Shown: in pieces, positions 1 through 26,389 of the stretch
Layout: the number at the start of each line of letters is the position of its first letter
Position numbering within the stretch: the first letter of the stretch is position 1
Source: a virus
DNA length: 26,389 nucleotides
Direction: 5' to 3' (one strand)
IMG/VR virus record: IMGVR_UViG_3300030450_000714
Location: 1 to 26,389 of that record
Position numbers and translations under genes: made by a program
The notes under the pieces: generated by a model
Seen by the model: the letters and a program-made list of their open reading frames with translations, nothing else
Database searches by the model: none
What the model was told of the DNA's origin: nothing

Positions 1-137
1 TAGACAAAAAATTCTGGCTGGATGCTAGTGATCGCTTAATGTACGAAGGCAAAGCGCCTGAGTTCTCTGAGACGAAATCAGCTAGAGTTCCAGCATTCTT
101 TGAACACTCAAATGCAAACCTCCCACAATATGCTTGA
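1..137 (+). CDS. C-terminal end of an unidentified gene (5' truncated)
   Basis: An open frame enters from the window edge, with its first full codon at base 3, and stops at TGA 135-137. About 44 residues are visible, including DKKFWLDASDR and a tail ending NLPQYA. I do not recognise the family. In cyanopodoviruses the genes upstream of the portal block are usually exonuclease, ribonucleotide reductase or small accessory genes, but nothing here decides between them. The frame runs on the same strand as the rest and overlaps the next gene's start, as expected of an operon. Confidence 0.6.
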   Translation, partial: DKKFWLDASDRLMYEGKAPEFSETKSARVPAFFEHSNANLPQYA

Positions 138-297
138 GGCTGTACTTGGTCCTCGAGTTGATGAAAAGATTCTTCAAGAGATGGAAAACAATTTCCCTCC
201 CTCTAATCCCCACCCTAAAGAAGAGTTACCAAGTATAATGTACAAAGCAGGCCAGCGCTCCGTCGTGGAGTGGCTGATAAAAAGATTGGAGGAATAA
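112..297 (+). CDS. Small conserved-type phage protein of unknown function
   Basis: A 55-65 aa acidic protein ending MYKAGQRSVVEWLIKRLEE. Three starts are possible: TTG at 100, ATG at 112 and ATG at 130. None has a clear Shine-Dalgarno. The ATG at 130 would overlap the upstream stop by 8 bases, a spacing also used at 15263, so it is a good alternative. The C-terminal 20 residues look like an amphipathic helix. The reading frame is followed 3 bases later by the next gene, whose ribosome-binding site GGAGGA (288-293) lies inside this gene's end, suggesting coupled translation. I assign no function. Confidence 0.6.
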   Translation: MQTSHNMLEAVLGPRVDEKILQEMENNFPPSNPHPKEELPSIMYKAGQRSVVEWLIKRLEE

Positions 298-300
298 AGT

Positions 301-1683
301 ATGAGCCATGGTAGATATGGAGAACAGAAATGGGTTAAAGATCTTTGGGTTGACATGGGTAATGACCTGCCTACTGGAAGACGCGGTGATTCTCGTCTCA
401 GTGATGACCAGGTAAGAGAAGTCTTTGACGTACTAAGACAAGCTGGTATAGGTGGAGATGAATTCACCTCTGGTACAGATGGTCACCCTGACTTTGGTAC
501 AATTCGTACAGGTAGAAACCAAGAGACAGAAAATTTTACACCATCCGTATCAGATCTAGCTAAACTATATACAACAGATGGTGAAGGTAATACTACCTTA
601 AGATCTGACTGGACAGATAACAGTACACCTCAAGCTGATCGACCATTAGATCAAGGTGTAGATCAGACAGAGTTTGGTACGAAACACTGGGAAGGTACTA
701 AAGATTATAGTACTAGAGGGGATGGTACTCAACACTCTGCTGACCCTACAACTACTTATACTGGTTCACAGTTTGTATTAGGTGACGATCCTAGTAAAAC
801 TACAGTCAACTTATCTGACATCAACCGCTACATGGCGATTGAATATGAAGCACCAGGTAGACCAGGTGATGAAGGTAAGCATGATCACAACCCTCGTAAA
901 GGTTATAGTGTAGAAGAGAACCCAGATTATAGTACAGTAGCAGGACAAGAAGCTGTTGAAAATCTAACTACTAGATTTGTTGATGACTTATATTCTAATG
1001 TTACTGATGGTGTAATTACTGATGGAAGTCAGCAGCCTATACTTAATGCAGAAGTTAATAATAACTGGGGTCTAGATCTTGTACGTGACTGGAGTAATAA
1101 GGCTTTAGTTGAACACTTTGGTGAAGGTGTTAATAAAAACAACCTTAGTGAACAGCAGTCTTATGAATGGCAGACACGTGGCCTAGTTGATTGGGAATTC
1201 TATAGGAATGATGCTGCGTTTGCAGCTGCCTTTAGAGATCAGTTCCCTGACGATGAAAATGGAAATACAGCTTTTGGTCTAGATGAATCAGCAGGTATCA
1301 CATCAGTAGGTGAGATACGTGAGCTATTACCTAGTGTTTATGAGACTATGATTGAACGTGGTCAAGGTAAGGACGCGTGGCGTACAACTTGGGAAGGTAA
1401 GTATGAACCACCTCCAGTTAAACCTCCACACGTTGCAGTTGATTTAGATATCGATGCACTAACTGTAGGACAAGACAAGATAGTTAAAGATGAACAAGCT
1501 GCTGGACCTACACGTGAAGTCATAAGTGCTGATGTATTTAGACAGTCATTAAACATTGGACGAACAGAAGTACAAAGACCAGATATGACATTCGACTCAG
1601 GTCGTAAAGCTCTTTGGGGCTTAGGTGGTCCTGTCGCTGATCGGCAAGATCCATTACAAACAACACAACCCAAGGGGGATTAA
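301..1683 (+). CDS. Unrecognised 460-aa hydrophilic protein upstream of portal, possible virion protein
   Basis: A 460-aa protein rich in Asp, Gly, Thr and Asn, with no signal peptide or membrane segment that I can see. The start at 301 is supported by GGAGGA 7 bases upstream. Residues from about 368 form a Pro-rich linker (EPPPVKPPHVAVD), after which comes a basic/polar tail ending PLQTTQPKGD. I do not recognise any enzyme motif. In T7 the genes just upstream of the portal include gp6.7 and gp7.3, which are minor virion proteins. By position only, this protein and its downstream neighbour are candidates for virion or ejected proteins. The next gene starts 3 bases after the stop and its ribosome-binding site (GGGGGA) lies within this gene's end. 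Confidence 0.75.
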   Translation: MSHGRYGEQKWVKDLWVDMGNDLPTGRRGDSRLSDDQVREVFDVLRQAGIGGDEFTSGTDGHPDFGTIRTGRNQETENFTPSVSDLAKLYTTDGEGNTTLRSDWTDNSTPQADRPLDQGVDQTEFGTKHWEGTKDYSTRGDGTQHSADPTTTYTGSQFVLGDDPSKTTVNLSDINRYMAIEYEAPGRPGDEGKHDHNPRKGYSVEENPDYSTVAGQEAVENLTTRFVDDLYSNVTDGVITDGSQQPILNAEVNNNWGLDLVRDWSNKALVEHFGEGVNKNNLSEQQSYEWQTRGLVDWEFYRNDAAFAAAFRDQFPDDENGNTAFGLDESAGITSVGEIRELLPSVYETMIERGQGKDAWRTTWEGKYEPPPVKPPHVAVDLDIDALTVGQDKIVKDEQAAGPTREVISADVFRQSLNIGRTEVQRPDMTFDSGRKALWGLGGPVADRQDPLQTTQPKGD

Positions 1684-1686
1684 CAT

Positions 1687-2397
1687 ATGAGTTGGCAAGA
1701 TTTTTACGGATTTAAATCTGGTTACCAGGGTACATCAGATAGCGACTTCACACAAGATGATTTTAGAGATGCTCGTCGCCAAGGTTATACTGGCATGAGT
1801 ATTCTTGAATGGATGAAACCAGGTGGAAGTTATCAAGATGGTGTATGGGTAGGACAGACTGATGAGACAAGAAGAGGTGGTGATGATGTTATGCGTGATC
1901 TTCGTAACCTAGAACGTACTGAACAAGGTATGAAGACAGGTTATGAAAACTTACAGTCACGTTTAAGTGGTTTAAGTTCACCTGATCTATCAGGTTATGC
2001 TCGGACTTCTGACATACCTAACATCTCTAACCTTGCTACTAAGGATTCACTAGGTGCTTACGCTAAGACAACAGATCTACTATCCTTACCGAATGCTACA
2101 CAGTTTGGTAACTTAAAAGATAGAGTTACCGCAGCTGAAGGTGCTGGTCTAAGTATAGCAGGACGGTTAGGTAATGTAGAATCAGCTCAGCAAACACAGG
2201 AAGGACAGATTGCTTCTAACAGAGCAGAAGCTTTGAAGGTTAGAACTACATCAGCTCAACCTGTACAGAACCAAGCAACACCTATAGGAATACAACAAGC
2301 TCAATCTCCATCCGCACAGGCAGGTATGATTAGTGCTGGCCTAGCAGGTTTGAGTAGAAACAATAAGAAATTTAAAAACAAAACCCTTAATATCTAA
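1687..2397 (+). CDS. Unrecognised 236-aa protein with helical middle and basic tail, possible minor virion protein
   Basis: A 236-aa protein. Residues 1-60 are aromatic and Gly-rich (MSWQDFYGFKSGY). The middle is Ser/Leu/Ala-rich with short repeats of the type GYARTSDI / AYAKTTDL, consistent with an elongated helical or coiled segment. The last residues form a basic tail ending NNKKFKNKTLNI. T7 gp7.3, which lies just before the portal, is also a small virion protein with a Lys-rich C-terminus ending in a hydrophobic-Asn-Ile motif. That similarity is positional and compositional only, so I infer a minor virion or ejected role without proof. The stop TAA overlaps the portal ATG by one base. Confidence 0.7.
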   Translation: MSWQDFYGFKSGYQGTSDSDFTQDDFRDARRQGYTGMSILEWMKPGGSYQDGVWVGQTDETRRGGDDVMRDLRNLERTEQGMKTGYENLQSRLSGLSSPDLSGYARTSDIPNISNLATKDSLGAYAKTTDLLSLPNATQFGNLKDRVTAAEGAGLSIAGRLGNVESAQQTQEGQIASNRAEALKVRTTSAQPVQNQATPIGIQQAQSPSAQAGMISAGLAGLSRNNKKFKNKTLNI

Positions 2398-3938
2398 TGA
2401 CAGCTAAATCTAGATATGACTTTTTATCCAGCTACCGTTCCGAGTATTTAGCACAAGCGGATGTAGCGGCTAGACTAACACTTCCATATCTAATTCGTGA
2501 TGAAGAGAATTTCAAAGGTGGAGTACGGGATCTCAAGACTCCGTGGCAAAGCGTTGGTGCAAAGGGAGTAGTAACACTAGCATCTAAATTGATGTTGGCT
2601 TTACTGCCTGCTCAAACCAGCTTCTTTAAACTCCAAGTTGATGACAGTCAACTAGGTGATGTACCTCCTGAAGTTACAACCGAATTAGATTTATCCTTTG
2701 CAAAGATAGAACGTACTATCATGGATGCTATTGCAGCATCAGATGATCGTGTCATGATACACCAAGCGCTTAAGCATTTGGTAGTAGCAGGCAACGCTCT
2801 ACTCTTCATGGGTAAAGATGGACTGAAGCTCTACCCGTTAAACCGTTTTGTGGTTGATCGAGATGGCAACGGGAACGTGATTGAAATTGTCACTAAAGAA
2901 AAAATTGCAAAAAAATTATTGGCAGATGTAATACCTGATTACCAGGTACCACTGCCAGGTCAAGAGGATGATGACAGAGAAGACTGTGATGTATACACAC
3001 ATATCAAACGAGATAACAATCGTTTTGTATGGCATCAAGAAGTCTTTGATAAAATCATTCCAACTTCCAGAGGTAAGGCACCACTAGATACGAACCCATG
3101 GCTTCACATGAGGTTTAACACTTGTGATGGAGAAGCTTATGGAAGAGGACGAGTCGAAGAGTTTGTCGGAGATCTAAAGAGTTTAGAAGCACTCTCTCAG
3201 GCACTCGTAGAAGGCTCTGCAGCAGCTGCTAAAGTTGTTTTTGTAGTATCACCCTCAAGCACTACTAAACCACAGACGCTGGCCTCTGCAGGTAACGGTG
3301 CGATCGTCCAAGGACGGCCCGATGACATAGGAGTTGTGCAAGTTGGTAAGACTGCAGACTTCCAGACTGCCTATCAAATGATGGGCCAACTAGAGAAGCG
3401 TTTATCAGAAGCTTTCCTTATACTTTCGGTACGCCAAAGTGAAAGGACTACAGCAGAAGAAGTACGTATGACACAGATGGAACTAGAGCAGCAACTCGGT
3501 GGACTATTTAGTCTACTTACTGTAGAGTTCTTAGTACCATATCTAAACAGGAAACTGTCTGTCTTTCAGAAGACTGGACAGATACCTAAGATACCTAAAG
3601 GTGTTGTTAAACCTACCATTGTGGCAGGTGTCAATGCATTAGGAAGAGGTCAGGATAGAGAAGCACTTGGTATGTTCCTTACTACCATCTCACAAACGAT
3701 GGGACCAGAGGCAACACAAAAGTTTATTAACCCTGAAGAAGTTATCAAACGTTTAGCAGCATCACAAGGTATAGATATACTTAACCTTGTACGTTCTCTT
3801 CAAGAAATAGAAGGAGAACAACAGCAGTTACAACAACAACAGATGGCATTAGAAGCAGGTAAAGTTGATAATAGTAATCCTATGAATGACCCAAGTAAAA
3901 ATCCACAACTAGCGGAGGAACTCAGTGGACCAGGTTAA
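2397..3938 (+). CDS. Portal protein (head-tail connector), T7 gp8 type
   Basis: A 513-aa protein, close to T7 gp8 (536 aa). It would form the dodecameric ring at the unique capsid vertex through which DNA is packaged and ejected, and on which the internal core and tail assemble. N-terminal features typical of the family include YRSEYLAQADVAARLTLPYL and the segment TPWQSVGAKGVVTLASKLML around residues 48-67. The central part (LVEGSAAAAKVVFVVSPSS, SEAFLILSVRQSERTTAEEV) matches the conserved portal helices. The C-terminus is Gln-rich (QQQLQQQQM), as in many podovirus portals. The ATG overlaps the upstream TAA by one base. The downstream gene begins inside the last 14 bases. Confidence 0.95.
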   Translation: MTAKSRYDFLSSYRSEYLAQADVAARLTLPYLIRDEENFKGGVRDLKTPWQSVGAKGVVTLASKLMLALLPAQTSFFKLQVDDSQLGDVPPEVTTELDLSFAKIERTIMDAIAASDDRVMIHQALKHLVVAGNALLFMGKDGLKLYPLNRFVVDRDGNGNVIEIVTKEKIAKKLLADVIPDYQVPLPGQEDDDREDCDVYTHIKRDNNRFVWHQEVFDKIIPTSRGKAPLDTNPWLHMRFNTCDGEAYGRGRVEEFVGDLKSLEALSQALVEGSAAAAKVVFVVSPSSTTKPQTLASAGNGAIVQGRPDDIGVVQVGKTADFQTAYQMMGQLEKRLSEAFLILSVRQSERTTAEEVRMTQMELEQQLGGLFSLLTVEFLVPYLNRKLSVFQKTGQIPKIPKGVVKPTIVAGVNALGRGQDREALGMFLTTISQTMGPEATQKFINPEEVIKRLAASQGIDILNLVRSLQEIEGEQQQLQQQQMALEAGKVDNSNPMNDPSKNPQLAEELSGPG

Positions 3939-4161
3939 ACCCTCTCGCCCACGTAAAGCGAAGCGAGCTAACAAAGTCCAACCACCTTTGAGTGCAGAAG
4001 ATAAAGAACTCTTTGAAGAGAAGAGTGAAATGAAAATGAAGTATGCACCTCGAATGAAAGTTGGCAGTCCAAACATTAAAGCACCAGGTTCTAAGAAGGT
4101 GACAACAGTTGGACTTGGTAATCTTACAGTAGAAACAATCGATGGCAACACTTACGTATGA
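3925..4161 (+). CDS. Small basic protein between portal and scaffold, unknown function
   Basis: A 78-aa Lys/Arg-rich protein beginning at GTG 3925. The non-ATG start is supported by a strong GGAGGA at 3914-3919, five bases upstream. It overlaps the portal end by 14 bases and the scaffold start by 20 bases, so all three are probably translationally coupled. Residues 1-20 are strongly basic (KPSRPRKAKRANK), the middle is acidic to mixed, and the end is neutral (GLGNLTVETIDG). It has no membrane segment. The position suggests a head-assembly accessory, but I do not recognise a family. Confidence 0.7.
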   Translation: MDQVKPSRPRKAKRANKVQPPLSAEDKELFEEKSEMKMKYAPRMKVGSPNIKAPGSKKVTTVGLGNLTVETIDGNTYV

Positions 4162-4909
4162 TCCTTCTGAAACTCAAGAAGGTGAGCTGACTGAAGAGGA
4201 ACAGAATTCTCTAGAGGTTGGTGAGAAGATGGCTGAACAGCAAGAACAAATGCTTGCTGGTAAATTTAAAACAGCTGAAGATTTAGAACAAGGTTACATT
4301 GAGTTACAGAAGAAACTTGGTGAGACTAAAGAAGATTCTGCTGAGCCTGAAGAAAAACCTGAAGCTAAAGAGGAAGAAAAATCTGAAGAGATTGATACTT
4401 CATTTTTAAATACTCTTTGGGAAGAAGGTCAGAAAGGTGAGTATACTGAAGAGACTATGAAGCAGTTAGCTGGTATGGACTCTAGAGATATAGCACAAAT
4501 GTATCTTAAAGAAAGATCTGAATCTCCAGCTCCAGTACAGTCACAACTTTCTGAAGATAATATTAAAGATCTAAAAGGTATAGCTGGTGGTGATGAAGGC
4601 TACGGTCAAATGATGGCTTGGGCTGGTGAGAATTTAAGTGAACAAGAGGTTAAGATGTATGATGTAATCATGGATCAAGGTAATCCTCTTGCTGCTTTCT
4701 TTGCTGTACAAGCTTTATCTTATAGATTTAATGATGCACGTGGAGTTGATGGGGAAATGTTAACTGGTAAAGCTGCTAAGTCTGAAGGATCAAAATTCCG
4801 TAGTCAGGCAGAAGTAGTAAAAGCTATGAGTGATCCACAGTATGATAAAGACCCTGCTTATCGTCAGGATATCTACGATAAATTAGAACGTTCCAATATT
4901 AATTTCTAA
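4142..4909 (+). CDS. Capsid assembly scaffolding protein, T7 gp9 type
   Basis: A 255-aa, very acidic, helix-rich protein placed between portal and capsid, as T7 gp9 (307 aa). It is expected to nucleate procapsid assembly with the portal and capsid protein and to leave the head before DNA fills it. Visible features are an N-terminal Glu-rich helix (TEEEQNSLEVGEKMAEQQEQ), an EPEEKPEAKEEEKSEE linker near residues 67-83, and a C-terminal part ending SDPQYDKDPAYRQDIYDKLE. That end matches a typical scaffold C-terminus, where basic and aromatic residues contact the capsid protein. The start ATG lies 20 bases inside the preceding small gene. Confidence 0.88.
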   Translation: MATLTYDPSETQEGELTEEEQNSLEVGEKMAEQQEQMLAGKFKTAEDLEQGYIELQKKLGETKEDSAEPEEKPEAKEEEKSEEIDTSFLNTLWEEGQKGEYTEETMKQLAGMDSRDIAQMYLKERSESPAPVQSQLSEDNIKDLKGIAGGDEGYGQMMAWAGENLSEQEVKMYDVIMDQGNPLAAFFAVQALSYRFNDARGVDGEMLTGKAAKSEGSKFRSQAEVVKAMSDPQYDKDPAYRQDIYDKLERSNINF

Positions 4910-4911
4910 CT

Positions 4912-5325
4912 ATGGCTGATGCAACAGGGTATGACCCTAAAAATATAAGTGGTATGACCACACTCTATGTAGTACCCACCGCTGCAACTAATCCAATTTA
5001 TCCACATCCTTATACTACTGGAGAGATAGCAGCCTTTGATGGTTTCACTGGAGGCTCAGGTTATTCAGCAGGTACTGTAACACCAACAGGTGGTACTGGC
5101 ACTGGTGCTACTGCTACTATTACAGTAAGTGGTGGTGCAGTTAATGGAGCAACCATTGTAAACAAAGGTAAGAACTATACAGATGATGATGTACTAACAG
5201 TACCTGGAGGTAATGGTGCTGGTAGAATAACTGTGAATGGAGTCAGTGATGGTCAAACAGATACTGAACTTTCACCACATCAAGATGTCTGTGCAGCAGG
5301 TACATTATCAACTAGCTCCTGGTAA
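4912..5325 (+). CDS. Gly/Thr-rich beta protein in head block, possible decoration protein
   Basis: A 137-aa protein starting 3 bases after the scaffold stop. From about residue 43 it carries a beta-rich repeat-like module. Its pattern is GGSGYSAGTVTPTGGTGTGA, then a valine-rich strand, then GKNYTDDDVLTVPGG: a 'GxGYxxGD' plus 'GGxGxGAxATITV' arrangement common in phage structural proteins. The 127-aa protein at 7335, just after the capsid gene, has the same arrangement, so the two may be related. Its place between scaffold and capsid suggests a head-surface or head-completion protein. This is inference; no catalytic motif is present. Confidence 0.7.
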   Translation: MADATGYDPKNISGMTTLYVVPTAATNPIYPHPYTTGEIAAFDGFTGGSGYSAGTVTPTGGTGTGATATITVSGGAVNGATIVNKGKNYTDDDVLTVPGGNGAGRITVNGVSDGQTDTELSPHQDVCAAGTLSTSSW

Positions 5326-5330
5326 ATATT

Positions 5331-5417
5331 ATGCCTTACGGAGCTGGAACATACGGAACTAAAAAAGGAAGACCACCCAAGAAAAATGTCAAAGGGAAAG
5401 GTAAGAAAAACAAATAA
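5331..5417 (+). CDS. 28-aa basic peptide with AT-hook-like GRPPKK motif
   Basis: ATG 5331 opens a 28-codon frame ending TAA 5415-5417. It starts MPYGAGTYGTKKGRPPKK and ends in a run of Lys and Gly. Short proteins with an 'MPYG.GTYG..KGRPPKK' layout occur in many marine phages, to my recollection. The Gly-Arg-Pro core flanked by Lys resembles an AT-hook DNA-binding motif. It starts 5 bases after the upstream stop and overlaps the next small gene by 32 bases in the +1 frame. DNA binding is inferred from the motif alone. Confidence 0.6.
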   Translation: MPYGAGTYGTKKGRPPKKNVKGKGKKNK

Positions 5418-5553
5418 ATATTATACCTTCTGGGGTATAATGACTATAGCTGTAGTCATAGGTCAGATTTATGTCGGCACTGGCTACAGGATAATGTCTA
5501 ATACAATTATAGAGGCGACCCGCACAGCAGCGTCCTCGCCTTTCGACTATTGA
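5386..5553 (+). CDS. 55-aa single-span membrane protein
   Basis: ATG 5386 to TGA 5551-5553 encodes 55 residues. A basic N-terminus (MSKGKVRKTNK) is followed by one clear membrane segment (YTFWGIMTIAVVIGQIYVG, about residues 13-31) and a polar tail ending ASSPFDY. The positive-inside rule predicts the N-terminus in the cytoplasm. It begins inside the preceding 28-aa gene (32-base overlap, different frame), and the glutamine riboswitch begins a few bases after its stop. The layout looks like a real phage membrane protein; its function is unknown. Confidence 0.65.
   Translation: MSKGKVRKTNKYYTFWGIMTIAVVIGQIYVGTGYRIMSNTIIEATRTAASSPFDY
5420..5458. repeat. Two adjacent perfect inverted repeats inside the 55-aa gene
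   Basis: ATTATACC (5420-5427) and GGTATAAT (5434-5441) form an 8-bp perfect inverted repeat with a 6-base spacer. It is followed directly by TGACTA / TAGTCA (5441-5446 and 5453-5458), again with a 6-base spacer. The first arm's partner contains an exact TATAAT (5436-5441), which could serve as a -10 box, though no good -35 element lies upstream. Both lie about 100 bases before the riboswitch. They may be RNA hairpins, an operator or chance within coding sequence. Confidence 0.4.
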
Positions 5554-5559
5554 TACCGT

Positions 5560-5621
5560 CCGTTCATCCCCTACGGGGACGCATGAATCCTAACCATGGA
5601 ACGGGGGTTAGGTACTTGGAG
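5560..5621 (+). promoter_or_regulatory. Glutamine-II riboswitch (Downstream-peptide RNA motif)
   Basis: The RNA folds as helix P1 CCGUUC (5560-5565) with GAACGG (5599-5604), and helix P2 CCCC (5568-5571) with GGGG (5575-5578) closed by UAC. A 7-bp pseudoknot joins CCUAACC (5589-5595) to GGUUAGG (5606-5612). The conserved-looking strings GUUCAUCC, GGACGCAUGA and CCAUGGAACGG match my memory of the Downstream-peptide motif, a glutamine-binding RNA of marine picocyanobacteria and a cyanophage that precedes very short ORFs. The pseudoknot ends 5 bases before the Shine-Dalgarno GGAG (5618-5621). That fits translational control in which ligand-stabilised folding blocks ribosome binding. The assignment rests on fold and context; glutamine binding is not shown here. 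Confidence 0.75.
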
Positions 5622-5628
5622 AAAAACC

Positions 5629-5688
5629 ATGCAAACAAAAAAGTTCGTACTCAAGTATCGCGGTATCCCTTATACCAAAACACTTTAA
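5629..5688 (+). CDS. 19-aa riboswitch-controlled 'downstream peptide'
   Basis: ATG 5629 follows GGAG (5618-5621) by 7 bases and encodes MQTKKFVLKYRGIPYTKTL before TAA 5686-5688. Downstream-peptide riboswitches are followed by conserved ORFs of about 17-100 codons, which this matches. The basic peptide contains YRGIPY, reminiscent of the 'YRG-x-x-Y' core of small cyanobacterial DUF4278-type proteins. It ends 6 bases before the secreted barrel-like gene, so the riboswitch may also influence that gene through coupling. No function can be given. Confidence 0.65.
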   Translation: MQTKKFVLKYRGIPYTKTL

Positions 5689-5694
5689 ACAACT

Positions 5695-6057
5695 ATGAAA
5701 ACACTTGCTCTAGCACTCGCTTCCCTTACAGCTGTGAGCGCTCCCGCAATGGCCGGGGTATACGTGACCGGTTCAGCAGAATTTACAGGATCAGATGGTG
5801 AATACAAAAATCGTGAACTCCTTGGCCGAGTCGGTTATGATACTGAAGTCGGTAGCCTTACTCCTTACGTGGAGCTTGGCGGCGGGGTCTCTACTGACGA
5901 TGGCGCTGATGGCGAAAAGCTACTCATCGCTGAAGTCGGTACTGGTATCGAAATCACAGAGAAGCTGACTGCTAATGCTTTCTATGAGCATAAGAAGTAT
6001 GCTGATTCTGATGACCCTGACTGGAAAATTGGCGTAGGTACTAAGTACCGCTTCTGA
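5695..6057 (+). CDS. Secreted outer-membrane beta-barrel-like protein (moron candidate)
   Basis: A 120-aa protein with a textbook Sec signal peptide: MKT, a hydrophobic core (LALALASLTAV) and an APAMA cleavage site near residue 20. The mature part is made of alternating-polarity strands (VYVTGSAEF, LLGRVGYDT, LTPYVELGGGV, LTANAFYEH) and ends WKIGVGTKYRF. A C-terminal Phe preceded by alternating aromatics is the usual outer-membrane insertion signal. About 100 mature residues would make a small barrel of roughly 6-8 strands. Codon choice (GCT, GGC, CTC, GAA) is more GC-rich than in the tail genes. Possible roles are altering the host surface or excluding other phages. Lying in the head operon behind a riboswitch, it looks like an acquired accessory gene. 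Confidence 0.75.
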   Translation: MKTLALALASLTAVSAPAMAGVYVTGSAEFTGSDGEYKNRELLGRVGYDTEVGSLTPYVELGGGVSTDDGADGEKLLIAEVGTGIEITEKLTANAFYEHKKYADSDDPDWKIGVGTKYRF

Positions 6058-6191
6058 TGAAGTTTAATGAAATGTGGTTGGGGGTCTTCGGACTCCTAGC
6101 CATTTTTATATTTATCGAAGCCTTGCATGTTAACTATCATAGACAAGGTAAGGCTTGGTTAGAGGCACCTCAGTGTCGGACCTCTAACTAA
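6057..6191 (+). CDS. 44-aa single-span membrane protein
   Basis: ATG 6057 overlaps the barrel gene's stop by one base (TGATG), so the two are probably translationally coupled. The 44 residues begin MKFNEMW, have one membrane segment (LGVFGLLAIFIFIEAL, about residues 8-23) and end in a polar tail with one Cys (EAPQCRTSN). No lipoprotein signal is seen. With the 55-aa protein it gives two small membrane proteins flanking the riboswitch cassette. Function unknown. Confidence 0.6.
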   Translation: MKFNEMWLGVFGLLAIFIFIEALHVNYHRQGKAWLEAPQCRTSN

Positions 6192-6306
6192 TTGGCATTG
6201 GCCCGTACGCGGATACCCTTTGCCGTCTAGACGGTGGGAAAGACCACAAAAATCTTTAATTTCAATCGATTGAGAGCACGTTTAACTATACACTACTCTC
6301 TAAACA
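6192..6306 (+). promoter_or_regulatory. Structured leader / possible phage promoter before the capsid gene
   Basis: This is the second-largest gene-free gap and sits before the most highly expressed structural gene. ATTGGCCCGTAC (6197-6208) resembles the Syn5 cyanophage RNA-polymerase promoter as I recall it (ATTGGGCACCCGTAA) with three bases missing, so a phage promoter is possible. It is followed by a short hairpin CCG-UACG-CGG (6203-6212). A longer hairpin pairs CCC (6216-6218) with GGG (6236-6238) and GCCGU (6222-6226) with ACGGU (6231-6235) around CUAG. The last 60 bases are AT-rich and have no Shine-Dalgarno. A promoter with a stabilising 5' hairpin is the simplest reading. Confidence 0.45.
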
Positions 6307-7320
6307 ATGGCTAATACCTTAGTTTCCAGTATTGGTTCTATTAACAATACCTCGTCAACACCGTTGGCGCTAGGTACTGCTTATGATACCAAATACGCAA
6401 CCTACCTGAAGCTGTTTTCTGGTGAGCTTTTCAAAGCTTATGAGGCAGCAACGGTAGCTAAAGGAACTGTACAGAACCGTCAACTAAAGAACGGTAAGTC
6501 TATGCAGTTCATATTCACAGGCCGTATGACGGCTGATTACCACGAGCCAGGAACACCGATTCTAGGCAGTGGCGATCCACCAGTAGCAGAGAAGACCATC
6601 GTTTGTGATGATCTACTCATCAGTTCTGCATTCGTGTATGATCTAGATGAAACTCTTGCTCACTACTCTCTACGCTCAGAGATCTCAAAGAAAATTGGCT
6701 ATGCACTAGCCGAAGCTTATGATAAAAAGATCTTCAGAACAATCGCTCTCGCTGCTAGAGAAGCTCACCCGATTACTGCAGCCCCAGGCCCAGAGCCCGG
6801 CGGTTCCGTTATTAAGATTGGTGCCGGTAACCAATACGACGCACAGAAACTCGTAGATGCATTCTTCGAAGCTGCTGCAATTCTCGATGAAAAGAACCTT
6901 CCTAAGGATGGACGTTCTGCCGTACTAAACCCACGTCAGTACTATGCATTAGTTTCTCAAGTAGATACTAATATCCTTAACAGGGATTATGGTAACAGCA
7001 ATGGTAACCTCACCTCTGGTGAAGGACTATATGAAATTGCTGGTATCAAGATTCAACGTTCTAACAACCTACCTTTCCAAGCTGGTACAGTAGCTGCTGT
7101 GTCTGGTGAAAATAACACCTACAATGGTGCTTTCGCTACACACGCTGGCCTCATATATCAGAAGGATGCGGCTGGTGTTGTAGAAGCAATCGGTCCTCAG
7201 GTTCAGACAACCGGAGCTGACATCAAAACAATGTATCAAGGCGACTTGATCGTTGGACGTCTAGCAATGGGAGCTGGAACTCTTAACCCTGCTGCTGCAA
7301 TTGAAATCCAAACCGCTTAA
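6307..7320 (+). CDS. Major capsid protein, T7 gp10 type
   Basis: A 337-aa protein, nearly the length of T7 gp10A (345 aa), with the HK97-type family pattern. Conserved stretches align with T7 from memory: YLKLFSGELFKAYE (T7 FLKVFGGEVLTAF), NGKSMQFIFTGR, HEPGTPILG, the helix HYSLRSEISKKIGYALAEAYD, and the end YQGDLIVGRLAMGAGTLNP (T7 QIIAKYAMGHGGLRPEA). It assembles with the scaffold and portal into the T=7 shell. Codon choice is clearly more GC-rich and host-like than in the tail genes, as expected for a highly translated product. No T7-like frameshift extension was identified; the following frame has its own start and ribosome-binding site. Confidence 0.95.
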   Translation: MANTLVSSIGSINNTSSTPLALGTAYDTKYATYLKLFSGELFKAYEAATVAKGTVQNRQLKNGKSMQFIFTGRMTADYHEPGTPILGSGDPPVAEKTIVCDDLLISSAFVYDLDETLAHYSLRSEISKKIGYALAEAYDKKIFRTIALAAREAHPITAAPGPEPGGSVIKIGAGNQYDAQKLVDAFFEAAAILDEKNLPKDGRSAVLNPRQYYALVSQVDTNILNRDYGNSNGNLTSGEGLYEIAGIKIQRSNNLPFQAGTVAAVSGENNTYNGAFATHAGLIYQKDAAGVVEAIGPQVQTTGADIKTMYQGDLIVGRLAMGAGTLNPAAAIEIQTA

Positions 7321-7334
7321 GGGGAGGTAACCTA

Positions 7335-7718
7335 ATGGCAAAAGCAATAAGTACTACCAGTTTTGGTGGAATTACTAGCGACACATGGTACTCTGCACCC
7401 CCTGTTGAATGGGGTCGTGCAGGTGGTGCTGTCGCAACTATAGCTGTTGGTACTGCCACTGGTGAAAATGGAACTGCTGGCGGTACTAATGGTGCTGTGG
7501 CTGATAAAGCTACAACGACCGATGGTGGTGGTTCAGGTCTCGTAGTAGATCTAACCATCGCTTCAAACGTATGCACAGCTATTGTTCCTGACCCTGCGGC
7601 TGCTGGTAGTGATGGTGATGGTTATCGCATTGGCGATGCTGTTACTATTTCTACTACTAACGCAGGTACTAACACTGCTGTAGTTGGATACGTTACATCA
7701 CTAGAATACGAGAATTAA
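7335..7718 (+). CDS. Small Gly/Thr/Ala-rich protein after capsid, possible decoration protein
   Basis: A 127-aa protein with a strong ribosome-binding site (GGGGAGG, 7321-7327) directly after the capsid stop, implying high expression. The residues are mainly Gly, Thr, Ala, Val and Asp in a beta pattern. GGGSGLVVDLTI, GDGYRIGDAVTI and a final VVGYVTSLEYEN echo the module seen in the 137-aa protein at 4912. A head decoration or fibre-knob role is plausible from position and composition, but I do not recognise a characterised family. Confidence 0.7.
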   Translation: MAKAISTTSFGGITSDTWYSAPPVEWGRAGGAVATIAVGTATGENGTAGGTNGAVADKATTTDGGGSGLVVDLTIASNVCTAIVPDPAAAGSDGDGYRIGDAVTISTTNAGTNTAVVGYVTSLEYEN

Positions 7719-7721
7719 ATT

Positions 7722-7955
7722 ATGGCAAATCCTGCAACAGCAAGAGTGTCAAATACAGATGCCACAGTCCAAGAACCAGGTGGGTACTCAGGTAGTACTT
7801 CTGGTATCTCTGGAGGTAATACTGCTATCCGCAAGTCGGTAGCATATACTCAAGGCGGAACGTATTCACAATCTGCTGTATATTCAGAAACCAAAGGTCT
7901 TGGTTTCGCTTACAAAGCTGTGGAGTGCGATTCACCCGCAATCTCACGCTCTTAA
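7722..7955 (+). CDS. Small 77-aa head-block protein, unknown function
   Basis: A 77-aa Ser/Thr/Gly-rich protein 3 bases after the preceding stop and directly before the intrinsic terminator, so it closes the head block. It contains GGYSGSTSGISGGNT and TQGGTYSQSAVYSETKG and has one Cys near the end. There is no signal peptide or membrane segment. The position equals the region after T7 gp10, where capsid-associated proteins may lie. Codons stay in the GC-richer style of the capsid gene. No family recognised. Confidence 0.6.
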   Translation: MANPATARVSNTDATVQEPGGYSGSTSGISGGNTAIRKSVAYTQGGTYSQSAVYSETKGLGFAYKAVECDSPAISRS

Positions 7956-7959
7956 ACAT

Positions 7960-7982
7960 AGGGGGCTTCGGTCCCCTTTTTT
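7960..7982 (+). terminator. Intrinsic terminator after the capsid block (T-phi-like position)
   Basis: AGGGGGC (7960-7966), a UUCG tetraloop (7967-7970) and GUCCCCU (7971-7977) form a 7-bp GC-rich stem with one G-U pair, followed by a U tract to 7982. It sits after the capsid-associated genes and before tail tube A, the same place as the T7 T-phi terminator between genes 10 and 11. Partial termination here would keep capsid genes expressed above tail genes. Confidence 0.9.
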
Positions 7983-7999
7983 ATTAATATAAATTAATT

Positions 8000-8626
8000 A
8001 TGCCTTTTCCAACTACAAACGCTGCTCAAGAATTACCAGCTGTAAATGAAATACTGGCGTCTGTAGGTCAGGCTCCTGTCACCACCCTCGATCAAACCAA
8101 CCCGGACGTTGCGATTGCTTATGATACACTAATCAATGTATCGCGAGAAGTACAGGCTGAAGGCTGGACATTTAACAAAGAAGAGTTTTATGAATTAACA
8201 CCAGATGCTAATGGTGAAGTTGTAATACCTAATAATGTATTACAGATAGATTTACATGATGAAAAAGATAATCAATATGAAGCAGTTAGAAGGAATGGAA
8301 AATTATATGAAAAAATTAATCATACATATGACTGGAAAACTCTAACTAATTGGGATACAGTAGCTTGTGATATAGTATGGTTATTTGATTGGGTTGATCT
8401 ACCTAGACCTATTCAAGATTATATAGTAGCTAGAGCAGCAGCAATTGTCTCTAGTAGAATTGTAGGGGACCCTCAGCAGTATCAAATTCTAACTACTAAA
8501 GAAGCTTATAATAGAGCTATGGCTATAGAATATGAATGTACTCAAGGGGATTACACATTCTTTGGACATCAAAGAGGGAAGAAAGTTTACAATTCTTATC
8601 AACCTTATCACGCACTACAACGCTAA
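8000..8626 (+). CDS. Tail tubular protein A (gatekeeper), T7 gp11 type
   Basis: A 208-aa protein, close to T7 gp11 (196 aa). Twelve copies form the ring below the portal and hold the nozzle and fibres. Family hallmarks are the N-terminus AVNEILASVGQAPVTTL, the helix DTLINVSREVQAEGWTFNKE, the central LPRPIQDYIVARAAAIVSSR and the C-terminal segment AYNRAMAIEYECTQGDYTFF. It follows the terminator after an AT-rich stretch. From about codon 50 the codons become noticeably AT-rich (TTA, AGA, AAT) relative to the head block. The stop overlaps the next ATG by one base. Confidence 0.92.
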   Translation: MPFPTTNAAQELPAVNEILASVGQAPVTTLDQTNPDVAIAYDTLINVSREVQAEGWTFNKEEFYELTPDANGEVVIPNNVLQIDLHDEKDNQYEAVRRNGKLYEKINHTYDWKTLTNWDTVACDIVWLFDWVDLPRPIQDYIVARAAAIVSSRIVGDPQQYQILTTKEAYNRAMAIEYECTQGDYTFFGHQRGKKVYNSYQPYHALQR

Positions 8627-11472
8627 TGGCAAGTGTAACTCAAACAATACCGAATTTTTTAGGTGGTGTATCTAGCCAACCTGATGACAAAAAATTACCA
8701 GGTCAAGTTCGTCAGGCTGTTAATGCTTACCCTGATCCTACATTCGGTTTACAAAAAAGACCTGGTTTAAAATATTTAACACAGTTAGAAAGTGCTACTA
8801 CAGGTGGTACAGCTTTTGACAATAATGATTTAGATAATTCTAAATGGTTTTATATGAATCATGGTACAGATGAGAAATATATAGGTTGTATTGTAGGTAA
8901 TGCAACAGAAGCTGATGCTGCTATACATGTATGGAATATAGCAGAAGTAGATGGTAACGGTGATTACGTTAAAGCGGCTGTAACTTATGGTACGAATACT
9001 AGACAGTATTTAAATGCTCTTAATCATTATGATTATGATTTTCTTAATGTTGTAAAAACAGGTATCATTACTAATAAAACTAAAACGATAACAGCTGTTA
9101 CAGATACAGCTTTTGTCGCTAATAAAGTAGCTACTATTAAAAATCATATTGTAGATTATAGTGCAAAATATGAAGTCATACTTACATTTACAGGAGGAGC
9201 TACTCATACATGTACTGTAAATACTAAGGCTAATGATACAGCATCTAATGACGCAGATACTACAGAATTTTTAAACACTACACATATACTAACTGATTTA
9301 AAAGCTGGGACAACTACATCTGGAGCTTACAGTGGAGCAGCGGGTGGTCTACATGGTATCTCTGGTATCACTGCAGAAGTAATAGGTACTTCATTAGAAT
9401 TAACAGGTACTTCTGCTTTCACATTAACTGTGATTGGAGGTAAAGCAGGTAACGCTTTGACAGTATATCAAGATGAAGTTAATAATATTACAGAGTTAGC
9501 TACACCTTCTAAACATGATAGAGTTATAAAATTAGTAAATACTACATCAACTGATGCTGATTATTTCAGTAGATTTAAAGCTGATAATGAAGGTAATGGT
9601 CCTGGTACATGGACAGAAGGACGAGGACCTGGAGAAGATAAGGGTCTAAATTCTACTACTATGCCACATAAATTAGTAAGTACTTCTAAGAATAATTTCA
9701 CCTTTTCTACTATTGAACATGATGTATCTGATGGTGGTATTTCAGGAGTATTTGGAGCACCTAGATTAGTAGGGGATAGTAAGAGTAATAAACACCCTAG
9801 TTTTGTAGGTAGTACTATTCAACAAGCTTTTTATTATAATAATAGATTAGGATTTTTAACAGCTGATAATGTCTCAATGGGTAAAGCAGCTGATTATTTT
9901 AATTTTTATTATACCAGTGCTATGACAACAACTGATGATGATCCTATTGATCTAAGTTGTTCTAGTATTAAAGATGCTACATTACATGGTATCATCCCTT
10001 CAGCTGGTGGTTTAATGTTATTCAGTCAGAATCAGCAATTTATGATGTATTCTGCTGATGGTAATCTCAGCCCTAAAACCGCTTTGATCCGTAGTCTATC
10101 TAACTATAAGATGGACTCTAAAATAGATCCTGTTGATTTAGGTAACTATGTTAGTTTTGTAAGTAAGACACATGATACTGCAGGTTTTACTAGAGTCTTT
10201 GGTTTCGCACCTCAAGGTTTAGATCAATTACCAAGGGTTGTAGATATTGGACGATCCGTAGCTGAATACGTTCCTGCTACTATTACTGGTTTACACGCTA
10301 ATACACAAAATAGTTTCATAACTATGTGGGGTCCAACTGAAGATAAAATATACTTCTATCGTACCTATAGTGATGGCGAAAATGAATTAATGCAGTGTTG
10401 GTTTAACTGGCAACTCCCTGGTAAAGTGCATTATGTAGAAACTGATGCAGATACTTTATATACTGTTATCAAAACTGGTACCAGTGGTTCAGCAAGGTAT
10501 ACTGTATTATCTGCTACATTAACACAAACTCCTGAAGAGGCTATTGTTGTTACATCTGCAGGTCAGCAGGTTAATCCACATATGGATTTCTATGCTAAAG
10601 CTTCTTCTGTAACGTATGATTCTGCTGGAAATTTTTCTAAGTGTTTCTTACCTTATGATGCTAGTATCTCTGCTCAACTTACAACTTATGATCCTGTTAT
10701 ACTTATAGCAGGTAATGCTAGTACTAACTTTTCAGGCGCAACTGAGTCTGGTTTTTGGTTAGCACCGGGAGCTCCTATTGGAACCCCAGCATATCTAAAA
10801 GTACCTGGTAAAGATTTAAGTGCTCAAGCGGCTAATGTATATGTAGGTTATAAATATAATTATGATATAACTTTACCTAAGATGTATTTTAGAAAAGATG
10901 ACGCAGGTGCAATGTCAGATTATACTGCCTCGCTTACAGTAGCAAGAATGAAATTCTCTATTGGACAGTCTAGTGTTGTAGGATTTAAATTAAAATCTAA
11001 AGGATATAAAGGGTCAACTCAGACATGGATAGGGGACGGAAGTACTAAAGACTTTACCCCTACATTCCAAGTGAATGATAAAAATGATGTACGTTTAAAA
11101 GTTAATGGAGCATTATATATTAAAGATGATCAATATATAGTTACAGATCAAGGTAATGGTTTAGTTATGGTTTCAATAGCTCCTTCTGTATCAGCACCAG
11201 CTGCTGCAACTACAGTTGCTAACGTAACAACACCAGCTGAAACTGTGGAAGTATATGTAGATAATTGGTATGTCTTACAACCCACTCAAGACGCTAACTA
11301 TTATCTTTCTGATGATGTCCCATTAGATACACAATCTATATTCACTGTACCTATACATCAGAGATCTGATAATTATACACTTAGAGTCTTCAGTGACTCA
11401 CCATTTCCTGTAGCCTTAACTTCTATGGCGTGGGAAGGAACATATTCACCACGTTTTTATAGGAGGGTTTAA
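8626..11472 (+). CDS. Tail tubular protein B (nozzle), T7 gp12 type
   Basis: A 948-aa protein starting at ATG 8626 (MASVTQTIPNFLGGVSSQPD). This start overlaps the upstream TAA by one base and gives the family N-terminus. An upstream in-frame ATG at 8536 lies inside the gp11-like gene and is unlikely. Hallmarks are NFLGGVSSQPDDKKLPGQV, YPDPTFGLQKRPGL, FYYNNRLGFLTADNVSMGKA and the C-terminal LTSMAWEGTYSPRFYRR. T7 gp12 is 794 aa, so this is about 150 residues longer. Residues about 800-850 hold an added-looking segment, GDGSTKDFTPTFQVN, followed by VRLKVNGALY. That segment resembles the N-terminal domain of tail fibres such as the one at 19087. Six copies would form the tail nozzle. Confidence 0.93.
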   Translation: MASVTQTIPNFLGGVSSQPDDKKLPGQVRQAVNAYPDPTFGLQKRPGLKYLTQLESATTGGTAFDNNDLDNSKWFYMNHGTDEKYIGCIVGNATEADAAIHVWNIAEVDGNGDYVKAAVTYGTNTRQYLNALNHYDYDFLNVVKTGIITNKTKTITAVTDTAFVANKVATIKNHIVDYSAKYEVILTFTGGATHTCTVNTKANDTASNDADTTEFLNTTHILTDLKAGTTTSGAYSGAAGGLHGISGITAEVIGTSLELTGTSAFTLTVIGGKAGNALTVYQDEVNNITELATPSKHDRVIKLVNTTSTDADYFSRFKADNEGNGPGTWTEGRGPGEDKGLNSTTMPHKLVSTSKNNFTFSTIEHDVSDGGISGVFGAPRLVGDSKSNKHPSFVGSTIQQAFYYNNRLGFLTADNVSMGKAADYFNFYYTSAMTTTDDDPIDLSCSSIKDATLHGIIPSAGGLMLFSQNQQFMMYSADGNLSPKTALIRSLSNYKMDSKIDPVDLGNYVSFVSKTHDTAGFTRVFGFAPQGLDQLPRVVDIGRSVAEYVPATITGLHANTQNSFITMWGPTEDKIYFYRTYSDGENELMQCWFNWQLPGKVHYVETDADTLYTVIKTGTSGSARYTVLSATLTQTPEEAIVVTSAGQQVNPHMDFYAKASSVTYDSAGNFSKCFLPYDASISAQLTTYDPVILIAGNASTNFSGATESGFWLAPGAPIGTPAYLKVPGKDLSAQAANVYVGYKYNYDITLPKMYFRKDDAGAMSDYTASLTVARMKFSIGQSSVVGFKLKSKGYKGSTQTWIGDGSTKDFTPTFQVNDKNDVRLKVNGALYIKDDQYIVTDQGNGLVMVSIAPSVSAPAAATTVANVTTPAETVEVYVDNWYVLQPTQDANYYLSDDVPLDTQSIFTVPIHQRSDNYTLRVFSDSPFPVALTSMAWEGTYSPRFYRRV

Positions 11473-11474
11473 GT

Positions 11475-12503
11475 ATGAGTTGGACTGCTGTAGCAATAGG
11501 TATGGGTGCATTGAATTTCGTTAGTTCTAGAAATTCTGCAAGAGATCAAAACCGTGCGATGGCACGGATGGAGGAATTAGAAAGAAAAAAGTTTAGATAT
11601 AATTGGGAAGAAGGTCAAGATGCTTACGCTTTTGCTGTAGAAGGTATTGATATACAGCGTCATAATGATGATCTAATGCGTGAGTGGCAGGATGGAACTG
11701 CTATAAATCAATGGATAGATAAGAATGAGCTGCGCATATTTGATTATAATAATATGACCGCTGCTTATAATGCTAGTTTAGATCGTTTTGAAACACAATT
11801 AGATTATAACAATTTAGCACAAGAGATAGCAATTAATGATAATACGAGAAAATATAATGAACGCCTAACTGAAATGGGTTTCAAATACGAAGATATCACT
11901 ATGAATCTTGGGTTTGAAACACGTAAGTTAATGGAACAAATTGGTGCTAAACGTGATGTAGCTGCAGGTAAAGGTGAAGATGCAAAGATTCAAACCTTAG
12001 CTAAAAAGGGTCAAGCACTTAATTTAGGACAGTCTGGTAGGACTGCAGAAAAAAATATACACGCTGTACTTGTAGAAGGTACCCGAACTCAACAAGCTTT
12101 AGTTGATATGATAACTAGAGATAATAGTATGTATGGTATGAGTATGCAAGAAGCTTATGCTGGATTTGAGTTTGGTGAAAGACAGTTAGTTGAAAGTATG
12201 AAGAGTGCTAGCGGTCAGTATGCTGCAGATATACAGAAGATTGATATGGAGAAATGGCAAGCTGATTTGGCTGCTGAAGATAGGATTGCACCAAAACCTG
12301 TTCTTGCTCCTGAACTAAGTAAACCATTACAACTACCTACAATGAAATATCAGTATCCTGATGCTCCAAGGAGCTGGGAAGAGATGCAACATCTCATGCC
12401 TGTTGAAGGTGCTAGAGCTGATACATTCTTAGGACCACTTATGTCTGGAATAAATACAGGATTCAATGCTTTCGGGGGCTTCAAATCAGCGGGATTATTC
12501 TAA
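11475..12503 (+). CDS. Internal virion protein B (ejection protein), T7 gp14 type
   Basis: A 342-aa protein that follows the nozzle by 2 bases, with GGAGGG 7 bases before the ATG. The N-terminus (WTAVAIGMGALNFVSS) is hydrophobic, the middle is a long alpha-helical, Gln/Asn/Glu-rich region with probable coiled coil, and the end is Gly/Phe-rich (GFNAFGGFKSAGLF). T7 gp14 (196 aa) is shorter but has the same position and layout. gp14 is the core protein ejected into the outer membrane to open a channel for DNA. The recurrent motif TRKYNERLTEMGFKYED supports helical packing. The identification rests mainly on gene order plus architecture. Confidence 0.8.
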   Translation: MSWTAVAIGMGALNFVSSRNSARDQNRAMARMEELERKKFRYNWEEGQDAYAFAVEGIDIQRHNDDLMREWQDGTAINQWIDKNELRIFDYNNMTAAYNASLDRFETQLDYNNLAQEIAINDNTRKYNERLTEMGFKYEDITMNLGFETRKLMEQIGAKRDVAAGKGEDAKIQTLAKKGQALNLGQSGRTAEKNIHAVLVEGTRTQQALVDMITRDNSMYGMSMQEAYAGFEFGERQLVESMKSASGQYAADIQKIDMEKWQADLAAEDRIAPKPVLAPELSKPLQLPTMKYQYPDAPRSWEEMQHLMPVEGARADTFLGPLMSGINTGFNAFGGFKSAGLF

Positions 12504-12522
12504 TAAAAACAACTTAAAATAA

Positions 12523-15270
12523 ATGGCACTTCTTTATAACGGGTACGCCCAAGCAAGAGGTTTCCAAGCAATAAATCTTTCTGATTCTACTCCTGAAAAA
12601 ATTCGGGAACAAGGACTACGGTCTATGCAGAACCAGAAAGAAGTAATAGCTTGGAACGGACAACAAGCTGATCGTGTTGCTAATCAACTACGACAAAACC
12701 ACTCAGCAGAAGCTAAGAATAGAGAAAGCAATTTCAGACTAAGAACTGATTTTAACCGCATGTATGCTAAGGCAGAGTGGGGTAAAATACAAAGTCAGAT
12801 TAATGCTTCTGAAGCTAGAAGTAAGCAACGTACTCAACTTATGGATGATGTACTTAAGCTTACTAAAACTGGTTCACAGATAATAGGTGAACGAGTACAG
12901 AAGAAGCAAGATGCTTTAAAAGTACTATGGAAGGATCATGCTAATAAATATGGTATTGATCCTAATATAGTTAAAGAGATTAATGGACTTAAGAAGGGTC
13001 TTTGGAACTCTTCTATGAAGACCACTGCACAATACAGGAAACTTAAAGAACAAGGTGCTTCAGATGATATCATCAGAGAACTACATGGTCTTGATGGTTA
13101 TCTTCAAATAGCAATTGCTGAGTCAGATGCGGTAAGAAAAGTAAGAGAGTTACCTAGTCTAATTGAACAATTAGGTAATGAAAGATTACAAGTAGGTGAT
13201 ACTACTACTACATTTAATACAGCATTTGAATCTGGTGATCCTGTTAAATTAGGTGAAGCGTTACGTCAAATTGAACTTTTAATTGACGAAAAACGTGGTG
13301 GTTCTATTGACTATAAAGTACTAGAATCTTCTGGTGCTTGGAAGATGAAGGATGCGATATTTGCTAGTATATATAGAAACCAACAGGTTGTAAGTAAGAG
13401 AAAGGCAAAGGAAGCTAATGCTCAAAGATTAGGTGCATTTTGGGATAATGCAAAAATACAACCTAAGATAGACGAAGAAACAGGTTTACAAATAGGTACT
13501 GTATCTATAGGAGAAGCTTACTTAAATCTTATAGACCATCAAGGTGGAGACAAAATAGCACGTGATCAAGTCAATGCTATGCTTATCCATCGTTTAGAAA
13601 GTGGTTTAGCTACCGAAGAGTATGGTAAAATATTAGATCATGAGTTTACACCTAGAGGATGGCCTGAAGGGAAGACAACTACTATACGTGAGCACTGGAA
13701 GGGTGATGCAAAGAAGATAGAAAAAGCACTTTTTAGTAATGCCGATCACGCTCAAAAAGTTGCAAACCTTAGTCAAGCTGCTTATAAAACTAAGAAAGCT
13801 ACATTTTTAGGGGAGACCTTTGAGTTTCTATATGGCGGAGAGGAGCCACCTACAGCTGATCAATTAATTGAAAGACATAAAGTAGCTGTTAAAAATGGCT
13901 TCAGTGAGTCTGCACAGTTAATTCAAAAAGAGATTGCATTAGATGGTGCAGGTGGTATAAACTCTAAAACAAGTCTATTACGTCTTCAAGCTAAAATCAA
14001 AGGAGGTCAATTCATTGGTGTTGATTACTTAAAATCTTTGAATTTACCACCACAACTTGAAATACAAGCTTCTCAAATGATAACAACTCATAATAGAGAG
14101 ATGCCAACTCAAGGTGAAACTGGTACAGATAAGATTTTAACTGAATGGATTAATAGAAAATTAGAAGCTTTATTACCTAGTAAGTCTGTTTTCCAGAAAT
14201 CTCATACTGCACTTTGGGCTAAACGAGAAGCAAGATCTATAGGCCTTAGATATTATAAATCTTATATCAGAAAGAATGGTTATGATCAACATGATGATGC
14301 GTTGAATTATGCTACAGATATGTTGACAAAAGAGATTGAACAGAAAAATACTTTTGAAGTAGATTTAAATCCTAGAACTAAGACTAGAGATTTTGTTGGT
14401 GGCAGATCTGATCCTAATAGAACTGTCCTCAGATTAAATACAACTGAAAAAGTTTCTGATATTAGGCGGGATAGAAGTGCTTTAGATTCTATAGAAATAT
14501 TACCAGCACAAGAGTTATTAGAAAAATCTCAAGCTATAGCACTTAATGGCAGTGGTTTTGATATACCAGAAGCTCTTATTATTGAAAATCAAACTGGTGT
14601 CTCAGCTTTAGAACAAGAGATGAGACAAATAGCTTTTCATAATAAACTAGCAACTGAAGCAGGAACTCCTTTAATACCTGAGTATCCTAAAGAATATATC
14701 AATGCATATAAAAAAGCTCGTTCACGTGTTAAACCCGATCAACAATATAAACTAAGTCTTAATAGTACAGCAGCTATTAATAGCGCACATACAGATGGAC
14801 CTCTGCCTTATATTAAACCTATGATAGATAATTCTCGTGAATTACTTCAAAAGAGAATACAACCAGTAGGTGGTTATAATAATATAAATACTGGAGAAGG
14901 TGATAAGCATAGTAAAAAGGTTAAAGATTTTAATTTCCATTTAACTAATGCTACATTACGTCAAGTCGTACAATTGAAATTAGAACAAGCTGGTATGTAT
15001 CGTTTAACAGGTGAGCAAATTGAAAAGTATGCTGAAGCAGCTGGTTTGTCTATGGAATCTAGTTTTAGTAGACCTAATCAAGATAAATTATTTGAAATAA
15101 TATTCAGAGCAGAAGGTGAGAAACCTTGGCTTGAATCAATTACCGAGCCAGAAGATCAAACTTATTTACAAGAATCTTATAAATCATTAACTTCACCTTT
15201 CAGTCCCAGGTCTATAGCTTTTGTTCGTCCTGAATTACACGGAGTATTAGCGGAGGTACAAAATGTCTGA
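12523..15270 (+). CDS. Internal virion protein C (ejection protein), T7 gp15 type
   Basis: A 915-aa protein in the T7 gp15 position (747 aa). It is almost wholly hydrophilic and alpha-helical, with no signal peptide. The N-terminus (ALLYNGYAQARGFQAINLSD) is followed by Gln/Asn-rich helices, and long Lys/Glu helices run throughout (for example EYLNLIDHQ-type stretches around residues 330-360). T7 gp15 and gp16 form the core rings and, after ejection, a tube across the periplasm. The gene ends 8 bases inside the gp16-like gene, whose GGAGG lies in this gene's last codons. AT-rich codon use matches gp12 and gp16. Confidence 0.82.
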   Translation: MALLYNGYAQARGFQAINLSDSTPEKIREQGLRSMQNQKEVIAWNGQQADRVANQLRQNHSAEAKNRESNFRLRTDFNRMYAKAEWGKIQSQINASEARSKQRTQLMDDVLKLTKTGSQIIGERVQKKQDALKVLWKDHANKYGIDPNIVKEINGLKKGLWNSSMKTTAQYRKLKEQGASDDIIRELHGLDGYLQIAIAESDAVRKVRELPSLIEQLGNERLQVGDTTTTFNTAFESGDPVKLGEALRQIELLIDEKRGGSIDYKVLESSGAWKMKDAIFASIYRNQQVVSKRKAKEANAQRLGAFWDNAKIQPKIDEETGLQIGTVSIGEAYLNLIDHQGGDKIARDQVNAMLIHRLESGLATEEYGKILDHEFTPRGWPEGKTTTIREHWKGDAKKIEKALFSNADHAQKVANLSQAAYKTKKATFLGETFEFLYGGEEPPTADQLIERHKVAVKNGFSESAQLIQKEIALDGAGGINSKTSLLRLQAKIKGGQFIGVDYLKSLNLPPQLEIQASQMITTHNREMPTQGETGTDKILTEWINRKLEALLPSKSVFQKSHTALWAKREARSIGLRYYKSYIRKNGYDQHDDALNYATDMLTKEIEQKNTFEVDLNPRTKTRDFVGGRSDPNRTVLRLNTTEKVSDIRRDRSALDSIEILPAQELLEKSQAIALNGSGFDIPEALIIENQTGVSALEQEMRQIAFHNKLATEAGTPLIPEYPKEYINAYKKARSRVKPDQQYKLSLNSTAAINSAHTDGPLPYIKPMIDNSRELLQKRIQPVGGYNNINTGEGDKHSKKVKDFNFHLTNATLRQVVQLKLEQAGMYRLTGEQIEKYAEAAGLSMESSFSRPNQDKLFEIIFRAEGEKPWLESITEPEDQTYLQESYKSLTSPFSPRSIAFVRPELHGVLAEVQNV

Positions 15271-18200
15271 TGTTATAGATCCTGCACAGAATCCTATTGA
15301 TTCTAGTTTACAATCACTAGATAACTTTACTAATGAACGTGCAGATTTTTATGAAAAACAAGAACAAGAAAAAGCAAATTCTTTAGAAGCTGCTAGTCAA
15401 CCACCTCCTGATGAATTCTCTGATGTAGGGGATGTAGTTAGAGGTGTAGCAGAGACTGCCTTACAACCTGTATTAGGTGTAGGTGACTTTGCTTCTGATG
15501 CTGTAGGATTAGTACCTTGGCTTAAACCTGTTGATGAATGGTGGGATAATAACTCCTATCGTTCTACTCATCCTGGTCATAAATTACTAAGAGATGCTTC
15601 ATCTATTATTGTACCAACCATGTTAGGTGGTGGTGCTATTGTAGGTAGTGCTAAAGCAGCTACGGCTGCCATGCGTATACCTAGTTATGCAAAAACTCTT
15701 GGTGCTATTGCTGCTTATACTGGTGTAGATACTAGTGTAGCTATGATATCTTCTCATTCTAAAAAAGATGATAACATGGGTGCGGTGCTTAATGACTGGT
15801 TAGGTTGGGATATACCTTGGGCCACTAGAGCTAGTGATAGTCCTGATGTAAGATGGAAAAAGAACGTATTAGAAGCTGCTGGTTTTGCTGGAGGTGTAGA
15901 ACTTCTAGGTGCTGCTTTCACGTTTGGTAGAAAGGCTAAACTTTTCCCAAGGGATGGTGTAGCAGATACAGCTATCAAAACAAGACAAGCTAAATTAAAT
16001 CAGTATGATGATCCACTTACAGCTGCAGTAGAACCTAGAAGAGAAGCTAGAACAGCTGCACAAGTTGAAGAAGGTGCTGATGCTTTGAGACGTGATCCAT
16101 TAGGTGAAGAAGGTTATAATCCTTTTATACATGATATAGGAGAAGATGCTGCTGGTAGAGCTGTTAATGATTTAGAAGCTGATCCTTTATTAGCTAAAGT
16201 AAATCATGCACAGATTCAAAATAATGTAGATACTATTAATGGTAGAGCAGTATCAGTAGCTGACGAATCATTCCAAAAGAGATTTCGTAGAGCAGTTAAT
16301 GGTGATGAACGTGCTTTAGCATTAGATGACTTATTCAATCGTATTACACCTAATGTTGATGCTGTTATTGCTGGTAAAAAAATAAGTGCTGAACAGATTA
16401 ATAGAGCTGTAGATAATTTAACAACTGCTATTCATGGTAAAGATATAACAATCAGAGAATTTGAAATGATTGTTGATGATATGAAAGCAGTTACATTTGG
16501 TGCTAATAAATTCTTAGGTGAAGAAGATTGGATTATAGCCTCTAGAGCTTTAAAAGAGTCTTATGAGAAACTATTTGATCCTAATCAAATGAGAGCTTCA
16601 GCTATGCTTACACAACAAGCTGCTGATACTATTACAGATACAGCCACAGCTGCTAAGATGATCGGTGAAACTGCTGATACATCTAGACAGATGAGTATAA
16701 TCTTTGATAAGGTAGCTCTACTTGCTGATGAAGTTAATGCTAACCAATATATAACTAATAAAGCTCAAGAGTATAGAAGAATCAAACAGCTTGGTGATGA
16801 GTCTGTAGCTATAGATTGGCTGAGAAAACAAGGTGATGACTTTGATGAGTACATAGCTTATAGTAAAGCTAAGACTAATGAGTCACATGAGTTCTTTAAG
16901 AAGACTGCTAAAGAAAACCCTCACTATTATAAGGCATTCCAAATGCTTTATGATAAGACAAATGGTAATGTAGATCAAATACATAAGATGCACGCCTGGG
17001 CAGAAGATAAGATAGGTCTTATTAAGAAAGGTATATACGATAAGAATCCTGAAGTACCTAGTATTATAGTACAAGGTATGCAAACTGCTAGGATAAATAG
17101 TATACTTATGGGTCTCTCACCTGCACGTGCTGCAGTTGGTAACGCAACTCTACTTACAGTTAAACCTATTAGTGTCTTTGCAGGTGCTGCAGTTACAGGT
17201 GATATTGATGCTTTAAAACGTGCTTATCAAGTATATGGTGGTTTCTCAGAGAATATGAAGCGTGGCTTTAAAGTCATGAGGCAAGAATGGAATAATGCTG
17301 TACAACATCCTGAAGAAATGATGATGCGTGGTCGTGCTGACTTAAGGCAAGCTAAGATTGAAGACATGGAGATCTTAGATGAGATTGCTGAAGGTTGGAG
17401 AGCGAATGCTGAGAATGGTAAATTAGCTATGTATAATGTTGCTAAGGGTTTAACCTGGTGGAACAATCAAACATGGACTAAATTAGGTACGTCTGCTCTT
17501 TATTCTATTGACGGATTCCTTAATTCATTCATGGCTAGTGGTATGGCTCGTGCTAAAGCATATGATTATGTGCTTGAGAATAGCCGTGGTGCATTTAAAC
17601 AAGATGATTTCTTGGATATGCAACGAAGGTTATACGATGAAGCTTTCGATTCTAGAGGTGTATTAAAAGATAGAGCAGCTGAAATAGCTTCTAAAGAACT
17701 AGCACTTAACATGGATAATACTGTTGTTAAGAAGTTAGATGCTTTCTTAGAACATGTACCTGCTGCAAGAGGTTTATTCTTATTCCCACGTACAGGTATC
17801 AATGCTTTAGAATTATCTTGGTCATTTAACCCTATGAGTAATCTAGGCCCTGCTATGACTAGAGCTCGTAGAGTTTTAGGTGCAGCTACTAAAGAAGAAA
17901 AGTTAGCAGCACTAGTTGAGCACGGTATTGATGCTAATCAAAACGCAGATGCAGCTTTCACTGCTCTAAGAAATGAGTATATTGGACGTCAAATCATGGG
18001 TAGTACCGTGGTTATGGGTGCTGGTATGCTAGCTTTAGAAGGTAGTCTTACTGGTAATGGACCACAAGATGCTGCAGAAAAGCGTAGATTAATGGGTATG
18101 GGGTGGCAACCTCTGTCTATTAAGAATCCAGTAACTGGACAATGGCATAGTTATAGAGGATATGAACCATTTGATAAGCTATTAGGACTTACAGCTGATG

Positions 18201-19081
18201 TAGTATATCAATCAAACCGTATAGATCAATCTATTACTGAAGATTTCTTTAGAAAAACAGCTTATTCTATTAGTATGAATATAACTAATAGCACATTCCT
18301 CAGTGGATTTAATCCTATTGCAGGTTTAATCTCTGGAGATCCTTCTGCATGGGCACGATTTACAGCTCAACAAGCTGATCAACTACTAATACCATTCAGA
18401 GGAGTGAGAAGCATTCTCAATAACGCTGTTACTCCACAACTTAAAGATGTAGAAAATGACTTCTGGGCTTATCTTCAGAATGCTAATAAGTTTTTATTCA
18501 GTGGTAATGAAAATCTACAAGATTTAGTTGATGTATATACTGGTAGACCTATCAATACTTGGGAACATATGAATGCTTCTGCTAATGCCTTACTACCTGT
18601 ATTCAAAGTTAATGGTGGTATGGAGCCTTGGAGACAATGGTTACTGAGTACTGGTTGGGATGGGCTACAAAAGATGAGAAGAAATAAAATAACTAAAGAA
18701 CCATTAAGCACTAAAGATAGATACTTTATTAATAACTGGATAGCTAATAATGCTAACCTTAAAGGTCAAGTAGAGAGACTTATGACTGAAGGTGATGGCT
18801 TCTGGAATAAAGAACTTGCAGAATATGCCAGAGTTAGAGGTTTAAAGAGTCAAAAAGAACTACCTATAAAAGAAACTTTAATACATAAAGAATTAGATCG
18901 TATCCATGATGAGGCATTTGATTCAGCATGGGATGCTTTAGAAGCTAGAAATGAACAATTCACTTACTTAGGCCGAGAGAAAGTATATAGAAATTGGCAA
19001 TTACAACGGGGTGATACTAGAGGCGCTGCCAAAACACAGAAAAATGTAAACCAATTATTAAAACAAACCCGTAACAAATAG
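15263..19081 (+). CDS. Internal virion protein D (ejection protein), T7 gp16 type
   Basis: A 1272-aa protein, near T7 gp16 (1318 aa), expected in the inner core and, after ejection, at the inner membrane. Start ATG 15263 has GGAGG just upstream. Unlike T7 gp16, the N-terminal ~150 residues show no lytic transglycosylase signature. They instead contain acidic helices and hydrophobic patches (VVRGVAETALQPVLGVGDFA, IIVPTMLGGGAIVGSAKAA). Further hydrophobic segments lie near residues 203-223 and about 605-645 (RINSILMGLSPARAAVGNA), which could insert in membrane. Residues ~740-760 (LNSFMASGMARAKAYDYVL) and the end (YRNWQLQRGDTRGAAKTQK) look like gp16-family regions. Wall digestion must be done by another protein or not be needed. 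Confidence 0.87.
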   Translation: MSDVIDPAQNPIDSSLQSLDNFTNERADFYEKQEQEKANSLEAASQPPPDEFSDVGDVVRGVAETALQPVLGVGDFASDAVGLVPWLKPVDEWWDNNSYRSTHPGHKLLRDASSIIVPTMLGGGAIVGSAKAATAAMRIPSYAKTLGAIAAYTGVDTSVAMISSHSKKDDNMGAVLNDWLGWDIPWATRASDSPDVRWKKNVLEAAGFAGGVELLGAAFTFGRKAKLFPRDGVADTAIKTRQAKLNQYDDPLTAAVEPRREARTAAQVEEGADALRRDPLGEEGYNPFIHDIGEDAAGRAVNDLEADPLLAKVNHAQIQNNVDTINGRAVSVADESFQKRFRRAVNGDERALALDDLFNRITPNVDAVIAGKKISAEQINRAVDNLTTAIHGKDITIREFEMIVDDMKAVTFGANKFLGEEDWIIASRALKESYEKLFDPNQMRASAMLTQQAADTITDTATAAKMIGETADTSRQMSIIFDKVALLADEVNANQYITNKAQEYRRIKQLGDESVAIDWLRKQGDDFDEYIAYSKAKTNESHEFFKKTAKENPHYYKAFQMLYDKTNGNVDQIHKMHAWAEDKIGLIKKGIYDKNPEVPSIIVQGMQTARINSILMGLSPARAAVGNATLLTVKPISVFAGAAVTGDIDALKRAYQVYGGFSENMKRGFKVMRQEWNNAVQHPEEMMMRGRADLRQAKIEDMEILDEIAEGWRANAENGKLAMYNVAKGLTWWNNQTWTKLGTSALYSIDGFLNSFMASGMARAKAYDYVLENSRGAFKQDDFLDMQRRLYDEAFDSRGVLKDRAAEIASKELALNMDNTVVKKLDAFLEHVPAARGLFLFPRTGINALELSWSFNPMSNLGPAMTRARRVLGAATKEEKLAALVEHGIDANQNADAAFTALRNEYIGRQIMGSTVVMGAGMLALEGSLTGNGPQDAAEKRRLMGMGWQPLSIKNPVTGQWHSYRGYEPFDKLLGLTADVVYQSNRIDQSITEDFFRKTAYSISMNITNSTFLSGFNPIAGLISGDPSAWARFTAQQADQLLIPFRGVRSILNNAVTPQLKDVENDFWAYLQNANKFLFSGNENLQDLVDVYTGRPINTWEHMNASANALLPVFKVNGGMEPWRQWLLSTGWDGLQKMRRNKITKEPLSTKDRYFINNWIANNANLKGQVERLMTEGDGFWNKELAEYARVRGLKSQKELPIKETLIHKELDRIHDEAFDSAWDALEARNEQFTYLGREKVYRNWQLQRGDTRGAAKTQKNVNQLLKQTRNK

Positions 19082-19086
19082 GCATT

Positions 19087-20949
19087 ATGGCTACAACTCA
19101 AAACGTATATACTGGAGACAATACCGCCGTTGACTTTGGTTTCACATTTCCATATTTAAAAGAATCTGACATTAAGGTAAGCCTTGATGGTACAGATCAG
19201 ACAATTACAACTCATTATACTTTACATAATGCAACGACAATAAGATTTGGTACTGCTCCTGCTACAGGAAAGATAGTTAGAGTCTATAGGGATACTGCTA
19301 GTGATAGCTTATCTTCAACTTTCTATCCAGGCTCAGCTATTAGGTCTAATGATCTTAATGATAACTATACTCAGAACTTGTATGTAACACAAGAAGGGGA
19401 GTATGATACAGCTTCTGCTCAGGATTATTCTAAACGATTTATTATCGATGGTGATGGATCTGATACTACTGGAACAGAAGAGCACCCAGTTATAGCTAAT
19501 AGACCTGCTAAACCACAGGGTGTACCTTATGCTATTACAACAGCTGGTAACGCAGTTACAACAGCTAACACTGCATCTACAAATGCGTCAAACGCTGTAA
19601 CTACCGCTAACGCAGCTAATACAACTGCGGCGACAGCTAATGCTACAGCTGGTACAGCGAACACAAACTCGACTAATGCTGTTAATACAGCAAACAGTGC
19701 AGTAACTACAGCTAATAGCGCTGTTAGTACAGCCAATGGTGCGGTTAGTACAGCTAATGCCGCTGATGCTATTGCTGATTCAGCAAAGCTAGCGACTGAT
19801 AGATTGGTTGCGATAACTACTGATGGAGGTTCTACATGGACTCAAACAGGTAATAATACAAATGCATCGACTGATCCTAAGGGTGTTGGTTATGCTATTA
19901 CTACATCAGAATCCGCTGTAACCACTTCTAATAGTGCAGTAAGTACTGCAAACAGTGCAGTTAGTACAGCTAATGGAGCAGTTACAACAGCGAATACAGC
20001 AAATACTACAGCTGGTAATGCGGTGACAACTGCAAATAGTGCAGTGACTACAGCGAATACAGCAAATACTACATCTGCTAGTGCTGTGACGACTGCGAAT
20101 AATGCTGTAACTACTGCTAACGCTGCAAGCGCTGCTGTTGCTGCAGCTGTGACATACACACAGAAAGCTAATGAAGCTGCTTTACAAGGCTTTGCTCCAG
20201 GTGAAGATGCAACTGATAATTTAGGTTATTATGAAGTAACTGATTCAACTAATTTAATTAATGAAGGTTGGGTCCATAGTGGTGTACATTATAAAACACA
20301 AAACATTCCAGCTACTTTTGAAGGGGCTCCCGGTCTTACGGTAAGATTAGAATTTAATTTTAACTCTGCCTCAGGTGCAGATGCTTCTAATCAGAAGACG
20401 TTCACTTATATGAGTTATTTTGCAAATGATCCTGAAGATAGGTACCTACCTAATACAAGAGTTCATTTAGCTGGAACACCAACGACAGGCAATATAAATT
20501 ATTTTACTGTTAAAGTAGCTACGAAAAATGCATTCCATCGTTATAATGGAACCGGATCATCTAATGGATATATACTTAATGGTGAGCAAGCTCCGTTTTT
20601 AGAGTTTACTCCAGGTATGACTTATAGATTTGATCAAGCTGATTCATCTAATGCAAATCATACTTTGAAGTTTTATGAAGAAGCAGATAAAACTACATTG
20701 TACTCAACTGGTGTAACATTAAATGGTACCCCTGGTTCAGCGGGTGCTTATACAGAAATAGTTACAACAGATACATTACCTACAGTTTTACATTATATGT
20801 GTGCTGAGCAGGCTCATGAAGGTAATGGAATACAAACTAACACTGCTTTTGATAGAACTGCGTTGCCAGTTATTGATGGTGGGGATTTCACCCTAACCGC
20901 AAGTTCAGCAACAGTCTCAACTATTTATGACGGAGGAGCGTTTACTTAA
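19087..20949 (+). CDS. Tail fibre protein with T7 gp17-type N-terminus, heptad stalk and cupredoxin-like tip
   Basis: A 620-aa fibre. Residues 1-130 match the T7 gp17 attachment domain (YTGDNTAVDFGFTFPYLKES, SDSLSSTFYPGSAIRSNDLN). Residues about 150-355 form a stalk of seven-residue repeats of the AVTTANS type. The stalk is interrupted once near residues 230-265 by a Gly/Trp-containing spacer (TTDGGSTWTQTGNN). Two ~121-aa stalk modules begin with related strings, PQGVPYAITT and PKGVGYAITT. Residues about 468-585 form a beta domain with NGTPGSAGAYTEI and YMCAEQAH. His525, Cys572 and His577 are placed like type-1 copper ligands of cupredoxins. The trimeric fibre would attach to the gp11/gp12 ring by its N-terminus. 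Confidence 0.88.
   Translation: MATTQNVYTGDNTAVDFGFTFPYLKESDIKVSLDGTDQTITTHYTLHNATTIRFGTAPATGKIVRVYRDTASDSLSSTFYPGSAIRSNDLNDNYTQNLYVTQEGEYDTASAQDYSKRFIIDGDGSDTTGTEEHPVIANRPAKPQGVPYAITTAGNAVTTANTASTNASNAVTTANAANTTAATANATAGTANTNSTNAVNTANSAVTTANSAVSTANGAVSTANAADAIADSAKLATDRLVAITTDGGSTWTQTGNNTNASTDPKGVGYAITTSESAVTTSNSAVSTANSAVSTANGAVTTANTANTTAGNAVTTANSAVTTANTANTTSASAVTTANNAVTTANAASAAVAAAVTYTQKANEAALQGFAPGEDATDNLGYYEVTDSTNLINEGWVHSGVHYKTQNIPATFEGAPGLTVRLEFNFNSASGADASNQKTFTYMSYFANDPEDRYLPNTRVHLAGTPTTGNINYFTVKVATKNAFHRYNGTGSSNGYILNGEQAPFLEFTPGMTYRFDQADSSNANHTLKFYEEADKTTLYSTGVTLNGTPGSAGAYTEIVTTDTLPTVLHYMCAEQAHEGNGIQTNTAFDRTALPVIDGGDFTLTASSATVSTIYDGGAFT
19546..20148 (+). repeat. 21-base heptad repeats coding the fibre stalk
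   Basis: Two blocks (about 19546-19760 and 19905-20148) repeat a 21-base unit coding A-V-T/S-T-A-N-S/T. Examples are the repeated GCAGTTAGTACAGCTAAT-like units. The two blocks belong to a larger duplication of about 363 bases, beginning at about 19519 and about 19882. The repeat gives an alanine-rich coiled-coil stalk and a natural site for unit gain or loss by slippage. Confidence 0.85.
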
Positions 20950-21597
20950 ATGGGTGTACCAAGTCCTAGAACCCCGGTCCGCGTAGCTCGGGGAACTTAT
21001 TCAGTATTGAATACAAATAAAGCTGCACTTGAAGAAGGTGAAGTTTGCTATGCAACAGATGAGAATTCTTTATATGTTAAAGAAGGTAATGATTTAATAG
21101 CACAACAAAGTGCTACAGGTGGTACATTCACTGGTACACATACTTACGATTCAAGTGGTAATGTAGTTATCAATGGATCCTTAGATTATAATGGAGCTGG
21201 TAATGCTACCTTTACTAACGTAGCAGTAGAAAGTGATCTTTGGTGTACTAATAATAGTGGTATTGCGCTTTATGAAACTAGTGGTAATGGTAGTAATAAA
21301 ATTACCATTAAATCACCAGCAGCAGTTACAGCTGATGTAACACTTACGTTACCAGATGGCGATGGTGCGACAGATGAGTTCTTACAGACAAATGGTTCAG
21401 GTGTGTTATCCTGGGGTACCTCTTCATCTGGTGCAACAGGTGGTGGTACTGACGCTATCTTTGTAGAGAACTCTCAAACAATTACAACTAACTATTCAAT
21501 AACAACTAATAAAAACGCCCACTCGGTTGGGCCTCTTTCAATTAACAACAATATCGTTGTTACAATTCCCGCAAACTCAACCTGGTTGGTATCTTAA
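20950..21597 (+). CDS. Fibre-like / adsorption protein, 215 aa
   Basis: A 215-aa protein starting directly after the fibre stop (TAAATG). The N-terminus PRTPVRVARGTYSVLNT and EGEVCYATDENSLYVKEG is a recurrent phage-fibre head motif. It is followed by Gly/Thr/Ser-rich beta strands (NVVINGSLDYNGAGNATF, ADVTLTLPDGDG). The C-terminus has KNAHSVGPLSINNNIVVTIP and ends STWLVS, a common trimeric-fibre tip arrangement ('NA.S.GP..I...V.V.IP.GSTW'). It probably forms part of the distal tail fibre or a separate short fibre. Which host molecule it binds cannot be read from sequence. Confidence 0.78.
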   Translation: MGVPSPRTPVRVARGTYSVLNTNKAALEEGEVCYATDENSLYVKEGNDLIAQQSATGGTFTGTHTYDSSGNVVINGSLDYNGAGNATFTNVAVESDLWCTNNSGIALYETSGNGSNKITIKSPAAVTADVTLTLPDGDGATDEFLQTNGSGVLSWGTSSSGATGGGTDAIFVENSQTITTNYSITTNKNAHSVGPLSINNNIVVTIPANSTWLVS

Positions 21598-21599
21598 TT

Positions 21600-22451
21600 A
21601 TGGCATACGGAAAAATTAAAGCAGACACTCTTGTATATGACAACAGTGGATCTGATGTAGAATTAGCGCTAAGTGACGTAGCTCCTAAAGCTTCGCCTAC
21701 TTTTACTGGAACAGTTAATGCAGCTGCATTGACACTAAGTGGAGATTTAACAGTGAATGGTACAACCACCACTGTGAATTCTACTACACTGAGTGTAGAT
21801 GATAAAAACATTGAACTTGGCTCTGTTGCAAGTCCATCAGATAGCACCGCCGATGGAGGGGGTGTAACCCTTAAAGGCGCTTCAGACAAAACAATCCTAT
21901 GGACAAACTCAACTGATTCTTGGGACTTTAACCAGCACGTTAATGCTGCTACAGGTCAAGAATATAAGATTAATAATGTATCAGTACTAAGTGCAACAAC
22001 ACTTGGATCTTCTGTTGTAGGTAGTTCACTAACTTCAGTAGGTACACTAGCAGGTCTTGACCTTGCTGGTCTTCTAACTGAGCATGTAACAGTTACTGCA
22101 GGTAAACTAAGTGCTACACCTAACCTAGACCTTGCTAATGGCAACGTCTTCCTATTTACAACTCAAGAAACTACAACTGCAACACCTAACCTTCGTTATG
22201 ATGGTTCGACAACGTTGAACAGTAAGATGGCTGTAGGTGATGTTGTTACAGTAGTACTTATTACAACTGCAGCAGCAGGTGGTTTCTGTGCTCAACTGAC
22301 AATTGATGGTGTAGCTGTAACAGAGAACTGGGTTGGAGGTTCCGCACCTTCTGACGGTGGTTCTTCAGGTGTAGATATTCACTCTTATACCATTATCAAA
22401 ACAGCTTCTGCAACATGGACTGTTATTGGTAATCAATCAAAAACTAGCTAA
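21600..22451 (+). CDS. Fibre-like / adsorption protein, 283 aa
   Basis: A 283-aa beta-rich protein. The N-terminus MAYGKIKADTLVYDNSGSDV is a widespread marine-phage fibre head. The middle has triple-beta-helix-like Thr/Ser/Val repeats (FTGTVNAAALTLSGDLTVNG, TVNSTTLSVDDKNIELGS, ADGGGVTLKG). That last string is typical of fibre segments that precede a C-terminal binding domain. Residues about 180-283 form a separate Gly/Thr-rich tip (VVTVVLITTAAAGGF, DIHSYTIIKTASATWTVIGN). It follows its neighbour by 2 bases with no clear Shine-Dalgarno. A virion adsorption role is inferred from family resemblance and position. Confidence 0.8.
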   Translation: MAYGKIKADTLVYDNSGSDVELALSDVAPKASPTFTGTVNAAALTLSGDLTVNGTTTTVNSTTLSVDDKNIELGSVASPSDSTADGGGVTLKGASDKTILWTNSTDSWDFNQHVNAATGQEYKINNVSVLSATTLGSSVVGSSLTSVGTLAGLDLAGLLTEHVTVTAGKLSATPNLDLANGNVFLFTTQETTTATPNLRYDGSTTLNSKMAVGDVVTVVLITTAAAGGFCAQLTIDGVAVTENWVGGSAPSDGGSSGVDIHSYTIIKTASATWTVIGNQSKTS

Positions 22452-22456
22452 CTTTA

Positions 22457-23449
22457 ATGAATTATATTAAAATGGCGCCCTTATCGGGGCTAGCTGGTTA
22501 TGGTGGCGGAACCTCTGGTTTAACACTTGCTGGAGCGGCTGCACCAGATATTTGGTATGGAGATAGAGGTATCGCCAGTCACTCACATACAGGTTATGAA
22601 TATATAACCATTAGTAGTACTGGTAATAGTTCTTCTTTTGGTAGCCAAGTTGAAGCAACTGTTATGTCTGGTGGAATGGGTTCTACCTCTAGATGTATAT
22701 TTTTTGGTGGTTCTTATAACTACGATAACAGTACTGACGACATAGAGTATATAGACCCGACTACAACTGGTAATGGTACAAATTTCGGAGATTTATCAGA
22801 TGACAGAAAGACGATGTTTACAGGATCAGATGGCTCTAGGGGCATAGCTGCTGGAGGCAACTATGGTCAAGGGGATACACTAGTACAAACAATAGAATAT
22901 GTAACCATTGCCACAACTGGTAATGCTTCTAGCTTTGGGACTGGAGTCCAACCAGAATTGTGCATGCAAGGACAGGTCTCTAACGATACATACGCGTTAT
23001 TTGGAGGTGGTGGTAGCTACTCAGGACAAAGCTCATTTGGACAGACCGATGATGTTAGATATGTCACCATACAATCTCCCGGGAATCAGAGTTCCTCGAT
23101 CGGAAATCTCACTGAAGCAAGAAGACAAGGCGCCGCTTGCTGTAGCCCAACAAGAGGCGTTTGGTTTGGTGGGACAGGTGCTAATGCTATTCGAAAAAAT
23201 ATAATAGATTATAGAACTCTAGATAATAGTTCTGAAAACTGTACTGATTTTGGTGATGTCGATACGGCAGTAGGTACCCTCGCTGGAACGGCAAATGAAA
23301 CTAGAGGGGTTTTCCAAGGCGGATACACAGATAGTACGCAAAGTGCAATACGGTATATAACTATAGGCAGTCCGAGTAATAGCTCGACTTTTGGTGCTCT
23401 ATCAGGTAGTAGATATGGCGTAGCAGCAGCTAGTGGCGGTGCAGTATGA
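22457..23449 (+). CDS. Kelch-like beta-propeller adhesin with shared N-terminal anchor
   Basis: A 330-aa protein. Residues 6-28 (KMAPLSGLAGYGGGTSGLTL) are the anchor motif also found at the start of the proteins at 24315 and 25103. The rest is five full ~48-residue repeats, each of the form 'IxYxTIxSxGNxSxFG ... SRG(I/V)xxGG'. A sixth partial repeat closes the C-terminus (IRYITIGSPSNSSTFG). The missing outer strand of the sixth blade appears to be supplied by the N-terminal DIWYGDRGIASHSH. This suggests a six-bladed propeller closed by N- and C-terminal strands. Propellers in fibres bind surface glycans or proteins. Stop TGA overlaps a possible small ORF. Confidence 0.8.
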   Translation: MNYIKMAPLSGLAGYGGGTSGLTLAGAAAPDIWYGDRGIASHSHTGYEYITISSTGNSSSFGSQVEATVMSGGMGSTSRCIFFGGSYNYDNSTDDIEYIDPTTTGNGTNFGDLSDDRKTMFTGSDGSRGIAAGGNYGQGDTLVQTIEYVTIATTGNASSFGTGVQPELCMQGQVSNDTYALFGGGGSYSGQSSFGQTDDVRYVTIQSPGNQSSSIGNLTEARRQGAACCSPTRGVWFGGTGANAIRKNIIDYRTLDNSSENCTDFGDVDTAVGTLAGTANETRGVFQGGYTDSTQSAIRYITIGSPSNSSTFGALSGSRYGVAAASGGAV

Positions 23450-23502
23450 GCCTTATAGTAAGTAAGGTATATAAGAAAAAACAATTCACAAAATCCACCT
23501 AA
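23446..23502 (+). CDS. Possible 18-aa basic peptide
   Basis: ATG 23446 overlaps the propeller gene's stop (ATGA) and opens MSLIVSKVYKKKQFTKST, ending TAA 23500-23502, one base before the next ATG. The peptide is Lys-rich with a short hydrophobic start. Tight ATGA coupling favours translation, but no ribosome-binding site or homologue is known to me and the length is within chance. The alternative is a simple 55-base spacer. Confidence 0.25.
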   Translation: MSLIVSKVYKKKQFTKST

Positions 23503-23503
23503 T

Positions 23504-24301
23504 ATGAGTAACATCGAAAAACATGAATCAGCAGGATTCATTATACCAAGTAATATTGTCAACGAGGCAGCAGTACAAAAAGTACAGCAATACTTACCAG
23601 AGCTAGCTGAAAAGACAGCAGCTTTTGGTAGTAATAACAGCCAATCAACACTAGCACTAATGAGTCTGACTATGCTTAATGGTCATTCTCCTTATCGTAT
23701 GCTAAGGCAGATCTTGGCAGAAGCTGAGAGAAGAAAACTGGCTCTATCTGAAGCTCAAGTAAGCCATGCTAAAGCATTAAAGAGGTTAGACGATTTAAAA
23801 GATTCTGATGATCCAATTAAACAAGCAAGGTATAGACAAAGTTGTGTCAGCCTTGCTACTATGGAACAGAAGATTAATGGGTCTTTTGGAGATCTTGCTA
23901 CTTTAATTGAAGCTTATAATAATATTAAAGCTAAAAATGGTATAGAAGATTGGGATGAAGAGGCATTTGAAAAAGAAGAAAAGAAACACCATGTAAGACG
24001 TGCATTTGAATTAATGTATCGTAACTTACTTGATGGTGGAAGAATGTCTACTTCAACTATTGAGTACTGCCAACAGTTTGGTATACACCCTCAAATATGT
24101 ATGACTGAAACTTCTGGTTATGTTGCTTATTGTGCTAAAAGAATAGCAGATGGAGAGTTATTACACTCTAATGATTTAGAAGAATTCTTAGATGAGATGG
24201 GTGAAAAGTACTATAAGAATGCAGATAAAACTGCTGAAAGATTATTTGGTAAGGCTGATTTCACAGTAAGTGATTATATGTATAAAACTGTAACTAAATA
24301 A
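23504..24301 (+). CDS. Unrecognised 265-aa helical protein within the fibre cluster
   Basis: A 265-aa alpha-helical protein that interrupts the fibre genes. Residues 1-60 are mixed (GFIIPSNIVNEAAVQKVQQY). Residues about 70-150 form a Lys/Glu/Leu coiled region (MLRQILAEAERRKLALSEAQ). Residues about 165-215 (FELMYRNLLDGGRMSTSTIE, YCQQFGIHPQICMTETSGYV) are the most distinctive segment and contain four Cys overall. The acidic C-terminal helix is followed by a short tail. There is no membrane segment or signal peptide. Similar proteins lie in this part of some cyanophage genomes, to my recollection, but I do not know a function. A tail-fibre assembly or chaperone role is possible only by location. 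Confidence 0.75.
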   Translation: MSNIEKHESAGFIIPSNIVNEAAVQKVQQYLPELAEKTAAFGSNNSQSTLALMSLTMLNGHSPYRMLRQILAEAERRKLALSEAQVSHAKALKRLDDLKDSDDPIKQARYRQSCVSLATMEQKINGSFGDLATLIEAYNNIKAKNGIEDWDEEAFEKEEKKHHVRRAFELMYRNLLDGGRMSTSTIEYCQQFGIHPQICMTETSGYVAYCAKRIADGELLHSNDLEEFLDEMGEKYYKNADKTAERLFGKADFTVSDYMYKTVTK

Positions 24302-24376
24302 TGGAGAACATTGTATGTTAATTTATCCACAAATTAAAGAATCACCTATAGCAGGATTAAGCGGTATGGGAGGTGG
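24301..24376 (+). repeat. Direct repeat copy 1: ribosome-binding leader plus anchor codons
   Basis: Bases 24301-24349 match 25089-25137 at 48 of 49 positions, with looser similarity to about 24376. The repeat covers the leader ATGGAGAACATTGT with its GGAG (24303-24306), the start ATG 24315 and the anchor-motif codons of the LamG-like gene. The match extends upstream of the start codon into non-coding sequence, so it is DNA-level duplication and not only protein conservation. Confidence 0.9.
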
Positions 24377-25088
24377 TACTTCAGGATTGACTGTAGTAGG
24401 AGAAGCTACAGGTATAAAAAAACCTTTTGACTATGCATTTAATTTTGATGGTGGTGGTCTAGGTGAAGAGTCGAATGGAGCTGAGGTAGGTGAATATGAT
24501 GTAAAAGGCACACCTGTTTATGAGTCATCTGGTGGTTATGCCGGCGGTGGCGGTTACTTAGGACAAGCTGGAGGAAATATAGTAACAAATTATATTGAAT
24601 TAGAAGGTGAAGCTGCGTATTCTCTTAATAGTCATGACCAATACGCCGTTTCTGTTTGGTATAAAGGAACTCAAACCTCTACTAACGGCGGCGACTATAC
24701 AGTAGACATTCCTTTTTGTGGTGATACATCTGGTGACGTTCATGGTGCCTTTGGTTTAGAAGGAGGTAAATTAGCTTTGATGCATTCAGGTACTTTGATA
24801 GACAGTGGTCAGAACAGTGTTACTGATGGTAACTGGCATCACTGTGGTTTGATATGGGAAAATAATGGCTCCTCTGATACTGTTAAATTATTTGTAGATG
24901 GAGAGTTAGAAGTTAGTAACACCTTAAATACTAATAACTACATTCGACTTCACTGTATAGGAGGTAACTATGACTATGGCAACACCCGTCCTAATGCTTT
25001 AGATAATCTTGTTATATGGATAGATCGAGGCATAACTGCTAATGATATGAAAAACGCCTATGACGTAGGTGGTTTTAATGGACTTTAA
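24315..25088 (+). CDS. LamG / concanavalin A-like lectin adhesin with shared anchor
   Basis: A 257-aa protein. Residues 1-30 (PQIKESPIAGLSGMGGGTSG) form the anchor motif shared with two neighbours. From about residue 35 the chain has the LamG_3 / concanavalin A-like jelly-roll pattern: FDYAFNFDG, a long strand region, SLNSHDQYAVSVWYKGTQ, VTDGNWHHCGLIWENNG, VKLFVDGELEVSNTL, and a closing LDNLVIWIDRGITANDMKNA. That last string is the classic 'DNV.iW...LT..EI..LY' ending of the family. This fold usually binds carbohydrate, so a virion adhesin for host polysaccharide is likely. Start ATG 24315 has GGAG 8 bases upstream. A 6-codon frame from ATG 24301 overlaps the start. Confidence 0.82.
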   Translation: MLIYPQIKESPIAGLSGMGGGTSGLTVVGEATGIKKPFDYAFNFDGGGLGEESNGAEVGEYDVKGTPVYESSGGYAGGGGYLGQAGGNIVTNYIELEGEAAYSLNSHDQYAVSVWYKGTQTSTNGGDYTVDIPFCGDTSGDVHGAFGLEGGKLALMHSGTLIDSGQNSVTDGNWHHCGLIWENNGSSDTVKLFVDGELEVSNTLNTNNYIRLHCIGGNYDYGNTRPNALDNLVIWIDRGITANDMKNAYDVGGFNGL

Positions 25089-25164
25089 ATGGAGAACATT
25101 GTATGTTAATTTACCCACAAATTAAAGAATCACCTATCGCTGGTTTGAGCGGTATGGGAGGAGG
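25089..25164 (+). repeat. Direct repeat copy 2: ribosome-binding leader plus anchor codons
   Basis: Partner of the repeat at 24301, 788 bases downstream. It begins immediately after the LamG-like gene's TAA and includes ATGGAGAACATTGT, the start ATG 25103 and the anchor codons. The single mismatch in the first 49 bases is at 25113. Recombination between the copies would delete or swap the LamG-like gene cleanly. Confidence 0.9.
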
Positions 25165-25681
25165 AGCTCAAGGTCTAATAACTGTATCTGCTGGCGCTGC
25201 TCAATATGACCATGAGTTTACCTACAGCAGTGGCGGTAGCTGGTCAGGAACTACTACAGGTGATAATGCATCTTATCCTAAAGAGCGTGTATTTAATGGA
25301 GGAACTAACCAAAGTAGTTATCAAGATGCTGGTGGAAGCAGCAGAAGTGATTACTGGGTCAAATATACGTTTGATCCTATGATAGGATTTTCTAACCAAG
25401 TTAGAGTATACTTTGATGGTGATAATAGAAGCGGGACCCCTAAGGTAGAGGCTAAATTTGCAGATAATCCTTGGACTAGGACTACAACAGTAAATGTTCA
25501 ACAAACTGGTAGTGGTGGTTTAGGTGATGCTCAATGGTTGACTTTTAGTCATGTTGCCGGTGACGTTGGACTATGGTCAATAAGATATATTGGAAGTGAT
25601 AGCGACGGGTACTGGGGCATGCTATATGCAATAGAAGTTGACGGTGAACATTTAACAAGTACAGGTACTCACACATGGTAA
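25103..25681 (+). CDS. Jelly-roll-like adhesin with shared anchor
   Basis: A 192-aa protein. Its first ~25 residues (MLIYPQIKESPIAGLSGMGG) are nearly identical to the LamG-like neighbour, after which the sequences diverge completely. The remainder is beta-rich with many Trp and Tyr (YDHEFTYSSGGSWSG, DYWVKYTFDPMIGF, QVRVYFDGDN). It ends WGMLYAIEVDGEHL, a motif I associate with C-terminal domains of cyanophage fibres (pattern 'W..L.AIEVDG..L'). A discoidin- or jelly-roll-type binding domain is likely, though the exact fold cannot be fixed by eye. Start ATG 25103 has GGAG 8 bases upstream within the repeat. Confidence 0.72.
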   Translation: MLIYPQIKESPIAGLSGMGGGAQGLITVSAGAAQYDHEFTYSSGGSWSGTTTGDNASYPKERVFNGGTNQSSYQDAGGSSRSDYWVKYTFDPMIGFSNQVRVYFDGDNRSGTPKVEAKFADNPWTRTTTVNVQQTGSGGLGDAQWLTFSHVAGDVGLWSIRYIGSDSDGYWGMLYAIEVDGEHLTSTGTHTW

Positions 25682-25684
25682 TAT

Positions 25685-26101
25685 ATGGAATTTCCATCTA
25701 TAAACTTACCTCCACAAATACTACCACAAGCTCCACCTTTACCGCGTCCTAATCTGGATGCACCGGAGGCACTATTACCTACGTATAAACCTATGTTAGT
25801 ACCATCAGGTGCTTTACGAGGTCCAACTGGTAAGGAGGAGGAGGAAGAAGATAATGAACCAACAGCTGCTGAAGTACAAAGGGTTAATATCCCTTTTACT
25901 GATATAACAATACCTGTACCACAGGAAGAGATAATGGTTACTGCAGCTACTACAGCATTTATCTCTGTAGCTGCAACCTTAACTGCTACAAGTTTATTTA
26001 AACAATGTGTTAAGGTATTTAAACCAATTATAATGCAACTCGCTAAACGAATTCAAAAGAAACTGAATGGAAACCCCAAAGCCGAAGAACCTTCTGCATA
26101 A
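25685..26101 (+). CDS. Pro-rich single-span membrane protein
   Basis: A 138-aa protein. Residues 1-45 are Pro-rich (MEFPSINLPPQILPQAPPLP). A Glu run (KEEEEEDNE) lies near residues 49-57. A hydrophobic segment (VTAATTAFISVAATLTATSL) near residues 84-105 could span a membrane and is followed by a basic helix (KPIIMQLAKRIQKKLNG). This N-Pro / acid / hydrophobic / basic order recurs in a family of cyanophage virion-associated proteins, as I recall, but the role is unknown. It overlaps the next gene by 35 bases, linking it to the putative lysis unit. A minor virion or membrane-targeted lysis accessory is possible. Confidence 0.68.
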   Translation: MEFPSINLPPQILPQAPPLPRPNLDAPEALLPTYKPMLVPSGALRGPTGKEEEEEDNEPTAAEVQRVNIPFTDITIPVPQEEIMVTAATTAFISVAATLTATSLFKQCVKVFKPIIMQLAKRIQKKLNGNPKAEEPSA

Positions 26102-26369
26102 ACTAAAAGATGCAGCAGAAGATAATGAAGCTCAGATACAGATCCTAGGAACCTTTGTAAGGCTTGGAGTTGTGGTTTGGGCAGGATTTATCATAACCTT
26201 AAATTACGTGGAACTCCCGATGATTAAGAAGGGTTCTAGTGGCGATATCACGTTCGTTGCCAGCGTGTTTACTGGTGCATTAGCCACTTTTGGTTTGTCT
26301 ACCAGTAATTCTAAAGGTAAGAATAACACACCCGTAAATTGTCCTATGACTAAAAAGAAAGACGAATGA
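26067..26369 (+). CDS. Small membrane protein, holin candidate
   Basis: A 100-aa protein with two hydrophobic segments: about residues 27-49 (LGTFVRLGVVVWAGFIITLN) and 59-78 (DITFVASVFTGALATFGLST). An amphipathic N-terminal helix (NLLHKLKDAAEDNEAQIQ) and a basic tail ending MTKKKDE complete it. Size, the number of spans and the charged C-terminus fit phage holins, and similar proteins in marine phages are annotated as holin-like. Holins open the inner membrane to release endolysin. The gene overlaps the next start by 4 bases (ATGA), consistent with a lysis or late operon. The start could lie at a different in-frame codon; ATG 26067 overlaps the upstream gene. Confidence 0.6.
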   Translation: METPKPKNLLHKLKDAAEDNEAQIQILGTFVRLGVVVWAGFIITLNYVELPMIKKGSSGDITFVASVFTGALATFGLSTSNSKGKNNTPVNCPMTKKKDE

Positions 26370-26389
26370 AACGATGGCTAATTCTCTTA
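26366..26389 (+). CDS. Start of a gene with a signal- or membrane-type N-terminus (3' truncated)
   Basis: ATG 26366 overlaps the holin candidate's TGA (ATGA) and reads MKRWLILL to the window end. Two basic residues followed by a hydrophobic run suggest a signal peptide or membrane anchor, as in spanin or endolysin genes. Another start, ATG 26374 in a different frame (MANSL), cannot be excluded. Eight codons are too few to identify it. Confidence 0.4.

Follow-up and report, generated by a model that had tools for sequence, protein, structure and literature searches.

The window (the whole stretch of viral DNA analysed, 26,389 nt in length) carries a head-gene operon in which portal, scaffold, major head and tail proteins were identified by PHROGs. 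The order of the T7-type portal, scaffold, capsid and tail tube genes, as assigned by PHROGs, meets the criterion for an Autographiviridae T7-like cyanophage, and the capsid protein is up to 84% identical to those of Synechococcus podoviruses, cyanopodoviruses being the closest relatives. The features that surround the start of the capsid gene are the following:

5558..5613, + strand: Glutamine-II riboswitch aptamer, whole model match (RF01704 covariance model)
5561..5565, + strand: 5' strand of the pseudoknot, C1-C5, CGUUC, with its partner at 5599-5603 (mapping on PMC6698751 numbering)
5567..5579, + strand: P1 hairpin UCCCC-UAC-GGGGA, arms 5567-5571/5575-5579, whose loop holds a gene in relatives
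5580..5583, + strand: linking strand CGCA, C17-A20 (mapping on PMC6698751)
5589..5612, + strand: P2, formed by CCUAACC (5589-5595) and GGUUAGG (5606-5612)
5596..5605, + strand: P2 loop, A33-G42, containing the 3' pseudoknot strand GAACG (5599-5603)
5618..5621, + strand: Shine-Dalgarno-like GGAG, 7 nt ahead of the start codon (sequence)
5629..5688, + strand: 19-aa peptide MQTKKFVLKYRGIPYTKTL, DUF4278-like (L-x-YRG-x-x-Y)
5695..6057, + strand: outer-membrane beta-barrel protein, OMP (Phage_OMP PF24653, phrog_417; Pfam and PHROGs)
6155..6249, + strand: second structured RNA, a leader of the capsid gene that is not part of the riboswitch (covariation, covariance model R1)
6307..7320, + strand: major capsid protein gene (phrog_267, tblastn)

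Small ORFs also flank the riboswitch, at 5331-5417 (28 aa, basic), 5440-5553 (37 aa) and 6057-6191 (44 aa, with a hydrophobic stretch); none of the three has a Pfam match, and the last of them runs at its 3' end into the capsid-leader RNA. Sigma-70-like promoters around the element did not rise above the level of shuffled sequences, and a terminator-like hairpin at 6074-6103 was rejected, as it falls inside a coding ORF.

Comparison of the window with all of Rfam yielded a single match anywhere along its length, that of RF01704 (Glutamine-II) at 5558-5613 (+), which covers the full model length and scores 57.8 bits (E 9e-12), the gathering score of the family being 33 bits. When only 5300-6350 was searched, against 4227 Rfam families, the E-value of this match was 3.6e-13, and no other family appeared at E 1 or better. 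The numbering of the aptamer is our own mapping onto a Prochlorococcus Glutamine-II RNA of known crystal structure (PMC6698751), in which C1, G18, C19, C39 and G40 contact glutamine. All of these nucleotides are present in the window (5561, 5581, 5582, 5602 and 5603, respectively), as are the site-shaping G2, A33:G42 and G41 (5562, 5596:5605 and 5604), and the P1, pseudoknot, long-range C19:G41 pair (5582:5604) and P2 that characterize the class are complete. Minimum-free-energy folding alone does not single out the region (z -1.8), a weak value that is expected because the aptamer is pseudoknotted; it is comparative evidence, and not folding of this kind, that reveals it. The original prediction, made from sequence alone, had assigned the element to the Glutamine-II class, and the RF01704 covariance-model check upholds this assignment. 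It had also taken CCUAACC/GGUUAGG to be a 7-bp pseudoknot, a claim that fails, being ruled out by both the RF01704 alignment and the mapping onto PMC6698751, which make this helix P2; the pseudoknot is CGUUC/GAACG. The distance of 5 bases that it gave between helix and Shine-Dalgarno holds, because P2 ends at 5612 and GGAG occupies 5618-5621, but the helix that ends there is P2.

The element gives blastn matches in T7-like cyanophages, mostly with no annotation underneath. Its spread was followed in 28 T7-like cyanophage records, picked by their capsid protein only, to avoid bias, and searched over their whole length. Nineteen of these score above the Rfam cut-off, a result repeated by cmscan on the loci; in every one of the 19 the aptamer lies just upstream of the major capsid gene and is followed by the peptide, and none is annotated as a riboswitch. 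Isolates that carry it at the equivalent place include P-SSP7, S-TIP37, S-RIP2 and NATL1A-7. Neither aptamer nor YRG peptide was found in 7/28 records (DSL-LC07, S-SRP01, S-CBP42, S-CBP2, Syn5, P60 and S-B28). S-SBP1 scores 20 bits, with a 3' half only, which is explained by a split aptamer (see below), and the S-CBP3 aptamer falls below the threshold (16 bits), its linking strand being altered and C19:G41 apparently swapped to G:C; this element (L246, about 3123-3175) could possibly reflect an altered ligand preference, or decay.

Among 17 distinct phage aptamers, changes on both sides were detected in 11 of 18 pairs, with a covariation score of 0.334, as compared to 0.111 for shuffled alignments and at most 0.10 when slid, and the pseudoknot pairs 5561-5565/5599-5603 are retained in 17/17. 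This test employs Rfam hits, and is thus less filtered than the P2 table of 61 sequences, for which hits were prefiltered for at least 4 P2 pairs and at least 3 P1 pairs, full pairing being partly by construction. A pattern scan of IMG/VR provided about 50 further contigs with the element, and in nearly all of them, as far as they reach, a single strand carries the order scaffold / hli or psbA - riboswitch - peptide - capsid. Another sample of 68 contigs, chosen solely by the capsid-leader element and not by the riboswitch, includes 34 with riboswitch and peptide, 7 with the peptide and a non-standard aptamer, and 27 with neither (cmscan on 13 of the latter was negative throughout); a riboswitch without the peptide occurs in 0/68. 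In marine T7-like cyanophages the position of the riboswitch is constant: it lies a short way upstream of the major capsid gene and usually behind psbA. Chance resemblance, or misassembly of host DNA into a viral contig, has nothing to support it beyond the short length of the element, and is all but excluded: the E-value of 9e-12 and the covariation both stand against it, and the equivalent place of the element in the sequenced isolates P-SSP7, S-TIP37, S-RIP2 and NATL1A-7 already refutes it. Judged by sequence, secondary structure, covariation and ligand-contacting nucleotides, the element at 5558-5613 is a genuine member of the Glutamine-II class (also named Downstream-peptide or type 2 glutamine riboswitch). 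A separate observation concerns contig L111, where a Glutamine-II-like element with a YRG peptide is seen near 4420, with large terminase (phrog_2) and ribonucleotide reductase genes in place of T7-like head genes, suggesting that the cassette occurs in other phage groups too.

The ORF behind the aptamer begins 16 nt past P2 in the window, and with its 19 aa it meets the size criterion of the Glutamine-II class, which lies in the 5' UTR of short ORFs of 17-100 aa (PMC2864571). Each of the 61 distinct phage aptamers in the pattern set has a YRG coding stretch behind it; 58 meet a simple peptide rule, and the other 3 deviate from it by a long ORF, a different start or a frameshift. The AUG is located 13-20 nt past P2, mostly 14-16, and the peptides, mostly 14-38 aa long, carry a single motif, some of them being N-terminally extended (e.g. 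MTQVELDARVREQQAQQKEQKLKYRGVAYTPKTK). Because the peptide search rule itself called for YRG, only two observations are independent of it, namely that the second Tyr of the motif is invariant (58/58 phage peptides) and that third positions are those that vary most within the codons. The L-x-YRG-x-x-Y core of DUF4278 is present in the window peptide, which scores 14.3 bits (E 0.056) against Pfam DUF4278 (PF14105) and does not reach the gathering score of 25.3; the best phage peptide tested, at 21.6 bits, is also under it, and no tested phage peptide passes. These peptides are therefore termed DUF4278-like, and not DUF4278, because the core motif is met and the Pfam cut-off is not. An hhalign comparison of phage and host peptides gave a probability of 76% over 16 columns (E 2.2e-5, single comparison). 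On the host side, 7 picocyanobacterial genomes hold 3-5 RF01704 copies each, several of which precede MTLIYRGQKYVQNKEAAKKQHNELTYRGKAYTS (33 aa, the reported length of the Yfr6 peptide; PMC2518516) or a longer variant that has additional YRG-like units, and the host peptides behind RF01704 pass Pfam DUF4278. PirA was ruled out as a homolog of the peptide, being reportedly absent from picocyanobacteria.

Several other claims of the original prediction can be judged at this point. The short, conserved-looking 19-aa ORF is present at 5629-5688 and conserved in relatives, and the head operon of a T7-like phage is confirmed by the PHROGs assignments. The single phage example given for the class is far too low a count, in view of 19/28 records and dozens of IMG/VR contigs, although it may nonetheless be correct as regards published examples. 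Finally, glutamine sensing had been placed in the middle of the capsid operon; the location holds, and control of the capsid genes is not required.

The capsid gene is itself preceded by the structured RNA at 6155-6249, which has no Rfam match at E<=1. Covariation in 20 phages revealed both-side changes in 19/25 pairs, with a score of 0.449 against 0.183 for shuffled alignments. The covariance model R1 gives one match per genome in T7-like cyanophages and was found in nearly all contigs left out of model building, and the element is present in phages without the riboswitch as well. The loop of its first hairpin is either a conserved GCACCUCAGAGUCGGAC or resembles a tRNA T-arm (GGUUCGAUUCC), and in NATL1A-7 (L248, 3237-3307) a real tRNA-Gly takes the place of this hairpin. 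The stretch that separates the leader RNA from the capsid start codon (6250-6306 and its equivalents in relatives) contains, by eye, a near-perfect palindrome in each phage, with differing sequence; it is followed by GAGAG-like and CUCUC-like strings able to pair, and there are perhaps more hairpins around the capsid ribosome-binding site.

This arrangement bears on a rival explanation, in which a real riboswitch acts mainly on the outer-membrane or head genes behind it, and the short ORF encodes a leader peptide whose translation governs that of these genes, or their stability. In its favor, the OMP gene starts 6 nt past the end of the peptide ORF and lacks a clear Shine-Dalgarno, and the element always lies on the same strand, a few hundred bases ahead of the capsid gene. 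Against it, the peptide is conserved in its amino acids, with change mostly at third codon positions, and resembles host proteins behind the same riboswitch class; the capsid gene has a structured leader of its own; and the gene that follows the peptide differs between phages, the OMP (gp222) being upstream of psbA in many of them. Since the OMP gene is elsewhere in many phages, it is not the conserved target of the riboswitch. We regard this explanation as unlikely. The nearest target is inferred to be the peptide, and in the window phage perhaps also the OMP gene, whose co-translation with the peptide remains possible.

In some relatives the peptide appears to lack a riboswitch, and the missing 5' half of the aptamer sits 160-200 nt upstream with an ORF in between. 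In S-SBP1 (MT424636, 18978-19200), CGUUCA is found at 18978, the AUG at 18987 and CGCA at 19145, the nested ORF being annotated as hypothetical gp32; here and in dozens of IMG/VR contigs, the nested gene sits within the P1 loop and both halves of the aptamer are kept. A search with the nested ORF, for loci in which a phrog_628-type ORF has the 3' half of the aptamer behind it, brought the split form to 53 loci in all, a few of which are duplicates of one contig, with 16 distinct P1-arm pairs. The nested ORF, of 53-60 codons, belongs to phrog_628 (E down to 8.8e-15), whose relatives are mostly found in cyanophage genomes of about 170-210 kb. Uninterrupted pairing of the split P1 arms extends over 3-9 bp (mean 4.5), as compared to a mean of 3.5 when arms were swapped between distinct pairs, the maximum of 1000 swaps being 4.4. 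CGUUCA lies 3-11 nt ahead of the nested AUG in 53/53 loci, and the nested stop codon overlaps the ligand-contacting linking strand (GAC GCA UAA) in most of them. With the nested start near the pseudoknot strand and the stop overlapping the linking strand, nested translation and aptamer folding would exclude each other. A two-piece Glutamine-II RNA has been reported to bind glutamine in vitro (PMC6698751). A bolder reading, which we hold to be slightly more doubtful than probable, glutamine binding by the split RNA being untested, is that, within one mRNA, glutamine would turn the YRG peptide on while silencing the nested gene; the unsplit copy of the window would then be the simple form of a gene-in-aptamer system.

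The split forms, with their gene in P1, together with the altered linking strand and apparent C19:G41 to G:C swap of S-CBP3, can also be cited in support of a different rival, namely a phage RNA that keeps the fold but responds to a different amino acid, or that no longer responds to any ligand and acts in RNA stability or processing. This is considered very unlikely, as the ligand contacts of the glutamine-binding RNA are identical in the window and in all 19 high-scoring phages. Binding of L-glutamine by the window copy is inferred from these identical nucleotides, data on binding or expression being absent for all phage copies; a Kd of 0.2 mM for glutamine has been published.

Our preferred reading, likely at a probability of roughly 0.78, is that the element is a glutamine-responsive translational ON switch for a peptide that acts on host nitrogen control, with ligand, direction and target all inferred. 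L-glutamine would bind in the groove of the pseudoknot, locking the latter and P2, and the bound aptamer would favor translation of the peptide, so that high glutamine in the infected cell would lead to its synthesis, by analogy with what is reported for the host type 2 riboswitch; in the window phage the OMP gene 6 nt downstream may be translated along with it. Type 2 glutamine riboswitches have been reviewed as picocyanobacterial, associated with DUF4278 genes and activating expression upon glutamine binding, DUF4278 covering the N-terminus of the glutamine synthetase (GS) inactivating factor IF17 (PMC6316151). The phage peptide may be a trimmed version of the host DUF4278 proteins, which resemble this N-terminus, and is inferred to act on host nitrogen-assimilation control, through GS, PII or another DUF4278 partner, in a manner that would favor phage protein synthesis. 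The IF17 N-terminus is reported to be dispensable for GS inhibition (PMC6316151) and the phage peptides are under the DUF4278 cut-off; the peptide therefore need not inhibit GS.

Structure prediction across relatives did not find a common sequestering helix, and the aptamer hardly alters how accessible the ribosome-binding region is predicted to be, the average going from 0.40 to 0.42 with no systematic change. A CAUGG:CCAUG helix masking the start codon in the window, spotted by eye, is not proposed as the switch, since relatives do not generally have CCAUG at that place. The YRG codons pair with the 5' flank or leader to a greater extent than in swapped controls, which is only a weak hint, relatedness being uncontrolled. 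It also counts against the ON-switch reading that 7/28 phages live without aptamer and peptide.

The window element is a standard member of a known riboswitch class. It is akin to RF01704 of marine picocyanobacteria (Yfr6, PMM1846) in its full model match, P1-PK-P2 fold and ligand contacts (PMC2864571, PMC6698751, PMC6316151), and both directly precede a small YRG ORF; it differs in being carried by lytic T7-like phages, whose head-gene region holds it at a constant position, in its shorter peptide with a single YRG unit, and in the gene held within P1 in some phage relatives. The peptide shares L-x-YRG-x-x-Y, and the same riboswitch ahead, with DUF4278 (PF14105), the N-terminus of IF17 (gifB) and the Yfr6 peptide, although the phage peptides tested remain under the Pfam cut-off and the host ones lie above it. 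According to PMC6316151, glutamine riboswitches are common in cyanobacteria and found only there, type 2 being confined to marine picocyanobacteria; reports from T4-like cyanophages and pelagimyophages also exist (PMC9964418, PMC9004378). The latter glnA / Glutamine-I (RF01739) elements are likewise glutamine-sensing RNAs of marine phages, but belong to another Rfam family and other phage groups; that of Melnitz is linked to tmRNA, and the window element to a DUF4278-like peptide instead. No paper on Glutamine-II in T7-like cyanophages was found in the literature searched, which lacks most subscription journals, and within it neither the wide conservation among marine T7-like cyanophages nor the form with a gene in P1 appears to have been described.

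Should the bolder reading prove true, the gene-in-aptamer relatives would represent a new way of tying two genes to one ligand. Glutamine is a reporter of nitrogen status in cyanobacteria. That the whole sensor-plus-peptide cassette is fixed in the majority of the marine T7-like cyanophages examined suggests phages that read, or rewire, the nitrogen control of their host while infecting it. This idea can be tested directly in the engineerable phage S-TIP37 (PMC8776855), and the cassette may also shed light on the retention of several copies of this riboswitch and peptide by picocyanobacteria.

Follow-up and report, generated by a model that had tools for sequence, protein, structure and literature searches.

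Organization of the adhesin locus

The window, that is the whole stretch of 26,389 nucleotides that was analysed, was found to be marine cyanophage-like virus DNA with a tail of the T7-like podovirus type (Table 1). In the gp17-like protein PF03906 is the N-terminal tail-attachment domain of Pfam, and this protein is, as judged from its sequence, the predicted tail attachment of the fibre system. The Mtd_N match of the next protein was under the cut-off (E 0.005), and its PHROG tail-fibre similarity covered residues 58-214. The ORFs at 22457-23449, 24315-25088 and 25103-25681, the coordinates of which agreed with the original prediction when checked against the window, were found to contain a common N-terminal peptide of ~20 residues (the anchor), after which the sequences diverged. 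Adhesins 1 and 2 were separated by an unrelated, well conserved gene (23504-24301) that was absent from that prediction, and only the first anchor gene sits directly behind the fibre, copies 2 and 3 being farther along the locus.

Table 1. Features of the fibre and adhesin locus in the window.
Coordinates	Strand	Feature	Evidence
19087..20949	+	T7 gp17-like tail fibre, alanine-rich shaft	Pfam PF03906, E 4e-18; tail-fibre PHROGs
20950..21597	+	Second fibre/connector protein, weak Mtd_N-like N-terminus, fibre-type C-terminus	Pfam, PHROG
21600..22451	+	Fibre protein, C-terminal domain the proposed dock for the anchor	phrog_6002/phrog_5906
22068..22448	+	Fibre-tip domain, ~125-127 aa	Alignment A1; AF2 of L014 homologue
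22457..22546	+	Anchor peptide 1, MNYIKMAPLSGLAGYGGGTSGL..., predicted disordered	Profile E 2e-12 (training sequence); AF2
22547..23449	+	Head 1, six-bladed kelch-type beta-propeller (predicted model)	AF2, Foldseek, VIA-align
23504..24301	+	Conserved 265-aa protein between adhesins 1 and 2	Cross-phage identity
24298..24389	+	Duplicated leader (TAAATGGAGAACATTGT-type) and anchor peptide 2, MLIYPQIKESPIAGLSGMGGGTSGL	Profile E 4e-14 (training sequence); DNA comparison with copy 3
24390..25088	+	Head 2, LamG/concanavalin A-like domain	PF13385, E 4e-8, residues 92-235
25086..25177	+	Duplicated leader and anchor peptide 3, MLIYPQIKESPIAGLSGMGGGAQGL	Profile E 8e-13 (training sequence); comparison with copy 2
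25178..25681	+	Head 3, small domain without assigned fold	One weak phmmer match

The N-terminal anchor

The anchor pattern K..P[LI].GL.G.GGG..GL was found once in each of the 22457, 24315 and 25103 proteins, at most 8 residues from the start, as had been predicted, and the six-frame translation of the window contained no anchor motif outside these three adhesins. Anchor 1 was disordered when modelled alone by AF2 (residues 1-29, pLDDT <50). A reading of the anchor as a secretion signal or lipoprotein was dropped, as the peptide is Gly-rich and lies behind the fibre, which makes a virion role the simpler one.

The 24315 and 25103 copies differed at 7 sites in codons 1-21, all of which were synonymous, and contained the same 17-nt leader TAAATGGAGAACATTGT, junction excepted, whereas their similarity stopped at about codon 25. 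These three features mark the pair as a case in which the anchor was duplicated and the head replaced. The near identity of the leader and anchor DNA in copies 2 and 3 also speaks for a shared 5′ sequence that is a recombination or expression element, with no docking role for its protein; this is made very improbable by the synonymous nature of 7 of the 7 differences and by the preservation of the amino-acid motif across many contigs.

The motif is no product of chance: a degenerate DNA pattern of the anchor, scanned over 2.9 million viral contigs, gave 38 stretches, of which 21 encode the anchor at the N-terminus of a real ORF and the other 17 are scattered chance matches. Outside the window the anchor was again N-terminal, in some 20 further marine viral contigs, and the heads behind it were of six or more unrelated types (kelch, LamG, glycine-rich, RCC1, other propeller and DUF7483); Gly_rich_2 occurred among these anchor proteins. 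The comparison of genomes thus gives good support to the original prediction of a single docking peptide that can take different heads, the anchor being found outside the locus and tied to varied domains. Short-peptide tblastn with the anchor found nothing, as is expected of a short, glycine-rich query, and a scan of bacterial genomes with a stricter anchor pattern gave no match and no host link.

Heads of the three adhesins

The AF2 model of head 1 had pLDDT 74-94 in blocks, with Foldseek E-values down to 1e-17 and VIA-align Z of 36 to SAKe6 and 35 to Keap1. A six-bladed kelch propeller was confirmed in this predicted model, in line with the beta-propeller proposed earlier for the 22457 protein, and no Pfam match to kelch was found in the sequence of the head. 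The Laminin_G_3 match of head 2 reached 33.9 bits against a curated Pfam cut-off of 27.6, as the LamG-like domain claimed for the 24315 protein would have it. Head 3 had no match in Pfam, PHROG or phage proteins and no credible match in PDB, and the jelly-roll claimed for it is unproven; its phmmer match, to the central part of a LamG protein that has the anchor (L027:2970-4166), was weak (E 0.06).

The 23504 protein was found with 57-88% identity to the window protein across phages. The end of a kelch gene lay at most 300 nt upstream of its homologue in 36 of 40 loci and at ~360 nt in the remaining 4, and the protein, as a follower of kelch heads, is suggested to be a propeller assembly factor. 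It had no match among named phages and no credible match in PDB, where the best one (E 0.02) was a 37-residue kinase stretch.

Linkage of the anchor to the fibre-tip domain

The anchor is strictly linked genetically to the fibre-tip domain, the profile match of which stopped 3 residues before the stop of 21600-22451. The gene directly upstream ended in the tip domain in 19 of 19 testable anchor pattern loci and in none of the 17 chance matches, and in all 19 a gap of 21-62 nt separated the end of the domain from the anchor match in the first anchor gene. For the converse scan of the collection a closer subset of alignment A1 was used, the full A1 being too divergent; all 85 distinct tip domains were followed by an ORF at -1 to +44 nt, and 83 of the 85 followers were adhesin-like and 51 matched the anchor profile, with a visibly related short N-terminus in most of those that did not match. 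The gene after the tip-domain gene of MW202481 is annotated as 'phage tail fiber adhesin gp38'. Not every tip domain is paired with the anchor: in the cyanomyoviruses S-CAM22 and P-SSM7 the proteins behind the tip domain were Gly-rich and had another N-terminus.

Among 27 kelch loci, anchor and tip domain occurred together in 5, were both missing from 22 and were found one alone in none, so that the fibre domain accompanied 5/5 anchored and 0/22 anchor-less kelch heads. L018-L020, which have the same phage backbone, contained neither anchor nor tip domain, and L037 contained two anchor proteins, each behind its own fibre.

Over 82 fibre-adhesin pairs, fibre similarity was correlated with anchor similarity (rho 0.32, Mantel P 0.002; rho 0.31 among pairs with unrelated heads) but not with head similarity (rho -0.004, P 0.54), these statistics being modest and ignoring phylogeny. 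The anchor but not the head co-varies with the fibre.

The linkage bears on where the anchor docks. It might dock on a different part of the tail, be it the nozzle, the 20950 protein or the gp17-like fibre, with the upstream fibre a mere operon neighbour; docking on another tail part was the proposal of the original prediction, contact with the tip domain is something that we infer, and neighbours in tail-operon cassettes often co-travel; gene order alone could yield linkage without contact. However, anchor genes stayed with the tip domain even in loci that yielded none of the other window tail genes (e.g. L037, L042 and L068), the anchor sequence tracks the tip domain, and L020 and L076 kept the gp17-like protein whereas tip domain and anchor were both missing. 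Docking elsewhere is therefore considered unlikely. Of the original prediction the shared docking peptide is supported, whereas gp11, gp12 and gp17 are less likely partners, as the linkage favours the C-terminal domain of 21600-22451.

The co-variation bears on a second alternative, in which the downstream proteins are not adhesins but dedicated folding chaperones or transient fibre caps (T4 gp38, V22/A5 or Pam3 gp25 type) that leave once assembly is complete. Genes for a fibre and its chaperone are arranged in this order too, and marine phages and cyanophages use such pairs (PMC10579305, PMC9608196), but a chaperone is expected to vary with its own fibre, which the heads do not. The heads have folds that are typical of binding domains (kelch, RCC1, LamG, Gly-rich), several of which occur behind one fibre, and the separate conserved 23504 protein is a better chaperone candidate; we hold the chaperone explanation to be quite improbable.

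Predicted fold of the tip domain

The AF2 model of the L014 tip-domain homologue had pLDDT about 90 and a predicted beta fold, with VIA-align Z of 5.0-6.8 overall, which is below Z 8, the level separating real relatives from common arrangements. Foldseek placed gp10 at rank 1 with a weak E of 0.28, and weak VIA-align matches were found to TSP4 78-179 (the XD1 region, Z 5.8), gp9 (Z about 5.3), CpaA (6o38, Z 4.2) and StcE (4dny, Z 3.8). T4 gp9/gp10 and CBA120 TSP4 XD1 are connector domains, and XD1 relatives include CpaA and StcE (PMC8825819), so the model recovers the same set, with weak scores. No sequence match was found between the tip domain and T4 gp9/gp10 or CBA120 TSP4 XD1, and the proposed dock lies at the fibre tip whereas the XD1 connectors lie in the baseplate anchor. 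The A6 fusion, a natural in-frame read-through in L014 (TAA read as G) joining tip domain and anchor, was modelled by AF2 as a good domain with an unstructured anchor, and a single chain of this kind says nothing for or against docking on a trimer.

Comparison with known systems

The best model would give the anchor a role like that of the KP32 RBP2 peptide or of T2-type gp37/gp38, although the sequences are unrelated and the heads vary more. In T2-type phages (S16, PP01, T2), as in the window, the adhesin gene lies directly behind the distal fibre gene, and the T2/PP01 chimera indicates that the N-terminus of the gp38 adhesin must fit its own fibre (PMC12892980). The glycine-rich heads of many anchor-family members outside the window are a further likeness to gp38. 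However, 113 N-terminal residues were swapped in that chimera against ~20 of the conserved anchor, the window heads are kelch, LamG and unassigned rather than glycine-rich (polyglycine II) with hypervariable loops, and the window has several adhesins per fibre and a T7-like podovirus tail. Pfam GP38 had no match in the three window proteins or in any relative scanned.

In KP32-type branched receptor-binding proteins, RBP2 attaches to RBP1 by an N-terminal conserved peptide (PMC13082707). The T7-like virion, the short conserved N-terminal peptide and the upstream fibre gene as partner are shared with the window, whereas RBP1 of KP32 has its dock within, in a gp10-like branching domain, and the dock proposed here is the very C-terminal end of a fibre encoded separately. 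The KP32 heads are depolymerases, unlike the window heads, and the anchor profile had no match to the KP32 gp38 N-terminus (E 2, negative score).

Proposed mechanism and implications

The three proteins are likely to be alternative tip adhesins of one tail fibre, with the anchor docked on the C-terminal domain of 21600-22451. The short flexible anchor would dock on the tip domain of this fibre, which would be joined to the tail via the gp17-like and probably the 20950 proteins, and the kelch, LamG and third heads would face outward and contact the host surface. We infer physical docking, virion presence and receptor binding of the three adhesins. The heads would be exchangeable because fit to the fibre is needed from the anchor only; they may be swapped by recombination just behind the anchor, and added by duplication of leader and anchor, as in the 24315/25103 pair. 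One fibre species with three anchored adhesins would probably give virions with mixed tips, which, if true, means a built-in host-range heterogeneity.

The anchor and its relatives suggest a common snap-on system for swapping host-recognition parts in ocean phages. More tentatively, the previously undescribed pair of anchor and tip domain may serve ocean phages of several genome types as a widespread 'universal socket' for swapping heads of unrelated folds, with mixed-tip virions made by the multi-adhesin phages among them. The receptor-binding proteins of uncultured marine phages share little sequence, so that host recognition can mostly not be read from it; the anchor profile together with its fibre-tip partner gives a handle by which adhesins may be found by position, heads catalogued and head-host links tested, and the predicted mixed-tip virions would bear directly on how phages hedge host range.

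Gene organization of the window

The window, from a virus record, is a 26.4-kb piece of a T7-like phage of the cyanopodovirus type. The portal was found to be 73% identical to those of Synechococcus phages S-CBP3 and S-SRP01, and the genes were found in the T7-like order of portal, scaffold, capsid, tail proteins, internal virion protein and gp17-like fibre.

Positions of the fibre, adhesin and neighbouring genes in the window
Feature	Positions	Remark
gp17-like fibre	19087-20949	then two fibre-like genes (20950, 21600), then three anchored proteins
Fibre with C-terminal tip domain (~125 residues)	21600-22451	
First adhesin	22457-23449	
Gene unrelated to adhesins (23504)	23504-24301	directly after first anchored protein
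Second adhesin	24315-25088	
Third adhesin	25103-25681	
DUF6450 protein	26067-26369	T7 gp18-like position; kept in relatives fetched with window gene 25685 as bait

Anchor copies and heads

The anchor, an N-terminal peptide of ~20 residues (K..P[LI].GL.G.GGG..GL) that the original prediction had assigned to all three adhesins, was found to match exactly in each, at most 8 residues from the start. In the DNA comparison, copies 2 and 3 were found to share codons 1-21, which have seven differing sites, all synonymous, and a leader of ~17 nt ahead of them; the likeness stopped at about codon 25. The two copies stem from duplication of the anchor, which is constrained at the level of the protein, and each precedes a different head.

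The beta-propeller predicted for the first adhesin was borne out by an AF2 model built from 17 sequences, in which residues 1-29 were disordered and the remainder formed a confident beta-propeller that matched six-bladed kelch structures (Z 36 over 274 residues); no Pfam kelch model matched this head by sequence. The head of the second adhesin, predicted to be LamG-like, was found to contain a LamG domain. The third head contained no recognisable match to anything searched, the sole likeness being weak (E 0.06), to the central part of a LamG protein of viral locus L027 that carries the anchor.

Anchor and tip domain in other viral contigs

A corrected degenerate DNA pattern for the anchor was run on 2.9 million viral contigs and matched 38 stretches. 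The motif was at the N-terminus of an ORF in 21 of them, nearly always preceded by lysine, and in unrelated frames or proteins in 17 (chance matches). The 21 occurrences and the several domain types among the scanned proteins agree with the prediction of an anchor present outside this locus and joined to varied C-terminal domains. Behind the tip domain, the scanned proteins contained Gly_rich_2, LamG, DUF7483, RCC1, SBBP and SGL-type propeller domains, kelch heads or no known domain; the SGL-type propeller protein of L162 bears a different N-terminal peptide.

The C-terminus of gene 21600 was found directly upstream of the anchors when window genes were compared with anchor loci. By profiles, the first anchor gene started just behind the tip domain in every locus with upstream sequence (19 testable contigs, including the near-identical L055/L063, L049/L065 and L059/L067; L030 and L048 end before the upstream region and were left out). 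The tip domain ended 3-5 residues ahead of its own stop codon and 21-62 nt from the anchor match, and was present in none of the 17 chance loci. L037 contained two anchor genes, each with its own tip domain ahead. Two or three fibre-adhesin pairs, with a tip-domain fibre for each adhesin, were observed in L037, L124, L160, L163, L165 and L177, which suggests several separate fibre systems per phage.

The tip-domain scan and the earlier loci gave 85 distinct tip-domain copies, each with another ORF immediately behind. The anchor profile was matched by 51 of these ORFs at a permissive threshold (E < 0.5); most of the others contained a related N-terminus, e.g. MKQDYWTYNKPLSMTGLGGGATSL, and a minority another short peptide (cyanomyoviruses, MTPPLTM.GMSGPVS types). 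In two cyanomyovirus cases the ORF was a further fibre bearing this tip domain, and a Gly-rich protein came next.

Covariation tests on anchor, head and tip domain

Over 82 pairs, uncorrected for phylogeny, anchor similarity was found to track tip-domain similarity (Spearman 0.32, Mantel P 0.002), also among pairs with unrelated heads only (0.31), and head similarity did not track it (-0.004, P 0.54). The 27 deduplicated kelch loci fell into two groups, 5 with both the anchor and the tip domain and 22 with neither (Fisher P 1e-5, uncorrected for phylogeny; about 9 of the 22 start near the edge of the examined sequence, and a fibre could lie outside). L020 and L076 (cyanopodovirus) gave a clean contrast, the gene right after the gp17-like fibre encoding a kelch protein whose N-terminus is different.

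In the best account, the flexible anchor would fold onto a presumably trimeric fibre tip and thereby display the head. The AF2 model of the tip domain was confident; we only infer docking itself, because the anchor was unstructured in the fused monomer. The tip-domain model weakly resembled T4 gp10 (Foldseek), T4 gp9, the XD1 region of CBA120 TSP4 and a phage capsid spike; gp9, gp10, CpaA and StcE found together repeat the published XD1 neighbour list, at scores too low to claim an XD1 fold.

Gene 23504 and other adhesin arrangements

The 265-aa protein of gene 23504, with many invariant residues, was found downstream of the genes for kelch-propeller adhesins in marine phages that are numerous and differ in size (window, L072-L107). 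Its aligned homologues, from very different phages, were 56-88% identical to the window protein; with or without an anchor, in 36 of 40 loci they lay <300 nt behind a kelch gene, and in the other 4 the distance was ~360 nt. The protein contained no match in named phages and no known family. It tracks the propeller head and may be a propeller folding or assembly factor; this role is a suggestion, as L077, L079 and L080 contained a homologue without a kelch gene in the sequence examined. In L077 (1356-3207), ORFs resembling sugar or nucleotide-sugar metabolism were noted by eye between the homologue and the fibre-adhesin pair.

Tandem kelch-propeller ORFs, up to four or five, were observed in L084, L088, L089 and L092, carrying a distinct module at the N-terminus (MSTLKVNTI... 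/ MSEFTTRKITDRAGTG...), and such arrays are a second multi-adhesin arrangement. In the related cyanopodoviruses L010, L011, L026 and L028, one giant protein of 1000-1600 aa filled the whole adhesin slot between the fibre and the 25685 homologue, and in three of these loci a small 'MGYKLNG...NWLR' protein came next; giant-protein and anchored-adhesin modules were not seen together.

Relation to known receptor-binding systems

Searches of an open-access library found no paper on this anchor, although one may exist. In function, the anchor and fibre resemble gp37/gp38 of T2-type phages as well as the conserved peptide of KP32 RBP2. The sequence tests for membership in T2-type gp38 and in the KP32 RBP2 peptide both failed, and the system is therefore placed among modular receptor-binding systems as a variant of its own, belonging to neither the gp37/gp38 nor the KP32 type.
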